NCBI RefSeq assembly: GCF_000384395.1
Contig: NZ_ARWE01000001.1
Location: forward strand, 1,604,894 to 1,668,893
DNA: 64,000 nucleotides
Source of the DNA: Geopsychrobacter electrodiphilus DSM 16401
GTDB taxonomy: Bacteria > Desulfobacterota > Desulfuromonadia > Desulfuromonadales > Geopsychrobacteraceae
Direction: 5' to 3'
The position numbers were made by a program, and so were the translations under genes. Below are positions 1 through 64,000 of the stretch, in pieces. Below the pieces are notes generated by a model. That model was not told where the DNA came from. It did no database searches and worked only from the letters and a program-made list of their open reading frames with translations. The first letter of the stretch is position 1; each line of letters starts with the position of its first letter.

Positions 1-1280
1 TCGCTGCAGAAAAACTGGTCAAGGCCCTTAAAAACGAAATTGCCATTCCGATCCATCTACATACTCATGATACCTCCAGTAACGGCGGAGCCACATTGTT
101 GATGGCCGCTCAGGCTGGTTGTGATGTGGTTGATGCGGCGCTTTCGTCGGTTTCCGGTTTAACCGCACAACCCAATATGAACGCAATGCTGGCTGCTCTT
201 GAGGGCACGATCTGGGATCCGCAGCTTGATATGCCCGGGCTGCAGAAACTCGCGAATTATTGGGAGACCTGCCGGACCTATTATGCGCCATTTGAATCTG
301 AGCTGCGCAGTGGAACGGCTCAGGTTTATGAGCATGAGATCCCCGGGGGGCAGTATTCGAACTACAAGCCGCAAGTTGAAGGGATGGGGTTGGGCCACCG
401 CTGGGAAGAGTGCAAGCAGATGTACCGCAAGGTCAATGATATGTTCGGCGATTTGGTTAAGGTGACGCCAAGCTCAAAAATTGTTGGTGATATGGCGATG
501 TTTATGATCCAGAATAATCTTGAACCCGCAGATGTGATGCAGCGTGGCCATGAGCTGACCTTTCCGCAGGGAGTCATTGATTTTTTTAAAGGGATGATCG
601 GTCAGCCGTATGGGGGATTTCCCAAGGAGTTACAGAAGATCATCCTGAAGGGCGAGGAGCCGTTGACCTGTCGCCCCGGAGAATTGTTGGAACCGATCGA
701 TTTTGTCGCTAAAAAAGCAGAGCTCGAAAAGAAACTGGACCATAGGATCTCTGATCGTGACGTTCTCTCCGCCGTTCTTTATCCGGGGGTTTTTGAGGAG
801 TTTAACCGGTTTCGTGAAAAGTATTCAGATACTTCCGTCCTGCCGACCCCGGTATTTTTCTATGGTCTTGATGTCGGAGAAGAAGTGACCATCGACATTC
901 AGGAAGGGAAAACGCTGATTGTCAAACTTAACGCTATTGGTAAGGTGCGCAGTGACGGTACACGCAATATCTATTTTGAATTAAATGGTATGCCACGTTC
1001 GGCTGTCGTCACCGATCTATCGGTTGAATCCGATGTCGTCAGTCGGGTGCAGGCGGATCCGGAGAATATCCATCACATTGGGGCACCTATGCCGGGCAAG
1101 ATTTTTAAACTGTTGGTCGCTGTTGGCGATGAGGTGAAAGAAGGGGAAACCCTGCTGGCGACTGAGGCCATGAAAATGGAGACCAACGTTAAGGCGAAAC
1201 AGGCGGGCAAGATTAAAGAGATTCTCTTTAGTGAAGGTGAGCAGGTAGATCAGGGCGACCTGCTTGTTGTTTTCGAGTAG
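1..1280 (+). CDS. pyc: Pyruvate carboxylase, C-terminal part (5' partial)
   Basis: The gene enters from the left edge in the frame beginning at base 3 and ends in TAG at 1278-1280. The first residues carry the carboxyltransferase motif IHLHTHDTSSNGG, followed by the PYC_OADA-type conserved region. The C-terminus is a biotinyl/lipoyl carrier domain with the biotin site EAMKMET, the second Lys being the biotinylated one. Pyruvate carboxylase makes oxaloacetate from pyruvate and bicarbonate for anaplerosis and gluconeogenesis. About 425 residues are visible, so the biotin carboxylase half lies outside the window. An oxaloacetate decarboxylase alpha chain has a similar domain order; the segment between the carboxyltransferase and biotinyl domains looks like the full-length pyruvate carboxylase. 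A terminator follows. Confidence 0.93.
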   Translation, partial: AAEKLVKALKNEIAIPIHLHTHDTSSNGGATLLMAAQAGCDVVDAALSSVSGLTAQPNMNAMLAALEGTIWDPQLDMPGLQKLANYWETCRTYYAPFESELRSGTAQVYEHEIPGGQYSNYKPQVEGMGLGHRWEECKQMYRKVNDMFGDLVKVTPSSKIVGDMAMFMIQNNLEPADVMQRGHELTFPQGVIDFFKGMIGQPYGGFPKELQKIILKGEEPLTCRPGELLEPIDFVAKKAELEKKLDHRISDRDVLSAVLYPGVFEEFNRFREKYSDTSVLPTPVFFYGLDVGEEVTIDIQEGKTLIVKLNAIGKVRSDGTRNIYFELNGMPRSAVVTDLSVESDVVSRVQADPENIHHIGAPMPGKIFKLLVAVGDEVKEGETLLATEAMKMETNVKAKQAGKIKEILFSEGEQVDQGDLLVVFE

Positions 1281-1340
1281 CGAATTGGAGAGATAAAAAG
1301 GCGTTTATTGGCGTCGACGAACTCGTTTTGCAATATTGAT

Positions 1341-1374
1341 ATGGCTGGCCCTCAAAGGGCCGGTCATTTTTTTT
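1341..1374 (+). terminator. Rho-independent terminator after pyc
   Basis: The arms GGCCCT and AGGGCC enclose the loop CAA, and flanking bases extend the stem to about 12 bp with GU pairs. Eight T follow on the plus strand. The T-run reaches into the stop codon of the convergent ptsP gene. Confidence 0.85.
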
Positions 1375-3715
1375 AGGAAAACTTCTTAATCGCCCGGGCA
1401 AGGCGTTTTCGAATGTCCTTGCTGCTGCTCATCTGTAATATTTCGGCTGCGACTCCTTGTGCTTCTTCTCTGGAAATTTTGCTGATAAAGTCTTTCATGT
1501 GGGGAATGTAAGGCGCGGAGAGTGAAAACTGGTCAATCCCTAAGCCGATCAGGGCATAGAGGCAGTTGTTGTCGGAGGACATTTCACCACAAAGACACAG
1601 ATCGATCTTCTTGTTTCGCGCGACATTCGCGAGATCTGCCAGAGCGCCGAGAACCGCCGGGTGCAGGGGGTCGTAGTAGCTTTGCACCAGAGAGTTAGAA
1701 CGGTCGGCGGCGAGCAGGTATTGGATGAGGTCATTGGTGCCAAGAGCAAAAAAATCAACTTCATTCGCAAGGTGCGGCGCAAGTCTGAGCGCCGCCGGAA
1801 CCTCGATCATGGCTCCAATCGGGATGTCGCCTAGAAATTCAATCTTCTCCTCTTGTAAATGGGCCATAGCTTTTACCACCAGCTTTCGGCAGGCCCTGAT
1901 CTCTTCTATATTGGAAATTAACGGGAAAAGCAGACGCGTCGGTCCGTGAACACCCGCCATCAGGATTGCTTCAATCTGGGTCTGAAAGACATCTTTATGG
2001 TCCAGACTGATCCGTATCGAACGCCAACCCATAAACGGATTGTCCTCTTTGGGGTGATTGAAATAGGGGAGAGCCTTATCTCCGCCGATATCAAGGGTGC
2101 GGATGGTGACGGGGGCTCCGCTAAATTCTTCGATTACTTTCCGATAGAGTTGATATTGATCATCCCGGTTGGGGAAATTGCTCCGTGCCATATAGGGGAA
2201 TTCAGTACGGTAAAGCCCGACTCCTTCTGCCCCGTTGCGCTTGGCAATTTCGATATCGCTGAGCAGACCGATGTTGGCCCGTAGTTGGATGCGCTGACCG
2301 TCTTGGGTGAGGGCCGGCTTGTCGCGAAAGGTGTTAAGTCGTTCTTTCTCTTGGGTAAGATCAAACTCCAGGCGAAAATATTCATCCAGAATTGTCGCGT
2401 TTGGATTGAGAAAAACACAACCCGAATTAGCGTCAAGAATCAGTTCAGCGCCTGGCTCGATTCGGGCCATTGCTCCCTGAACCCCAATCAGGGCCGGTAT
2501 CCCCAGCGCCTTGGCCATAATGACGGAGTGAGCATTGGTCTCATTCGATTCGATTATGAGACCTGAAATTTTATCGTGATCAATGCTCGCCATGTCAGAA
2601 GGAAGCAGGCGATGAGCTACCAGAATTCCCGTATGCTGGAGATGAAGGCGGCCTGATTTCTGCCCCAGCAGGTGACTGAGCAAGCGGCGTCCGATGTCTT
2701 CCATATCCGCAGCTCGTTCGCGCAGATAGGCGTCCTCCATCTTGCCAAAGGCTTCAAGGTAGTTTCTGATAACCTTTTTTAAGGCATAGGGGGCGCTATG
2801 CCCCTCATCGATCAGCTCATGGAGTTTTTCGATAAAGCCGCGGTCTTCCAGGATCATCAAATGGGTATGAAAAATGGCGGCATCTGCTTGAGTCAGGCGC
2901 TCCGCGACCCTTTTTTCCAGGTAGAGGGTCGCGATGCGGGTCTTGCGCAGCGCTTCATCAAGACGCGCCAACTCTTGTTCGATATTGACATCATATTCAG
3001 CATGAACATCCGAGAAGCCGAGTTCGTCATTAATCAAATTGGCGGGCCCGACAATAACACCGGGATAGGCGACTTTCCCCCGCAGTACTGTTTGTCCGCC
3101 CGGGGTTGTCGAATTTCTGAAGGAGCCGGGCTGTGAGCCTTCTGCAGCAGGAAGAGACGGGTGCTCTGAGGGTTCCTGTTGGCGGTCAATGGTGTCTAGC
3201 AGGCGAGCATTCACCACGATGGAGGAGACCTGAAAAGCGATAGTCGAAAGGGTTGAGGTTTCCTCTTCAGTGAAGACCCTGCGTTCCAGCGTCTGGATAA
3301 CCATGACCCCGAGAGGTTCATTCCGGTCAAAGAGAGGGATGGCCAGAAATGAATGGAACTGCTCCTCACCGGTGCCGGCAAAATAGCGGTAGCGGGGATC
3401 ACTTTGCGGTTCTTCAATTGAGAGGATGCTGCGTTGTTGGGCGGCAAGGCCGGTGAGCCCCTCGCCGATTTTCAGCTTTACCCTGCCGACAGATTCAGGT
3501 GCGAGTCCGCAGGTAGCGCGGAGAACCAGCGTGTCACTATTGTCATCCAAAAGGTATAGCGAACAGACTTCAGAATGTGCTCGTTCGGCGACCAGGGTGA
3601 CAATATTTTCCAGGGTCTCGTTGAGGTGGTGCGATTGCAGGATGATGGTGCTGATATCCTGTAACGTACTTAGCCCGAGGCGTTTATCTGATTTTTTGAG
3701 GTTTTTGAAGCCCAA
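1373..3715 (-). CDS. ptsP: Phosphoenolpyruvate-protein phosphotransferase PtsP (EI-Ntr)
   Basis: This is the 780-residue first enzyme of the nitrogen phosphotransferase relay. It takes phosphate from PEP onto a histidine and passes it to NPr. Residues ~20-180 are a GAF domain, the EI N-terminal domain starts near LRGKVAYPGV (~210), the swivelling phospho-His domain has NAHSVIMAKALGIPA with His396, and the C-terminal PEP-binding barrel shows EGVGLYRTEF, GAMIEVPAA, FFALGTNDLIQY and the catalytic CLCGEMS. The GAF domain distinguishes PtsP from sugar-PTS EI. The start is a TTG at 3713-3715; an in-frame stop lies just upstream and the Shine-Dalgarno sequence (CAGGGCGG) is weak. A terminator at 3791-3833 separates it from the upstream gene, so it probably has its own promoter in 3716-3790. 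Confidence 0.94.
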   Translation of the reverse strand: MGFKNLKKSDKRLGLSTLQDISTIILQSHHLNETLENIVTLVAERAHSEVCSLYLLDDNSDTLVLRATCGLAPESVGRVKLKIGEGLTGLAAQQRSILSIEEPQSDPRYRYFAGTGEEQFHSFLAIPLFDRNEPLGVMVIQTLERRVFTEEETSTLSTIAFQVSSIVVNARLLDTIDRQQEPSEHPSLPAAEGSQPGSFRNSTTPGGQTVLRGKVAYPGVIVGPANLINDELGFSDVHAEYDVNIEQELARLDEALRKTRIATLYLEKRVAERLTQADAAIFHTHLMILEDRGFIEKLHELIDEGHSAPYALKKVIRNYLEAFGKMEDAYLRERAADMEDIGRRLLSHLLGQKSGRLHLQHTGILVAHRLLPSDMASIDHDKISGLIIESNETNAHSVIMAKALGIPALIGVQGAMARIEPGAELILDANSGCVFLNPNATILDEYFRLEFDLTQEKERLNTFRDKPALTQDGQRIQLRANIGLLSDIEIAKRNGAEGVGLYRTEFPYMARSNFPNRDDQYQLYRKVIEEFSGAPVTIRTLDIGGDKALPYFNHPKEDNPFMGWRSIRISLDHKDVFQTQIEAILMAGVHGPTRLLFPLISNIEEIRACRKLVVKAMAHLQEEKIEFLGDIPIGAMIEVPAALRLAPHLANEVDFFALGTNDLIQYLLAADRSNSLVQSYYDPLHPAVLGALADLANVARNKKIDLCLCGEMSSDNNCLYALIGLGIDQFSLSAPYIPHMKDFISKISREEAQGVAAEILQMSSSKDIRKRLARAIKKFS

Positions 3716-3790
3716 GATATTTAGCCGCCCTGTTTAAGAATAAGCTCTGTTTCCTAGGTTATTCTACCGTAGAGGGGGACGTTTGACAGT

Positions 3791-3833
3791 AAAAAAAACG
3801 CCGCCAGGGGGAGAGAGGTCCCTGACGGCGAAA
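3791..3833 (-). terminator. Strong intrinsic terminator (minus strand)
   Basis: Read on the minus strand, the arms CGCCGTCAGGG and CCCTGGCGGCG pair over 11 bp with one GU pair, around a C-rich 10-nt loop, and eight T follow (3791-3798). It ends the candidate small RNA or read-through from the upstream regulator gene and insulates ptsP. Confidence 0.88.
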
Positions 3834-3911
3834 GAAGGGATTGATCTGTGACACTTATCCGTTCGGGCGGGAACGGGTTATATCCCTTGTTGCAATAGGT
3901 GTTGCATTCGA
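3791..3911 (-). ncRNA. Candidate ~120-nt sigma54-dependent small RNA
   Basis: No convincing protein gene lies in 3716-4148. The minus strand shows a complete small transcription unit: a sigma54 promoter at 3938-3923, a predicted start near 3911-3913 and an intrinsic terminator ending at 3791. The predicted RNA carries an internal hairpin (CCGTTC, loop CCGCCC, GAACGG) and a terminal 11-bp hairpin whose loop is ACCTCTCTCC, followed by eight U. Both loops are C-rich; the terminal one resembles an anti-Shine-Dalgarno sequence. A 9-codon reading frame (ATG CAA CAC ... TAA) starts near the 5' end but has no ribosome-binding site. Alternatively this could be a leader of ptsP ending in a strong attenuator. 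Existence and ends are inferred from sequence only. Confidence 0.6.
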
Positions 3912-3922
3912 TGAAATATCCT

Positions 3923-3938
3923 AGCAATAGTTATGCCA
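3923..3938 (-). promoter_or_regulatory. Sigma54 (RpoN) promoter, -24/-12
   Basis: On the minus strand the sequence is TGGCAT-AACTA-TTGCT. It has the invariant GG and GC dinucleotides exactly 10 bases apart and differs from the consensus TGGCAC-N5-TTGCA only at the sixth and last positions. It points leftward and would start an RNA near 3912. Three related palindromes lie at about -106, -184 and -216 from that start, the usual distance for sigma54 enhancers. Confidence 0.72.
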
Positions 3939-4009
3939 TGGTTTGAGCTGGAGAAAAACGCCAGTTTTTAAGCTTTTTCTGGGCTGAACGGAGAAATAAG
4001 TGATCAGTT

Positions 4010-4027
4010 TGTGTCACATGTGGCACA
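4010..4027. promoter_or_regulatory. Palindromic activator site A (TGTGTCA-N4-TGGCACA)
   Basis: The halves are 7 bp on a 4-bp spacer (CATG) with one mismatch between arms. It is centred about 106 bp upstream of the predicted start of the sigma54 promoter and shares its right half, TGGCACA, with the next two sites. Confidence 0.6.
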
Positions 4028-4082
4028 GTTTGATTAACACTGTGGGTGTTTTTGACGAACAGGTGTGGCGTTTGGGCGTTTG

Positions 4083-4110
4083 TTGGATGTGCCAGATATG
4101 GCACATCCAA
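4083..4110. promoter_or_regulatory. Palindromic activator site B (perfect 12-bp arms)
   Basis: The core TGTGCCA-GATA-TGGCACA (4088-4105) is a perfect 7-4-7 palindrome and the symmetry extends five more bases each side (TTGGA/TCCAA). It is centred near -184 of the sigma54 start. It could fold as RNA, but no T-run follows on either strand that would make it a good terminator. Confidence 0.65.
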
Positions 4111-4119
4111 CAGTTGTTT

Positions 4120-4137
4120 TGTGACGCAGATGGCACA
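4120..4137. promoter_or_regulatory. Palindromic activator site C (TGTGACG-N4-TGGCACA)
   Basis: The right half is identical to sites A and B and the left half keeps TGTG. It begins 32 bp, about three helical turns, from site B and lies 11 bp beyond the regulator's stop codon. Confidence 0.55.
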
Positions 4138-4148
4138 ATCGGTCAGGT

Positions 4149-6437
4149 TTATTTGCGGGCAAATGTGATGTTCTGACGCTGCAGCATACGGTAAAACGTA
4201 CGACGCGGGATGTCGGCCATGCGCGCAGCGGCAGAAACGTTGCCGCCTGCTTCTGCAAGGTAGTGCAGCATCAAGTCTTTTTCAATGGTATGCAGTTGTT
4301 GATCCCGTTGATTCCTTAAACCTGTTATCTCTTGCAAAAGATTCTGACCATTCTTCTGCCGTAATTGCTCAGCTAAAACCACCGGCAACTGTTCAAGGTG
4401 AATAATTTGGTCGGGAGAGAGTACGGACGCGCGTTCAATAACATTCTGCAACTCACGGATATTCCCGGGCCAATGGTAGCAGGAAAGTGCCTTTAATGCT
4501 GTTTCATCAATTCGGTGAATAGTCTTGTTCAATCGGGTTGATGCCTGATTAAGAAAGTGTTCAGCCAGCTTCGGGATTGACTCGAGCCGTTCGCGTAAGG
4601 GAGGCAGGGTAATGCTGAAGACATTGATGCGATAGAAGAGGTCTTCGCGAAACCAGCCCTGAGCTATGCCGTCTTCGAGATGCTTATTGGTTGCCGCAAT
4701 AACCCTGACATCGACTCGAACGCTCGCTGTACTTCCGACCGGTTTTATCTCGCCACTGTCCAGGACTCTCAAGAGCTCAGCTTGCAGTTTCGGGGTGATG
4801 TCGCCAATTTCATCAAGGAAAATAGTGCCACCATCGGCCGCTTCAAAGAGCCCTTTCTTATTCGCGATGGCGCCGGTGAAGGAGCCTTTTTTATGACCGA
4901 AAAGTTCACTTTCGAGCAAACTGTCAGTCAAGGTGGTGCAGTTGACCGTGACCAGAGGATTTTCAGCGCGCAAGCTGGCCTGGTGAATCGCGCGGGCGGT
5001 TAACTCTTTTCCGGTACCACTCTCCCCGCGAATCAAGACCGAGGTCGGCGTTGGCCCGACCTGGGCAATTAATTGGCGGACACCCTGGGTTCGGCTGTCG
5101 GTGCCGATAATATCGTCACTCCCGTAGCTTTGGTCGAGGGCCCGTCGGACAAGATGGTACTTGCGTTCGAGTTTTGACCGGTCGTCTTCGAGACGTTTTT
5201 GCGAATAGGGGTGACACATGCCGACTTCGGCAAGCCCCTGAAAAACGGCAACCGCATGTTCATGGCAGGTGCTGTAACCACAACACCCGCAATTGAGTTC
5301 ATCGTTGACTGAGAATTTATCGGTCTCGTGAAGGATGCGTGTCAGGGCCTCGCTGCTCGGTTGGTCCATCAGTTGTTGACGATCTGAAAAGCCGCGAGTC
5401 AGCTGGACTCGACCAGTCCCTGCGCTGTATCTGGGGGAAGATTGATAGGGAATCTGTTTCTGCCGATACTCAATAATCAGGTTGCGTTTCGAAAATGCGG
5501 TGAGTTTGTTCGTGCGTCCAGGCCCGCCGATACATCCGCCGGTGCAGAAGCGGACATCGACGTAGCGTGGTGCAATCCGCTGTGCGGCGATATCCCGAAT
5601 AACCTCCATAGTCGCTTCTTCACCAACGGTTGAGATGAACTTTGGGTCGAGACCGTCATGACCGATGCCGAAGATGTGAAATGGTCCGCCGGCAATGGAA
5701 AAGCTGCGACCATTCAGGGTGCTGTTGCCGTTAAAGGGTTCCGGCAGAAGGCGTCGCGGATCTATCCGGTTTTTTTCGAGAATTTTCTTGAGTTCTTTAT
5801 AGGTCAGAACCGTATCAACGGCTCCGGCAACCTCTTCATCTTCGATCTCAAACTTCCCGCCGATGCACGAACTGATATAGATCACCTTGACCGGTTGATC
5901 ATGACAGGATTTTATGTAGCGCCCAATCGCGACCATCGGTGAAACGATCGGTACCAGATTACCCAATAACTGCGGATAGTGACGTTCAATCAGGTCGACG
6001 ACTGCGGGGCAGTGACTTGAAATCAGCGGTACGCCATTGTCGCGACCGAGAAGATTCCGATATTCAGGAGCAATCAGTTCAACCCCTGCTGCTCCTTCCA
6101 GCACATCGACAAACCCGAGTTGCCTTAAAGCCGTTGCCAGTTGGCCGGGTTCAAGATCAAAGAAAAAGGCTGGATAAGAACAGCCGAGAACCGCCACTAC
6201 CGGGGTGGCTTCATTCAGCAGGCGTTCCGTAACCCCAATGGAATCAGAAATTACTTTTGCTCCCTGAGAGCAGGCCTGAATACATTTGCCGCAGCCGATA
6301 CAGCGCTCGTTCAGGACGACGGCGCAGTCCTTTCTGATTCCAATTGCTTTGGTGGGGCAGGTGCGCACGCAGGCGTAGCATTTACGACAGCGGCTGGCAA
6401 TGGTCTTGATCGGTCCTTGATTGTACGCTTCTGGCAT
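4149..6437 (-). CDS. [FeFe]-hydrogenase-like sensor fused to sigma54 activator
   Basis: This 762-residue protein joins a redox sensor to a bacterial enhancer-binding protein. Two 4Fe-4S motifs come first (C17/20/23/27 and C46/49/52/56). An [FeFe]-hydrogenase large-subunit domain follows with the four H-cluster cysteine positions kept: SSHCP (C143), SSCIGGKFE (C191) and FCTGGCIGG (C298, C302). A further Fe-S motif, CGCCGYSTC, lies near 370-395. The AAA+ domain has GESGTGKE, the sigma54-contact loop GSFTGA (Ser for the usual Ala), FLDEIGD and WPGNIREL, and a Fis-type helix-turn-helix ends the protein. In catalytic hydrogenases the residue before C143 is a proton-relay Cys; here it is His142, and the L2 motif is also altered, so sensing is likelier than turnover. 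The ATG at 6435-6437 follows AAAGGGGAA; a longer frame upstream has no such support. It probably acts on sites A-C downstream of it and on the site at 6486-6503. Confidence 0.88.
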   Translation of the reverse strand: MPEAYNQGPIKTIASRCRKCYACVRTCPTKAIGIRKDCAVVLNERCIGCGKCIQACSQGAKVISDSIGVTERLLNEATPVVAVLGCSYPAFFFDLEPGQLATALRQLGFVDVLEGAAGVELIAPEYRNLLGRDNGVPLISSHCPAVVDLIERHYPQLLGNLVPIVSPMVAIGRYIKSCHDQPVKVIYISSCIGGKFEIEDEEVAGAVDTVLTYKELKKILEKNRIDPRRLLPEPFNGNSTLNGRSFSIAGGPFHIFGIGHDGLDPKFISTVGEEATMEVIRDIAAQRIAPRYVDVRFCTGGCIGGPGRTNKLTAFSKRNLIIEYRQKQIPYQSSPRYSAGTGRVQLTRGFSDRQQLMDQPSSEALTRILHETDKFSVNDELNCGCCGYSTCHEHAVAVFQGLAEVGMCHPYSQKRLEDDRSKLERKYHLVRRALDQSYGSDDIIGTDSRTQGVRQLIAQVGPTPTSVLIRGESGTGKELTARAIHQASLRAENPLVTVNCTTLTDSLLESELFGHKKGSFTGAIANKKGLFEAADGGTIFLDEIGDITPKLQAELLRVLDSGEIKPVGSTASVRVDVRVIAATNKHLEDGIAQGWFREDLFYRINVFSITLPPLRERLESIPKLAEHFLNQASTRLNKTIHRIDETALKALSCYHWPGNIRELQNVIERASVLSPDQIIHLEQLPVVLAEQLRQKNGQNLLQEITGLRNQRDQQLHTIEKDLMLHYLAEAGGNVSAAARMADIPRRTFYRMLQRQNITFARK

Positions 6438-6485
6438 AGGTTCCCCTTTAATCGCGGCGGCAGAAGGTGACGAGGCCGGCCGAAT

Positions 6486-6503
6486 TGTGCCATTAGTGGC
6501 ACG
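6486..6503. promoter_or_regulatory. Palindromic activator-type site D upstream of the sensor gene
   Basis: TGTGCCA-TTAG-TGGCACG has the same 7-4-7 design as sites A-C with one arm mismatch. It lies 49-66 bp before the ATG of the hydrogenase-like regulator, in the 91-bp gap after oppF. No sigma54 promoter is visible here, so autorepression or autoregulation through another promoter is possible. Confidence 0.5.
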
Positions 6504-6528
6504 CATGATCAAGGGTTTTAGTTGTAAA

Positions 6529-7512
6529 TCAAACCAAGCCAACCCTGTCACTGTGGTGACAGGCGACCTGACTGCTGATCCCATTATCGAGCAAGGCCGG
6601 TGACTGCTGCCGACAGAGATCTGAAGCGTAAGGGCAGCGAGGGTGAAAAGTGCAGCCAGTTGGAGGATTGAGATGTGAGGGGAGCTCCCCTTTGAGGGGC
6701 GCAACGCAATTTTTTCTGGAGGGGTCGGGTTGCGGAATGGAGCGCAACAGGGCTTCAGTATAGGGGTGACGTGGATGGCGGTAGAGTTCTTCCGCCGGGG
6801 CGACTTCAACAATTTTTCCGAGATACATCACGGCAACCCGATCGCTGACATGTTCAACTACCGACAGATCGTGGGCGATGAAGAGAAAGCTGAGATTGTG
6901 GGCCTGCTGAATTTCACGCAGCAGGTTGAGGATTTGCGCCTGGACCGAAAGATCGAGCGCTGAAACAGGTTCATCTGCAATGATCAGTTCGGGCTCAACC
7001 GCCAACGCGCGGGCAATACTGATCCTCTGCCGTTGTCCGCCGGAAAACTCATGGGGGTAGCGTTGTGCGGCCTTGGCGTCGAGACCGACCTGGTCCAGAA
7101 GTTGCCTGATGCGACCCTCTCTGGCCGCCGCCTTGCAAAGTTTGTGGATAATGAGGGGTTCGGTCAGAGTTTCGCCGATGGTCATCCGCGGGTTAAGTGA
7201 GGAGAAAGGGTCCTGAAATATCATCTGGATTTGACGTCGATAGGGGCGCATCTGTCGAGCTGAAAGCTGTGCCAGATCAGTGCCGCGATATAAAACTTCG
7301 CCACGATCAATCGGGGTAAGTCTCAGCACCAGCTTACCCAGAGTCGATTTTCCACAGCCGGATTCGCCGACCAGGCCCAATGTCTCACCACGGGCAATCT
7401 GCAGACTCACGCCATCGACCGCTTTTAGGTGTGCGGCTCTGGTTCCGGTTTTTCCCGGCAGGCGGTAACTTTTGGCAAGGTCGCGAATCTCAAGAATCGG
7501 GGTCAGCGGCAT
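6529..7512 (-). CDS. oppF: Peptide-type ABC transporter ATP-binding protein (OppF/DppF)
   Basis: This 327-residue protein is one of two ATPases that drive oligopeptide or dipeptide uptake at the inner membrane. It has Walker [11 protein letters not shown]-loop IFQDPFSSLNPR, signature SGGQRQR, Walker B LIIADEP and the switch His in IAHDLSVV. The oligopeptide-type C-terminal extension with a Cys-rich segment (GCTFHPRCPYASDLC) marks the Opp/Dpp family. The ATG at 7510-7512, preceded by GGAG, is one base after the stop of oppD. No permease or binding-protein genes adjoin, so the substrate cannot be read from context. The 3' end contains a perfect palindrome (CTGTCAC-N4-GTGACAG, 6545-6562), which may be chance. 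Confidence 0.9.
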   Translation of the reverse strand: MPLTPILEIRDLAKSYRLPGKTGTRAAHLKAVDGVSLQIARGETLGLVGESGCGKSTLGKLVLRLTPIDRGEVLYRGTDLAQLSARQMRPYRRQIQMIFQDPFSSLNPRMTIGETLTEPLIIHKLCKAAAREGRIRQLLDQVGLDAKAAQRYPHEFSGGQRQRISIARALAVEPELIIADEPVSALDLSVQAQILNLLREIQQAHNLSFLFIAHDLSVVEHVSDRVAVMYLGKIVEVAPAEELYRHPRHPYTEALLRSIPQPDPSRKNCVAPLKGELPSHLNPPTGCTFHPRCPYASDLCRQQSPALLDNGISSQVACHHSDRVGLV

Positions 7513-7513
7513 T

Positions 7514-8497
7514 TTAAGTTCTCCAGCAGCGGACAAAGTGAGCAGGGTTGACCTCGTGAAGCTGGGGAACCTTTGCCCCCCCGGTTGCACAGGGTGTCGG
7601 GCAGCGCTGAAGAAAGGCACAGCCGTCGGCAGCGCGACTACGATCGTCCAGTTGGCCCTGAATGGTCGGCAACGGGCCCTTGTTCCCCAGGCGAGGGATA
7701 CAGCCGAGCAGCCCTTTGGTGTAGGGGTGAAGCGGGTGGTTGAAGAGATCTTCAACTCCTGCATATTCAACAATTTTTCCGGCATACATCACCGCCACCC
7801 GGTCGGCGTTGCCTGCTACGACCCCGAGGTCATGGCTGATCAACAGGGTCGCCATCTGGCGCTCACTGGCAAGGTTTGCCAGCAGTTCCATGATTTGCGC
7901 CTGAATCGTGACATCCAGAGCCGTGGTCGGTTCGTCGGCGATGAGCAATTGCGGATTACAGGCCAGGGCCATCGCGATCATCACCCGCTGGCGCTGGCCA
8001 CCAGAGAGCTGATGGGGAAAATCGCGCAATCGGGAGGTAGCCGCGGCGATCCCGACGCTGGTTAAAAGATCTGCGGCCTGATCCAGTGCTTCGTTGTTGT
8101 TCATACCCCGATGCAGGCGCAGCACCTCGGCAACCTGCTCGCCGATCTTTAACACCGGGTTGAGTGAAGTCATCGGTTCCTGGAAAATCATCGAGATCCG
8201 GTTGCCGCGCACTCGGCGAATCTCGGTGGGCGGGAGGCGCAGGAGGTCATGCTTATCGAAAAGTATTTGCCCATCGACGATGCGACCCGGTTCAGGGATC
8301 AGACGCAAAATGGAAAGCGAGGTGATAGATTTCCCGCAGCCTGATTCTCCGACCAGGGCCAGAGTCTCTCCGGCGGCGATCTCAAAGGAGACGTCATCGA
8401 CGGCTTTTACTAGCCCACTCCGTGTGAAAAAATAGGTTTTAAGTCCACGAACTTGCAGCAGCGGGCCGGTTTGCGTATTTTTTAAAGGGGCGAACAT
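7514..8497 (-). CDS. oppD: Peptide-type ABC transporter ATP-binding protein (OppD/DppD)
   Basis: This 327-residue partner ATPase has Walker [11 protein letters not shown]-loop [12 protein letters not shown], signature LSGGQRQRV, Walker [13 protein letters not shown] and switch His ISHDLGVV. Its C-terminal oligopeptide-family segment has the Cys pair FLQRCPTPC. In this family OppD and OppF form a heterodimer on the OppBC permease; neither permease nor a periplasmic binding protein is in the window. The ATG follows AAAGGATGATCG. The gene is divergent from tex across a 201-bp gap that should hold promoters for both; that gap also has a small hairpin (CTGCCCTGC/GCAGGCAG, about 8652-8673). Confidence 0.9.
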
Positions 8498-8698
8498 CGA
8501 TCATCCTTTTGGCGGACTCAATTTTAATTCAGATAAATATAACGCGATCGAACAGTGGCCCACCATCATACCTGAAGCTCTGACCCAGCGCATCTATCAA
8601 TCCCTGGCAGGATCAGCCCTTGGCCCTGAGAGCCTGTTCCTGTATAGTCCCTCTGCCCTGCCATGAGCAGGCAGACTATATACTGACAGGATCGATGA

Positions 8699-11005
8699 AT
8701 GATAGATCAACTCATTGAAATTATTGCACAAGAAGTCGGTTGCCAGAGTCGGCAGGTTGCTCAGACCATTGATCTTTTTGCCGCTGGCGGTACGGTTCCA
8801 TTTATCGCGCGTTATCGCAAAGAGGCGACCGGCGAACTGGATGAGGTCGCCATCCGCGACATTGAGCAGCGGATGAACTACTACCGTGAACTCGAAGATC
8901 GTCGCCAGACGATTCTCAAGGCGATTGAAGAACAGGGGAAGCTGTCCCCCGAGTTGAAAAAACGGATCCTGGCAACCCGTCAGAAAAACGAGCTTGAGGA
9001 TCTCTATCTGCCCTACAAGACCAAGCGTCGAACCAAGGCTTCAGTGGCACGAGAACGCGGGCTTGAACCCCTGGCGGCACAGATTTTGGCGATGGTTGGC
9101 TCTCCGGTTGCACTTGAATCCCTGGCTGAACCCTATATTGATGCTGAAAAAGAGCTGGTCGATGTCGAGGCGGTACTGGCAGGGGCTGGACATATTCTGG
9201 CCGAAGACTTTGCCGATCGTGCCGAGGCGCGGGCGCTGGTGCGGCGCCTGACCTGGGATCAGGGCGTGTTCTGTTCTGCGGTCGCGCGGGGTAAGGAGAC
9301 CGAGGTCACCAAGTTCGAAATGTATTATGACTTTCGCGAGCCGCTCAAGGATGTCCCTTCGCACCGCATGTTGGCCATGCGCCGCGGTGAAAAGGAGGAG
9401 ATCCTCCGACTCAAAATTGAAGCGCCCGAGGAGGAGATCCACGTGGGTCTGGCGCAGCTTGTCATTCCAAAAAATTCCTGCTATCGGGACTGGTTGGTCG
9501 AGGTGGTACGCGACAGCTATCAACGTCTTATCTCTTCGGCGATTGAGGTTGAGCTGCGGCTCGAAGCGAAGAAAGCCGCCGATCTGGCTGCCATTAAGGT
9601 ATTTGCCGAGAATCTGCGGCATCTGTTGCTGGCGGCTCCGGCCGGAAGCAAACGGGTGCTGGGGATCGACCCCGGGCTGCGCACCGGTTCAAAACTGGCA
9701 GTGGTGGATGGCACCGGGCGCTTTCTGGCGCATACCACCATTTACCCGCACACCGGCGGTGGGAAGGCGGCTGCTTCTCATTGCGATTTTTTGAAATTGA
9801 TCCGGCAGCACCAGGTTGAAATGATCGCGGTTGGCAATGGCACAGCCGGGCGTGAAATGGAACAGTTTGCGCGTCAGGCCTTGAAAGATGTCGGTCTCAA
9901 ATTGCCGGTGGTGATGGTCAGTGAGTCGGGTGCCAGCATCTATTCGGCCTCGGATATCGCGCGGGAGGAGTTCCCCGATCTTGATCTGACGGTGCGCGGC
10001 GCGATTTCCATCGCTCGACGTTTGCAGGATCCTCTGGCCGAACTCGTTAAGGTTGATCCAAAGAGTATCGGGGTCGGGCAATATCAGCATGATGTGTCGC
10101 AGCCCCTGCTTAAAAAAGCCCTCGACGAAGTGGTTGAATCCTGTGTCAATTTTGTCGGCGTTGAATTGAATACCGCGTCCTGGGCGCTGCTCAGCTTTGT
10201 GTCCGGCTTAAGTGAAACTCAGGCCCGCGCCATTGTCGCCCGTCGCGACGCCATAGGGCCCTTTGCGAGCAGGGCCGAACTGCTCGATGTGCCACGCTTT
10301 GGGGCTAAAACTTTTGAACTGGCTGCCGGCTTCCTGCGTATCCGTGGTGCGCACAACCCCCTCGACAACAGTGCGGTTCACCCCGAACGCTATGCTCTGG
10401 TCGAACGAATGGCGGCTGATTCCGGATTGGATCTGGCGGCTTTTATCGCCGATCGTGGCAGGGTAGAGCAGATCGCGCTGAATCGGTATACTGATGAGGG
10501 AGTCGGGTTGCCGACTCTGGCTGATATTCAGCAAGAGTTACTGAAGCCCGGTCGTGATCCGCGTGAGACCTTTATCCTCAGCAGCTTTCGCGAAGACGTT
10601 ACGGAAATATCCGATCTGAAGGAAGGGATGCGGCTCAACGGACTGGTCACCAACGTGGCCGCCTTCGGGGCCTTTGTCGATATCGGTGTGCATCAGGATG
10701 GCCTGGTCCATGTCAGCCAGTTGGCTGATAAATTTGTGCGGGATCCGGCGACGGTGGTCAAGGTCGGGCAGCAGGTTCAGGTGCGGGTCTTCTCGGTTGA
10801 TGTCCAGCGGAAGCGGATCGGCTTGAGTATGCGTTCGTCAGATGGCTCCGATTCCGCTCAAATTGCTTCGGGTGTTCCTGGCTCTGCCTCGAAGTCTTCG
10901 GCAGCACAGAAAATAACGCGGCAGGTTGAACAAAAAACCGCCAAGGTAACTACCGATTTGAGCGCCGCCTTTTCGCGCGCCGGTTTCAAAGTGAAAGGGA
11001 AGTAG
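8699..11005 (+). CDS. tex: Tex family RNA-binding transcription accessory protein
   Basis: This 768-residue protein has the full Tex architecture. The N-terminal Tex domain contains VPFIARYRKEATGELDE and LYLPYKTKRRTKA, a YqgF-like RNase H fold begins at VLGIDPGLRTGSKLAVVD (~320), helix-hairpin-helix repeats follow around 490-620 and a C-terminal S1 RNA-binding domain has GLVTNVAAFGAFVDIGVHQDG. Tex proteins bind nucleic acid and act in transcription fidelity and stress tolerance; the exact role is known only in some species. The ATG at 8699 follows AGGATCG. The PHP gene begins three bases after the stop, so the two are probably co-transcribed. The Lys/Ser-rich tail after the S1 domain is ordinary for the family. 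Confidence 0.95.
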   Translation: MIDQLIEIIAQEVGCQSRQVAQTIDLFAAGGTVPFIARYRKEATGELDEVAIRDIEQRMNYYRELEDRRQTILKAIEEQGKLSPELKKRILATRQKNELEDLYLPYKTKRRTKASVARERGLEPLAAQILAMVGSPVALESLAEPYIDAEKELVDVEAVLAGAGHILAEDFADRAEARALVRRLTWDQGVFCSAVARGKETEVTKFEMYYDFREPLKDVPSHRMLAMRRGEKEEILRLKIEAPEEEIHVGLAQLVIPKNSCYRDWLVEVVRDSYQRLISSAIEVELRLEAKKAADLAAIKVFAENLRHLLLAAPAGSKRVLGIDPGLRTGSKLAVVDGTGRFLAHTTIYPHTGGGKAAASHCDFLKLIRQHQVEMIAVGNGTAGREMEQFARQALKDVGLKLPVVMVSESGASIYSASDIAREEFPDLDLTVRGAISIARRLQDPLAELVKVDPKSIGVGQYQHDVSQPLLKKALDEVVESCVNFVGVELNTASWALLSFVSGLSETQARAIVARRDAIGPFASRAELLDVPRFGAKTFELAAGFLRIRGAHNPLDNSAVHPERYALVERMAADSGLDLAAFIADRGRVEQIALNRYTDEGVGLPTLADIQQELLKPGRDPRETFILSSFREDVTEISDLKEGMRLNGLVTNVAAFGAFVDIGVHQDGLVHVSQLADKFVRDPATVVKVGQQVQVRVFSVDVQRKRIGLSMRSSDGSDSAQIASGVPGSASKSSAAQKITRQVEQKTAKVTTDLSAAFSRAGFKVKGK

Positions 11006-11008
11006 CTG

Positions 11009-11887
11009 GTGACACAACAACGGGTCGACCTGCATTTACACACCACCTGCTCGGATGGGTCTTACAGCCCGCAAGAGGTCGTCAGGCTTGCGGCTGAAGC
11101 CGGGATGAAGGCGATTGCGATTGCCGATCATGATAACGTCGACGGGATCGACAGCGCACTTCAAGCCGGAGCCGAACTGGGAATCGAAGTTCTTACGGCG
11201 GTGGAACTGTCGACCCAGTGGCAGGAGTTTCTCGATATCCATCTGCTTGGATACGGCTTCGATCATCATCATCCTGAGCTGGTTCGACAGTTGGCGGATT
11301 TCCGCGAGTTTCGGGCCAGGCGCAATCAACAAATAGTCGAAAAGGTGAATTTACAGCTCGCCGGAGAGGGGCGTGAGCCGCTTGATTTTATGGCGATCGC
11401 GGAGAGTGCCGGTGGCACGATTGGTCGCCCCCATATTGCCTTGGCGCTGCGGGCCGCAGGTTATGTACAAAATCACGATGAAGCCTTTGAGCGTTATCTG
11501 GTGCCGAACGATGTGACCAAACGCTTCTTCCCGATCGATGAAGCGATTACTTTAATTCATAATGCCGGAGGGGTGGCCGTTCTGGCTCATCCTCCCTATG
11601 TGACGCGTAATCACAATGAACTGGAAGGGTTGCTGGAATCCTTTGTGGCGATGGGGCTTGACGGCCTCGAAGCCTACAATAATGGCGTGAATCAGGAGGG
11701 GGTTTACTGGCTAATTAATCTCGCCCGGCGCCATCAGTTGATCGTAACGGGAGGGTCAGATTTTCATGGAACCGAAGACTCGATTATTTCCGTCGGCTGC
11801 GGAGTTGGCCGCTTGAAAATTCCTTATACTTGTGTAGACGAAATCCATTCGGTACTTTATCGCCGACGGAACACAACGAATCCCTGA
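11009..11887 (+). CDS. PHP-domain metal-dependent phosphoesterase
   Basis: This 292-residue PHP protein resembles YciV/RNase AM-type nucleoside 3',5'-bisphosphate or 5'-exonucleolytic phosphatases. Metal-binding motifs are visible in order: DLHLHTTCSDG at the N-terminus, IADHDNVDG (~40), HPPYVTRNH (~195) and GSDFHG near the C-terminus. The GTG start at 11009 is preceded by AAGGGAAG inside the end of tex, from which it is separated by three bases. Pairing with tex suggests a role in RNA turnover or salvage, but that is inference from position. The precise substrate cannot be read from sequence. Confidence 0.85.
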   Translation: MTQQRVDLHLHTTCSDGSYSPQEVVRLAAEAGMKAIAIADHDNVDGIDSALQAGAELGIEVLTAVELSTQWQEFLDIHLLGYGFDHHHPELVRQLADFREFRARRNQQIVEKVNLQLAGEGREPLDFMAIAESAGGTIGRPHIALALRAAGYVQNHDEAFERYLVPNDVTKRFFPIDEAITLIHNAGGVAVLAHPPYVTRNHNELEGLLESFVAMGLDGLEAYNNGVNQEGVYWLINLARRHQLIVTGGSDFHGTEDSIISVGCGVGRLKIPYTCVDEIHSVLYRRRNTTNP

Positions 11888-11908
11888 TTTCAGCCAGGGC
11901 CCTTTGCA

Positions 11909-11923
11909 AAACTGTATCAGTTT
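11909..11923. repeat. Short perfect palindrome AAACTG-TAT-CAGTTT
   Basis: This 6-3-6 palindrome lies 74 bp before the start codon of the TPR protein gene and may be an operator. Nothing else in the 109-bp gap is distinctive. Confidence 0.3.
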
Positions 11924-11996
11924 GGTACCTTGTCATCCTGGTCTTTTGAGAACAAGAGGGTTTACCTGTAGTGTGTTTATCTGTCGGAGAGGCGTG

Positions 11997-12443
11997 ATGA
12001 ACAGTCAACAAAATCTTGAACAAAGGCTCGAGCTTGCCGTTGAAGAGGCACGTAACGGAAGTTCTTCGGCTGCAATGGTTGAACTTGAAGAGTTGGTGAG
12101 GCTCACGAACCATCCTTCGGCGCTGGCCTGGTTAGGTTACTGTCTGGCCGTTCAGCAGCAGGATTATTCACGCGCTCTGGTGCTCTGTACCAGTGCGGTC
12201 CACACGACACCTGACGATGCTGACCTTTATCTCGCCCTGGGCCGGGTTTATCGTCTTGCCGGGCGGCGTTATCAGGCCCTTAGTACACTTCGTCGGGGGT
12301 TAAAACTGGGGCGACATGAGCTAATCATGAAAGAGCTGACTTTGATGGGGACGCGGAAAGAGCCGGTTTTTTCGGTCCTTGATCGGGCAAACCGGCTCAA
12401 TGTTGTCGCCGGACGAGTCATGACGAAATTTAAATTTCGCTGA
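11997..12443 (+). CDS. Small TPR-repeat protein
   Basis: This 148-residue protein is predicted to be soluble and helical, with about two to three tetratricopeptide-like units between residues 5 and 115 (for example PSALAWLGYCLAVQQQDYSRA and DLYLALGRVYRLAGRRYQAL). TPR proteins are scaffolds for protein-protein contact; no partner is indicated here. The ATG at 11997 has a good Shine-Dalgarno (GGAGAGGCGTG), which is why an upstream in-frame start at 11904 is not used. A terminator follows. The specific function is unknown. Confidence 0.75.
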   Translation: MNSQQNLEQRLELAVEEARNGSSSAAMVELEELVRLTNHPSALAWLGYCLAVQQQDYSRALVLCTSAVHTTPDDADLYLALGRVYRLAGRRYQALSTLRRGLKLGRHELIMKELTLMGTRKEPVFSVLDRANRLNVVAGRVMTKFKFR

Positions 12444-12466
12444 GGAACAGAGCCTCGAAGAGATTT

Positions 12467-12503
12467 CGGCCCGTCATTCCAGAGAGAATTGACGGGCCGT
12501 TTG
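12467..12503 (+). terminator. Terminator between convergent TPR and enoyl-CoA hydratase genes
   Basis: The arms CGGCCCGTCA and TGACGGGCCG form a perfect 10-bp stem with a 13-nt loop, followed by TTTGGGTTT on the plus strand. The T-tract is imperfect, but the position between convergent genes fits. Confidence 0.7.
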
Positions 12504-12512
12504 GGTTTAAAA

Positions 12513-13295
12513 TTAACGATTCTTCCATTGAGCGCTGCGTTTCTCCAAAAAAGCCGCCATCCCTTCTTTCTGATCTTCAGTCGCAAAACAGAGGCCGAAG
12601 AGATCCGCTTCATACTCAATTGCTTTATCGAGGGGCATGTCGAGTCCGTTATTCACCGCCTTGCGAATAAGCTGCACCGCGATCTGTGGCTTGCTGGCTA
12701 TTTTCTCTGCCAGTGTCTGAGCGCTCTCTAGCAGCTGATCTGCAGCGACCACCTGCTCGACAAGTCCAATCTGTAAGGCTTCGGCGGCGGTTACCATCTC
12801 TCCTGTCAGCATCATTTGCTTTGCCTTGCCTGGTCCGACAAGCCGTGGCAGGCGTTGAGTGCCTCCCCAGCCAGGAATGATGCCGAGATTGATCTCTGGC
12901 TGACCGAGACGCGCCGTCTCGGCGGCGATACGAACATCGCAGGCCAGCGCCAGTTCACAACCGCCTCCCAGGGCGTAGCCGTTGATGGCGGCGATGACGG
13001 TCTTGGGGAATGACTCGATGTCGGCGAAGAGGCGTTGTGCGAGGCGGGCAACCCGACTGGCAGTTTGTGAGTCGAGTGGTTGCATGACGGAGATATCTCC
13101 ACCAGCGACAAAGGCTTTCTCTCCGGCACCGGTCAGAATCACGACATGGACATTGTCATCTTCAGACAGGGCCTTAAAGGCCAGGTCCAGATCTTTGAGG
13201 GTCGCGGGGTTTAGGGCGTTGAGGGCCGTCGGGCGGTTAATCACGATCTGAGCCACCCGATTTTTGGTAGATAGTTGCAGATTATCGTATTTCAT
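12513..13295 (-). CDS. Enoyl-CoA hydratase/isomerase (crotonase family)
   Basis: This 260-residue crotonase-fold enzyme adds water to trans-2-enoyl-CoA, as in beta-oxidation or butyrate-type metabolism. The oxyanion-hole segments (EKAFVAGGDI and NGYALGGGCELALACD) and both catalytic glutamates (GGCE and QPEINLGIIPGWGGTQRL) are present, so the protein should be active as a hydratase. The start is taken at ATG 13293-13295; a GTG three codons upstream is also possible. It is the last gene of a leftward operon after hrpB (28-bp gap). No other fatty-acid genes adjoin. Substrate chain length cannot be inferred. Confidence 0.88.
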   Translation of the reverse strand: MKYDNLQLSTKNRVAQIVINRPTALNALNPATLKDLDLAFKALSEDDNVHVVILTGAGEKAFVAGGDISVMQPLDSQTASRVARLAQRLFADIESFPKTVIAAINGYALGGGCELALACDVRIAAETARLGQPEINLGIIPGWGGTQRLPRLVGPGKAKQMMLTGEMVTAAEALQIGLVEQVVAADQLLESAQTLAEKIASKPQIAVQLIRKAVNNGLDMPLDKAIEYEADLFGLCFATEDQKEGMAAFLEKRSAQWKNR

Positions 13296-13323
13296 AATTT
13301 CCACTTTCTGGAAGGGGTTGAAA

Positions 13324-15780
13324 TTATTTGAGAGCTTTTTTTAGTTTACGGGTCGGGGTTGCTCGCCAGGGGTCGTTGGGCCAGGGGTGTTTCGGGTATC
13401 GCCCCTTCATCTCTTTTTGCACCTCAGGATAGACCTGATCCCAGAAACTGCGTAGATCACTGGTTACTGCCAGGGGCCGGCCAGCGGGGGAGAGCAAGTG
13501 CAGTTTCAGAGGGATCAATCCGCGGCATATGCTCGGGGTTTGTGCCAGTCCGAAGAGTTGTTGCAGCTTAACGGCGAGCACCGGGCCTTCTGCCTGATAG
13601 TCGATCTTCATCGACTCTCCGCTTGGAACCGCGATGCGCTGCGGTGTCAGTTGTCCCAATTGCTGACTCAGTTGCCAGTCGAGCAGGCTTTGCAGCGCGG
13701 GGAGAAGTTTAACCCTCTTTAACTGCTCGGCAGTTTTAATTCCTGACAAAAACGGCGCGAGCCAGTTTTCCGGATACTGAAAAAGCTGCTCCCGGCTTAA
13801 ATCAGGCCAGGGTGAATCCAGAGTTTGGTGTAGCAACCGCACCCGCTGCAGAAATTGCTCATCGTCTGTCGACCAGGTCAGCAGCTGCGCCCCATCACTG
13901 CTAATTTTTGAACAGAGAATTTCGATGCATTGGTCGGGTTCTGGAGTGAGTCGTTCGGCCCGGAGTTCAATCGCGCCCAGGCGTTTAATCCTGCGGGCCT
14001 GCACGCGTTTGAGCGTGTTATCCCAATAAATTTCTTTCCGCCAGGGGGTCACTTCAAGCTTTTGACTGAGCCATGAATCATCCAGGGGGATTGCCTGTTT
14101 GATAATGGTCTCTCCATACTCAGACTGGTGGATGGATGTTGTTGCCAGCCAGTGCGCTGCACGCAATGAACTTTGTGGGCCAAGCTGCGCGCCACGACCA
14201 CTGGTGAGCAGATAATCACCGTTCGCCAGTTTAGAATGGGCAACCCGGTCGGGATAGGCGCGCACGATCAGTTCTGCCAGCGGTGCAGAATGGAGCGCTT
14301 CAGGCCCGGGGGCTGTGATTCCAAAAATTGCCGCCAGCTGTTTGAAGGCCCGCGCCGCTGAATGGAAGACTTTGTTTGATTGCTGTATCACGCGGGCAAA
14401 GTGACGCAGATCATTGGTGATATTGTCAGTGGAATCGACGCCGGCTGCAGTGGCTTCAGCGAGAAAGGCACTGATCAAACACCCGACCGGCAGTTGACCT
14501 AAACGTTCGGCCTGCATCAGCAGGCTGGCAAAGCGCGGGTGGACGGGGAGTTTTATCGCTCGACGGCCATCAACTGTGAGTCTGTCATTGGCATCAATCA
14601 GTCCCAGTTCACGCAAGAGTTGTCTGGCACCAGTGAGTGCGCCTGTCGGAGGTGGATCGAGCCAGTCGAGTTGAGAGCCATCTGGCAACCCCCAGCTGCA
14701 CAGGTCGAGGGCCAACGGCGTGAGGTCGGCGCTGCGGATCTCGGGGGGTGTTTGAGGTAGAAGCGTCGCGTGCGTGCCCTGGCTCCAGAGACGGTAGCAG
14801 ACCCCCGGGCCCTGTCGTCCGGCGCGACCGGATCTCTGAGTGCTGCTGGCCTGGGAAATCCGTGTTGTCTGCAAGCGGGTCAGACCTGTGCTGGGGTCAA
14901 AGCCGGGCTGGCGACACAGGCCGCTGTCGACCACGGTTGTGATGCCGTCGATGGTGAGACTGGTTTCGGCAATATTGGTCGCCAGTATCAGCTTGCGGCG
15001 AGTTGATTTTTGCAGGGCCAGCTGCTGTGCGGCAAAGCTTAAACTGCCATGCAACGGGCAGATCATCAGCTGTGGCAGGGCGCGTGTCAGGGCTGTCTTG
15101 AGGTTGTCAATTTCACGCGCACCGGGAAGAAAAGCCAGAATATCACCTGTAGTCTCTTGTGCGGCACGAGTGATGGCTACCGCCATCGGTGCGATACAGT
15201 TGACGTCAAGGGGTCCTCCCGTATAGCGGATATCAACCGGCCAGCTGCGTCCTTCTGAGCGCAGGCGTTCCGCCGCGAGCAATTTACACAGGGGCTCGCT
15301 GTCCAGAGTCGCTGACATGAGGAGAATCTTGAGATCTTCACGCAGCCCTTTACGCAGATCGTTGGTCAGGGCGAGGGCGACATCGCTGTGAATATTGCGC
15401 TCGTGAAACTCATCAAAAATTACCAGCCCTACGCCGGCCAGTTCTGGATCTGACTGCAGCCGTCGGGTCAGAATTCCCTCGGTGATAACTTCGAGTCGGG
15501 TTTGTGAAGAAGTGCGGTGTTCGTAACGGATGCTGTAACCGACCCGCGCGCCGACTTTCTCTCCCAGTTGACCAGCCATAAATTCAGCGGCACTGCGGGT
15601 TGCAATGCGCCGTGGCTCAAGCATCAGAATTTTTTGTCCTTTAAGCCAGTCAGCATCCAGGAGCGCCAGCGGAACGCGCGTGGTTTTGCCGGCACCCGGT
15701 GGCGCTTCAAGAACCAGCACCGAGTTTTGTGCCAGAAGGTTTTGGAGCTGGGGCAGAATTTCATCAATCGGTAGCGGCAT
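13324..15780 (-). CDS. hrpB: ATP-dependent helicase HrpB (DEAH family)
   Basis: This 818-residue SF2 helicase has motif I APPGAGKTT, motif Ia LEPRRIATR, motif II DEFHER, motif III SATLD and motif VI QRSGRAGRQGPG, then HA2/OB-fold regions and the HrpB-specific C-terminal domain with PEVQKEMKGRYPKHPWP. HrpB is a widespread bacterial DExH protein whose physiological substrate, presumably RNA, is still poorly defined. The ATG at 15780 lies two bases after the stop of the upstream peptidase gene, so it is translated from the same operon. Length is usual for the family. Confidence 0.95.
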   Translation of the reverse strand: MPLPIDEILPQLQNLLAQNSVLVLEAPPGAGKTTRVPLALLDADWLKGQKILMLEPRRIATRSAAEFMAGQLGEKVGARVGYSIRYEHRTSSQTRLEVITEGILTRRLQSDPELAGVGLVIFDEFHERNIHSDVALALTNDLRKGLREDLKILLMSATLDSEPLCKLLAAERLRSEGRSWPVDIRYTGGPLDVNCIAPMAVAITRAAQETTGDILAFLPGAREIDNLKTALTRALPQLMICPLHGSLSFAAQQLALQKSTRRKLILATNIAETSLTIDGITTVVDSGLCRQPGFDPSTGLTRLQTTRISQASSTQRSGRAGRQGPGVCYRLWSQGTHATLLPQTPPEIRSADLTPLALDLCSWGLPDGSQLDWLDPPPTGALTGARQLLRELGLIDANDRLTVDGRRAIKLPVHPRFASLLMQAERLGQLPVGCLISAFLAEATAAGVDSTDNITNDLRHFARVIQQSNKVFHSAARAFKQLAAIFGITAPGPEALHSAPLAELIVRAYPDRVAHSKLANGDYLLTSGRGAQLGPQSSLRAAHWLATTSIHQSEYGETIIKQAIPLDDSWLSQKLEVTPWRKEIYWDNTLKRVQARRIKRLGAIELRAERLTPEPDQCIEILCSKISSDGAQLLTWSTDDEQFLQRVRLLHQTLDSPWPDLSREQLFQYPENWLAPFLSGIKTAEQLKRVKLLPALQSLLDWQLSQQLGQLTPQRIAVPSGESMKIDYQAEGPVLAVKLQQLFGLAQTPSICRGLIPLKLHLLSPAGRPLAVTSDLRSFWDQVYPEVQKEMKGRYPKHPWPNDPWRATPTRKLKKALK

Positions 15781-15782
15781 GA

Positions 15783-16916
15783 TCAGGCGCGACGGATGAT
15801 CTCGACCAGCAAACCGGCGACCTGCACCATGTCGTCGACCCTGACCTCTTCTTCGACGGAATGCACCTTGTTCATGCCGGTACCGAGGATGACGGTTTCG
15901 ATCCCATGGTCGTTGAAGATATTGGCATCCGAGCCGCCGCCGGCAGCTTTAACCTGCAACGGATAATTAATCGCCTCAGCCGCCTGACCGATCAACTGCA
16001 GGATGTCGGACTGCTTGTCGATTTGAAGGGAGGGATATTCATTGGTCAGATTAAGGGCCATCTGCGCCTTGATCTCCTTACCCCCAATAGTAATGAACGC
16101 CTGATTGACCTCTTCTTCAAGCAGTCCGATGATTTCTTCGGTGAACTGTTTGAGCTTTTGCGGGTCATGACTGCGAACCTCACCTTCAAGGATGACCTGA
16201 CGGGGGATAATGTTGGTCGCCTGTCCTCCGTTGAAGATACCGATATTGGCCGTAGTCTCATCATCAATCCGGCCCAGTCGCATGCGGCTGATGGCTCGGG
16301 CGGCGATGATTATAGCGGAGATACCATTTTCCGGGACCACACCGGCGTGTGCCTCCTGACCTGTGATTTCGATCCTGAAGCGGTTGGCGGCTGGAGCTTT
16401 ATGAATCACAATATTAATGCCCGTGGTGTCCAGGGCCAGGCCACGTTTTGCCGTGATAAGACTGTAGTCAAGGTTTTTGGCGCCGAGCAGCCCAACCTCT
16501 TCGCAGACCGTAATAGCTATTTCCAGAGGCACATGTTCGATCTGTTGCTCGCGCAACACCTCGAGTGCCTCAATGATCTCAACGATTCCGGATTTGTCAT
16601 CGGCACCTAAAATTGTGTTCCCGGCGCTACGAAAGACACCGTTTTCAAGCACTGGGCAGAGGCCTTCAGTCGGGCCGACTGTATCCATGTGCGCAGACAG
16701 GAGCAGGGGGGCACCAGGATTTTTCCCCGCAAGCCGGAAGATGAGATTATTGCACTGACCGCCAACCTTGGCAGCCGCCTGATCTTCTTGCAGGGTCGCA
16801 CCGAATTCGGCGAAACGTTGGCGTAAATAGTCCGCCATGCCCGCTTCTTTAAAAGAGGGACTCTCTATGGTAGCCTGGCGTGCAAATTCGTCACTGAGCC
16901 TCTGACTGTTGATCAT
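15783..16916 (-). CDS. M20 family metallopeptidase (peptidase T-like)
   Basis: This 377-residue two-zinc exopeptidase matches PepT-like members of M20. Visible motifs are the metal-binding SAHMDTV, the bridging-Asp region GADDKSG, the catalytic glutamates in CEEVG, the dimerisation-lid region HAGVVPE, and the C-terminal GGGSDANIFN and HSVEEEV. The family cleaves amino-terminal residues from short peptides in the cytoplasm. The ATG at 16914-16916 has GGAG eight bases upstream; a TTG four codons earlier overlaps that site and is rejected. It is the first gene of the operon with hrpB and the enoyl-CoA hydratase, and divergent from the M23 gene. Confidence 0.87.
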   Translation of the reverse strand: MINSQRLSDEFARQATIESPSFKEAGMADYLRQRFAEFGATLQEDQAAAKVGGQCNNLIFRLAGKNPGAPLLLSAHMDTVGPTEGLCPVLENGVFRSAGNTILGADDKSGIVEIIEALEVLREQQIEHVPLEIAITVCEEVGLLGAKNLDYSLITAKRGLALDTTGINIVIHKAPAANRFRIEITGQEAHAGVVPENGISAIIIAARAISRMRLGRIDDETTANIGIFNGGQATNIIPRQVILEGEVRSHDPQKLKQFTEEIIGLLEEEVNQAFITIGGKEIKAQMALNLTNEYPSLQIDKQSDILQLIGQAAEAINYPLQVKAAGGGSDANIFNDHGIETVILGTGMNKVHSVEEEVRVDDMVQVAGLLVEIIRRA

Positions 16917-17116
16917 ATTCAACTCCAATTGTTGCAGGATATAACTCAGAAGAGATCAGGTATCTTAGCCGTTTCATAAGGTCTCGACAAGAGGTGATAA
17001 GACAGGTGTTAGGTTGAGGCGGACTGGACAAATTGGCGTATTTTCTGTTAAGGTCCGACTCTGTAATTACGCTCACGTCCCTCCCTTGGCGGGCCTGCAT
17101 TTCGGTATAGTGCGGT

Positions 17117-18466
17117 ATGATTAAAAAAACTCTTTATGACTACCAACCACCCCGTTCGGGTTGGCGGCCACCGGTCAAACCTGCTACCAGGCGGTTTTTC
17201 CCGGCAGCCCTGATTCTGGTCGCCTTGACCGTCGGCGGACTGGTTCTCTTCGGTCCATCAGGCCCCGAGCTTGAAGCCCGAACCTCACCGGTTGAAATCA
17301 GTGCTCCCGCAGAGGTCCCTCATATCAGAATTCCAGTTCAAAATAAGATCGAGGCTGTCATCACCTCGGGTGAAACCATCTCGTCACTTCTTGGAGGGTT
17401 TTTATCGCCGCAAGAGATTCATGACCTAAGCCAACAGAGTAAGCAGATCTTTCCCTTGACCCGCATCTGCGCCGGACAGCCTTATCAGATTTGTACGCTT
17501 GATGATAAATTTAAAAGTTTCACCTATGAAATTAATCAGGACGAGCAGCTTGTTATTCAACGAGACGGAGAGAATCTCCAGGTCGAGCGCGTACCAATCA
17601 CCTATGAAGTGCGGACGGAGATGGTTCATGGCCTGGTTGAAAGCAGCTTGTTTGAAGCGGTCTCTATGGCGGGAGAGACGTCTGAATTGGCGACCTCTCT
17701 GGCGGATATCTTCGCTTGGGATATCGACTTTATCCGTGATCTGCGCAACGGCGATACCTTTACTGCCCTGGTTGAAAAACGCTATCGTGAAGGGAAGCAA
17801 GCCGGTTACGGGCAGGTTCTCGCAGCAGAGTTTCGTAATAACGGGGAGTTGTACCGAGCTATTTATTATAAGGACGCTGATCGTCCCGGCAGCTACTACG
17901 ACGAAACAGGCCGCAGCGTGCGAAAGGCTTTTTTAAAGGCGCCACTCGCGTTTTCGCGGATTTCATCCGGATTTTCTCTCAAGCGTTTTCATCCGATTAC
18001 CAAGACCTGGAAAGCCCACCCTGCCATTGATTACGCCGCTCCCACCGGAACGCCAATTAAAACCGTTGGTGACGGGGTGATTGACCGTATCGGTTATACC
18101 AGTGGGAATGGTAACTTTATTGAAGTACGTCACAACGGCACCTACAAGACTCTTTATCTACATATGTCCAAGTTTGCTGGCGGCATGAAAATGGGGAAAC
18201 GGGTCGCTCAGGGGCAGGTAATCGGCTATGTCGGCGCCACTGGTCTCGCCACTGGGCCCCACCTTTGTTTCAGGATGTTTCGCAATGGCTCAGCCGTAAA
18301 TCCGTATAAAGTGAAGGCGCCGGCGGCGATGCCCATAAGCACTGCCAGCCTTCACGATTTCAAGCAAAAGGCCCGTGACCTGATAGCTCGACTTGAAGGA
18401 CGAGACACACTCCAGGTTGCAGCGCTCAAGGCTGCGGCCGTCGATAATCAATCCTCCGATAAATAA
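17117..18466 (+). CDS. M23 family peptidoglycan endopeptidase with variant zinc site
   Basis: This 449-residue envelope protein has one N-terminal membrane segment (~27-46) and a periplasmic Csd3/MepM-like body. The central region contains an SGETISSLL module and the C-terminal half (~290-400) is the M23 LytM-type domain. The first motif, HPAIDYAAPTGTPI, keeps the His and Asp zinc ligands. The usual HLH near the end is HLCF (GPHLCFRMF), so the third zinc ligand is Cys instead of His. The enzyme would cut peptide cross-bridges during growth if active; a Cys can still bind zinc, so activity is uncertain. The start codon is ATG 17117. No good terminator is visible in 18467-18581. Confidence 0.85.
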   Translation: MIKKTLYDYQPPRSGWRPPVKPATRRFFPAALILVALTVGGLVLFGPSGPELEARTSPVEISAPAEVPHIRIPVQNKIEAVITSGETISSLLGGFLSPQEIHDLSQQSKQIFPLTRICAGQPYQICTLDDKFKSFTYEINQDEQLVIQRDGENLQVERVPITYEVRTEMVHGLVESSLFEAVSMAGETSELATSLADIFAWDIDFIRDLRNGDTFTALVEKRYREGKQAGYGQVLAAEFRNNGELYRAIYYKDADRPGSYYDETGRSVRKAFLKAPLAFSRISSGFSLKRFHPITKTWKAHPAIDYAAPTGTPIKTVGDGVIDRIGYTSGNGNFIEVRHNGTYKTLYLHMSKFAGGMKMGKRVAQGQVIGYVGATGLATGPHLCFRMFRNGSAVNPYKVKAPAAMPISTASLHDFKQKARDLIARLEGRDTLQVAALKAAAVDNQSSDK

Positions 18467-18581
18467 TGCACGTCCGCTGCGCGCTGACCCTGGGGTCGAA
18501 CTGATCAGAGCTCAAAGTCTCTTGATCCAGCGCTCTGTTTTCTTTTTTTATCCAACAAAGAAAGGTTACTCCTGACGTGGA

Positions 18582-19919
18582 CTACAACTCCGCAGGGAGT
18601 GGCCAGTCACTCGCAAAACCCGCCGGGAAAAGATTTTCCTTCGTCCGATTGAAATAACCAAACTGAATTCGTGGAACTTCGTGCTTGATGCGAGCAAGCA
18701 TTTTTGTCATGCCTATCCCGCGCCCTTCAGCGCCCATCTTGCCCCAGTAGAGGATCGGGTCAATTGCCAGGTTGCGCATCTGGATCAGGTCGATCTGGGC
18801 ACTGTCGATCAATTCGAGCAGAGCGGCAATCTCATCTTCTCGATCAGTGATTCCGGGAAACACCAGATAGTTGAGCATGGTGAAGATGCCGTTCTGTTTG
18901 GCGCGATGAATGGAATCTATGACGTCGGAAAACAGATAGCCGCGCGGTCGATAATACGCGTTATAAAAGCGTTCCTGAACGGAATTGAGTGAGACGCGAA
19001 TTGAATCGATTCCGGCTGCAGCCAGCTTGTCGATTGCCCCTGGAATTGAGGCATTTGAATTGAAGTTGATGGTCCCGCGCGGCGTTTCGATGCGCATCTG
19101 ACGGACGGCGGTACAAATTGTATCGGCCTGTAGAATCGGATCTCCTTCGCAGCCCTGCCCGAAAGAGACAATCGCATTTTCAGCCGATTTAAGGTGCGGG
19201 ATCGCGACCTCGCATAATTCCTGAGGGGTTGGCACGAAGGTCAGACGTTCCTGACTGGCGGGGCAGCATTCATTCTCCCCCTGCTCGGAGATGCAGCCGA
19301 CGCAGGCCGCGTTGCAGGTTGGAGATGTCGGGAGGGGTGCCTCCCAGCGACCAAAAAAAAGATTCTTGGCCGCAAAGCAGTGATAATCAAGGGCGCAGCG
19401 CGACAGCTGATCAATCAGGCGATTCTGGGGGTGGTCGGCAACCCGCTTGCGCACCAGCGGCTCCAGGACCCGATCATCAAAATGGTCGGGTTGCCACTGT
19501 TGATTGCGGTCGACCCGCGTTGCGGCGACGTAGAAACGTTCTTCTTCGAGACACCATCCGACCGCCGTGTAAGACCATAGAGTCAGATCAACTTGCTTGG
19601 CCGCATAATCGGCCGCCGGTAACAGGGTGCGGGTAAAGCCTGGAGTGACAAAGGCTGAAACCGCCTGAGCCATGCCGCCGCCCCAGCTGTTGGGCAGCTG
19701 GTGAATGGTGCGCTGCTTGCCTGAGTTGAGATCAAAACCGATGGGTGGCGTACCAGGGATGGTGAAGAGACGACTCCCTTCAGGCAACGGGATCAGTTCG
19801 TCGTCACCCGGCCGACAGATTGTCATGCCGTTCATTCCGGCGAGGAGCAGCTCCGGATGTTCAAAAACCTCACCTTGTTCATCGGCGATCAGCGCCAGAA
19901 TTGTTTTTTGTTTTGCCAT
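18582..19919 (-). CDS. Radical SAM protein of unknown specificity
   Basis: This 445-residue protein has a non-catalytic N-terminal part of ~200 residues and a radical SAM core starting at PTCNAACVGCISEQ, a CX3CX2C motif that binds the 4Fe-4S cluster. The core continues with FGQGCEGDP (SAM-binding GGE-like strand), NFNSNAS and SIRVSLNS. A short Cys cluster (ENECCPASQ) just after the motif could hold another metal. Start is ATG 19917-19919, with GGGG upstream. The gene is divergent from another radical SAM gene with a 114-bp gap. The N-terminal part matches no domain I can name, and the reaction is unknown. Confidence 0.8.
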   Translation of the reverse strand: MAKQKTILALIADEQGEVFEHPELLLAGMNGMTICRPGDDELIPLPEGSRLFTIPGTPPIGFDLNSGKQRTIHQLPNSWGGGMAQAVSAFVTPGFTRTLLPAADYAAKQVDLTLWSYTAVGWCLEEERFYVAATRVDRNQQWQPDHFDDRVLEPLVRKRVADHPQNRLIDQLSRCALDYHCFAAKNLFFGRWEAPLPTSPTCNAACVGCISEQGENECCPASQERLTFVPTPQELCEVAIPHLKSAENAIVSFGQGCEGDPILQADTICTAVRQMRIETPRGTINFNSNASIPGAIDKLAAAGIDSIRVSLNSVQERFYNAYYRPRGYLFSDVIDSIHRAKQNGIFTMLNYLVFPGITDREDEIAALLELIDSAQIDLIQMRNLAIDPILYWGKMGAEGRGIGMTKMLARIKHEVPRIQFGYFNRTKENLFPAGFASDWPLPAEL

Positions 19920-20033
19920 CAGATTTAACCCCTTTTTTCGCAAAATGCAGCGGAGAATAGCACAGGATAGCTTTTGACGACAATCGCGCGAATCTGTTTC
20001 GGGCCGACACGAAAATGTTGTATCCTTGCCGCC

Positions 20034-21707
20034 ATGCGCACCCTTCTCACCACCTTACACAGCAAGTATATCCATCCCAGTCTGGCTTTGCCCTGTCTGG
20101 CCGCATACTGTGGGCAGGAGTGCGGCGAGCTGCTGATCCGCGAATATACTATCCACCAGCCGAAAGAGAATCTGCTGGCACAGATCCTCGCCTGTGAGCC
20201 GGACGTCATCTGTTTTTCGGTCTATATCTGGAACCGAACCCTGAGCCTGGAGTTGGTCAGGGCCTTAAAAATAGCACGTCCGCTGCTGCGGATTGTGCTC
20301 GGCGGACCGGAAGTCAGTTTTGAGGAGGCTGTGTTTTTCGATAACTGCCCTGCCGATGCGCTGATCTGCGGCGAGGGAGAGATTCCCCTGCGGCAGCTTT
20401 TATCCGACTGGCAACAGAATCGGCAACCGGCGACCTGTCCCGGCCTGCAATTGCCGGGGATGGATGCCGGCGCTGCGGGGCAGAGTCTTCTCGAGCCGCT
20501 CGATCAACTTCCATCGCCGTTTGCCGCCGGTCTGGTCGATTTGCATCGCGGCTATGTCTATTATGAAAGCAGCCGCGGTTGTCCTTACTGTTGCAGCTTT
20601 TGCATGAGTTCGCTGGAAACCAGGGTGCGTTCATTTTCGCTTCCTCGAATCCGGCAGGATCTGGCTCTGTTGATGGGGCAGGGGATAGCACAGATTAAAT
20701 TCGTCGATCGCACCTTTAACTATCATGCCGAGCGGACCCGCGAAATCATCCGTTATATCCTAGAACTGAATCGCGCCAGCCGTTTCCACTTTGAGATCGG
20801 TGCTGATCTGCTCGATGAAGAGACGCTGCAACTCCTGGAAACAGTACCTCCCGAGATGTTTCAATTTGAAATCGGTGTGCAGACTACCAGTCAGCTCACC
20901 CTTGAGCGGATCGGGCGTAAAACCTCGCTGGAAAAGCTGGAAGAAAATGTCCGACGCTTGATGCGGCGCGGGAATATCCACCTGCATCTGGATTTGATCG
21001 CTGGGTTGCCGGGGGAGACGGCACAGGATTTTTATGAGTCCTTTGAGCGCGTTTTCAGGCTTGCCCCGCATCATCTGCAGGTTGAACTGGTCAAACTTCT
21101 CCCCGGATCACCGCTGCGCAAACAGGCTCACGAGTTTGGGATTCATTTTGACCCTGCTCCACCCTACACCGTGTTACGGACGCCCGATCTGGAGTTCAAC
21201 CAATTGGAAGAGCTGAGAGGGGTCGGTCGGTTATTGGATCAAACATCAAATTCTGGACGCTTTGCGTGTTTTATGCGGGCTGTGACTGAACAGTTTGTTG
21301 CCGTGGTTGACTTTTATCGGAGCCTGCAGGCCTGGTGGTTTGAATCTGGTCTTTTTGAGGAGCCGCTCGGTTTGCGTCAGCAGTTCGATGCCCTTTATGC
21401 TTTTTGCGGAAAACTTAGTCAGTCACTGCCCCTGCAAGAAGCGCTGGCGCGTGATTTTGCCCGAGCGGGGCGCGTGGTGCCGGGGAGGGCACCGGCATTT
21501 TTTGATTGTGATTTATTAATCGCCGAACAGCAGCAGGTTAAACTACGGGTTAAGCAGGAGCTGGCTCAGGTGGAGCCCGGTGAAAAGCTGCAACACTTTG
21601 CGGCCGCTTTTAAAACCCTTCAACCGGATATCTCCCGCAGCATAGTTCTCTTTTTCTATCGCAGCCGCAACGGAATGAGTCCAGTCTGTTATGAGGTTTT
21701 TTTGTAA
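20034..21707 (+). CDS. B12-binding-domain radical SAM protein (DUF4080-type)
   Basis: This protein has 557 residues. The N-terminal half resembles a cobalamin-binding Rossmann domain (residues ~1-130), beginning with LHSKYIHPSLALPCLAAY, but lacks an obvious DxHxxG motif. The radical SAM core has SSRGCPYCCSFCMSS, a CX3CX2C motif, then DRTFNYH and LIAGLPGET. The C-terminal 200 residues look like the DUF4080 domain. Family members are thought to be methyltransferase-like, but substrates are unknown. ATG 20034 is chosen because homologous proteins begin near MRTLLTTLHS; no strong Shine-Dalgarno is present and a TTG at 19974 is possible. The stop lies six bases from the end of the convergent DUF6178 gene, with no terminator between. 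Confidence 0.82.
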   Translation: MRTLLTTLHSKYIHPSLALPCLAAYCGQECGELLIREYTIHQPKENLLAQILACEPDVICFSVYIWNRTLSLELVRALKIARPLLRIVLGGPEVSFEEAVFFDNCPADALICGEGEIPLRQLLSDWQQNRQPATCPGLQLPGMDAGAAGQSLLEPLDQLPSPFAAGLVDLHRGYVYYESSRGCPYCCSFCMSSLETRVRSFSLPRIRQDLALLMGQGIAQIKFVDRTFNYHAERTREIIRYILELNRASRFHFEIGADLLDEETLQLLETVPPEMFQFEIGVQTTSQLTLERIGRKTSLEKLEENVRRLMRRGNIHLHLDLIAGLPGETAQDFYESFERVFRLAPHHLQVELVKLLPGSPLRKQAHEFGIHFDPAPPYTVLRTPDLEFNQLEELRGVGRLLDQTSNSGRFACFMRAVTEQFVAVVDFYRSLQAWWFESGLFEEPLGLRQQFDALYAFCGKLSQSLPLQEALARDFARAGRVVPGRAPAFFDCDLLIAEQQQVKLRVKQELAQVEPGEKLQHFAAAFKTLQPDISRSIVLFFYRSRNGMSPVCYEVFL

Positions 21708-21713
21708 GTCTGA

Positions 21714-23393
21714 TCAGGTGTCGAATCTGACGATCAGACCGCTCAGATAGCGCGGGTCGATGTCTGATTCTTCAAGTTGGCAGAATTCCTCATGCCAGAT
21801 CTCCAGACAATAATCGGTAAAATCGCTGGCCCCGGGGATCTGGGCGTCGAGCTGAGCTCTGACCTCTGCCACCAGTTGCGGGTTGAGTTTGGCATCCAGA
21901 ACCACCAGACGATGCAGGGTAACAAGATCTGGGATCGCGAGGGGTTGAGGAGCAAAATCACCACCCAAGAGCTGGTTTGCCAGCGCGGTCAGGAACAGAT
22001 CGGACAGCGTCAGATCTGTAGCTTCCTCGATGTTGCACCCTTCGATAAAGGTCTCAAGCTGGGTTAAATCAACGGTCATCAGTTGGCTGGCAATCTGCTG
22101 CTGCATTTCGATCTGTTTGAGGATCGCGTTAATTTCATCGAGTTGCTTGAGCGTGTTGATCTCAACCGCGCGTTGCTGGTCCCCGACCCGAATCCCGCAA
22201 AATAGCTGCGGTGGGTTCTGTTGCAGTGAATCGATGAAGCGCTTGAAGGGGCCGTCGAGTAGCTTGGCAACCGGAAGTTCAAGCAGCCTTTTGCTGCGAT
22301 CAACCAGCTTCTGGATAAGGGAATGTCCGACCTGGAAAATTTCCTGCAAATAACAATCATTAAACAGATGGCTGGCCTTGTCGACATCCTGTCTGGCAAG
22401 ATATTCCAGGCCCAGATTTATCTCGGCGTAGAGTTGTGACAGAGATGCGCTGACCGACTCTTCGCGACTCAAATCAACCAGATCTGCCGACATCTTCCGA
22501 TTGGCCAGCATGCAGAGTTCCGTTGCGACGGCGTGGGTAATTCCCCCGACCAGAACCTCGGCCAGCAGGCCCCCAGGCTGGGCCAGACGCAGCAGCGGGA
22601 GTGCACTTTGCATTCCTTCGGATTCGAGACCAAACTGTTTGCCACTGGTGGGTTTGAAGCGTTCAGGGTCGACGCGTGCGTAGACTCGACGAGCTGCGGC
22701 CGGAGTGGCGAAGCCGTAGTCGAGCAAGCGGATATTGCGGGACTGAAATACTTCTTCTTCAAGGACTGAGTCGAGCTCGGCACGCACCAATTCGAGCAGT
22801 TGCATCCAGGCTTTTTCATCCTCCTGTTGGATGGCCAGAAGAATACCGCCAACAACCTTGGCCGCTTCTTCGTTGCAGTAGTCGATGTCGTAGAGGCCTT
22901 CGAGGCGGTGGGAGTTGCGGTCATCATCATCATCGTCATAGACCTCTGGGCCGGCGATGACTTTGATGAACTGTTTTAGAATAAGAGCCGCCAGTTCGGG
23001 CTCCATTTCGGTGAGGGTCTCGCGGGCTTTATCTCCCCCCGCTTCCAGGAGCAGACTCAACCACTCAAGGGTGCTCTTTTGATCGAGGCTGTCCCCCTCC
23101 CAGCAATCAAGATCAATCAAGGTGATGATCTGTTCCGTGGATGCCATCAGCAGGAGTTCTGATGCATATTCGGGACCGATGGCACTGATCGTCAGATAAA
23201 TCTCTTGTGGGTGAAGTTTTGGGGTTATCTGCGCACCGTCCTTTGCATTGAGCAACATCTCATACTTTTTCTTGCCGTTCGTGTTGCGAATGACCTCAAT
23301 GCGTTCGGTGCGTGACAAACTGTTCAGCTCTGCCGCAGAAAGTCGCGGTGACTCAGGAGCAAAGAAAGCATTGGCAACCATCTGTTTTGTCAT
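21714..23393 (-). CDS. DUF6178-like conserved protein
   Basis: This 559-residue protein is soluble, acidic and largely helical. It looks like the uncharacterised DUF6178 family found in Desulfuromonadia; this assignment is from memory of the pattern. Residues ~150-160 hold a six-Asp run (YDDDDDDRN). No enzymatic motif, membrane segment or signal peptide is visible. The ATG at 23391-23393 follows GAGGTTCTCG. It is divergent from the hybrid kinase and convergent with the B12-radical SAM gene. Function unknown. Confidence 0.75.
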   Translation of the reverse strand: MTKQMVANAFFAPESPRLSAAELNSLSRTERIEVIRNTNGKKKYEMLLNAKDGAQITPKLHPQEIYLTISAIGPEYASELLLMASTEQIITLIDLDCWEGDSLDQKSTLEWLSLLLEAGGDKARETLTEMEPELAALILKQFIKVIAGPEVYDDDDDDRNSHRLEGLYDIDYCNEEAAKVVGGILLAIQQEDEKAWMQLLELVRAELDSVLEEEVFQSRNIRLLDYGFATPAAARRVYARVDPERFKPTSGKQFGLESEGMQSALPLLRLAQPGGLLAEVLVGGITHAVATELCMLANRKMSADLVDLSREESVSASLSQLYAEINLGLEYLARQDVDKASHLFNDCYLQEIFQVGHSLIQKLVDRSKRLLELPVAKLLDGPFKRFIDSLQQNPPQLFCGIRVGDQQRAVEINTLKQLDEINAILKQIEMQQQIASQLMTVDLTQLETFIEGCNIEEATDLTLSDLFLTALANQLLGGDFAPQPLAIPDLVTLHRLVVLDAKLNPQLVAEVRAQLDAQIPGASDFTDYCLEIWHEEFCQLEESDIDPRYLSGLIVRFDT

Positions 23394-23724
23394 CGAGAAC
23401 CTCGGTCGGTCGAAAAAAAGTGAGTTTTCTGTATTTTTTTTGGATTTGGTAAAGCCGGTTAAAATAATTCATCTACTCAATAATCACAAGGTTAAAATAG
23501 CACTTGATCACTCTGGAGTCAGATGGGCCTGGGATGAAATAGCACGGTACAAAATCTTTGCACCACTTTCTCTGGTTTCCCCTGTTTTTAATCGCAGACA
23601 GAGAAAAGAGTTTCTTCCCGAGGCTTTGATTGCTATGATGTTGCGGTTCTGTTGTCCCGCTGTATAAAATTTCCATCGATATTTATACACAACGGACAAC
23701 CGTTTACTTTTGTCGTGAGGGGTT
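23394..23724. other. Divergent intergenic region with a nested palindrome
   Basis: This AT-rich 331-bp gap separates the DUF6178 gene from the hybrid kinase and must hold both promoters. No coding frame in it looks real. Its one striking element is the nested inverted repeat at 23651-23700. Confidence 0.6.
23651..23700. repeat. Nested inverted repeat upstream of the hybrid kinase
   Basis: The outer arms GTTGTCC (23651-23657) and GGACAAC (23694-23700) and the inner arms TGTATAAA (23661-23668) and TTTATACA (23682-23689) are both perfect and nearly concentric. The element ends 24 bp before the GTG start of the kinase. It may be an operator or a 5'-UTR hairpin; it is not followed by a clear T-run. 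Confidence 0.55.
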
Positions 23725-26112
23725 GTGTCTCTTTCTGTTCCGTACCGATCTATTCGTAGCAAATTCTCTCTGGTCATTATATCAGCCTGCATTGCAGTAA
23801 TTCTTCTGGTAAGTCTTCTCTTCGGGGGCATTGAGTACGTTTCTTTCCGTAAAAACTCCGCTAAAGAGTTGCGGACTCTCGCTTCTGTCCTGGGGAACCC
23901 CCTTACAAAACCTTTGTTGGAGAATCAACCGCTCCATGCAAAGGAGGTCTTGAACGCGTTAAAGCCAAATCGTTCCATCCACGCAGGCTATCTTTTTAAC
24001 CATAAACAGAAACCGATCGCCCAATATCTTGACTCGAAATACATCGGTTTCGTTCAGAAATCCATTGTACTTGATTTTGAAGGGCAGGTCTCCCCGGAAT
24101 GGCAACAAACTGAAGTTCCGATATTACGTTATGGCTTGAATTCACTAAGTATTTATTCGCCTATTTTTTATCAGAATAAAAAAATTGGTGGACTTTATCT
24201 GTTGTCAGACCTTTCAGATCTGGACCAGAGATTGTTTGCTCTTGCCCTGGTTGTTGTTCTTGCAGGGGGCATTGCCGTCGTTTTTGCCTGGCGTCTTTCT
24301 GACTTTTTGCAGAAGCCGATATCCGCCCCGATTCTTCAATTGGTAGAGACGGTTCATCAGGTTTCTGAAACGGGAAATTTCCAATTACGCTCAAAAAAGC
24401 ATTCAGATGATGAGATCGGGCAACTTGTGGATGGCTTTAATGACATGCTTGCCCAGATTGAACTTCGTGATCTGAAAATCTCATCCTATCAAGCCTACCT
24501 TGAAGAGACGGTTGCCGAGCGGACTGCTGAACTTAACCGAACGATCCACGAGCTGGAATTTGCAAAAAGACTGGCCGATTCAGCCAATCAGGCGAAATCA
24601 ACATTTCTCGCTAATATGACTCATGAGTTAAGAACACCGCTGGTTGGTGTATTGGGGATGAATGAATTATTAATCGAGAGCAACCTTGATTCAGGGCAAC
24701 GATCACTTGCCGAATCAGTGGATCGCTCCGGCCAGGAATTGCTCCAGTTAATTAATGATATTCTCGACTTTTCTAAAATCGAGGGAGGGCATTTAACCCT
24801 GGAAACACAAAAGGTTGATTTATTAAGTCTGGTTGAAGACGTCATGATTGGTCTCGCCGGGCGAGCCTATCTAAAAGGGATTGAACTCGTCTGTGAGGTT
24901 GCCCCTGCTGCTTCATGGATCGTTGACGCAGATCCACAACGACTCAAACAGATTCTTGTGAACCTCGTCGGGAATGCCATCAAGTTTACCCGGCAGGGGA
25001 GCGTCTGCCTTGGTCTGAACCGGCTTGAGCATGGGAGTTTTATTTTTGTTGTCGAGGATACTGGTATCGGCATTGAAACTGAGGCTCAGACCGAGATTTT
25101 TGAAGCATTTTCGCAGGTAGATGGTTCGACTTCGCGCCTGTTTGGCGGGACGGGTCTGGGATTGTCAATTGTTCGGGATTTAACACGTATGATGGATGGC
25201 AGCATCAACGTCCAGAGTGCTCCGGGGGAGGGGACGGTCTTTCGCGTTTCTCTTCCGCTCGTCCCCGTCACCCCCTCTTTTATCCGTTTGCAGGCACAGG
25301 ATCTTGGGCGCACTGTTCTTCTGTTTGAGCCTCTATCCAGAACGCGGACAGCGACATTGCGTATCTTGCTCGATCTGGGATTTTCTGCCGAGGCGGTTTC
25401 AAGTACTGAAGACCTTTTCCAAAGACTTGTAACTCAGGATTATTTTGAACTGATCATTTTAGCTGATGATGGGTGTGCTTTTAGCCCTGACCAGACAGCA
25501 AAGATCAAAAAACGGTGTGACAAACTGATTTGCTTAAGACAAAAACTATTTCCGTCATCACATGCGACCATTGGCACCGACATTCTGCGGCCATTACTCT
25601 GGAAACGTTTACTGCAGCTTGGTTCTGTTTGGGACCAGACTGCAGTCACCATCAGTAACGCTCCTCCAGAAAAAACAGCGCACATCACTCCTCTGGTTGA
25701 TCATTCGGGCCATAAGGGAAGACTTTTGGTCGTTGATGACAATATGTCGACCCGTGAGCTTATAGGTTTTTCTTTAGTCGGCTCCGGATGGCGTTGTGAC
25801 GCAGCCTGTAATGCGGCAGAGGCGTTTGTTGCCATAGAAAAACAGGAATATCAATTGATCCTCATGGATATCAACATGCCGGGGATGGATGGTCTTGAGG
25901 CGACTCGAATTTTGCGTCAGAAGGGGAAGAACACGCCGATTTATGCCCTGACAGCTCACGGTGATGCCATGATTTTAGCCGATTGTTCGGCCGTGGGTAT
26001 GCAAGGGTTGTTGCGTAAACCTTTTCGGCAGCAGGAACTTTTCAATCTTCTTAGTCGACACGTGGCTTCAGAAGATTTGGAGAGTGTCGATTTGAAAGGA
26101 GTGAGGGCTTGA
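23725..26112 (+). CDS. Membrane hybrid sensor histidine kinase
   Basis: This 795-residue inner-membrane kinase has transmembrane segments at ~12-35 and ~172-195 flanking a periplasmic CHASE8-like sensor, then HAMP (~196-250) and a coiled linker. The HisKA domain has MTHELRTP with His300, and the HATPase_c domain has NLVGNAIKFT, DTGIGI and GGTGLGLSIV. A poorly conserved receiver-like stretch (~520-620) precedes a true C-terminal receiver (~665-780) with LLVVDDN, phospho-acceptor Asp715 in LMDINMPGMDG and the Lys in RKPF. Start is GTG 23725, right after GAGGGGTT; an in-frame stop upstream leaves no earlier option. The stop overlaps the start of the LVIVD protein, so the two are translationally coupled. 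Confidence 0.88.
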   Translation: MSLSVPYRSIRSKFSLVIISACIAVILLVSLLFGGIEYVSFRKNSAKELRTLASVLGNPLTKPLLENQPLHAKEVLNALKPNRSIHAGYLFNHKQKPIAQYLDSKYIGFVQKSIVLDFEGQVSPEWQQTEVPILRYGLNSLSIYSPIFYQNKKIGGLYLLSDLSDLDQRLFALALVVVLAGGIAVVFAWRLSDFLQKPISAPILQLVETVHQVSETGNFQLRSKKHSDDEIGQLVDGFNDMLAQIELRDLKISSYQAYLEETVAERTAELNRTIHELEFAKRLADSANQAKSTFLANMTHELRTPLVGVLGMNELLIESNLDSGQRSLAESVDRSGQELLQLINDILDFSKIEGGHLTLETQKVDLLSLVEDVMIGLAGRAYLKGIELVCEVAPAASWIVDADPQRLKQILVNLVGNAIKFTRQGSVCLGLNRLEHGSFIFVVEDTGIGIETEAQTEIFEAFSQVDGSTSRLFGGTGLGLSIVRDLTRMMDGSINVQSAPGEGTVFRVSLPLVPVTPSFIRLQAQDLGRTVLLFEPLSRTRTATLRILLDLGFSAEAVSSTEDLFQRLVTQDYFELIILADDGCAFSPDQTAKIKKRCDKLICLRQKLFPSSHATIGTDILRPLLWKRLLQLGSVWDQTAVTISNAPPEKTAHITPLVDHSGHKGRLLVVDDNMSTRELIGFSLVGSGWRCDAACNAAEAFVAIEKQEYQLILMDINMPGMDGLEATRILRQKGKNTPIYALTAHGDAMILADCSAVGMQGLLRKPFRQQELFNLLSRHVASEDLESVDLKGVRA

Positions 26113-28238
26113 AAGGGTTGACTCTTTTCCGCAGAACTTCCTTTATGCTAACCCTGTGTTTATTGATCTTGATTGGCAGTTGTCTAACCTATCTTTATTC
26201 ACGGGGGGGGGATGAAAATATTAGGGTTACGGACGTAACCTTTCTACCTGCGGCGAAAGACAATCTTGTTTTTGGTTTGGAAGGGATAAATCTAAAGCGA
26301 CACTTGTCCGCTTCGCTCGCTCATGATGTCTCAAACAAGCGCGCTATAGTGGGTACATTCCCGGTCTGGGGGCTAGCAACGGATATTAAGGTCAAACATA
26401 ACCTCGCTTACGTCATCACCCGGGAAGAAGGAGTAAAAGTTTACAATTTAAAGAATCCTCTTTCGCCTGAACCTATAGGGGTAACGGCAAGAAAGGCGAA
26501 TGCGTGGCGCATGGATCCTGACGAAGGGAAGATGTTTATCAGCTCATTAACTCAGGGCATTTCTATCTCTGCTATGTCCCTTGATGCAGAACCTGTAAAA
26601 GTAAAATATGAGGTCAGCAAGGCGTATAGCAGTATTCATAGACAACACCAGCTGTTTGTGGCTAACGGAAAATCCGGGTTGAGTATTTTTGATGTCACCT
26701 TCCAGAACAAAACCACTCTTTTGGGGCGACTTTTATTGCCTGGAAATACGGTTAAATTGGCTTTTTTAGGCCGATATCTTCTGGCGGCCAGCCAGAGGGG
26801 TGGGCTTCATCTTATCGAGGTCAGTGACCTTGAGCATCCTCGGATACTGCAAAGTATTGATCATGATGTCGAGTATGAAAATATCATTGTCATCGATAAT
26901 ATCGTTTATGCCTCTGATAAGGACTTAAAGATCGATCTCTTTTCTCTTGAGAATGGTCTCTTACGCAAGCTATCCAGTTTCCCCCTGATGGGGAACGTGC
27001 GGGAATTTTTACGCGATGGATCCTCTTTGTATCTGGCCGAAAGTTATTTTGGGCTCAGTAAGCTCGATATTAGTGATCCACAAAACCCGCATCGAGTCGG
27101 TTATGTCGGGGTGGCAGGTGAGGCTAACGGTTTGGCTTTATACAAGGGGTATCTGTATGTTGCCAGTCGTACCCAGGGTGTTCAAATTGTTGATACTCGA
27201 CGCATTGAATCACGAAAAGTCGTTGCTTCTCTAGATACCCCGAGTGATGCGCGCGATTTTGTCATTGATGGAAAATGGATTTATGTGGCAGATGGCCGCG
27301 CTGGTTTACAGATTATTGATAGGGGAGACCAGAATAAGTGGCGGCTGGTTGCAAATCTTCCGTCCCGTTACTATGCGACGACCCTTGTCAAGGTTAAGAA
27401 TTTGTTGTACGTGGCAGTTATGGATCAAGGGCTGTTGGTCGTGGATGTCCGTGATCCCCTGGCCCCCAGACAGGTCGGTCAGCTCACACTTGACAATGAG
27501 ATTTCAGACCTAGCTGTTCGTGGTTCAGATCTGTTTGTTGGTTGCTTTGACCGCAAATTGCTGCGCATTAATCTCAGTCAACCTGAACGTCCAAGGGTAG
27601 CTGAAACGTTGGTTCTTCCGGGTAAGGCACATAAAATTGCCTTGCAGGGAGATGACATCTTTATCGCTGCCGATACGGCGGGTTTGCTTGTGGTTCAACA
27701 TAAGGAGGGAAAGCCCACGAGATTGATCGGCCAACTTACCAGGCCCTGGCCAATGACAAACTTCACGGCAGCCTTAGGGATTGCTGTCCGTGGAAAGTAT
27801 GCTTATCTGGTTCTGGGTGAAGAGGGTTTGCAAGTCGTGGATATCAGCACCCCCGAACACCCGGTAACTGTTTCTAACTTTTTCTATCCCGGGTGGAACC
27901 TCGGGGTCGCACTGTCGACTGATTATGCTGTTCTTTCAAGTCGCTGGCAGGGCTATTTTTTTATCGATATTACCAACCCGCTTAAGCCATTTCAGATCGC
28001 GAACATTTATTCTCCGCGAAGTACCGGAACCTTTAAAGTCGAAGGTGACGGGTTGTATGTTTCAGGTCGCTCAAACGGGATCAGTCTCATTCCCTTGCCG
28101 GTTAGGAATATTGAGGTTGCCGGTTCGAAAGAGCAGGTCATCTCATTTAGAAAGCCGGAACTTGCCGGCTGGTATGATCTGAATATTACGGATGGTAAAA
28201 CGCTGGAGACAACAGCTTCTGTGGTGAGAGTCGACTGA
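26109..28238 (+). CDS. LVIVD-repeat beta-propeller exported protein
   Basis: This 709-residue protein has an N-terminal hydrophobic segment (residues ~8-30, a signal anchor or signal peptide ending near YLYSRGG). It is built mainly of LVIVD-type repeats such as GLLVVDVRDPLAPRQVGQL, GLQVVDISTPEHPVTV and GVQIVDTRRIESRKVV, predicted to fold as one or two beta-propellers outside the cytoplasm. The ligand is unknown. Start is TTG 26109, overlapping the kinase stop by four bases, with AAAGGAG upstream. Coupling to the kinase suggests it helps the sensor, for example as a periplasmic ligand-binding partner; that is inference. It ends two bases from the end of the convergent receptor gene. Confidence 0.82.
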   Translation: MKGLTLFRRTSFMLTLCLLILIGSCLTYLYSRGGDENIRVTDVTFLPAAKDNLVFGLEGINLKRHLSASLAHDVSNKRAIVGTFPVWGLATDIKVKHNLAYVITREEGVKVYNLKNPLSPEPIGVTARKANAWRMDPDEGKMFISSLTQGISISAMSLDAEPVKVKYEVSKAYSSIHRQHQLFVANGKSGLSIFDVTFQNKTTLLGRLLLPGNTVKLAFLGRYLLAASQRGGLHLIEVSDLEHPRILQSIDHDVEYENIIVIDNIVYASDKDLKIDLFSLENGLLRKLSSFPLMGNVREFLRDGSSLYLAESYFGLSKLDISDPQNPHRVGYVGVAGEANGLALYKGYLYVASRTQGVQIVDTRRIESRKVVASLDTPSDARDFVIDGKWIYVADGRAGLQIIDRGDQNKWRLVANLPSRYYATTLVKVKNLLYVAVMDQGLLVVDVRDPLAPRQVGQLTLDNEISDLAVRGSDLFVGCFDRKLLRINLSQPERPRVAETLVLPGKAHKIALQGDDIFIAADTAGLLVVQHKEGKPTRLIGQLTRPWPMTNFTAALGIAVRGKYAYLVLGEEGLQVVDISTPEHPVTVSNFFYPGWNLGVALSTDYAVLSSRWQGYFFIDITNPLKPFQIANIYSPRSTGTFKVEGDGLYVSGRSNGISLIPLPVRNIEVAGSKEQVISFRKPELAGWYDLNITDGKTLETTASVVRVD

Positions 28239-28240
28239 CT

Positions 28241-30712
28241 TTAGAAATCGTAGCTCGCCCCAACCCATAGTTGACGGCCGAGTTCATAGTTGGTTTCGCT
28301 GTCACTGATATTGGACTCGTTGTTGAAAACGTTTAGAACATCCAGGGTCAGGACGAGCCCCGATAGTCTCTTAGGCGAAACTTCCCACGCAAGGTGCCAG
28401 TCGAAGACAACAGAGCTGCGCATTCGTTTTTTTTCATAATCGTATATCAGGTCGTATGCGCTTGTGCTGTTAGGTTCAAGACCATGATTTGACAGGGGCT
28501 TTATTCTTGAAAGTTTGGTGTAGGCGCTGCGGAATTTTGCCGTGTTGGTAAAGGTTAGATTAAATGGTAGTTTGCCGGTGTAAATTAAGGTTGCAATGAT
28601 CGGACGATTGAAATCAGATTTAGGAATTTGATCGTAGCTCAAGAACTGGCCGTTGTACCAGATGAGATCTGTCGTTGCCTTGGTCGAGACATAATTATCA
28701 TAGTCGAGGTGGCTGGTCTCGATTGTTTGATAGCTGCAATTAAGTTCGAGGTAGTGCTTTTCCCATGCACGTTGCCAGCTCACCTGATAACTTTCATACT
28801 TTGAATGTCCGTTGTTACTCAGAATCCAATATTTGTAGGAGTCAGGCTGTATTCCCGTTCTATCCTGAACCAGTTCATCTCGACCCTTACGTTTAATGTA
28901 CTGCAGCTTGAGTTCTCCTCCCGCGGCCTTTTGCTTAATGCCAACCGTAATCTCATCCGTATAGGGGGTTTTCAATTCAGAGTCTCTGAAAACATAGGAT
29001 CCATCCTTACTGACGCCAGGCCAACTGTCAGGAGTGTCCCCCGTAATTCCGCGAGTTTCTTTTTTACCTAAAGGAGAAATTGCTTCTCTTAACCTATAGG
29101 TCAATAGGGTTCCACTGTAATAGCGATTTTTACCCCCAAAAAGAATTGAGGACCCATTGCCATAAAGATCGTAGGAAGCGGCAAAGCGTGGGGAAAAGTT
29201 GGTCTTTTTTAGATAATCATCGTGTGACAATCGAACACCCGGAAAGAGCTCAAGACGCTTCCAAATAATAGAATCTTGAATATAAGCCGCTGATGTTGTT
29301 AACGTAACCTTGCTCCGTCCCTGTTCGTACAGTTGCCGGGTGGTCAGAAACTGTTCATTCTTGATGCATGCGATATCATCTGCGCGACAATTTATGAGCC
29401 CCCCGCCATTATTGTTTGAAGTGAAGTAGTAATAAGAGGTCTTGTCCCTTGAATAAACCTGCTCGGAGCGAACCAGTTCAGTTCCTATCTTTACCAGGTG
29501 TTTCGTTGAGCCCAGGACTCGTTCGGATAGAGCAAAATTGATATTCAGCTGAATATCCTTTTGAGTCTGCTCAATGTCACCGAGCCCCCCTTCAACGCTG
29601 CGGGTTGGTCCCCCCCAGTCAACAGAGCCCCCGGTGTTCCATTGAAGTTTATCCTTGGCTGCCTGGCGATTTACCTCGTAGTTGCTGTACCCCAATGAAA
29701 CATCAAGTTGTCCTGCTTGAAAATCTTGCTCGAATTTAGCCGCTAGTGACAGATTGTCGTTGTTCAGGCGGAAGTCGCTATTTTTTTTATCAGTCCCAAA
29801 ATAGGTACCCTCATTGGGGGCATAGATTCCAGTGAGATAAAGGCGGCTTTCTTCCGAAAGATGGTAGCCATATTTCAGAAAAAAGTTTTCATTTTTCCTG
29901 TCCTGGATCTTTGTTTCGCCCAGGTTTTGAAGTGGAATCCTGGAGATGAGGGTTTGGTAAGAAAGGAGCACACCCATGTCATAATTTAGCGGGATATTCA
30001 GGGTCATCCCGGCATCCTGTTTGTCGAAGCGCGGTTGCCTGCCCGTTGTATTTGAGGTACTGAAGGTTGTCTGGTCGCTTGGGGATAGATGAAACTTCGT
30101 CCACTCCTCGCGGGTCGTTCGATAGTTGATATTGCCCCAGAATTCATCGACCGGGTCGAGGGTAATCACTTCGACCTGTCCACCAGTGAATCCTCCGTGT
30201 TCGGCAGAAATATTGCTATTGAAGACATTTACCTGCTCGATCAGGTGTGGGTCCAGGAATATTTTTTGCGGGTGCCCGGGTAAAATTGAGGTTTCATACA
30301 AATCGACATTCGTTGGTTCAATTGAACTATTGTTGCTGATGCCATCAATGGTGAAATTATTTTCGTAAAAATGACTGCCGGAAATTGAGATGTTTGGAGG
30401 GGTTATTTCTCCAGCGGCCAGAGAGTTACTCATTCCTTCGCCGAATTGAACCCCAGGCACAATGCCTATTATCTCGTTAAGGCTACCGTTTCTTGTTGGA
30501 AAATTCTCGATCGTTTCACGGTCGATAATTGTTGCGCCAGTTAGGGGGGCTATGCGGGTCGCTTCTACCAGAATCGTGGGTAGAACAAGCGGGGGCGAGA
30601 CTGTTTTTTCCTCTGGTTGAACAGCCGTTGGGACAATTGCGATACTGGTTTGCGGGGTAAGAAGAATCAAAAAGACAAAAAATTTACAGAGGCTTGTAAA
30701 TCGGGATATCAT
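28241..30712 (-). CDS. TonB-dependent outer-membrane receptor
   Basis: This 823-residue protein has an N-terminal signal peptide (hydrophobic to ~25, cut near TSIA). The plug domain follows, with ATIIDRETIENFPTRNGSLNEI, PGVQFGEG and ISGSHFYENNFTIDGI. A long 22-strand-type barrel then ends in the outer-membrane signature LGRQLWVGASYDF with a terminal Phe. Such receptors import siderophores, cobalamin, metals or glycans using TonB energy. No TonB box is distinctive and no riboswitch or Fur-like site is evident in the 132-bp gap to tonB, so the substrate is open. It is divergent from the TonB gene, a natural functional partner. Confidence 0.9.
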   Translation of the reverse strand: MISRFTSLCKFFVFLILLTPQTSIAIVPTAVQPEEKTVSPPLVLPTILVEATRIAPLTGATIIDRETIENFPTRNGSLNEIIGIVPGVQFGEGMSNSLAAGEITPPNISISGSHFYENNFTIDGISNNSSIEPTNVDLYETSILPGHPQKIFLDPHLIEQVNVFNSNISAEHGGFTGGQVEVITLDPVDEFWGNINYRTTREEWTKFHLSPSDQTTFSTSNTTGRQPRFDKQDAGMTLNIPLNYDMGVLLSYQTLISRIPLQNLGETKIQDRKNENFFLKYGYHLSEESRLYLTGIYAPNEGTYFGTDKKNSDFRLNNDNLSLAAKFEQDFQAGQLDVSLGYSNYEVNRQAAKDKLQWNTGGSVDWGGPTRSVEGGLGDIEQTQKDIQLNINFALSERVLGSTKHLVKIGTELVRSEQVYSRDKTSYYYFTSNNNGGGLINCRADDIACIKNEQFLTTRQLYEQGRSKVTLTTSAAYIQDSIIWKRLELFPGVRLSHDDYLKKTNFSPRFAASYDLYGNGSSILFGGKNRYYSGTLLTYRLREAISPLGKKETRGITGDTPDSWPGVSKDGSYVFRDSELKTPYTDEITVGIKQKAAGGELKLQYIKRKGRDELVQDRTGIQPDSYKYWILSNNGHSKYESYQVSWQRAWEKHYLELNCSYQTIETSHLDYDNYVSTKATTDLIWYNGQFLSYDQIPKSDFNRPIIATLIYTGKLPFNLTFTNTAKFRSAYTKLSRIKPLSNHGLEPNSTSAYDLIYDYEKKRMRSSVVFDWHLAWEVSPKRLSGLVLTLDVLNVFNNESNISDSETNYELGRQLWVGASYDF

Positions 30713-30844
30713 GAAATTCGTCTTTCGATTGCAAGAGACTGCCTCTTTTCAAGGGGTTGTAGGCTAGCAACCTGATTAGGTTAATTCAAGTTTAAAATCA
30801 ATGAATAAGATACTCGTTCGTTTTATGAGCGTTGGTGTGACAAA

Positions 30845-31666
30845 GTGAGTGATCATTTGAATCTGAAAAGGCAAGTATATATGGCTCTGTTTTTGTCTGT
30901 AGCGATCCATTTTGGGCTGCTAAGTCTTCAGGTGGATATGGACAGCGACGTTGCTTTTCAGGAACAATTCTCTGTTGAGCGGGCATTTGACCGACTTGAT
31001 AATTTTATGCCGGAGCCATTGAATCCGCGGGATGAAACCTCTCCTGGTCATGCTCCCCGGGTTCTTCCTCCTTTTAAGCAGAAAACGTTTGTAGCAGCCA
31101 AAATGAAACCAGCTTCCGTGTTGCCATCCCGAAAAAGGGGAATTTCGACACATCCCTTAACGCCCAAGATTTCACCTTTGCCACTAACTCAAGTGTTGCA
31201 GTCTGGACATCCTCGGCAGGCCTCCCCTGTATTGTCAAAAAAATCACGAAAGACCGAAAATGGAGGAGATTTACCTGGCAAAATAGTTATTGCTCCCTTT
31301 GCCGCTCAGTCACTGCATGTGGCTTCGATAGACAAGTCTAAGGTCAAGACACTAATCGAAACCCGTGCAATTCCGCGCTATGTTGACAATCCTCGGCCGC
31401 ATTATCCTGAGGTTGCGCGACGTAAAGGGTGGTCCGGAGAGGTACAATTATTAGTGCGGGTCGATAAGGCCGGTGCCGTTGAGCGGCTGTCGGTCGCTCA
31501 GTCTTCTGGTTTTGCCGTACTTGATCGAGCGGCGACACGGGCAGTACGTCGTTGGCGCTTTGCTCCTGCCGTAAGGGCAGGGGCTCGCGTCGCCTCTGAG
31601 GTTGTGATCCCGATTGACTTCCGTCTGCCCGGAAGCCTCAATTCTGACTCATCTATTCAGGAATAA
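30845..31666 (+). CDS. TonB family energy-transducing protein
   Basis: This 273-residue protein has a short basic N-terminus, one inner-membrane segment (MALFLSVAIHFGLLSL, ~13-30), a long Pro/Lys-rich periplasmic linker and a C-terminal TonB domain with VDNPRPHYPEVARRKGWSG, VRVDKAGAVERLSVAQSSG and VRRWRFAPA. It links the ExbB-ExbD motor, not present here, to outer-membrane receptors such as the one divergently encoded. Start is given as GTG 30845; ATG 30881, preceded by AAAAGG, is an alternative that would leave almost no residues before the membrane segment. Confidence 0.88.
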   Translation: MSDHLNLKRQVYMALFLSVAIHFGLLSLQVDMDSDVAFQEQFSVERAFDRLDNFMPEPLNPRDETSPGHAPRVLPPFKQKTFVAAKMKPASVLPSRKRGISTHPLTPKISPLPLTQVLQSGHPRQASPVLSKKSRKTENGGDLPGKIVIAPFAAQSLHVASIDKSKVKTLIETRAIPRYVDNPRPHYPEVARRKGWSGEVQLLVRVDKAGAVERLSVAQSSGFAVLDRAATRAVRRWRFAPAVRAGARVASEVVIPIDFRLPGSLNSDSSIQE

Positions 31667-31808
31667 ACTCTGTCAATCCTTACAGTTAGTGGTCAGGAAC
31701 CGTAGAAAATGTTTGACCTTACATAAGCAATCCCCTAGATTGATAAGAATTTCTTTAGATGAGCTGGCCTTGTTTTTGGGGCTGTTAACAGACTGGAGAT
31801 GCAAGTTA

Positions 31809-33089
31809 ATGAGCGCAGAAACAACCAGGGTGCTGATTGTTGATGATTCGCCAACTGTACGCCGGCTGGGAGAACTTATTCTCAGTCAGCAAGGTTATGT
31901 TGTTCATACAGCTGAAGATGGTGAGCAGGGGCTTGAGATCGCACGTCGGATTAAGCCTGACGCAATTTTGGTTGATTTTGTCATGCCCAAAATGAACGGG
32001 CATACTTTTTGTAAATTACTGAGAGAAGACAGCGAAATGGCACAGGTTCCACTGATCTTGATCTCTTCAAAAGGAGAAGCGGTTGGGGAGGCTTTCGAAA
32101 AAGAGTTTGGAGTTGTTCACTACTTTTCCAAACCTTTTGAGCCTGATGATCTTGTGCAGAAACTTGTAGAGGTGCTCGGCGTTGCAGCAACTTCCAAGGG
32201 GGATGGGGCACCGGAAACTTCGCAAACTACTGATCCAGCGATTATTGAGAATATTGTCGATAAGGTTTTACGCCAATATTTTCAAAAAGATTTCCCACTG
32301 TTGATGCGAAACGTCTTGTCGGACACATTAAACGAGGCTGGATTGGTACAAAAGAAAGGTATGGTTCTTTCCGGAGATCTCGCTGAAGTCATGCTGCCTG
32401 ATGTGATAAATTTTGCTTATAATTCAAGACTTTCAGGACGTCTTACTGTGTTTTCGCGTGAAGTTTTTGGAGAAATCTTCATCGAACAGGGTAATTTTAT
32501 TTTCGCCACATCGAGCATTAAAGGAAGCCGTAATATCTTTTTGACTGATCTATTGACTAAAGATGGTCGACTGAACGCCGATGGAGCTGAACTCAATGAA
32601 TATGTTACCGAGGCCCGTTCGCGTAATATCCCAATTGGACGTGTTCTCGTTGAACGTGGATTGTTGACCTCCGATGAATTAATGGAGTATCTGCAGCAAC
32701 ATGCCCAGGATGCTTTTGGAACGACCCTCGATGTAAAGGAGGGACATTTTTTCCTTGAGCGCGACGAACTTCCAGTCAATCTCCAGGATTTGACGATCAG
32801 GGTACCTTTGATTAGCGTGTTGATGGAGGGGTTAAGCCATCTGGACGAAAAACACCTTGCGGCCTCAGAGTTTCGAGATGATGAGATGGTGTTGGTTCGG
32901 TTGATTACCAACGAAGACGCTCTTGAGACCGTCAATCTCAAGCCTCGTGAACTCGAACTGTTCGGGCTGATCGATGGCAAAAAATCATTGCGTGAAATTA
33001 TCGAACTCAGTTTGTTGGAGCCTCTGGAAACCAAGCGGATCTGTTACGCGTTACGCAAGGTCGGACTTTTGCGGGTTAAGAGCCACTAG
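31809..33089 (+). CDS. Response regulator with DUF4388 (PATAN) domain
   Basis: This protein has 426 residues. Residues 1-125 are a CheY-like receiver (VLIVDDSPTVRR, acceptor Asp in AILVDFVMPKMNG, conserved Lys in FSKPFEP). Residues ~185-400 resemble DUF4388/PATAN (LPDVINFAYNSRLSGRLTV and GEIFIEQGNFIFA), a domain common in regulators of gliding and type IV pilus systems. The ATG at 31809 has GGAG upstream; a longer in-frame opening to 31614 overlaps tonB and is not needed. It is the first gene of a chemosensory run; the HPt-CheW gene begins 14 bases later. It probably receives phosphate from the CheA encoded downstream. Confidence 0.85.
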   Translation: MSAETTRVLIVDDSPTVRRLGELILSQQGYVVHTAEDGEQGLEIARRIKPDAILVDFVMPKMNGHTFCKLLREDSEMAQVPLILISSKGEAVGEAFEKEFGVVHYFSKPFEPDDLVQKLVEVLGVAATSKGDGAPETSQTTDPAIIENIVDKVLRQYFQKDFPLLMRNVLSDTLNEAGLVQKKGMVLSGDLAEVMLPDVINFAYNSRLSGRLTVFSREVFGEIFIEQGNFIFATSSIKGSRNIFLTDLLTKDGRLNADGAELNEYVTEARSRNIPIGRVLVERGLLTSDELMEYLQQHAQDAFGTTLDVKEGHFFLERDELPVNLQDLTIRVPLISVLMEGLSHLDEKHLAASEFRDDEMVLVRLITNEDALETVNLKPRELELFGLIDGKKSLREIIELSLLEPLETKRICYALRKVGLLRVKSH

Positions 33090-33103
33090 AACTTGAGGTG
33101 CCC

Positions 33104-34465
33104 ATGAGTGATATGCGTCAGAAATTATTACCGGTTTTTCTGGAAGAAGCCGGGCGAAAGATTGCACTGCTTGATGAATTTCTTGCGGCCGGCGGCTGTG
33201 AAGGTCAAGCTTTGAGCCATCTTGAAGTGGCCTTTCGTGCTGCTCATACGCTCAAGGGTACAGCAGCACTCGTTCATGCTGAAGCCGTTCGCGTTCTGAG
33301 CGCCCGCATTGAAGGTTTACTCGAAGGACATTTTGAGAAAGCTCGATTTCCAACTGAAAACGAATATGACGGCATGAAGTTGGCTTTGGGCCACTTAAAA
33401 AAAATGATCGCGGCCCTTGAACAGCACCGGGAAGAACCACCCGGTCTTCTGGTTGAAGCCGAACTTGCTTTGAAATTGGCGGTTGCATTGCCAGGGCGCA
33501 CCCGTCTTTTTGACCAGCAAAACCTGAGTACGTCAGATGATCCTTTCGCAGAAGACCCTGGTCTTGATCTCTTTGAGGAGACCAGCACGCCGATCAATTT
33601 ATTATCCAGTACCCTATTAGAAGATCCTTTTGCTGAAGACCCCTCCATTGAACTACAGACGATACAGGAGGAAGAATTAATTGATCCTTTCGCGGAGGAT
33701 CCAGAGGTAGAGTCCACTAAGTGCGTTGAGAAAGATCATGTATTTGTCAGGCAGATCTCCGTCGACACCGCTGGGGATACTGATCCTTTTGCGGAAGACC
33801 CCTCATTGGATACCGATTTTGAGACGCCGGTTGCATTTAGTTCTGACCCGTCACCAATCACATTCGCGGATCTTTCTGGCGCTGAAATTCTCACCCCTCA
33901 ACAGAACCCTGTTGCTATTTCAACCCCTAGCGAAAATGCGGGCTCTCACCAGGTGCCGGATGAGCTTCCCCCTGCCAATACTTTTTCTAACCTCCCCGCT
34001 AATGAAAGCTTTATTGAGCGGATGCGTAAGCGGGTTGAAAAAGAGAGCCCCCTAGAAACCGCCAAGCGTTTAGTAGAAACCCTTCAAAGGCAGAACGAAG
34101 GCGAGGCTGTTGCACAAAATTTTAACTGTTGCCATTTTAAGGTCGGGAATAAGGATTACTTTTTACCGATTGAAAATATGCTTGAGATTGCTGATCTGCC
34201 TCAGGTCGTAAGACTCCCCCTTGCTCCGCCGATTGTCCGGGGCTTGGTTAATCTTCGTGGACAGGTGATGCCTGTTATAGATTTAGGTGTCCAGTCTGGG
34301 CCCGCGATAACCTATACCTCCTTGTGTAAATTGGTTGTCGCTGAGTCCGCTGGCGAGAAATTGGCTTTTTTGTCGGAGGGTATCCCTGATCTCGCCGAAG
34401 AATTCTGTGGGGAAAGAGTTGATGTTATGAATATTATTGCTCAATTTCGTGCAGGTGACTCCTGA
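33104..34465 (+). CDS. HPt-CheW fusion protein with four DPFAEDP linker repeats
   Basis: This protein has 453 residues. An HPt domain (~1-110, acceptor His48 in FRAAHTLKG) and a C-terminal CheW domain (~345-450, with FKVGNKDYFLPIENMLEI and GLVNLRGQVMPVIDLG) are joined by a ~200-residue acidic, probably disordered linker. The linker carries the identical heptapeptide DPFAEDP four times, starting at residues 146, 174, 194 and 227. The start is ATG 33104 after GAGGTG; a GTG two codons upstream overlaps that Shine-Dalgarno. CheW couples receptors to CheA, and the HPt could shuttle phosphate between CheA and receivers. The stop overlaps the cheA start by one base (TGATG). Confidence 0.85.
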   Translation: MSDMRQKLLPVFLEEAGRKIALLDEFLAAGGCEGQALSHLEVAFRAAHTLKGTAALVHAEAVRVLSARIEGLLEGHFEKARFPTENEYDGMKLALGHLKKMIAALEQHREEPPGLLVEAELALKLAVALPGRTRLFDQQNLSTSDDPFAEDPGLDLFEETSTPINLLSSTLLEDPFAEDPSIELQTIQEEELIDPFAEDPEVESTKCVEKDHVFVRQISVDTAGDTDPFAEDPSLDTDFETPVAFSSDPSPITFADLSGAEILTPQQNPVAISTPSENAGSHQVPDELPPANTFSNLPANESFIERMRKRVEKESPLETAKRLVETLQRQNEGEAVAQNFNCCHFKVGNKDYFLPIENMLEIADLPQVVRLPLAPPIVRGLVNLRGQVMPVIDLGVQSGPAITYTSLCKLVVAESAGEKLAFLSEGIPDLAEEFCGERVDVMNIIAQFRAGDS

Positions 34466-36768
34466 TGGGCGTTCTTCAGGATAGCATTTTTTCATGCTTT
34501 GTAGAAGAAGCCACTGAGCATTTAAACGTTCTTGAATCTGGTCTCCTTGAAATGGAGGGGGTCGGCTCAGTAGGTGCCGAGGATATGGAATCGCTCTTTC
34601 GGGCGGCACATACTCTTAAAGGGGCTGCCAGTCTGGTTAAGATGGCTTCTGTCGGCCAGGTTGCCCATAGAATGGAAGACTTGTTTGAGGCGGTACGTGA
34701 TCGAAAGCTTGTTGTAAGCCCCATGCAAATTGATGCTCTCTTGTTTGCGCTAGACCAGATCAAAGAGCTGATCCGTTTTAAGGTTGATGGCCAGGAAGAA
34801 CCAGTTGAGGTAATGGATCTGGTTATACGACGCCTAGATGCTGCCGAGAAGGGGGCTGAGCCCTCGGTTGGAGGTTCCTCCCTCCCGGGAGAGAAATTAG
34901 GGGCTAATGACTCTTCTGTCGATTCGGGGTTTGTTGGTTCCGAGCGGCGCGGTCTTGGCCGACGGGTAGAAGAGTCCGCTGCTGGTATTCGGGTGAGTGT
35001 TGATAAAATCGAATCACTGATGGGATTGATCGGTGAAGTGACTGTCATCAAAAATCACCTGGCTGATCAGTTCGGGCAGGTCGAGAAGATGCGTGATGAG
35101 ATCGAATTTGTAGGTCAACGACTTCTGCGAGAAGTTACTCAATTCGCGGATCGTTATGATTACACGATGCCGACCACGGCGGAACAGCGTCATGAATCTC
35201 AGGTGAGTGATTTCCAAGAACTTGAGTTTGATCGCTACGATGATTTGAACCTGTTTAGTCGAAAATTACGCGAAATCACCAATGATGTTGGTGAGGGTCT
35301 TCGTGGCCTCAGTGAATTTTTTGAGGCTTTCGGCAAGGATGTTTCCTCTTTAGATCGGATGACAGATGAGATCAAGGAACGTATCTCAGAAGTAAGAACT
35401 GTCCCGGCAGGGGCCCTCTTTCAACGATTCAATCGTTCCGTGCGTGATATGGCGCGTGGTCTTGGTATGGATGTAGATCTTTTTGTTGTTGGGGGTGAAA
35501 CCTTAATAGACCGGGTTGTTTATGATGGTTTATTTGATCCGCTGTTACACATTGTACGTAATTCCTTTGCTCATGGAATTGAATCAGCTTCTGAACGTAA
35601 AAAGCTTGGAAAATCAGAAAAAGCGTTGATTCGTCTGACTGCAGAGCGACGTGGAAATACCGTAGAGCTTTCGGTTAGCGACGATGGTCGCGGGATTGAT
35701 CTTGTGCGGGTTCGTAAGCGAGCGATTGAAAAGGGTTTTATTACGACCGAAGATCGACTCAGTGAAAGTGAACTGATTCAAATGATTTTTCGGCCTGGGT
35801 TCAGTACTACCGTTGATGTTGATGCAACATCAGGACGTGGCGTTGGAATGAACGTGGTTATGGACCGTCTCGCCTCCCTTAATGGCACAATTGACGTTGA
35901 AACGGTCAAAGGGCAGGGGAGCACTTTTAGACTGCGTCTGCCGCTTTCACTTGTTATTGTCAATATTATCCGCTTCGAGGTTGCTGGTCAGGTGTTTGTT
36001 CTGCCCTCTGCGTTAGTTAAGGAAATTCAGAATTTGTCCTTTGAGTCCCGAAATATTGTTAATCGGGAAGATCTGGAGAGACAGCCGGAACAGATCGATC
36101 TGCGGACGCTGTTTAATCTGCCTCAAGGCGAGGATCGTCCAGGCTATGGGATACTAACCCAATCTGAAGGCTCTCCCATTCTATTGTTGGTGGACAGGGT
36201 TCTGGGGCAGGAAGACACCGTTATTAAACCATTTGGTTCGTTTTTGAGGGGACTTCCTTACCTCTCCGGAACCAGCTTGGCGGGTGACGGCAGTATGCGA
36301 CTGGTCGTCAATCCGGCGCGAATGAGATATCAAGCGGATAGAGACTTTGCTCTTCCAGTGGGTTCTGTCTCCAGCGTCGTTGAACAGCGAAATCTGAAGG
36401 TCCTGGTAGTGGACGATTCTCTGAGTGTTCGCAAATACGCCAGCATGCTGCTGGCAGGGAAGGGGCTGACCATTTTGACTGCAGCTGACGGACTGGAGGC
36501 GGTTTCACTGCTTGAGAATGAAGAGGTTGATTCAATTATAACGGACCTTGAAATGCCACACATGCATGGTTATGAGCTATTGGCAGAGCTACAAAGACGT
36601 CCCGATTGGCAGGTGCCTATTGCAGTTCTTTCCTCGAGGGCTGGTGAACAACACCGACAGAAGGCCCTTTCGCTTGGCGCAACGGACTATCTTGTTAAGC
36701 CGTTCGAAGAAGAGCAGTTGATGGCTGTCATTAAGAAACACCTAGCAATTAATGGCAAAAGTCTATAG
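34465..36768 (+). CDS. cheA: Hybrid CheA histidine kinase with C-terminal receiver
   Basis: This 767-residue protein has an N-terminal HPt/P1 (His49 in FRAAHTLKGAASL), a dimerisation region (VDKIESLMGLIGEVT), a HATPase_c kinase domain (HIVRNSFAHGIE, DDGRGID, GRGVGMNVV), a CheW-like P5 domain (~495-630) and a C-terminal receiver (~645-760; VLVVDDSLSVR, Asp in IITDLEMPHMHG, Lys in LVKPFEE). No separate P2 CheY-docking domain is evident. The built-in receiver resembles CheA proteins of type IV pilus or alternative-function systems more than flagellar ones. Translation is coupled to the HPt-CheW gene by the 1-base overlap. CheR, CheB and a stand-alone CheY are not in the window. Confidence 0.9.
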   Translation: MGVLQDSIFSCFVEEATEHLNVLESGLLEMEGVGSVGAEDMESLFRAAHTLKGAASLVKMASVGQVAHRMEDLFEAVRDRKLVVSPMQIDALLFALDQIKELIRFKVDGQEEPVEVMDLVIRRLDAAEKGAEPSVGGSSLPGEKLGANDSSVDSGFVGSERRGLGRRVEESAAGIRVSVDKIESLMGLIGEVTVIKNHLADQFGQVEKMRDEIEFVGQRLLREVTQFADRYDYTMPTTAEQRHESQVSDFQELEFDRYDDLNLFSRKLREITNDVGEGLRGLSEFFEAFGKDVSSLDRMTDEIKERISEVRTVPAGALFQRFNRSVRDMARGLGMDVDLFVVGGETLIDRVVYDGLFDPLLHIVRNSFAHGIESASERKKLGKSEKALIRLTAERRGNTVELSVSDDGRGIDLVRVRKRAIEKGFITTEDRLSESELIQMIFRPGFSTTVDVDATSGRGVGMNVVMDRLASLNGTIDVETVKGQGSTFRLRLPLSLVIVNIIRFEVAGQVFVLPSALVKEIQNLSFESRNIVNREDLERQPEQIDLRTLFNLPQGEDRPGYGILTQSEGSPILLLVDRVLGQEDTVIKPFGSFLRGLPYLSGTSLAGDGSMRLVVNPARMRYQADRDFALPVGSVSSVVEQRNLKVLVVDDSLSVRKYASMLLAGKGLTILTAADGLEAVSLLENEEVDSIITDLEMPHMHGYELLAELQRRPDWQVPIAVLSSRAGEQHRQKALSLGATDYLVKPFEEEQLMAVIKKHLAINGKSL

Positions 36769-36785
36769 CTCCATCGATATTTCCC

Positions 36786-36845
36786 CCCATAAAAAACACC
36801 CCCTCGAAGCCACTCAGCGTTCGGGGGGGGGGTGTTTTTTATGGG
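36786..36845. terminator. Bidirectional terminator between cheA and the MCP gene
   Basis: The arms CCCATAAAAAACACCCCC and GGGGGTGTTTTTTATGGG pair over 18 bp around a loop with further pairing (TCGAA/TTCG). The A-run on one side and T-run on the other make it suitable for both convergent genes. Confidence 0.9.
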
Positions 36846-36869
36846 AGGAAATAAGGTTTAGTTAATCGA

Positions 36870-38768
36870 TTACGCAATTCCTCTTGGGACGATCTCATTG
36901 CTAGCGACGGGCTCGTCCTTGCTCAATATAAATTGCGACAATGATTCGAGTAGTTTTTCTGATACGCCGTTCAGTCCCTCTGAAATCTGGGAAGCTTCGG
37001 TTACCAGTGAAGATGTTTGTGCGGTGATGTCTGCCATTTTTCGAATGGAAATGACCATGTCATCTGATACCCTGTGCTGATTTTTTGACAAACCGGTGAT
37101 TTCGTTGATGAGCTGTTTTGATTGTTGAGTTGCTTTTTCGATCTCCTCTAGGGCAGTACCAGTCTCTTGTGCCAGACGGGTTTGTTGCTCAACGGTTGAG
37201 GTCTCTTCTTCAAGAGCTGAAGTGACGTCGTTTGCTTCAGATTGAATCGCCTTGATGATGCCGCCGATCTCCCTGGTCGCATCAGAGGACTCGTCAGCAA
37301 GTCGTTTGATTTCGTTTGATATAACCAAAAAGCCTCGGCCTTGCTCGCCGGCTCGTGAGGCCTCTATTGAAGCGTTCATGGCCAAGATCGTAGTACGGGT
37401 TGCAACGTCTGAGATTAACTGTGAAATTGTACCGATTTCTAGAAGTCGTTCCGAAAGTGATTTCATCTTTTTGTTGATGACCTGCACAGTGACGCGGATA
37501 AGCTGCATCCCTTCAATATTCTTAGCTATTTGAGAGCTGCCGACGTTGGTCGCCTGGTCAACTTTTTCTGATGTATTTTGCGCCAACGCAGTTTTGACAG
37601 CAATTTCAGAGGCAGCCTCGGCAGTTTCTCCAGCAGAATCTGTCGCTTCGGTAACATACTGTAGTTGAGATTCTGCTCCTTTTTTCATGCGAAGAAAGAT
37701 GTCATTGAGGTTTCGGGACTCATCCCCGACCTCTTTTGCATCTTTTGTTGTTTCTTTGAGTAAGCCGGCGAGACTTTCAATCATCAGATTGTATGCATCA
37801 GCAATAGAGCCAAAGGCATCTTCGGTAACTGGGGCACGAACAGTCAGGTCGCCATCGGATGCATCAGAAACAACTTCGAGAAAATTAATAACGTTCTCTT
37901 CTGTTTTCAAGCGTTGTTCATCTGTCTGAATATATTTTTTTAGCCGACCTACAGTTTCATTGAAAACTCGGGCGATTTCAGCAAATTCATCACGTGATGG
38001 GGCTTGGACTTCTACAATGTCACCTTTTCCTACGGATTCGATACCAACCATCAGATACTTAAGTGGAACAGTAATTCGATTTGAAACAAATAGACCCGCA
38101 AAAATTCCAAAAAGAACTGCCCCTAAGCCTGTCGCTAAAATAATTGTTGTTAATCGGCCGGAAAAATGGGCGCTATTTGATTTTTGAGCTTCAAGCTTTG
38201 CTAATACGTTCTCACGCATAATTTTAATTTTTTGTTCGAGGTTATGAACATTCCCTTTATAAAGGCCATATTCTCTTGTAACATCAAGAAAAGATTTCCC
38301 CGACATTAACTCTTTAAGGAGAGGCTTCAAGCTATTCTGTACGGTGGTAAAATCTTCCTGGACCTTGGTTAACATTCCCTCTAATTCAACACGATCGGGA
38401 TTATTTTTAAAAACAGCTGATATGTCAGCATTGTGTAAAGATTCGATGACCTTCGCCGTGTGTTTATACTCATCGTTGAGCTCTGTGTAATATCCTTGCT
38501 GTTTTTTGACAAATTGTTCATCACCGCCAAGACTCGAAAACAGGAATAACTCCTTTTCGAACCGTCTTGCTGATGCCACAGAGTAGGCAAGTTCGTCTAC
38601 CGTTGCCAACTCGGGGACAAGGTTCTCATGCATTTCTGTCAAAGACATGTTCGCCTGATTAAAACCATAATAGGCTACAGCCCCAACGCCGATTGAGACC
38701 AAAACCAGCAACATGACCATTGCGAGCAATTTGCTGCGGATTCTCCAACCCTTGGTTTGAGTGGACAT
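36870..38768 (-). CDS. Methyl-accepting chemotaxis protein
   Basis: This 632-residue receptor has transmembrane segments at ~15-37 and ~203-228 around a ~165-residue helical periplasmic sensor (MCP four-helix-bundle type), then HAMP and an additional HAMP-like/helical stretch. The signalling domain has the conserved hairpin tip NASIEASRAGEQGRGFLVISNEIKRLA, where CheA and CheW dock; substitutions such as LVIS and IK are common outside enterics. Start is ATG 38768. It is convergent with cheA, and the four genes 31809-38768 look like one signalling module. The ligand is unknown. Confidence 0.9.
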   Translation of the reverse strand: MSTQTKGWRIRSKLLAMVMLLVLVSIGVGAVAYYGFNQANMSLTEMHENLVPELATVDELAYSVASARRFEKELFLFSSLGGDEQFVKKQQGYYTELNDEYKHTAKVIESLHNADISAVFKNNPDRVELEGMLTKVQEDFTTVQNSLKPLLKELMSGKSFLDVTREYGLYKGNVHNLEQKIKIMRENVLAKLEAQKSNSAHFSGRLTTIILATGLGAVLFGIFAGLFVSNRITVPLKYLMVGIESVGKGDIVEVQAPSRDEFAEIARVFNETVGRLKKYIQTDEQRLKTEENVINFLEVVSDASDGDLTVRAPVTEDAFGSIADAYNLMIESLAGLLKETTKDAKEVGDESRNLNDIFLRMKKGAESQLQYVTEATDSAGETAEAASEIAVKTALAQNTSEKVDQATNVGSSQIAKNIEGMQLIRVTVQVINKKMKSLSERLLEIGTISQLISDVATRTTILAMNASIEASRAGEQGRGFLVISNEIKRLADESSDATREIGGIIKAIQSEANDVTSALEEETSTVEQQTRLAQETGTALEEIEKATQQSKQLINEITGLSKNQHRVSDDMVISIRKMADITAQTSSLVTEASQISEGLNGVSEKLLESLSQFILSKDEPVASNEIVPRGIA

Positions 38769-39111
38769 TATGCATCTTCTCCTGGATGATCTAATAAATT
38801 ATGGTTATTAACAGGGATAAAAATATCCTTCGCATAATAGGGGAAACTCTCTAAAATTTCAATCATTTAATCTGATTTTCAGCTCTGTTGAGATCATTTA
38901 TCAGGACCCGAGTAACGGTTGAAATTTAACCAACTTCAGTATATAGGTACCAGTGGCAGGCGAGAGATACTCCGACAGCCTACGTTGGTAGATATCAATC
39001 TTATGAACCAGAAAATTATTGTTTGCAAAACCTTCAAGGCCATGCTAGATACAGGCCCCTGTCGCAGCACTGTTAACTTCAGGGGTGTCTGTTTGCTTGA
39101 AGTGTGACACT
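38769..39111. other. Intergenic region before the tRNA cluster
   Basis: This 343-bp gap holds promoters for the MCP gene (leftward) and the tRNA genes (rightward). A 62-codon frame beginning with TTG at 38919 has no ribosome-binding site and is not accepted. Apart from the promoter-like element at 38919-38947, nothing distinct is seen. Confidence 0.5.
38919..38947 (+). promoter_or_regulatory. Possible sigma70 promoter, rightward
   Basis: TTGAAA and TATAGG are separated by exactly 17 bases. It lies about 165 bp before tRNA-Arg, so it would give a long leader; it is a weak candidate. Confidence 0.3.
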
Positions 39112-39188
39112 GCGCCAGTAGCTCAGTTGGATAGAGCATGTGACTTCTAATCACAGGGCCGAGGGTTCGAATCCTTCCTGGCGCGCCA
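39112..39188 (+). tRNA. tRNA-Arg (anticodon UCU)
   Basis: The acceptor GCGCCAG pairs with CTGGCGC, the anticodon arm is TGTGA-CTTCTAA-TCACA (UCU at 34-36) and the T-loop is TTCGAAT. The CCA end is encoded. It reads AGA codons and is first of three clustered tRNAs. Confidence 0.95.
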
Positions 39189-39259
39189 CCTTCTGAAATA
39201 GAGATCTTTTAGCGGTTGACATTGTTTCATGTTGTTCTTAGGATAGCCGAACTTTTTAT

Positions 39260-39336
39260 GGTGGGTGTAGCTCAGTCGGTAGAGCACTGGATTGTGGCTC
39301 CAGATGTCGCGGGTTCAAGCCCCGTCACTCACCCCA
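39260..39336 (+). tRNA. tRNA-His (anticodon GUG)
   Basis: The acceptor GTGGGTG pairs with CACTCAC, and the extra 5' G at 39260 faces C73, the histidine identity pair. The anticodon arm CTGGA-TTGTGGC-TCCAG gives GUG. CCA is encoded at 39334-39336. Confidence 0.95.
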
Positions 39337-39418
39337 TAACAGACAATACTCACCTTCCGGCCCGGGAGCCAGTCTCACTTGATTGGTGGGTGTGGAATGT
39401 GAGTTTTTCTTTACTATT

Positions 39419-39503
<85 letters not shown>

Positions 39504-39541
39504 CTTTACCTGTTGACCTAAACTATGGTATGTCGAAGTTA

Positions 39542-39572
39542 TTAGCCCGGTTTTCCATGAAAGCCGGGCTAA
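39542..39572 (+). other. Strong stem-loop between tRNA-Leu and tig
   Basis: The arms TTAGCCCGGTTTTC and GAAAGCCGGGCTAA form a 14-bp stem with one GU pair and a 3-nt loop, CAT. No T-run follows on the plus strand, so it is a weak terminator at best. It could be an RNA-processing or 5'-UTR stability element for tig, or a terminator for the tRNA cluster. Confidence 0.6.
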
Positions 39573-39603
39573 GGGTTATTCTCGGAAAAAAAAGGATGAA
39601 GTA

Positions 39604-40941
39604 ATGAACATTACTGTTGAAGAATTGGGCTCCATTAAGAAAAAGCTCGTTGTCGAAATCTCTGCTGAGCAAGTCTCTGCTTCGATTGAGAAAGCCTATC
39701 GTAAAATTGCCAAGACAGCATCAGTAAAGGGCTTTCGAAAAGGGAAGGTGCCTCGTCGTCTTCTTGAACAGCAATATGCTCCTCGCATGGAAAACGATGT
39801 CGTTGGCAGTTTGGTCAACGACAGTCTCTATAAGGCGATGATTGATCATAACATCAACCCCGTTTCGCAACCTCAAGTTGTTGAATCGGCACCTCTTGAG
39901 GCTGGCAAGCCCTTCACATATGAAGCGGAAGTTGAAGTTCGTCCCGAGGTCGTCGCCACAGGTTATGCTGGTCTTGTGCTTGAGAAGGAAAAATTTACTT
40001 TTGATGATTCCGTCGTCGAGGAGCGTCTTAAGCAATTGGCTGAATCACGCAGTAGCCTTGAAGTGACCAGTCGAAAGAAGTGCCGCGTTGGCGATACTGT
40101 TATTATTGATTTTGAGGGATCTATTGATGGCACTGCTTTCGAAAATGGCTCCGCCAGTGACTATCAGCTTGAACTAGGTTCTTCAAGCTTTATTCCGGGG
40201 TTTGAAGAGCAAATATATGGGATGGTCCGTGATGAGGAACGTGAGATAGAAGTTAGTTTCCCCGAAAACTATGGGTCAAAGGAGTTGGCTGGCAAGCCAG
40301 CCAAATTTAAAGTCTTACTTAAAGAGATTAAAGAGAAAATCTCTCAGAAGATAACTGACGAGTTAGCGACAGACGTTGGTTTCGACGATCTTAAAGCCCT
40401 GAGGGACCGCATTCGGGAGGACAGCCTACGAGAGCAGACCGAGCGGGTTGAAAATCAACTGCAGGAAAAGATGATGAATCTGCTGGTTGAGACGAATAGT
40501 TTTGAGGTTCCAGAAGGGATGATCCAATCTCAGTTGGAGCATCTGAAGAAGAACTTTTCTCAACGGTTGAAGTCGCAGGGGATGACCCTTGAGATGCTTG
40601 GCATGAATGATGAGGGTTTCTCCGCTGCCTATCGAGATATGGCTGACAACCAGGTGCGTGGCGAGTTGATTCTCGAAGCAATCGCCAAGCAGGAGGCTGT
40701 GACTGTTGATGAGTCGGAACTTGAATTAAAGATGGAAGAGTTGGCTAAACAATCGAATGCTGAGCTTGCGCAGGTGAAGGCCTATTTTTCTAACCCGCAG
40801 GCGAAGGAGGGTCTATCCGGGCAAATTCTCCACGAAAAGGTTGTCTCATTGATTATAAGTCAGGCCAAGGTAACCGAAGTTGAGCCAAAACCAGATCATA
40901 CTGCCTCCGAAGTAGCAGTTACCGAAGAGAAGGAGGATTAA
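39604..40941 (+). CDS. tig: Trigger factor
   Basis: This 445-residue ribosome-associated chaperone and prolyl isomerase meets nascent chains at the exit tunnel. The ribosome-binding signature [14 protein letters not shown], the FKBP-type PPIase domain (~160-245, with [20 protein letters not shown]) and the helical C-terminal arms are all present. ATG 39604 follows AAGGATG. It heads the proteostasis block tig-clpP-clpX-lon, with clpP four bases downstream. The tail after ~425 is acidic. Confidence 0.97.
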
Positions 40942-40945
40942 CCTG

Positions 40946-41530
40946 ATGAGTCTGGTGCCGATGGTTGTTGAAGATACCGGTCGCGGAGAACGCGCATATG
41001 ACATCTATTCTCGCTTACTGAAAGATCGCATAATCTTTCTTGGGGGGGAGATCGAAGATCACATGGGTAATCTCATTATTGCACAGCTGCTTTTTCTTGA
41101 ATCTGAAGATCCGGATCGGGATATTCATCTTTATATTAATTCGCCGGGTGGTGTCGTGACAGCGGGGATGGCTATCTATGACACAATGCAGTATTTAAGG
41201 GCTCCGGTTTCAACCATCTGTATTGGGCAAGCAGCCAGTATGGGGGCTGTCCTTTTAGCGGCAGGCGCTCCGGGTAAACGTTTTGCCCTGCCGTATGCGC
41301 GGATAATGATTCATCAACCCCTGGGTGGATTTCAGGGGCAGGCGACGGATATCAGCATCCATGCTAAAGAAATCTTGCGCATGCGGGGAAGCCTTAACGG
41401 CCTGCTTGCAAGCCATACAGGGCAGTCCTTAAAAAAGATCGAAGAGGACACAGAACGTGACTTCTTCATGGATAGTCAATTCGCCTGTGATTATGGTATT
41501 ATCGATTCCATCGTTGAACGAAAATCCTGA
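40946..41530 (+). CDS. clpP: ATP-dependent Clp protease proteolytic subunit
   Basis: This 194-residue serine protease forms the tetradecameric barrel used by ClpX. The catalytic triad is Ser98 (GQAASMGA), His123 (MIHQPLGG) and Asp172 (ERDFFMD). Shine-Dalgarno AAGGAGG precedes ATG 40946, inside the end of tig. clpX follows after 26 bases, so both should be made from one message. Confidence 0.97.
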
Positions 41531-41556
41531 AATTTTAAGCAGAGGAGAATAGCTAC

Positions 41557-42807
41557 GTGAGTTCAAAAGATGGTCAGTCGCCAAATCTGACGTGCTCTTT
41601 TTGTGGAAAAACTCAAGAAGAGGTCAAAAAACTGATCGCTGGGCCTACCGTCTATATTTGTGATGAGTGTATTGAACTATGTAATGACATTATTGCCGAA
41701 GAGGGTCGACTTGATATTGATTCTGACCAGCGACCAGCATCGTTGCCAAAGCCTGCCGAGATTCGTCAGACTCTGGATGAATACGTTATAGGGCAAGAGC
41801 GCGCTAAAAAAATCCTGTCAGTTGCTGTATATAACCACTACAAGCGAATTGAGGCCATTAATCGCAATGATGGAGTTGAGATCCAAAAGAGTAATATTTT
41901 GCTTCTTGGTCCAACTGGCAGCGGCAAAACTCTGCTTGCTCAAACGCTGGCAAAGGTACTGAATGTTCCTTTTGCAATTGCCGATGCGACCAATTTAACC
42001 GAAGCGGGTTATGTCGGCGAGGATGTTGAGAATATTATTCTCAGCTTACTGCAGGATGCGGATTATGATATTGAAAAAGCCCAACGTGGAATTATCTATA
42101 TTGATGAAGTTGACAAGATAGCTCGTAAGTCAGAGTCGCCTTCAATTACGCGTGATGTCTCAGGTGAGGGTGTTCAGCAGGCATTGTTGAAAATCATTGA
42201 AGGGACTACCGCCAGTGTGCCGCCCAAGGGAGGGCGTAAACACCCGCAGCAGGAATTTTTGAAAGTTGATACAACCAATATTCTGTTTATTTGCGGGGGT
42301 GCTTTTTCGGGCCTTGAAAAGATTATCAGTAAGCGGATCGGGAGCAAGGGGATGGGTTTCGGCGTTAAGGTCGAATCCGCGAAGGAAAAGAAGCTTGGTG
42401 AGTTGCTTGGGCAGACTCTGCCTGGTGATCTTTTGAAGTATGGCTTGATTCCCGAATTTGTTGGGCGCTTACCTATAATTTCGACACTGACAGAGTTGGA
42501 TGAGGAGGCACTTATCCAGATTTTGTGTGAACCAAAAAATGCCCTGGTAAAACAATATCAGCGCCTTTTTGAAATGGAAAATGTAACTCTTAAATTTACC
42601 GATGGAGCTTTAGTCGCCATCGCCAAACAGGTTTTGCAACATAAAACTGGTGCGCGCGGTTTGCGTTCAATCCTCGAAAATGCCATGCTCGATGTCATGT
42701 ATGATATTCCTTCGCAGGATCATGTAAAAGAAGTTCTGATTAACGAAGATGTCATTGTTGGCGGCAAGAGCCCTATAATGCTCTATAATGTTGCCGAAAG
42801 CGCCTGA
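41557..42807 (+). CDS. clpX: ATP-dependent Clp protease ATP-binding subunit ClpX
   Basis: This 416-residue AAA+ unfoldase has an N-terminal zinc-binding domain ([11 protein letters not shown]...CDECIELC), Walker A GPTGSGKT, Walker [10 protein letters not shown] and the ClpP-docking IGF-type loop region near [10 protein letters not shown]. It threads tagged substrates into ClpP. The start is GTG 41557 after AGAGGAGAAT. A terminator follows before lon. Confidence 0.97.
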
Positions 42808-42843
42808 ATCGACATATTCCCCAAATACCATAGGGTTGTTTCC

Positions 42844-42885
42844 GGAGCGCGGCTTCTTCTTTTTGAGGAACCGCGCTCCTTTTCC
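42844..42885 (+). terminator. Terminator between clpX and lon
   Basis: The arms GGAGCGCGG and CCGCGCTCC form a perfect 9-bp stem followed by TTTTCCTT. The short T-run suggests partial read-through into lon is possible. Confidence 0.75.
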
Positions 42886-42911
42886 TTGCAGACAAACAGG
42901 TTGATAAACTG

Positions 42912-45266
42912 ATGAGCCTTTTAGATTCAAACAATTCACCCACACCGAATGGTTTAACTCTCCCTCTGTTACCTTTGCGGGATATTGTAATTTTCCCCCA
43001 TATGGTTGCTCCGCTGTTTGTCGGGAGGCCTCAATCGATTGCGGCACTTGAGGCCGCCGAAAAGGCAGATAAAAAGATTTTTTTGACGACCCAGCTTAAT
43101 CCTCAAACAGAATCTCCTTGTTTTGAAGAGCTCTATCCACTGGGCGTGTGCGGAAAAATTGTCCAAATGCTTAAACTTCCAGACGGGACGGTCAAGGTTC
43201 TGATTGAGGGGGTTGAGCGCGCCAGGTTAAATAACCTTCGTGATGATGGCGCTCTTTTGCTGGCGGAGATTGAGTTGCTGGAGGATGAGCCTGCATCACT
43301 GATTGAAGCTAATTCTGTGATGCGTGCAGTGCGTAATTCTTTTGACAACTATATCGGGTTGAGTAAGAAAATCCCCGCTGAAGTGAGCGTGACTTCAGCC
43401 GCGATTACAGAACCTTCAATGTTTGCCGATACGGTTTCGGCCCATCTACAGATCCCGATTTCAGATCGGCAGGAACTTCTGGAACAATTAGATGTCGCAT
43501 TGCGACTCGAGAAGTTACTTGAGATGCTGGAACAGGAGATCGAAATTCTTCAAATAGAAGGACGTATCCGAAGTCGCGTAAAAACCCAGATGGAACGAAG
43601 TCAAAAGGAGTATTATCTTAATGAGCAGATGCGTGCTATTCAGCAAGAACTCGGCGACAAAGATGAATTTAAGCAAGAGTTAGCCGAAATTGAAGAGCAG
43701 ATTGAAAAGAAAAAAATGTCCTCTGAGGCGACTGATAAGGCAAGGCAGGAGTTACGCAAACTCCGCTTAATGTCACCGATGTCAGCTGAGGCGACAGTTG
43801 TTCGAAATTACATTGAGTGGCTGCTCTCCCTTCCTTGGAAAAAAGGAACACGTGATCAACACGACCTTATAAAGGCCGAAGCCGTCCTTGAAGCAGACCA
43901 TTATGGTTTGGAAAAGGTTAAAGAGCGTGTCATCGAGTACCTTGCAGTACAGGCTCTGGTTAAACAGATCAAGGGACCAATTCTTTGTCTGGTTGGCCCT
44001 CCGGGCGTTGGGAAGACTTCACTCGGGCAATCGATTGCCAAGGCACTCGGGCGAAAATTTCAAAGAATATCGCTGGGCGGTGTGCGCGATGAAGCGGAAA
44101 TCCGAGGTCATCGGCGGACATATATCGGTGCAATGCCGGGGAAAATCATTCAAGGGCTGCGCAAGGTTGGGGTAAAAAATCCGGTCTTCATGTTGGATGA
44201 AATAGATAAGATGAGCACTGATTTTCGAGGAGATCCTTCCTCGGCCTTGCTTGAAGTTCTTGACCCAGAGCAGAATCATACTTTTGGCGACCATTTTTTG
44301 GATATTGATTACGATCTGTCTCAGGTTCTGTTTATTGCTACAGCCAATAATTTGCACTCAATACCCAGGGCATTGCATGATCGCCTCGAAATTATCAACA
44401 TTGAGGGGTATACCGAAGAAGAAAAACTTAATATATCCAAACGTTATCTGCTGGATAAACAGATAGCGGCACATGGCCTTAGTCGGTCTAATGTCAGTTT
44501 TTCGGAAGCTGCCTTGTTGGAGATTATTCGTCGCTATACAAAGGAGTCTGGAGTACGAGCTCTCGATCGTTCTCTCGCTTCGGTATGTAGAAAACTGGCG
44601 CGTCGCAGCGCGCTTGAAGATAAAATATCGTTCAAGGTCGGGACAAAACAAATCGAAAAATTCCTGGGGGTTCCTCCCTACTCATACGGTATTCAGGAAG
44701 AATCTGACGCCATCGGCGTTGCAACCGGCTTGGCCTGGACCGAGGTTGGTGGAGAGCTGCTGAATATTGAAGTGAGTTTAATGCCGGGCAGTGGTAAGTT
44801 GACGCTTACTGGCAAGCTCGGTGATGTGATGCAGGAGTCTGCCCAGGCTGCCTTTAGTTATGTGCGCTCTCGTTGGAAGGCTCTTGATCTTGAAGAAGAT
44901 TTTCACACCAAGATTGATGTGCATATCCACGTTCCGGAGGGGGCCGTCCCAAAGGATGGACCATCCGCTGGAATAACCATTGCGACCGCTCTGGCATCCG
45001 CTCTAACGGGACTAGCCGTTCGTTGTGACCTTGCCATGACAGGAGAGGTGACCCTGCGCGGTCGCGTCTTGCCGATAGGTGGACTTAAGGAAAAATTATT
45101 GGCGGCACGAAGAGCAGGAATCGGGACCGTGCTGATACCTGAGGCCAATCGTCGGAATTTAGTGGATATTCCTGAACCTTTACGTAATGCCCTTATACTT
45201 CAGCCGGTTGCTGATATGGACAAGGTCCTGGATTTGGCCCTTGTAAAAAATCTGAAAAAGAAGTAG
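42912..45266 (+). CDS. lon: ATP-dependent protease Lon
   Basis: This 784-residue protein combines the N-terminal LON substrate domain ([23 protein letters not shown]), an AAA+ module (Walker [10 protein letters not shown], Walker B FMLDEIDK) and a C-terminal serine protease domain with the Ser685 (PKDGPSAGI) and Lys728 (GGLKEK) dyad. It degrades damaged and regulatory proteins in the cytoplasm. The ATG at 42912 is preceded by a modest Shine-Dalgarno (AGG). It directly follows tig-clpP-clpX. Confidence 0.97.
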
Positions 45267-45342
45267 GTTTAGCCGGCTTGATTATCCATGTGGTCGAGTC
45301 AGGAAAAAACTCCCCAACCCGCAAAAAATGGGGAAAAACAGC

Positions 45343-45371
45343 TTGACACCTTTTTTCTGACTCTGTTATAT
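45343..45371 (+). promoter_or_regulatory. Sigma70 promoter for hup
   Basis: TTGACA and TTATAT are separated by 17 bases. Transcription would start near 45378, giving a leader of about 45 nt ending in AGGAGGTG. A short inverted repeat (TCCCC/GGGGA, 45311-45334) just upstream may terminate lon. Confidence 0.8.
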
Positions 45372-45423
45372 CTTATCGCGTTTTGAGACGAATTTTTATC
45401 CCTTATCTTTCAGGAGGTGTGTT

Positions 45424-45696
45424 GTGACTAAAGCTGATCTGGTCAATGCAATTGCGGAGAAAGCGGGACTGAGCAAGGCGGACGCCGAGGGGGCGCTTAA
45501 AGCTTTTGCTGAGACTATTACTGGTGCACTTAAGACTGGCGACAAGGTTGCGCTGGTTGGTTTCGGGACTTTCAGTGTTGGTGATCGCGCGGCCCGTACA
45601 GGCCAAAATCCCCAAACTGGCGCAAAAATTCAAATTCCGGCTGCCAAGGTTCCTAAATTTAAAGCTGGCAAGGCATTGAAAGACGCCGTCAATTAA
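45424..45696 (+). CDS. hup: HU family DNA-binding protein
   Basis: This 90-residue nucleoid protein bends DNA as a dimer. The N-terminal helices ([20 protein letters not shown]), the signature [21 protein letters not shown] and the beta-arm [18 protein letters not shown] are canonical. The start is GTG 45424 with an excellent Shine-Dalgarno (AGGAGGTG). It is single-gene, with its own promoter. Confidence 0.96.
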
Positions 45697-45787
45697 GATT
45701 AACGCTACATAAACAAACCGAATATAGGAAGCGAGAAGCTGTCCAGACAATGCTTTTGGGCACTTCAGGCTTCCTATTTTCAACTGC

Positions 45788-45864
45788 GGGGCTGTAGTAG
45801 AGTCGGTTACAACGCCGGCCTGTCACGCCGGAGGTCGCGGGTTCAAGTCCCGTCAGCCCCGCCA
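45788..45864 (+). tRNA. tRNA-Asp (anticodon GUC), copy 1
   Basis: The acceptor GGGGCTG pairs with CAGCCCC, the anticodon arm CCGGC-CTGTCAC-GCCGG gives GUC, the T-loop is TTCAAGT and CCA is encoded. The D-stem GTAG/CAAC contains an A-A mismatch. It is identical over 77 nt to the copy at 45969. Confidence 0.94.
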
Positions 45865-45873
45865 TTTTCGATC

Positions 45874-45949
45874 GGGCGAATAGCTCAGCTGGGAGAGCGC
45901 CTGCCTTACAAGCAGGATGTCGGGGGTTCGAGCCCCTCTTCGCCCACCA
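45874..45949 (+). tRNA. tRNA-Val (anticodon UAC)
   Basis: The acceptor GGGCGAA pairs with TTCGCCC, the anticodon arm CCTGC-CTTACAA-GCAGG gives UAC, the T-loop is TTCGAGC and CCA is encoded. It sits between the two tRNA-Asp copies. Confidence 0.95.
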
Positions 45950-45968
45950 AATCAAGCAAATGTTCTAT

Positions 45969-46045
45969 GGGGCTGTAGTAGAGTCGGTTACAACGCCGGC
46001 CTGTCACGCCGGAGGTCGCGGGTTCAAGTCCCGTCAGCCCCGCCA
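45969..46045 (+). tRNA. tRNA-Asp (anticodon GUC), copy 2
   Basis: This is an exact duplicate of the 77-nt gene at 45788 with the same D-stem mismatch and encoded CCA. The exact identity points to recent duplication or gene conversion. Confidence 0.94.
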
Positions 46046-46050
46046 TTTAA

Positions 46051-46092
46051 ATAAAAAGAGCAATCCTGTTGAAGGGTTGCTCTTTTTATTTC
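46051..46092 (+). terminator. Terminator of the Asp-Val-Asp tRNA cluster
   Basis: The arms AAAAAGAGCAATCC and GGGTTGCTCTTTTT pair over 14 bp around a short loop and end in a T-run. Confidence 0.9.
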
Positions 46093-46147
46093 TAGGTCTA
46101 AAGTGATTCAACTTGACTGTTAACCTCTACGGTTTTTAAGATGGCAC

Positions 46148-46206
46148 CTTAATCATCCCTGTTATTTGGTTCTTGAGATGAAAGCTTAATTATCCTTGTT
46201 AGTTGG
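46148..46206 (+). repeat. Two 22-bp direct repeats before the cytochrome cluster
   Basis: The copies at 46148-46169 and 46185-46206 match at 19 of 22 positions with a 37-bp period; both begin CTTAAT and contain TGTTA-N-TTGG. The second runs into the Shine-Dalgarno of the PpiC gene. They could be tandem regulator sites. Confidence 0.55.
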
Positions 46207-46215
46207 AGTTTATTA

Positions 46216-47169
46216 ATGATTTTTTTACGCACTTTAATCTTCATGTTGATTCTTGCTCCTACTCCTCTCTTTGCCACTACTACGGATAGTAACTTGGTTG
46301 CTCGTGTTGGTGGAATCCCGGTGACTTCATTTGAGTTGAATCGTCAAATAAATAAGATAATACCCTTGAGGGTCAGTTTTCATGGGGGAGTTTCTGCGGA
46401 AAGAATTAAGGAGATTAGACAAGAAGCGTTGAAAGACCTGATTGAAAGAGCATACAAAGTTAAGTATGCGATCGATAATGAAATATCGGGTTCCAGTGCC
46501 AAGGTCGATGCGCAGATGAAAAAGATAAAAGGGAACTTCAAGACAGATGCTGAGTATGAAAAGGCAGTTGCCGTTGAGACTGAGACGGCATTACGCGCGT
46601 CTCTCTATCGGCAAATTCTGGCTACGGCAGCTGAAGACCTCGCAGTGACATCGAAGGTTCTCGTCAGCGATGAAGAAGTCGCTAAATATTATGCTGCGAA
46701 TAAACATATCTTTTTTATGCCCAAACAGTTTCGTGCCAGCCATATTTTAATCAAGGTTGATCCGTCGTCGAACGATGCGGAACGAGCCGCGCTGAAAAAA
46801 AAAGCTGAGGAGATTTTGGCTCGTGCGAAGAAAGGCGAAGATTTCTTTAATTTAGCTTACTATAATTCCGATGACCGGACTAAATATGTCGGTGGTGATT
46901 TAGGAATGTTTCACGCTGGACAGACAGAGAAACCTTTTGAGGAGGCATTGTTGAAACTTAAGGTTGGCGGTATCTCCGATTTGGTTTGGACTCGGTACGG
47001 CTATCACATTATCAAGTTGACTCAAGTCAACGAACCACGCCAACTGAGTTTCGATGAGGTGAAATTAAAGATTAAATCAACCCTTGAAAATAAACGACGG
47101 AAGAAAGTTTATGCTGAATGGATCTCTTCGCTGAAGCAGAAATATAAGGTTGAGTTGCTTGTACAATAA
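46216..47169 (+). CDS. Exported PpiC-type peptidyl-prolyl isomerase (SurA-like)
   Basis: This 317-residue periplasmic folding factor has a signal peptide of ~20 residues (cut near LFATTT), an N-terminal SurA/PrsA-type helical chaperone region (~30-165), and one parvulin domain (~175-280) with FRASHILIKVDP, GGDLGMFHAGQ and YGYHIIKLTQV. Start is ATG 46216 with GGAG upstream. The NHL lipoprotein start lies within its last codons. Location before two cytochromes c suggests it helps fold exported cytochromes. Confidence 0.9.
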   Translation: MIFLRTLIFMLILAPTPLFATTTDSNLVARVGGIPVTSFELNRQINKIIPLRVSFHGGVSAERIKEIRQEALKDLIERAYKVKYAIDNEISGSSAKVDAQMKKIKGNFKTDAEYEKAVAVETETALRASLYRQILATAAEDLAVTSKVLVSDEEVAKYYAANKHIFFMPKQFRASHILIKVDPSSNDAERAALKKKAEEILARAKKGEDFFNLAYYNSDDRTKYVGGDLGMFHAGQTEKPFEEALLKLKVGGISDLVWTRYGYHIIKLTQVNEPRQLSFDEVKLKIKSTLENKRRKKVYAEWISSLKQKYKVELLVQ

Positions 47170-48211
47170 ATATCAAATACGTTCTTGGTGGTTCCTGATC
47201 GTTATCCTCCTGTTGTTGCCGTCTTGTGCGCCAGGCATTCGTTCCCTGTCATTGTCTGATCCTGATGTAAATGTCGTTTGGCCCAAACCACCAGCACAGC
47301 CTCGCATTAGATTGCTCCGGAGATTTTCTGGAACAGAAGATCTGGTTGAGAAAAAATCACAAAAAAGTATTTTGTTCCAATGGCTTACCGGGGAGGGCAC
47401 TGAGTCCCTGCAGATGGGAACACCCTACGGTGTTGCTTCTGATGGTAAGGGGTTGCTTTGGGTTACCGATCCTGGAAATCACCTTGTTTTCAGGTTTGAC
47501 CTGGCAGGCCGACGGACTGATTTACTGACGAATATTGCGGGAGAGCCATTTCAGACCCCATCTGGGATAGTTTTTGATCCTGATCGGGATCGCCTCTATG
47601 TTGCTGATTCCGGTCTGCGGCGTGTATATATTTTTTCATCTAAAGGGGAGTTTCAGGGGCAGGTTGGCTCTGATGAAATATTTCTACGTCCTGCTGGTTT
47701 AGCTATTGATCGGTCGGGAAATCTTTTAGTAGCAGATGTCCTGCAGGGTCTGGTGCTGAGATTCTCGCCACAAGGGCAAATGCTTTCGTCCTTCAGAAGT
47801 TCAGTAACAGCAGATGGTCTTTTCAACAGGCCTCTCAGCATAGCCGTCGACCGTTCCGGTCGTGTATATGTCGTCGATTCACTGAATTTTCGTGTTGAAG
47901 TTCTTGATGACAAAGGCCATGGCATAGGGACTATCGGTGGACTGGGTGACGTCCCTGGAACCTTTTCGCGCCCGCGTGGCGTAGCCGTTGATTCTGTCGG
48001 GCACATTTATGTCACCGATGCCGCTTTTGACAATATCCAGATTTTCGGTCCTGATGGTCGTCTTCTGTTGGTATTTGGCTCGGGTGGCAAATGGGGCCTC
48101 TCCCTGCCGTCCAGCCTTTTTATCGATCAAAGAGACAGGATTTACGCTGTCGACACTTATAATCACCAAGTGCAGATCTATCAGTATTTGTCGCCAGGGC
48201 AGGATAAGTGA
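47159..48211 (+). CDS. NHL-repeat beta-propeller lipoprotein
   Basis: This protein has ~350 residues. A lipoprotein signal ends in LLLLPSC (lipidated Cys23), and about five to six NHL repeats follow, for example GVASDGKGLLWVTDPGNHLV, GLAIDRSGNLLVADVLQG and GVAVDSVGHIYVTDAAFDNI, predicted to form a six-bladed propeller anchored to a membrane. The start is set at TTG 47159, with AAGG nine bases upstream, giving an 11-base overlap with ppiC; TTG 47150 is possible. NHL lipoproteins recur next to multiheme cytochromes in Desulfuromonadia, but their role is not defined. Confidence 0.85.
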   Translation: MYNKYQIRSWWFLIVILLLLPSCAPGIRSLSLSDPDVNVVWPKPPAQPRIRLLRRFSGTEDLVEKKSQKSILFQWLTGEGTESLQMGTPYGVASDGKGLLWVTDPGNHLVFRFDLAGRRTDLLTNIAGEPFQTPSGIVFDPDRDRLYVADSGLRRVYIFSSKGEFQGQVGSDEIFLRPAGLAIDRSGNLLVADVLQGLVLRFSPQGQMLSSFRSSVTADGLFNRPLSIAVDRSGRVYVVDSLNFRVEVLDDKGHGIGTIGGLGDVPGTFSRPRGVAVDSVGHIYVTDAAFDNIQIFGPDGRLLLVFGSGGKWGLSLPSSLFIDQRDRIYAVDTYNHQVQIYQYLSPGQDK

Positions 48212-48300
48212 TTGTTGGTTCGCCGGTACTTTTTTTGCATAAAGAGTTTTGGATGGACCCCAGTTTCAACCGATGATTGTTAAATTCCTGTGGAGAACAA

Positions 48301-49092
48301 ATGAAACGATTTTTTATACTCAGCCAAGCGTTGTTGTTTAGCCTGATCCTCTATGGGCAAGCGCTTGCAATACCACTTACTGCTCCAGGGAATAGACATA
48401 ATCTTTCAAAAGGTTCGGGTGGTGTTATGGCCACTACCGAAACTCGCATCTGCGTCTTTTGCCATACCCCCCATGGTGCCTCCCCTCAGTCTCCGCTTTG
48501 GAACCGTCAGGACCCAGCGCAAACAAACTTTCCTCTTTATGCTTCACCGACTTTGGAAATACAAAATATTCCTGCGGCCGGATATAGCGCCGCTGACCAG
48601 ACAAAATATCCTAACGGGGCATCTCGAATGTGCCTATCCTGCCACGATGGAGTGAGTTCGGTCGGTGCGGTAATTTCCCAAACCTCAAAAATTATCATGA
48701 ATTATGACACTCTTGGCGCCTATGATACCGCGACCTCATCCAAGACGACGATTGATCTATCAAAATCTCATCCCATTTCTTTTGTGTATAGTGCCGCAGT
48801 AAAAGATGCAATCAACGTTGCCGAGGCCTTGCCATCTCATGGTCTCGCGACATATAAACTTCCCCTCGCGGGCTCTAAAACAACCCTGGATGGCAATGAA
48901 CGTATGCAGTGCACTACCTGCCATGATCCTCACAACGATACCAACAATGGAACGACGTACACTCTTCCTTTTTGGGCCAATAATGTTACTGGCGTAGAAG
49001 CGACTGATTATGACAATACCTGTAATGAATGTCATGTAAGTGGTGACTGGAATTCATGGGCAACTCCGCCACTGTCATTTCCGAATCACTGA
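48301..49092 (+). CDS. Secreted tetraheme cytochrome c
   Basis: This 263-residue protein has a signal peptide (cut near GQALA, ~24) and four CXXCH heme motifs: CVFCH, CLSCH, CTTCH and CNECH. Spare His residues that could be distal ligands include HTPHG, SHPIS and HDPHN. The first Met is ATG 48301 with GGAG upstream. Size, four hemes and the CVFCHTPHGA ... CLSCHDG ... CTTCHDPHN pattern resemble extracellular tetraheme cytochromes such as OmcE of Geobacter, which polymerises into filaments; this resemblance is an inference. It follows the PpiC and NHL genes and precedes an octaheme cytochrome. Confidence 0.88.
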   Translation: MKRFFILSQALLFSLILYGQALAIPLTAPGNRHNLSKGSGGVMATTETRICVFCHTPHGASPQSPLWNRQDPAQTNFPLYASPTLEIQNIPAAGYSAADQTKYPNGASRMCLSCHDGVSSVGAVISQTSKIIMNYDTLGAYDTATSSKTTIDLSKSHPISFVYSAAVKDAINVAEALPSHGLATYKLPLAGSKTTLDGNERMQCTTCHDPHNDTNNGTTYTLPFWANNVTGVEATDYDNTCNECHVSGDWNSWATPPLSFPNH

Positions 49093-49128
49093 TTTGTACT
49101 TTAATTTTTATTGGGGAAGGCATTTATC

Positions 49129-50256
49129 TTGCGACATATTTTACTACGTGCATCACTATTATGTGGTGTAATCCTGTTTTTACTTTCCCCTTTGCCTGGT
49201 GGGGTGAAATGTGTTGCCGCATCATCAGACAAAGGTCTGATGACAGGTGTTCATGGTGATAAACGGATCTTGCCTAAATCCTGCAGAGCTTGTCATCGTG
49301 GTATGAATATGTCTATTCAAGGCGAAGAGAAAGTTTGCTTGACCTGTCATGGCAATTCTAGCTCGCGTCAACAAATGCAAATTTCAGGTTTTCTTGATAA
49401 AAATGCGAGGGTTGATTTAAAGGATATTGGTTATGAATTAAGTAAACCCTATAATCATCCAGTGCTAGCCACTAGTGGGGTTCATCAGCAGCGGGAAGTG
49501 CTCCCTGAAGAGCTGGTCAACGCGCGCCGTCATTCGGAATGTATCGACTGCCATGAGCCGCATCAGTTGCGGAAGAACGCCCCTTATCGAGGCATCAGCA
49601 AGCGAGGGCTTGGTAATTTTAACACCGGCATAACAAAAGAATATGAACTTTGTTATAAATGTCATGCCGATAGCGCAAATCTCCCCGCTGACTCCAGTAA
49701 CAAAAGAGAAGAGTTCCGTCGCTCAAATCCTTCTTTTCATCCGATTGAGGGAGAGGGGGCCAACTCGTATGTAATCAGTCTCAAGTCGCCCTATAAAGCA
49801 CGTAAGGAGCAACCTGGTGACGTTTCGATTATTAGCTGTAGTGATTGCCACGGAAGTGATGACAGCAACGGTCCGAGAGGTCCTCATGGTTCAATTTACC
49901 GTGGCCTGTTGGTCGATAATTATGAGATGGAAGACGGCCGAAACGAAAACCAACGTGCTTACGCACTGTGTTATCGTTGTCATGATCGTAGCAGTATTCT
50001 TGGCAATGAAAGTTTTGCATATCATGCGTTACATATTCAGGGAAACGGTACGCGTAATTTTGCTGGAACCAGTTGTTTTACCTGTCACGACGCTCACGGT
50101 AGCAGTGTCAATCAATTTTTGATCCGCTTCAATCTGGACGTAGTCAGGCCGAATGCTGCAGGTAACCTTCAATTTAAAGCTGTTGGCGTTTCGAGTCGTC
50201 ATGGTTCTTGCGCCCTCAGTTGCCACGGGGTTGATCACGGACCTAAGAATTATTAG
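49129..50256 (+). CDS. Multiheme cytochrome c with seven CXXCH and one CX3CH motif
   Basis: This protein has ~375 residues with an N-terminal hydrophobic signal segment (~5-25, cut near KCVAA). Seven standard heme motifs are visible in order: CRACH, CLTCH, CIDCH, CYKCH, CSDCH, CYRCH and CFTCH. Near the C-terminus is CALSCH, with three residues between the Cys, likely a non-standard eighth site. The start is TTG 49129, eight bases after AAGG; TTG 49111 lies upstream of that Shine-Dalgarno. The domain order resembles doubled-CXXCH proteins. It is the last gene of the cluster and is followed by a terminator. Confidence 0.87.
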   Translation: MRHILLRASLLCGVILFLLSPLPGGVKCVAASSDKGLMTGVHGDKRILPKSCRACHRGMNMSIQGEEKVCLTCHGNSSSRQQMQISGFLDKNARVDLKDIGYELSKPYNHPVLATSGVHQQREVLPEELVNARRHSECIDCHEPHQLRKNAPYRGISKRGLGNFNTGITKEYELCYKCHADSANLPADSSNKREEFRRSNPSFHPIEGEGANSYVISLKSPYKARKEQPGDVSIISCSDCHGSDDSNGPRGPHGSIYRGLLVDNYEMEDGRNENQRAYALCYRCHDRSSILGNESFAYHALHIQGNGTRNFAGTSCFTCHDAHGSSVNQFLIRFNLDVVRPNAAGNLQFKAVGVSSRHGSCALSCHGVDHGPKNY

Positions 50257-50280
50257 CTTTTTATCCTCATAAAATATTTA

Positions 50281-50312
50281 ACCTCCGGTCTTTTTGATCG
50301 GAGGTTTTTTTG
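50281..50312 (+). terminator. Terminator after the cytochrome cluster
   Basis: The arms ACCTCCGGTC and GATCGGAGGT (one GU pair) enclose loop TTTTT and are followed by seven T. It lies between convergent genes. Confidence 0.9.
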
Positions 50313-50313
50313 T

Positions 50314-52086
50314 TTAAAAGGGGAAGACAAGCGGGATAAGGAGTGACGCCAGAGACCAGCAAAGAAGATTAAGGCCTACACCAACGCGGGTGTAATCAAA
50401 AAATTTATAGCCACCCGGACCCATCACGAGAGCATTGGACTGGTGACCGATGGGAGAAATGAAGCAGATGGATGCCGCGACTGCAATCCCCATAAAGAAC
50501 GGCTTGGGGTCTACTGTTAACGAGACAGCGCAACTATAGGCGACAGGTGCCAGCAAAACCACAGTGGCTGCGTTACTCATAATCGCGGTGAGGATTAAGG
50601 TCAAAAATATCAGAATCGCCAGGATTGGCCAGGCGCCGAGATCGCCGGCAGAGTTTATCAGGGTTGTTGCCAGCTTTTGTGCCAGGCCACTGCTTTCCAT
50701 TGCGATCCCCAATGGAAGAGTTCCCGCGATGAGAAGGATAATGGACCAGTCGATACTTTCGTAGGCTTCCTTGATTGTGAGACACCCAGAGAGGACCATT
50801 AACAGGGCGCCAAGCGTCGCCGAGAGCATGATCGGCATTACTCCAGTTGTGGCTAATAAAATAGCACCCGCCAGAATTGCGATTGAGGCTGGCCCTCTGT
50901 GAGGGCGATAGGGGCTGGTTTCAATGTTTCCCAGTAATAAAAATCCGTGGCTTTGACTGAGGTGTAGCACATGATCCCGAGTCCCCTGAAGGAGGAGGAC
51001 ATCGCCAAAGCGTAAGGTCACATGATCAACTTTTCGTACTACGGGCGCTCCTGAACGCCAGATGGCTAAAACCGTTAAACCATAGGTGTCTGCAAATTTC
51101 ACTCGGCGCAGCGTCTTTCCTACCATTTCACTGGTTGGGGTTAATGACGCTTCAATAACCAGCACATCTTCACGAACGCGTTGAGGGTTTTTCGGATATT
51201 CTTTTTCCGGGACGACCTGTAGTCCTTCCGCACGATGCAATTCTAAAATTGTTTTCGGATTTCCTTCGATAAACAGGATATCCCCGGCCAAGATTTTGCG
51301 ATTTTTGTGCGGAAACGGAAAATTTTGGCGTCCACGTAATATTGCTCTTACTTTAAGCTTGTGATTTTCTTCAAGTCGTGACGCTGCAATGGTTTTATTT
51401 GCAATCAGTGATCTTGGGAGGACCTCGACCTCTGCGATATACTCTTTAACCTGATATGCAGTCGTGAGGATGCCTGATTTGCGTTCTGGCAGTAAACGAC
51501 GACCCAGAGTCATCATGTAGAAGATTCCCGTAATCAGAAGAAGAATTCCTACCGGAGAATAATCAAACATTGTGAAGGAACTATTTGCATGTTGTTTTAA
51601 CAGCGCATTGGCCAAAAGATTAGGCGGTGTGCCAATCAGGGTGCACACCCCACCTAGAAGCGATCCGAAGGCGAGGGGCATAAGGAGTTTTGACGGGCTC
51701 ACATTTCCTTTTTTCCCCATTTCAATGGCGAGCGGCATAAGCAACGCCGTGGCGGCGATATTGTTGATAAATGCAGAAAAAACTGCTGAAGTCGCCATGA
51801 TGGTCATTACCATATAGCGTTCATTCTGTCCGGAAATATTCAGAAGTCTTGTGGTTAGTGGCTGTAGCGCTCCCGTGTGGGTTAGGCCTGCACTAATGAT
51901 AAACATAACGGCGACTGTGATGACTGCAGGATTGCTGAAGCCAGAAAAAGCTTCCATCGGGGAAACTAGCTCTGTGATACCGAGAGCTAATAAAATCATC
52001 AGGCTGACGAGGTCAACCCTTAGCCAATTACAGGCGAAGAGAAAAATGGAAACGGACAGGATTACAAGAACCAGTAGCGCATCCAC
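50314..52086 (-). CDS. SLC13-type anion transporter with two RCK_C domains
   Basis: This 590-residue inner-membrane permease has two halves of ~5-6 transmembrane helices each (residues 1-200 and ~400-590). The N-terminal half has AFINNIAATALLMPLA and GTPPNLLA and the C-terminal half has AIMSNAATVVLLAP, both typical of the DASS/SLC13 family (sulfate, dicarboxylates). The cytoplasmic insert (~210-395) contains two TrkA-C/RCK_C domains. The start is GTG 52084-52086 after GGAGG. Substrate cannot be assigned; sulfate or dicarboxylate uptake is likeliest. Confidence 0.88.
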   Translation of the reverse strand: MDALLVLVILSVSIFLFACNWLRVDLVSLMILLALGITELVSPMEAFSGFSNPAVITVAVMFIISAGLTHTGALQPLTTRLLNISGQNERYMVMTIMATSAVFSAFINNIAATALLMPLAIEMGKKGNVSPSKLLMPLAFGSLLGGVCTLIGTPPNLLANALLKQHANSSFTMFDYSPVGILLLITGIFYMMTLGRRLLPERKSGILTTAYQVKEYIAEVEVLPRSLIANKTIAASRLEENHKLKVRAILRGRQNFPFPHKNRKILAGDILFIEGNPKTILELHRAEGLQVVPEKEYPKNPQRVREDVLVIEASLTPTSEMVGKTLRRVKFADTYGLTVLAIWRSGAPVVRKVDHVTLRFGDVLLLQGTRDHVLHLSQSHGFLLLGNIETSPYRPHRGPASIAILAGAILLATTGVMPIMLSATLGALLMVLSGCLTIKEAYESIDWSIILLIAGTLPLGIAMESSGLAQKLATTLINSAGDLGAWPILAILIFLTLILTAIMSNAATVVLLAPVAYSCAVSLTVDPKPFFMGIAVAASICFISPIGHQSNALVMGPGGYKFFDYTRVGVGLNLLCWSLASLLIPLVFPF

Positions 52087-52127
52087 ACGACCTCCAACAA
52101 CGCTATAATTCTTATAACTCTAGTCGA

Positions 52128-52790
52128 TCAAAGGGTATTCCTCAACTGTGCATGACTAGTTGTCATTTTTTGCAGGATGAGTCGCACTGCCTTGTGAGGG
52201 TCTCCCTCAGCCATAACCGCTGAAATAAGAGCGACACCGTATGCTCCTGCATTGATGACTTCATTGATGCGGTCGGGATTGATCCCACCCAAAGCATAGA
52301 TGGGAATTGAGGACGTATTGCAGAGTTCTTGCAACGCATTGAGACCCTGAGGCGGGCCATATTGAGCTTTAGACGCTGTAAAATAGACAGGGCCAAAGGT
52401 CGCAAAATCGGCGCCTTGGGAGGCTGCATCTTCGACTTCCTGGGGGCTGTGCGCCGAGAAACCAATCAGGGCACGCTGGCCAAGGATTTTTCGTGCTTCG
52501 AAGACTTTCTCGGTGTCAATCCCAAGCTGTACACCGTCGGCGCCTATTTCAATGGCAAGTTCCAGCGATCCATTCAATAACAGTTTTGCGCCATAGGACC
52601 TTGTTAGAATCAGAACCTTCCCGGCAAGAGCGCGAAGCGCGGAAGGGGAGAGATCTTTCTCTCGCAATTGCAGCAATCTGACCCCCGCCTTCAGGGCGGC
52701 TTCAAGAACAAAAAGCAGATCCGGGGACGTCAATTTTCGATCGGTAATCAGGTAAAGCGAAGGGAGATCTGACGTGGTGCCTCCGCTCAT
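52128..52790 (-). CDS. thiE: Thiamine-phosphate synthase
   Basis: This 220-residue TIM-barrel enzyme joins the pyrimidine and thiazole phosphates. Motifs include LYLITDRK, LLQLREKDLS, DGVQLGI, ATFGPVYFTASKAQYGPPQGL and ALGGIN. The ATG 52788-52790 overlaps the thiH stop by four bases (ATGA), so translation is coupled; a longer in-frame reading inside thiH is rejected. It is the last gene of the thiamine operon. In E. coli-type enzymes the basic sites near QLREKD bind pyrophosphate. Confidence 0.93.
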   Translation of the reverse strand: MSGGTTSDLPSLYLITDRKLTSPDLLFVLEAALKAGVRLLQLREKDLSPSALRALAGKVLILTRSYGAKLLLNGSLELAIEIGADGVQLGIDTEKVFEARKILGQRALIGFSAHSPQEVEDAASQGADFATFGPVYFTASKAQYGPPQGLNALQELCNTSSIPIYALGGINPDRINEVINAGAYGVALISAVMAEGDPHKAVRLILQKMTTSHAQLRNTL

Positions 52791-53914
52791 TCCGGTTGCC
52801 CGAGAAAGGCGCCATCCCAATCTTTCCAGACGGCTTCATAGCCACGTTCGGCGAGAAGGACACGGATCTCCTCTGGACTGCGATGATCGCTGATAGCAAA
52901 CTGTTCGCCATCTCCTTCATCCCCTTCATACCCCCCGGGTGCGGTGCAGGACCCGGCGCTCATCTGGGTAATGCCGAGGGGGAGGAGATTGTCTCTCAGT
53001 TCGGCGCTTTCGCGCGTCGACAGGATCAATCCAGCGTCAGGCAAAAAAAGGCGTAATGCGCAGATGAGTTGTGTTAGCTGACGATCGGTGACTATTGAGC
53101 GTGGGGCAAAACCGCCCTCAGCAGGGCGAAGGCGCGGAAATGAGATGCTGACCTGTGTGCGCCAGAAGCGGTGCATAAGATAGCGGGCGTGCAGGCCTGT
53201 GTAAAAGGCGTCGGTCAAATAATCGCCAAGCCCAAGGAGAGCACCTATGCCTATCCGTCTGAGACCTGCTTCACCGGCTCTTTCCGGAGCCTCCAGGCGA
53301 TAGCGGAAATCACTCTTCGGGCCGAAGGGGTGCAGTTCCGGATAGAGCCTCTGGTCATAAGTCTCCTGGTAAAGGGCTAATCCATCGATACCAACATGTT
53401 CAAGACGTTGATAATCGTCGCGCGACATCGGGAAAACTTCAATTGAGAGTGAACTGAATTTCGCTGAAAGGAGTTTTACTGCATGTTCAAGATAGTCAAC
53501 TCCGGCGGCTTCAGGGGCTTCACCGGTCAACAGCAGTATGTGTCTGAACCCTTGGCGGTGCAGGTGATCGCCTTCACGCAGGATCTCATCGTCATTCAGG
53601 GTTTTTCTACGAAGATCGTGGTTGTCGGCACTGAAACCGCAATATTTACAGCCATTGTGGCATTCATTTGAAAGGTAGAGTGGGGCGTAGAGTTGAATCG
53701 TCCGACCGAAGCGCTGACTGGTGATGCGGTGCGCAATGCCAGCCAGAGTTTCAAGTTGGTCATTATTGATCTTGGGTGACAGCAGGCAGATGAAATCAGC
53801 GACCGATAGTTTTTGCTGAGATAATGCACGGTCGATATCTTCCGGCGAAATTTCATAAAGACGCTTTTTAAGGTCTGATGCCGGATATTGCTGAAGGAGA
53901 GTGTAAAAACTCAC
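52787..53914 (-). CDS. thiH: 2-iminoacetate synthase ThiH
   Basis: This 375-residue radical SAM enzyme cleaves tyrosine to dehydroglycine and p-cresol for thiazole synthesis in anaerobes. The cluster motif is CHNGCKYC (CX3CX2C) in YLSNECHNGCKYCGF; SCTAPGGYEG near the C-terminus is typical. The GTG start at 53914 abuts the thiG stop and has GGAGG upstream. Use of ThiH rather than ThiO (oxygen-dependent) fits an anaerobe. Confidence 0.94.
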   Translation of the reverse strand: MSFYTLLQQYPASDLKKRLYEISPEDIDRALSQQKLSVADFICLLSPKINNDQLETLAGIAHRITSQRFGRTIQLYAPLYLSNECHNGCKYCGFSADNHDLRRKTLNDDEILREGDHLHRQGFRHILLLTGEAPEAAGVDYLEHAVKLLSAKFSSLSIEVFPMSRDDYQRLEHVGIDGLALYQETYDQRLYPELHPFGPKSDFRYRLEAPERAGEAGLRRIGIGALLGLGDYLTDAFYTGLHARYLMHRFWRTQVSISFPRLRPAEGGFAPRSIVTDRQLTQLICALRLFLPDAGLILSTRESAELRDNLLPLGITQMSAGSCTAPGGYEGDEGDGEQFAISDHRSPEEIRVLLAERGYEAVWKDWDGAFLGQPE

Positions 53915-54688
53915 TTATTCCTCCCTCAGAAACCCGGTAAGAGGACTGGACGCTTGGGCTTTGACACGCTGAGGACCAAGACCCGCAAGATAGGCCAGAC
54001 GACCGGCCTCAACTCCCTTTTTGAAGGCCTCGCCCATAAGTGTCGGATTGGCGGTATCAGCGAGTGCAGTATTAACCAGAACAGCATCGGCACCCATCTC
54101 CATCGCCTCGGCGGCATGGGAGGGAGCCCCCAGTCCGGCATCGACCACAACCGGGATATTGGCCTGCTCGATGATGATTGCGATCAGGTCACGGGTTCTT
54201 AATCCCCGATTGGTCCCGATCGGCGCACCCAGTGGCATCAGAGTCACAGTCCCGGCTTCTTCAAGGCGGCGGGCTAGAACCGGATCGGCCGGCATGTAGG
54301 GGAGGACATTGAAGCCCTCTTTGATTAAAATAATTGCGGCTTTTAAGGTCTCGATCGGATCGGGCAACAGATAATAAGGGTCAGGGGTCACTTCCAGCTT
54401 TATCCAGGGCTCGCAGCCTGCGGCCCGGGCCAGGCGGGCCAGGCGCACGGCTTCTTCGGCATCGCGGGCACCACTCGTGTTTGGAAGGAGCAGGTAACGC
54501 TCGCGATCTATATGCTGCAGCATGTTGTCACCAGGGTTGTTAATGTCAACCCGGCGTAAGGCAACGGTGACAATTTCGCACCCCGAAGCGCCCATCGCAG
54601 ACTGCATGGCTGAATGCGAAGAAAACTTGCCGGTTCCCACCATGAGACGTGAGTTGAAGTGACGACCCGCAATAACAAGAGAATCCAT
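53915..54688 (-). CDS. thiG: Thiazole synthase ThiG
   Basis: This 257-residue TIM-barrel protein makes the thiazole phosphate from DXP, dehydroglycine and ThiS-thiocarboxylate. It begins [20 protein letters not shown] and contains [15 protein letters not shown] (the region of the Schiff-base Lys), [12 protein letters not shown] and [16 protein letters not shown] 54686-54688 has AAGGAC eight bases upstream; an in-frame ATG nine codons earlier is less likely. Confidence 0.94.
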
Positions 54689-54713
54689 AGGTTCTGTCCT
54701 TTTTGTGTGCATG

Positions 54714-54914
54714 TCAGCCCCCACCAACAAACTGAATAATTTCAAGCTGATCCCCATCGCATAGTTCTTTGTCCAGATTTTCGGTTGCGGTAAGGATCTT
54801 CAAGTTAAGTTCAAGAACAACTCTATCGGGATAAAGTTTTAACTGCTCCAATAATTGACTAATGGTCAGCCTGTCTGCCAATTCATGAGAACTACCATTG
54901 ATCAAAAGTTTCAT
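54714..54914 (-). CDS. thiS: Sulfur carrier protein ThiS
   Basis: This 66-residue ubiquitin-like protein ends in FVGGG, the di-glycine tail that becomes a thiocarboxylate. It begins [15 protein letters not shown] 54914 overlaps the thiF stop (ATGA), so both are coupled. It feeds sulfur to ThiG after adenylation by ThiF. Confidence 0.93.
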
Positions 54915-55726
54915 GAGGGTTCTTCTCCCAGCAAGAGACGTAGTACGGCATTGGCCTGATGACCTGCCGCAATACTCACACGGGGAGCCATCAGGCCTTG
55001 TCCCGGTTGAGCGGCCGTTTCCAGGTCGCCAATTACATAAAAGTTGTCACGAATGCGGTGGGTTTGGATGCTGTTTGATGAGGCAAACCCGGCCATCCCC
55101 GAGGCCGCGACCAGGGGACAGCTTGACGTCTGTTGCAGATGCGCAGCTGTCAGCATCGCTTTTTGATCTGGAGCATCGAAGGCTTCGACCATTACATCAA
55201 TGCTGGCGAAAATTTTTGTTAGGTTTTGTGGGTTGATGCGTTCGATAAAGGTTTCAACTTCGACATAGGGGTTGATTCGTAGGAGATTCTGTTTGAGTGC
55301 GGTGACTTTCGGAAGTCCAATCTGGTCAATAAAATATTGTTGTCGGTTAAGGTTGGATGGTTCAATCAGATCAAAATCAGCAATGATGAGTTTCCCGACT
55401 CCAACACGGGCAAGGGCGATTGCAATGTTGGACCCCAATCCTCCTGCGCCTGCAATGCCGACGCAGCTTTTTGCAATACGAGCATGGACTCCAGGAGTGT
55501 GCCGCGCCATCATCAGAGCTTCCAGATTCTCAGCGGAAGGGATTTCACCGCGTTTTATCATGACAACCTGGTCGCCGTTTCTGAGCTCATAGTCTCCAGT
55601 TGCCGGGAAACCGTTGACAATCATCAGATCCGCATTGGGTTTTAGCTCTGCGCGCAACTGTTGCAGGGTTGTTTGTGCCTGCAACTCAAGGGGATTTTCA
55701 TTTAAGTGGATTTTGACTAAAGACAT
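54911..55726 (-). CDS. thiF: ThiS adenylyltransferase ThiF with N-terminal ubiquitin-like domain
   Basis: This protein has 271 residues. The first ~65 residues form a ThiS-like fold (LNENPLELQAQTTLQQL, NGDQVVMIKRGEIP) with no di-glycine end. The E1-type domain follows with GIAGAGGLGSNIA for ATP, then DFDLIEPSNLNRQ and SGMAGF; the usual zinc-binding CxxC pairs are not obvious. It activates ThiS by adenylation. The start ATG 55726 has no clear Shine-Dalgarno, and an attenuator hairpin lies 26 bases upstream. It heads thiFSGHE. Confidence 0.9.
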   Translation of the reverse strand: MSLVKIHLNENPLELQAQTTLQQLRAELKPNADLMIVNGFPATGDYELRNGDQVVMIKRGEIPSAENLEALMMARHTPGVHARIAKSCVGIAGAGGLGSNIAIALARVGVGKLIIADFDLIEPSNLNRQQYFIDQIGLPKVTALKQNLLRINPYVEVETFIERINPQNLTKIFASIDVMVEAFDAPDQKAMLTAAHLQQTSSCPLVAASGMAGFASSNSIQTHRIRDNFYVIGDLETAAQPGQGLMAPRVSIAAGHQANAVLRLLLGEEPS

Positions 55727-55751
55727 TTTTGGTATTTTACAGTTCTAAAAT

Positions 55752-55780
55752 GAAAAAAGGCCGCATAAGCTGCGGCCTGC
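55752..55780 (-). terminator. Expression-platform terminator of the TPP riboswitch
   Basis: On the minus strand AGGCCGCA-GCTTA-TGCGGCCT is followed by a T-run. It lies between aptamer and thiF, so TPP binding would favour premature termination. Confidence 0.85.
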
Positions 55781-55802
55781 GAAATCCAAAAAAGATCGCT
55801 GA

Positions 55803-55897
55803 AGCATGCCGCTTCCCTACGCCGGTATGACCCGGATCAGGTACAAGGGGTCGCTTTACGTCATGTAAAGCTCTCAGTGTCAGGCACGCCCCCAGGG
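55803..55897 (-). promoter_or_regulatory. TPP riboswitch (THI element)
   Basis: On the minus strand the conserved elements occur in order: GGGGGCGTGCC, CTGAGA, ACCTGATCCGGGTCATACCGG and CGTAGGGAAGC. The variable P3 arm (GCTTTACATGACGTAAAGC) is a hairpin. It precedes the thiFSGHE operon by a terminator, so control is by transcription attenuation. Confidence 0.95.
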
Positions 55898-55916
55898 CTT
55901 TTATTTAATTCGGCTA

Positions 55917-55946
55917 AAGCTAGCAGGCGTAACGGGTTAAAGTCAA
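55917..55946 (-). promoter_or_regulatory. Promoter for the thi operon
   Basis: On the minus strand TTGACT and TAGCTT are separated by 18 bases. Transcription from it would start about 15 nt before the aptamer, as expected. The -10 box is weak. Confidence 0.5.
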
Positions 55947-56045
55947 TAATAAGGACGGTACCATCAATCCGCAGGCAGAGAATTGTTTTTGTCATGTAAT
56001 TGCTTTAGGATGTCGATTTTTTCAAGGGAAGGAAGGGCCAGTTAA

Positions 56046-56369
56046 ATGAAAGTTGCTGATCGTTTTCGGCAGATTGCCCTGTGTGCAAGTGCGCTGGTGC
56101 AAAAATTCAGTTGTCAGCCTGATGGAACGAGAATTGACCGCGCGGTTAATCTTTTGAGAAAAGGGTCTGAGGAGCTTGCGGAGTGGAGCGAACAGGCAGG
56201 GGAGATTCCGCAGATGAAACTTGAACACAAGCTGTCACCGGTTCTGTTGCAGGTTCATTCGACTTTTGATCGTGCTCGGGTGCTCTATGAAGAGGCTGAC
56301 AAGAGCGAAGAAGGTGCTTTAATTTGGGACGTTGAACAGCAGATCTACCGTTTATTGAACGATCTTTGA
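56046..56369 (+). CDS. Small conserved-looking helical protein
   Basis: This 107-residue protein is predicted to be soluble and mostly helical, with charged heptad-like stretches and no recognised domain. ATG 56046 has a strong Shine-Dalgarno (AAGGAAGGG). It is first in a rightward run ahead of the degenerate AAA gene, with a 114-base gap. Function unknown; context suggests an accessory of the downstream AAA protein. Confidence 0.7.
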   Translation: MKVADRFRQIALCASALVQKFSCQPDGTRIDRAVNLLRKGSEELAEWSEQAGEIPQMKLEHKLSPVLLQVHSTFDRARVLYEEADKSEEGALIWDVEQQIYRLLNDL

Positions 56370-56483
56370 TAAAATAATGGCATATTTGTTGCTCAAAGAT
56401 TTACAAGCTCATGGCGGTGTTTTTACCTGCTGTCCTGATGTCATCTGTTCCTGTGATCTCCCCCTTAACGTTGGATGAGGCAA

Positions 56484-57365
56484 ATGCATAAGAAGCTTGA
56501 AAATATTTTTTATGAAGTTCGAAAACCCGTTCTTGATTGGGATGATATCGGTGGTTTTGCCGAGGTCAAAGAGATCCTTAAAGAGATGGTATGCCTCCCC
56601 TTGTTAAAGCCTGAAATGATTGCGCAACATCAACTGGGTATTCCCGCCGGGGTTATGATGTGGGGGCCGCTTGGTGTTGGAATCACTATGTTGGCGGAAG
56701 CTTGTGCCAAGGAGGCTGGTGCCTCTTTTGTATATATCAGCGGGCAGGAAATGCTGGGGAAAGCCGAGGAACTTGTTGAGGCTTTTGATACCGCTATTCA
56801 CGAAGCCCCCTGTGTTTTGTTTATCTCCGATTGTGAATGGCTGGCTCCGCGTGAGAATTGCAATTATGAGTGGGGCCCGGGCAATTTGCGAGGGATCCCA
56901 CCAACCTTTGCAACCAAGGAGTTGAATCGACTCTTTGTCGAGCAGATCGACCGGATTAATCAGGTTGGTAACGTGATGCTGATCGGAAGTTGCTATCGCA
57001 TTGATACGGTTGATCAGGCTATTATCAAGGAGAAAAAACGCTTCAATCGTAAAGTCTTTGTTCATCCGCCGCGTGTCATAGATCGACGCGCCATGCTCGA
57101 TATTTACCTGAATCAGATGCCAAATCTGGCGGAAGACGTCGATCGTGACAAACTGGCTGAACTCTCTGAGGGATACGTTGGCTGGGATGCCGAAAGTCTG
57201 TGTAAGCGTGCTACAATCAATGCGATCAAGGAAGATTCTTCAGCTGTCACCATGGCCCACTTTTTAAAATCGTTGAAAGAGGTGAGGTACTGGTTAACTC
57301 CTGATATGACGAGAGTTTATCATGAGATCTACGAGAACGATTGTCCTCATCATTATGCGTTTTAA
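56484..57365 (+). CDS. Degenerate AAA+ protein (CDC48/FtsH-like) lacking the Walker A lysine
   Basis: This protein has 293 residues and a classical AAA layout: the pre-Walker WDDIGGFAEVKEILKEMV (as in WDDIGG of CDC48), then P-loop GPLGVGIT where GPPGTGKT is expected, so the catalytic Lys is Ile. Walker B is LFISDCEW instead of LFIDEID, and sensor 1 is GSCYRID instead of ATNRPD. The Arg-finger region KRFNRKV and the lid (AELSEGYVGWDAESLCKRA) look conserved. It probably does not hydrolyse ATP and may bind or scaffold. ATG 56484 is preferred (GAGG); 56475 is an alternative. The FmdE-like gene follows after 15 bases. Confidence 0.8.
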   Translation: MHKKLENIFYEVRKPVLDWDDIGGFAEVKEILKEMVCLPLLKPEMIAQHQLGIPAGVMMWGPLGVGITMLAEACAKEAGASFVYISGQEMLGKAEELVEAFDTAIHEAPCVLFISDCEWLAPRENCNYEWGPGNLRGIPPTFATKELNRLFVEQIDRINQVGNVMLIGSCYRIDTVDQAIIKEKKRFNRKVFVHPPRVIDRRAMLDIYLNQMPNLAEDVDRDKLAELSEGYVGWDAESLCKRATINAIKEDSSAVTMAHFLKSLKEVRYWLTPDMTRVYHEIYENDCPHHYAF

Positions 57366-57380
57366 CTTCCGGGTTGTGCG

Positions 57381-57788
57381 TTGATTTTGGCCGAACTCCC
57401 ACCGCAAAGTCTGTTTGTCTCTCTGGCTGCGAAGCACGGGCATTACTGCCCGATGAGCACTCTGGGCGTGCGGCTTGGCTGGGCTGCACGAAGGTGTATT
57501 GCAGGCAACCTGCAGTCGGCTTCCTATGATGCGAAGACCTGTGCGGCCGACGGCATTCGACTGGCCTTGGGGACCGAGTTATTGGAGGTGCTTGACCTGA
57601 ATCAACACCGACTTTATTGTTCTGACTCAAGCAACACTCATTGGCAAATAGAACTGAAGTCAACCGCGTTGGCTCTTGCCGCCTCATATCGAACGCTGGT
57701 TACTGAGCCCGAGCGTGAGTGCCTCCTGGCTCAACTGCGTTCGGCCGATGAAGATTTTCTGCTCAAGATCACTTCAGGTGAGGGCTGA
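57381..57788 (+). CDS. FmdE-like protein
   Basis: This 135-residue protein begins with LFVSLAAKHGHYCPMSTLG, a variant of the FmdE motif HGHxCPG, in which His and Cys bind a metal in related proteins. A Cys-rich zinc tail is not seen. The start is TTG 57381, since an in-frame stop lies just upstream. It sits 3 bases before the permease gene and after the degenerate AAA. FmdE-domain proteins often accompany metal or molybdenum-linked pathways; the role here is unknown. Confidence 0.65.
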   Translation: MILAELPPQSLFVSLAAKHGHYCPMSTLGVRLGWAARRCIAGNLQSASYDAKTCAADGIRLALGTELLEVLDLNQHRLYCSDSSNTHWQIELKSTALALAASYRTLVTEPERECLLAQLRSADEDFLLKITSGEG

Positions 57789-57791
57789 CCC

Positions 57792-58748
57792 TTGAATGCT
57801 CCCTGGTGGCAGCAGTTCATTGATGTCGTGTGGCTTGAAACCACTAAAATGTGGTGGATATTTCTGCTCTCGGCATCGCTGGTCGGATTAATTAAAGGTT
57901 ATAAACTTGATCTGAAAATCCGCGATTCCGTTGTGCGGGCTGGCAGTTATGCCATCCCGCTGGCGGTTTTGATCGGGATGGTCTCCCCATTATGTGCCTG
58001 CGGTATTTTACCCGTGTTCATCACCTTAGCTATGGTCGGAACCCCTCTGGCGCCACTAATGGCGCTATTGGTAACCTCTCCAATCATGGGGCCCGATGCT
58101 CTGCTTTTAACCTGGAGCGGACTCGGGGCCGAATGGGCCATCTATAAAATTATCGGGGCTGCTGTGCTTGGGCTGGTCTCCGGGTTCGTAATCCTGGCGT
58201 GTGAACGACGAGGCTGGTTGAGCAGTGAGATGATTTTGCTGAAACCCGTTTTTCGAGATGATGGTTCTTTGGCTCCCGCGGCTGAAATCGGGGCTAATAT
58301 TGGCGTTCACGTTAAGCGCATGCCGGTTGTGCCTCGTGAGAGTCAACTCCGTTTTATTTTTGATCGCAGTCTGGATGCCGCCCTCTTTATCGGCCGCTAT
58401 CTGCTGCTGGCGATTGTCATCGAAGCATTTATTGTCACGCTTGTACCTGTTTCCTGGGTCAAGGTTCTGGTGGGAGGGAAAAGTTTCTGGTCACTGCTCA
58501 TGGCCGCTCTGATCGGGCTTCCTTTGCCGACTAACCAGATCCCGATTATTCCGATTCTATCGGGCCTTCTTGCCATGGGTATTGATAAGGGCGCCGCGTA
58601 TACCTTGCTTCTGGCTGGACCCGTAACCAGTTTGCCCGCGATGATTGCGCTTGGGGCGATGTTTGAGCGACGCTTGTTGCTGGTTTTTATCGCCCTGGGG
58701 TTGGGACTTTCCGTATTGATGGGGTTAATTCTGCAACTGACGCTTTAG
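57792..58748 (+). CDS. ArsP/YraQ-type permease
   Basis: This 318-residue inner-membrane protein has about eight transmembrane helices in two repeats. The conserved Cys motif GMVSPLCACGILPV (CxCG) and the second-half motif LPLPTNQIPIIPILSG are typical of the PF03773 permeases (ArsP, YraQ), which export or move small compounds such as organoarsenicals. Start is TTG 57792 after GTGAGGG, coupled to the FmdE-like gene. The substrate here is unknown; the neighbours do not suggest arsenic. Confidence 0.82.
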   Translation: MNAPWWQQFIDVVWLETTKMWWIFLLSASLVGLIKGYKLDLKIRDSVVRAGSYAIPLAVLIGMVSPLCACGILPVFITLAMVGTPLAPLMALLVTSPIMGPDALLLTWSGLGAEWAIYKIIGAAVLGLVSGFVILACERRGWLSSEMILLKPVFRDDGSLAPAAEIGANIGVHVKRMPVVPRESQLRFIFDRSLDAALFIGRYLLLAIVIEAFIVTLVPVSWVKVLVGGKSFWSLLMAALIGLPLPTNQIPIIPILSGLLAMGIDKGAAYTLLLAGPVTSLPAMIALGAMFERRLLLVFIALGLGLSVLMGLILQLTL

Positions 58749-59048
58749 CTTGATTTTGTGAATAACTCTGGTCTATTAACTGTGGGCCTCGACAGCTTTT
58801 TGTCTTAGCTTTAAGGGCTTGATTTTTGCACACTTCAGACTCGAATTCAGTAATACCTTGATTCTCAGCCAATGCTTCCGTCAGTTGACGAATCGATACC
58901 GTCACTTGGCTATTTATCGTGATACGTTTTTCAAAATTAATAGATCTTTTTTGTTTGTTGCCGTTTATGTCTATGAACCAGTTATTTGGTATTTCTGTTG
59001 TCGATTATCCGTTCTATCGATCATCGATATAAAAAAGGAGAGGTTGCG
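58749..59048. other. Intergenic region before the VCBS gene
   Basis: This 300-bp gap has no accepted gene. A 72-codon minus-strand frame (58687-58905) overlaps the permease end and has no good start signal. The AT-rich right half should hold the promoter of the VCBS gene. Confidence 0.5.
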
Positions 59049-60530
59049 ATGATGAGATGGCCCGTACGTATTTTTATTTTGTTTGCCGCTGTTGTTCTGC
59101 TGGCAGGTCCAGTTTGTGCCCAGGAATTTTCAGACATTTCCAAAATGGCCGGGGTTGCTGATGATGGTCTCGGTAAAGGCGTCGCTTTTGCCGACATTGA
59201 TAATGACGGCTATATTGACATCTATGTGTCTAACAAGGGCGGGGCGAATAAACTCTATCGCAATCTTGGTAATGGCACCTTTGAAGACATAACTGCGACT
59301 GCCGGTGCGGGTATTGATGACCCTGGATTTACCATGGGGAGTGTCTTTGGCGATTATGATAATGACGGTCTTGTTGATCTTTACCTGGCAACAGGCGGCC
59401 GGTATGAAATTGAAGCCAATCGTCTGTTCCACAACCTTGGTAATGGCAAGTTTGAGGAGGTCACTGACAAGGCTGGTGTCGGCCTGAAGGCATTCACCTA
59501 TTCGGCCAGCTTTGTTGACTATGATAATGATGGGCGTCTGGATCTATATTGTGCCAACTACGGTCCTGGTGCAAAAAATATTCTTTATCATAATAACGGG
59601 GACGGTACTTTTACCGATGTCACGGATCTTGCCGGGGTAGGTGATCTTTCCTGGAGCTGGATGGGAGTCTGGGCTGATGTCAACGGCGACAATTTTCAGG
59701 ACCTCTATGTCGTCAATGGCCGCTATCCTGCGGGTGAGCCGAATCGTCTCTATTTGAATAACGGGGACGGAACCTTTAAAGATGTCACTCGTGAAGCGGG
59801 TGTCGGGGATCCGAACTGGGGCCTTGGTGCAGCTTTTGCTGATGTTGATAACGATGGCGATCTCGACCTCTTTGTCTCTAACTATGTCGGTAAAAATGGA
59901 CTTTATCTGAATAATGGCCACGGCATCTTTACTGAGGCTTCTGATCGTGTCAAAAAAGATCATGAGGGCTGGGGCAAAGGACCGACCTTTGGTGATATTG
60001 ATAACGACGGCGACGTTGACCTTTATGAGGGTGATTGCAAGCTTGCCAATCAGCTATATCTGAACGATGGCAAAGGAAATTTTTCCGATGTTGCCGGAGA
60101 CCAGCCTCAGCTTCAATGCGCGACCGTTCGGACGAAGGGGACCGCCTTTGCTGATATTGATAACGATGGAGATCTTGATCTCTACGTCGTCAACTGGGGT
60201 GCTCCTAACAAGCTCTATCTGAATGATCAAAATGACAGGAATTGGCTTGAGGTCAAGGCAGTTGGGACTGTCTCGAACCACGACGCCGTGGGGACCAAAA
60301 TTAAGATCATGAAAGATGGCAAGCTGATTGCTGTGCGTGATGTGGCAACGGCTACCGGTTTCTGTGCTCAGAATCCGCTGGTCGTTCACTTTGGACTTGA
60401 TGCCGCTGCAACCTATGATGTCGTCGCCGTATTCCCAAGTGGAATAGAAGCAAGTGTTAAGGGCGTTCATCCGGGTCAATTGCTTAAAATTGTTGAGCCG
60501 GCTGTAACCCATGCGGTTGCAAAAAAATAG
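59049..60530 (+). CDS. Exported VCBS/FG-GAP repeat protein with ASPIC/UnbV domain
   Basis: This 493-residue protein has a signal peptide (cut near VCAQE, ~24). About seven FG-GAP/VCBS repeats with Ca-binding DxDxDG loops follow (FADIDNDGYIDIYV, FGDYDNDGLVDLYL, FADVDNDGDLDLFV and others), predicted to form a seven-bladed integrin-like propeller, and a C-terminal ASPIC/UnbV domain follows (NWLEVKAVGTVSNHDAVGTKI). The start is ATG 59049 with AAAAGGAGAGG. Likely secreted or surface bound; the ligand is unknown. A terminator follows. Confidence 0.87.
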   Translation: MMRWPVRIFILFAAVVLLAGPVCAQEFSDISKMAGVADDGLGKGVAFADIDNDGYIDIYVSNKGGANKLYRNLGNGTFEDITATAGAGIDDPGFTMGSVFGDYDNDGLVDLYLATGGRYEIEANRLFHNLGNGKFEEVTDKAGVGLKAFTYSASFVDYDNDGRLDLYCANYGPGAKNILYHNNGDGTFTDVTDLAGVGDLSWSWMGVWADVNGDNFQDLYVVNGRYPAGEPNRLYLNNGDGTFKDVTREAGVGDPNWGLGAAFADVDNDGDLDLFVSNYVGKNGLYLNNGHGIFTEASDRVKKDHEGWGKGPTFGDIDNDGDVDLYEGDCKLANQLYLNDGKGNFSDVAGDQPQLQCATVRTKGTAFADIDNDGDLDLYVVNWGAPNKLYLNDQNDRNWLEVKAVGTVSNHDAVGTKIKIMKDGKLIAVRDVATATGFCAQNPLVVHFGLDAAATYDVVAVFPSGIEASVKGVHPGQLLKIVEPAVTHAVAKK

Positions 60531-60558
60531 ACTACCCCTTCTGGTTGTTGTTGTTTAA

Positions 60559-60590
60559 AGAGGGCCGCATATTGCGGCTCTCTTTTTTTC
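60559..60590 (+). terminator. Terminator after the VCBS gene
   Basis: The arms AGAGGGCCGCA and TGCGGCTCTCT pair over 11 bp around loop TAT, followed by seven T. Confidence 0.92.
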
Positions 60591-60667
60591 TGGATACTCA
60601 TTGAGTTGGAACATTTCCTGCTGAATTGTGACTTATCTTCTATTCTCCCTGTTGAACAGGAAAACCC

Positions 60668-62509
60668 ATGTTTATTCTTATGCCGCTGCTGTTACTGCTC
60701 GCCGGATGTGCTATGCCTCATACCCCGAGCGAGAAGTTACTCTTGCAGGGCAAAGTTTTATTGAAAACGGAAACATTGTGGCAGGGTGAAATCCTTGTCG
60801 ACGGTGAGGTGACGGTCGCGCATGGGGTAACTCTAACGATTGCACCGGGAACCAATGTCCGGTTTGTACGTCGTGATAAGGATCGTGATGGACTTGGCGA
60901 TGCGACGATCATTGTCAAGGGAAGCCTTGTCGCTACTGGAACTGAGCAGCTTCCCATCCGTTTTCTGTCGGCCGAATCAAATCCGCAGCCAGCGGACTGG
61001 CTGGAAATTCGAAGTGATTTCGCCAAGCAACTGTTATTTGATTGGTGTGAATTCCGCGACAGTGCCTATACCCTCCACGCGCATTTCTCACGTGGTCACA
61101 TACGGAACAGCTACATTCATCATAATATTGATGGCTGTCGGCTGGGTCGCTCTCGTTTCCTGGTTCAGCATAATCTGGTTGAGTACAATCGTGGCAAGGG
61201 GATTAATTTTAGAGATTCAGAAGTAACTTTGGTTGATAACATTATCCGTAATAACGGGGCCGGGATTTTCCTGTTCGAAAAGCCGGGCAAATCAGTCATT
61301 TCCCGAAACAACATTTATCATAACGGCCTCAATTTGCAGCTTGGGGATTTCTTTGCGGAAAACATCTCGGTTTCTGACAACTGGTGGGGTAGTTCCGATC
61401 CACAAATGATTGAAAACGTCATTTACGATCACATTGACGATCCCGAGCTTGGACGCGTAACGATCAGGCCCCGATCCACTTGGCTCTTTGGTGCCGGGGT
61501 CCAACATAGTGCTCAGCTGCAATTTATCTGGAAAGTCCCGACCGATGGCTTTGTTGATAGTTCACCGGTTAGCGTGGATGGCAAAATTTATTTTGCCTCA
61601 TGGGACGGTGGGCTCCGGGCTGTAGATGCTTCAGGTTCAGTTTTATGGAGCGCCGAATCTGGAGATGTTATTGATGGTGGTCTGCTGGTTGATGATGACC
61701 AGCTATATTTTCAAAACTGGAGTCGGAAACTATTTCAGGTCCATTTAACCGATGGGTTGATCCGTCAAGTTTATGAATATCCCGGAAGTCCCGCCGATGA
61801 TCATCGGCAGGCGGGGCTGGGAATGACTGATAAATTAATTTTGCTGCCGGCCTGGAATGGAATGCTGTTCGCTTTCGATCGTCAGACCTTGATCAAAAAA
61901 TGGCAGTATGATGCCGGCATGCCCTTAAGGGCGGCTCCTTTGGTTCATTCTGGCATGATCTTTCAAGGGAGTGGAAACAATGTCCTGCATGTTTTGAATT
62001 CCGACGGGTCCTTACTGTGGAAAAGGTCATTTACCTCCCCCTTACTTACAACCACGTCTCTTGAATTGGACAATCTATTTATATTGGAAAAGTCAGGGGT
62101 TTTGACCGCCCTTGGACCTCGTGGTGATCTTCTCTGGCGTCTGACTCTTGGCGAAACCTGCTTTTACTCGGCCCCGCTTATTTCTGGGCACGCCGTGTAT
62201 GTTGTTACTGCGGTGGGTACGCTATGGAAAATAGATACAGCCTCTGGCGAGGTGATATGGAAACGCTCTTTAGGTGCACCGGTTTATGCTTCTCCTGTTT
62301 TGAGTACCGCCGGACTACTCGTTGGGGATAATTCCGGAAACTTGCATTTAATCGAGTCCGATAGCGGGCGAATTCTGGCAACATTTCAGACGGGCGGCCC
62401 GATTCAATCGCGCGTCCTGGTGGCAGGGAACCGTCTCTATTTCGGTAGTCGTGACCAGAATCTGTATGCCATAAGGTTGATCAAGGGAGGGGATAGCGCT
62501 AGTGACTAA
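60668..62509 (+). CDS. Lipoprotein with beta-helix and PQQ-like beta-propeller
   Basis: This protein has 613 residues. A lipoprotein signal ends in LLLLLAGC (Cys14); it has no basic residue before the hydrophobic stretch, which is unusual. Residues ~30-280 form a right-handed parallel beta-helix of the NosD/pectate-lyase type (RNSYIHHNIDG, NIIRNNGAGIFL, WWGSSDP). Residues ~290-605 are a PQQ-like propeller (VDGKIYFASWDGGLRAVDASGSV, AVDASGSVLWSA and later blades). Start is ATG 60668. The 8-base overlap with the next gene makes a tight pair. The function is not known; such proteins usually bind surface carbohydrate or protein. Confidence 0.83.
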   Translation: MFILMPLLLLLAGCAMPHTPSEKLLLQGKVLLKTETLWQGEILVDGEVTVAHGVTLTIAPGTNVRFVRRDKDRDGLGDATIIVKGSLVATGTEQLPIRFLSAESNPQPADWLEIRSDFAKQLLFDWCEFRDSAYTLHAHFSRGHIRNSYIHHNIDGCRLGRSRFLVQHNLVEYNRGKGINFRDSEVTLVDNIIRNNGAGIFLFEKPGKSVISRNNIYHNGLNLQLGDFFAENISVSDNWWGSSDPQMIENVIYDHIDDPELGRVTIRPRSTWLFGAGVQHSAQLQFIWKVPTDGFVDSSPVSVDGKIYFASWDGGLRAVDASGSVLWSAESGDVIDGGLLVDDDQLYFQNWSRKLFQVHLTDGLIRQVYEYPGSPADDHRQAGLGMTDKLILLPAWNGMLFAFDRQTLIKKWQYDAGMPLRAAPLVHSGMIFQGSGNNVLHVLNSDGSLLWKRSFTSPLLTTTSLELDNLFILEKSGVLTALGPRGDLLWRLTLGETCFYSAPLISGHAVYVVTAVGTLWKIDTASGEVIWKRSLGAPVYASPVLSTAGLLVGDNSGNLHLIESDSGRILATFQTGGPIQSRVLVAGNRLYFGSRDQNLYAIRLIKGGDSASD

Positions 62510-64000
62510 AATTGTTTTCCCCGAAAGGTTCTCATCTCTCTGTGCGGGCATTTTTATCCTGTGCATGTCGACACTGATGTATGAATTGCTTCTGACCCGA
62601 ATTTTTTCGGTTTTGATGTGGTACCATTTCGCCTCAATGGCAATCAGCTTGGCCCTCTTTGGTCTTGGCGCTGCGGCATTATTCGTTTACCTGAGGCCAG
62701 ACTGGTTTTCCGCAGGTAGACTGTGGCAACCTGGTTTTTTTGCTCTAGCCGCCGGGCTTTCCACCCTGCTTTTGTTTGGTGTTTTTTTATGGTTTCGCGC
62801 TGACCCTCAGTTTGGGTTTCGCATCCTCTCCTTTTTTCATCAACCCTTTTACCAGCCTTTTCAGCAAGGGAATGTCAGGCAATCCTTTGAGCTCAGTCAG
62901 TTGCTGCTTTTGGCTTTACTCTATCTGGCAACAGCCTTGCCCTTTTTTTTTAGCGGCCTGGTCGTAACCCTCCTTTTTGGTCATTATCATCAGCACCTCG
63001 GAAGGCTCTATTTTTTTGATCTGCTCGGCGCTGGATCTGGCTGTCTGCTGATTATCCTGATTCTTAATCTGGTGGGGGGGATAACCGGATTGTTGGTGGT
63101 TGGAATTTGTTTTATTTTGGGTGCTTTTTTGTTGAGTTCTCCGCAGGGCAGCATGCGGCGTTTTTTGCCAATTTTTGCCCTCCTGCTCCTGGCGCTGGCG
63201 GTAGGCAATCAGGTCGGCCGTTTCGCCGATATCCATTTTGTTCGAGGACGCTATGAACCTAACCTCCTCTGGCGTTCATGGAACTCTTTTTCAAGGGTTG
63301 CAGTCTACCCAGCTCAAGCAGAAGAGATGGGACGAGCATGGGGATTATCACGTAATTATAGAGGGCCGGTTCCTGATCAGTTGGGCATGGTGGTTGATGA
63401 TACCGGCTACACAACGATGTATCGTTGGAAGGGCGAAGAAACTCTCAGGTTTTTTCGACAAAATGTCATCAATCTGGCTTACCTGTTACGTCCTGATGCC
63501 GAAAGTCTCATTATTGGGCCAGGTGGGGGCAAGGATGTTTTAACTGCGCTCGCAAATGGTGCCAGGCGGATTGTTCCGGTTGAAATAAACCCTTTGATTG
63601 TTGAAGCCGTTAACGAACGTTTTGCCGATTTTACCGGGGCTCTTTATCGCCGGCCTGGTATTGAATTACAAATTGCCGAAGGGCGTAGTTATATTCGCCG
63701 GACCACAGATCGCTTTGATATTATTCAGGCTTCAGCCGTATTCGGCAGGATGCCCCCGGCAGCGGGTGCCTTTACGCTCTCTGAAAATAATTTATATACC
63801 CTTGAAGCGTTTCAGGATTATTGGGACCATTTGAAGCCTCATGGGGTTTTGACGATTTCGCGTTTTATCTTTGAACGTGAGACCTTGCGTCTTGTCTCTC
63901 TGGGGCTTGAATTACTCAAGCGTGAAGGGATCACGAACCCGGCTGAGCACATTGCCGTCATCAAAGAACGTGGCCTGGCCAATTTTATGCTGAAGAAGAG
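62502..64000 (+). CDS. Membrane spermidine-synthase-like protein (3' partial)
   Basis: The open frame begins at GTG 62502, after AAGGGAGGGG, inside the end of the lipoprotein gene, and continues past the right edge; no stop is seen in 499 codons. Residues ~10-250 contain about six to eight hydrophobic segments (CAGIFILCMSTLMYELLLTR and others). Residues ~330-500 form a spermidine-synthase-like SAM-binding fold, with IIGPGGGKDVLTAL and PVEINPLIVEA. The aminopropyltransferase motif VDSTDP is replaced by QASAVF, so the key Asp is missing. It may be a methyltransferase or non-catalytic; substrate unknown. Confidence 0.8.
   Translation, partial: MTKIVFPERFSSLCAGIFILCMSTLMYELLLTRIFSVLMWYHFASMAISLALFGLGAAALFVYLRPDWFSAGRLWQPGFFALAAGLSTLLLFGVFLWFRADPQFGFRILSFFHQPFYQPFQQGNVRQSFELSQLLLLALLYLATALPFFFSGLVVTLLFGHYHQHLGRLYFFDLLGAGSGCLLIILILNLVGGITGLLVVGICFILGAFLLSSPQGSMRRFLPIFALLLLALAVGNQVGRFADIHFVRGRYEPNLLWRSWNSFSRVAVYPAQAEEMGRAWGLSRNYRGPVPDQLGMVVDDTGYTTMYRWKGEETLRFFRQNVINLAYLLRPDAESLIIGPGGGKDVLTALANGARRIVPVEINPLIVEAVNERFADFTGALYRRPGIELQIAEGRSYIRRTTDRFDIIQASAVFGRMPPAAGAFTLSENNLYTLEAFQDYWDHLKPHGVLTISRFIFERETLRLVSLGLELLKREGITNPAEHIAVIKERGLANFMLKK

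What the first reader, a model, noticed from the sequence alone, without database searches (positions are those of the whole stretch)
3791..6437. Hydrogenase-like sigma54 sensor next to its own enhancer array, sigma54 promoter and non-coding RNA
The minus strand holds, in order: a gene fusing [FeFe]-hydrogenase-like and sigma54-activator domains (4149-6437); three 7-4-7 palindromes (4120-4137, 4088-4105, 4010-4027); a -24/-12 promoter with the invariant GG-N10-GC (3938-3923); and a strong terminator (3833-3791). The palindromes fall at about -216, -184 and -106 of the predicted start, classic for sigma54 enhancers. Nothing between promoter and terminator encodes a protein, so the simplest product is a ~120-nt small RNA. 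That would be an H2- or redox-responsive small RNA circuit packed into 2.7 kb, which I do not know to be described.
Basis: partly seen in the sequence, partly recalled or inferred. Interest (0 to 1): 0.92.

Follow-up and report, generated by a model that had tools for sequence, protein, structure and literature searches.

The report
Hydrogenase-like sensor driving a TCA-cycle RNA
In Desulfuromonadales bacteria the gene of a hydrogenase-like iron-sulfur regulator sits beside the conserved gene of a structured RNA; the regulator is predicted to switch on this RNA, which would likely block production of citrate synthase and malate dehydrogenase, whereas in Geobacter relatives the same kind of regulator gene and promoter precede the gene of a protein repressor, HgtR, instead.

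Summary
The anatomy is real and conserved. In 60 loci (window plus 59 relatives) 58 carry YGTGYCA-N4-TGRCACR sites behind the activator gene (shuffles 0.1) and 59 a -24/-12 promoter (shuffles 1.5). In 57 an RNA follows, in 3 Geobacter-type loci a small ORF. The RNA's terminator helix covaries; Rfam has no match; 81 of 81 activator genomes of the order have the RNA, 7 of 55 others. H2 sensing through a true H-cluster is unlikely: HydF is missing from 79 of 81. The near-invariant loop CUCUCUCC complements the Shine-Dalgarno of citrate synthase (>=7 nt in 74 of 75 RNA+ genomes) and malate dehydrogenase (49 of 53); background 11 of 450 ORFs. Against this, several genera without the RNA keep that Shine-Dalgarno. 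In Geobacter relatives the same promoter module precedes hgtR, reported to repress citrate synthase. I read this as one sensor module with two exchangeable outputs, RNA or protein repressor. Transcription and pairing are predicted, not measured.

The parts
4149..6437 (-). sigma54 activator with hydrogenase-like iron-sulfur sensor domain (762 aa)
4120..4137 (.). activator site 1 (enhancer), 2 mismatches to the palindrome
   Evidence: conserved array in relatives
4088..4105 (.). activator site 2, perfect TGTGCCA-N4-TGGCACA
4010..4027 (.). activator site 3, 1 mismatch
6486..6503 (.). site upstream of the activator gene, likely autoregulatory
   Evidence: present in 55 of 60 loci versus 0.5 in shuffles
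3923..3938 (-). -24/-12 (sigma54) promoter TGGCATAACTATTGCT
3793..3912 (-). predicted non-coding RNA, about 120 nt (start inferred from promoter spacing)
   Evidence: alignment of 55, model R1 hit 3793-3903, 78.6 bits, E 1.6e-14 (the window RNA is one of the sequences the model was built from), no Rfam match at gathering score
3835..3888 (-). 5' helix AAGGGAU/AUCCCUU (3888-3882 with 3841-3835), enclosing hairpin 3876-3859
   Evidence: stem extraction in 55 RNAs; hairpin in the 15-sequence consensus
3791..3830 (-). terminator hairpin (3830-3820/3809-3799) and T-run
   Evidence: 94.3% of cells paired, 7 of 11 pairs with two-sided changes in 55 RNAs
3810..3817 (-). near-invariant loop CUCUCUCC, predicted seed
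   Evidence: each of the 8 columns holds the same base in at least 50 of 55 RNAs

Best explanation
The locus holds a sigma54 activator gene whose sensor domain is related to [FeFe]-hydrogenases, followed by conserved palindromes, a -24/-12 promoter and a conserved structured RNA gene; the activator is predicted to bind the palindromes and switch on the RNA, whose terminator loop CUCUCUCC would likely pair with the Shine-Dalgarno sequences of citrate synthase and malate dehydrogenase mRNAs and lower acetate oxidation. Shown by sequence comparison: the conserved anatomy, the RNA structure, the gene linkage, and the complementarity to the start regions of gltA and mdh. Inferred: the sensor carries only [4Fe-4S] clusters and reads the reduction state of the cell (for example reduced ferredoxin when H2 or formate is plentiful or electron acceptor is short); the activator opens the promoter from the sites that lie about 100-225 nt upstream of the inferred start; the RNA blocks ribosome binding. 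In Geobacter relatives the homologous activator, site and promoter precede hgtR, a repressor reported to downregulate citrate synthase, so one sensor-promoter module appears to have two exchangeable outputs that converge on the same enzyme.
For: Linkage: 81 of 81 activator genomes in the order carry the RNA, 7 of the other 55 do, one copy each. Structure: (covariation score 0.268, shuffles 0.133; slid controls 0.035-0.103). Loop: each column of CTCTCTCC the same in >=50 of 55. Targets: gltA >=7-nt complement in 74 of 75 RNA+ genomes read, mdh 49 of 53; background 11 of 450 mechanical ORFs of >=200 aa, PtsP 0 of 44, OppD 1 of 31, Tex 0 of 16, OppF 0 of 6, activator 1 of 58. In the own genome the loop complement upstream of ATG was searched before any target was known (24 places, 6 for the reversed pattern); 13 of them start ORFs of >=77 aa with a gap of 2-6 nt (one, L153, looks spurious by eye), and 3 of these 13 are citrate synthase, malate dehydrogenase and succinyl-CoA:acetate CoA-transferase. 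Duplex energy of the loop with gltA -16.3 and mdh -15.2 kcal/mol (2 and 15 of 500 shuffles as low). HgtR: the ORF behind the same promoter in L081 has homologs named hydrogen-dependent growth transcriptional repressor, and L078 and L080 have like ORFs; 29 of 30 hgtR loci fetched have palindrome and promoter, 22 have the activator within 600 nt; PMC2725144 states that an EBP gene lies upstream of GSU3364 with a predicted RpoN promoter (passage).
Against: No transcript, binding or repression was measured. In 9 genomes of the same family activator and RNA are cleanly absent between oppF and ptsP, yet where their gene starts were read GGAGAGAG is kept before gltA in 7 of 7 and before mdh in 6 of 7; over all RNA- genomes read it is gltA 22 of 35 and mdh 18 of 37. 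So the match does not depend on the RNA and may partly be a clade habit or a relic; it is lost in unnamed families f17 (gltA 12 of 12, mdh 13 of 13) and f11 (mdh 4 of 4) and in G134 (both) and G026 (mdh). GGAGAG is also a plain strong Shine-Dalgarno. RNA+ exceptions: gltA in G081, mdh in G043, G068, G101, G102. Seven genomes keep the RNA without a detectable activator. Targets other than gltA and mdh were not tested across genomes. gltA in Geobacter, which would be an outgroup, was not read.
Confidence: 0.6

Rival explanations
1. The activator is a true H2 sensor: its hydrogenase domain holds a complete H-cluster, and the RNA is induced by H2 directly.
For: All four H-cluster ligand cysteines are kept in 60 of 60 homologs; domain order and the exact Cx2Cx4Cx16C motif match putatively sensory group C/D hydrogenases described in PMC8163306 (passages); HgtR, the output of the module in Geobacter, is reported to be H2-induced (passage).
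Against: HydF over its cut-off is missing from 79 of 81 activator genomes, the complete own genome included; the two exceptions are a HydF match with two stops (G072) and a genome with 7% contamination and two copies (G124). HydE and HydG were not searched.
Confidence: 0.12
2. The RNA is an attenuated leader or regulator in cis of ptsP, which often lies just downstream.
For: ptsP starts within 1 kb of the activator stop in 42 of 60 loci, and oppF-activator-RNA-ptsP is the common order.
Against: The RNA is also there where no ptsP was found in 4.9 kb or more of downstream DNA (L041, L044, L056, L057, L069, L073, L074, L077, L079) and where ptsP is 3.9 kb away (L060, L087); the product ends in a strong terminator; a sigma70-like promoter seems to lie between terminator and ptsP (read by eye).
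Confidence: 0.1
3. The RNA is real and activator-controlled, but its loop acts on other mRNAs or on a protein; the gltA/mdh match is only a strong, shared Shine-Dalgarno type.
For: gltA and mdh keep GGAGAGAG in related genera without the RNA; the loop is complementary to any GGAGAG-type site.
Against: Only 2 of 450 neighbouring ORFs have an 8-nt match, while 60 of 75 gltA and 37 of 53 mdh in RNA+ genomes have GGAGAGAG; the Geobacter output HgtR is reported to control the same enzyme.
Confidence: 0.25

Closest known systems
HgtR (GSU3364) of Geobacter and the EBP gene upstream of it
   Same: Homologous full-length activator in L078, L080, L081 (54-57% identity), same palindrome about 100 nt before a -24/-12 promoter, reported repression of citrate synthase (passage).
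   Different: Output is a 59-63-aa ribbon-helix-helix-type protein there; here it is a structured RNA with no conserved ORF. Model R1 finds no RNA in the 30 hgtR loci or L078, L080, L081.
Putatively sensory [FeFe]-hydrogenases, groups C and D (TmHydS, TamHydS)
   Same: Two N-terminal 4Fe-4S motifs, H-domain, C299 replaced, C-terminal Cx2Cx4Cx16C.
   Different: sigma54 AAA+ and HTH_8 follow the sensor, where group C has PAS; HydF missing from 79 of 81 genomes.
RoxS/RsaE of Bacillus and Staphylococcus
   Same: Respiration-linked RNA with C-rich regions that pair with Shine-Dalgarno sequences (passages of PMC4409812); TCA-cycle or central-metabolism role per titles and abstracts.
   Different: Controlled by ResDE/SrrAB two-component systems; no sequence relation found (no Rfam match).
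sigma54-controlled RNAs: Qrr and CrcZ (listing only; details recalled) and four predicted ones in Desulfovibrio vulgaris (PMC4641369, abstract and passages)
   Same: An enhancer-binding protein drives a non-coding RNA, in some cases adjacent (ncRNA downstream of DVU0653 and DVU0679).
   Different: Sensor type differs (mostly two-component regulators in the passages seen); RNA sequences were not compared.

Membership tests
sigma54 enhancer-binding protein | Sigma54_activat AAA+ domain plus HTH | tested here: met
   PF00158 222.9 bits, PF02954 34.6 bits, both over cut-off
sigma54-dependent promoter | GG-N10-GC -24/-12 element, conserved | tested here: met
   59 of 60 loci, shuffles mean 1.5; transcription not measured
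[FeFe]-hydrogenase group C/D (HydS) | N-terminal 2x4Fe-4S, H-domain with four Cys ligands, C-terminal Cx2Cx4Cx16C | tested here: met
   the four ligand Cys and the four C-terminal Cys in 60 of 60; the eight N-terminal Cys in 58-59 of 60
[FeFe]-hydrogenase group C/D (HydS) | H-cluster maturation genes in the genome | tested here: not met
   HydF over cut-off in 2 of 81 activator genomes, one with two stops, one in a contaminated assembly; HydE/HydG not searched
[FeFe]-hydrogenase group C/D (HydS) | H2 turnover or H2-dependent spectral change | not testable with these tools
   needs purified protein
trans-acting small RNA | own promoter, terminator, conserved structure, no conserved ORF | tested here: met
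   expression not measured
trans-acting small RNA | conserved pairing to target mRNAs | tested here: inconclusive
   gltA 74/75, mdh 49/53 in RNA+, but kept in several RNA- genera
HgtR circuit | hgtR gene behind the promoter | tested here: not met
   an RNA lies there instead; no HgtR-like protein at E<=1e-6 in the own genome
RoxS/RsaE | Rfam family match | tested here: not met
   of six weak Rfam matches up to E 10 in 3760-4150 none is RoxS/RsaE; best E 0.09, far below gathering score

The most novel reading that the evidence does not exclude
A single iron-sulfur sensor, enhancer and sigma54 promoter module governs entry of acetate into the citric-acid cycle across the class, but its output has been swapped in evolution: a ribbon-helix-helix DNA-binding repressor (HgtR) in Geobacter and its kin and a base-pairing RNA aimed at the ribosome-binding sites of citrate synthase and malate dehydrogenase in Desulfuromonadales, an exchange of protein for RNA repression behind a conserved sensor.
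Probability: 0.55. Interest if true: 0.9.

Novelty: new variant of a known kind. Interest (0 to 1): 0.82.

Why it matters
Metal-, sulfur- and electrode-respiring bacteria of this group must match acetate oxidation to electron supply and demand. If true, this gives Desulfuromonadales a respiratory-control RNA with a defined sensor, promoter, seed and targets; it suggests how HgtR is controlled in Geobacter (its upstream activator would be this hydrogenase-like protein); it offers a case of protein-for-RNA replacement at a fixed regulatory node; and it would show a hydrogenase fold used as a cofactor-poor sensor.

Tried and rejected
RNA in Rfam: no match at gathering score in the window or in 13 relatives; weak matches from E 0.09 below cut-off. 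Further activator sites in the genome: the only other <=1-mismatch site is inside an ORF without promoter; the 2-mismatch sites away from this locus were not followed. A coding leader: no conserved ORF (ORFs that end inside the RNA); frames of 26-29 codons occur in 3 of 55 RNAs. A diverged RNA in family members that lack a hit: oppF and ptsP are directly adjacent in G003, G009, G025, G026, G027 and G039-G042 and model R1 finds nothing there. The f17 genomes (unnamed; HydF present) were tried as the H2-sensing version; their homologs (42-44% identity) have the same HCP motif and four cysteines in the 6 looked at, a palindrome variant upstream in 5 of 6, and no RNA. CsrA sponge: GGA motifs lie mostly in stems and the near-invariant loop has none (reading, no call). 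VIA-align: all 50 entries shown are [FeFe]-hydrogenases; other folds not listed are not thereby excluded. Papers: searches found none; the listings (titles and abstract starts) showed no report of this RNA or of the hydrogenase-like activator; Ueki and Lovley 2010 is not held, so HgtR facts come from passages of PMC7894505, PMC7726332 and PMC2725144. Rows dropped: L035 (its terminator missed my regular expression) and L086 (my 600-nt slice ended inside the RNA) were left out of A1; L045 (no DNA downstream) and L022 (no forward match) were left out; gltA starts were read in 110 of 122 genomes with a match and mdh in 90 of 115 (cap on stretches). The automatic 5'-stem extraction picked a stem other than GGG/CCC in part of the RNAs; that helix was not scored.
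Full report

More than chance. In 59 relatives plus the window, 58 of 60 have a site within 2 mismatches downstream of the activator (shuffles mean 0.1), 59 of 60 a high-scoring -24/-12 promoter (mean 1.5) and 55 of 60 a site upstream of the activator (mean 0.5). In the own genome 3 of the 4 sites with at most one mismatch are at this locus; the fourth is inside an ORF without such a promoter.

The RNA. Behind the promoter 57 of these 60 loci have the same kind of RNA; 55 were aligned. The terminator helix is 94.3% paired with two-sided changes at 7 of 11 pairs and a covariation score of 0.268 against 0.133 in shuffles and at most 0.103 when slid. A second, 5' helix occurs as GGGAU/AUCCC, GGGAG/CUCCC, GGGGC/GCCCC or GGGCA/UGCCC in different relatives; it was not scored formally, and in part of the RNAs the automatic extraction picked another stem. 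The ten-nt terminator loop is (A)CCUCUCUCC; each of the eight columns of CUCUCUCC holds the same base in at least 50 of 55. No ORF is conserved. A covariance model finds one copy in each of 88 of 136 genomes of the order, including all 81 with an orthologous activator and 7 of 55 without (Fisher p about 1e-29, not corrected for relatedness). In those 7 the RNA sits between oppF and ptsP; a TGGCA-N8-GC promoter just upstream is found in 6 (not L131) and a palindrome within 2 mismatches in 2 (L132, L133).

What the sensor is. The four cubane-ligand cysteines (143, 191, 298, 302) are present in 60 of 60; the position of CpI C299 is His 142, invariant in 24 aligned homologs. HydF, needed for the diiron site in the canonical pathway (recalled), is over its cut-off in 18 of 136 genomes of the order; only 2 of these are among the 81 activator genomes, one with two stops inside, one in a contaminated assembly. 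I therefore infer a [4Fe-4S]-only, redox-reading sensor. HydE and HydG were not searched. The domain order otherwise equals that of putatively sensory group C/D hydrogenases (passages of PMC8163306).

What the RNA may do. Before knowing any target I searched the own genome for the loop complement GGAGAGAG 2-14 nt before ATG: 24 places, 6 for the reversed pattern. Among the 13 that start an ORF of at least 77 aa with a gap of 2-6 nt are citrate synthase, malate dehydrogenase and succinyl-CoA:acetate CoA-transferase. Across the order, gltA has at least 7 complementary nt in 74 of 75 RNA+ genomes read (8 in 60) and mdh in 49 of 53 (GGAGAGAG in 37). Background is 11 of 450 mechanical ORFs of at least 200 aa for 7 nt and 2 of 450 for 8 nt. 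The result against: RNA- genomes keep it in 22 of 35 (gltA) and 18 of 37 (mdh), chiefly close relatives; in 9 such genomes of the family activator and RNA are cleanly absent between oppF and ptsP, yet gltA keeps it in 7 of 7 and mdh in 6 of 7 that were read. It is gone in 12 of 12 f17 genomes for gltA and 17 of 17 f17/f11 genomes for mdh, and in G134 and (mdh) G026. So the Shine-Dalgarno is conserved far beyond background, but not strictly with the RNA.

The Geobacter link. Three loci whose records are named Geobacter or Geobacteraceae (L078, L080, L081) have the activator and promoter but no RNA; an ORF of 59-63 aa of one kind follows. Homologs of the L081 ORF include proteins named hydrogen-dependent growth transcriptional repressor. 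In the class, a homolog at E<=1e-6 occurs in 137 of 141 genomes outside the order (unnamed; presumably Geobacterales, recalled) and in 4 of 136 inside, all four weak. Of the 30 best hgtR loci, 29 have the palindrome at about -185 and the promoter at about -83 of the start codon, 22 the activator within 600 nt; none has the RNA. PMC2725144 (passages) notes an EBP gene upstream of GSU3364; PMC7894505 (passages) states that H2 induces HgtR, which downregulates citrate synthase, and reports GltA 3.5-fold and Mdh 7-fold higher on acetate than on H2. The three HgtR-type activators group together in a quick tree with long branches (SH-aLRT 100); the direction of the swap is not settled. Three RNA-bearing records (L061, L066, L077) are also labelled Geobacteraceae by their depositors.

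Reading. One sensor-enhancer-promoter module, two outputs, the same metabolic step. I give 0.6 to the RNA lowering gltA/mdh translation under activator control, about 0.9 to the activator driving the RNA, and low odds to direct H2 sensing by a full H-cluster. Nothing has been measured in cells.

Noticed in passing
55796-55903 (-): TPP riboswitch (Rfam RF00059, 69.7 bits).
   Followed up: no
39112-39500 and 45788-46042 (+): Two clusters of three tRNA genes each.
   Followed up: no
1373-3715 (-): PtsP-type protein (GAF plus PEP phosphotransferase) directly downstream; 12 of 14 genomes of one genus in the same family (g3) have no match at E<=1e-200, and none of the 14 has activator or RNA.
   Followed up: partly
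L129-L135: Seven genomes keep the RNA without a detectable activator; 6 keep a sigma54-like promoter and 2 a palindrome, so another activator may drive it.
   Followed up: partly
L115-L120: In unnamed family f17 a fast-evolving activator (42-44% identity) has a changed half-site TGTGGCA-N4-TGGCACA upstream in 5 of 6 and no RNA.
   Followed up: partly
L167, L182: A small symporter-type protein (recognised by eye as DUF4212-like) in two genomes of the genus (G023, G022) has GGAGAGAGG before its start codon, a further possible target; G022 has no RNA hit.
   Followed up: no
L143 (own genome C1:1108304-1108317): Succinyl-CoA:acetate CoA-transferase has GGAGGAGAGAGAGA before ATG; conservation across the order was not tested.
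   Followed up: partly
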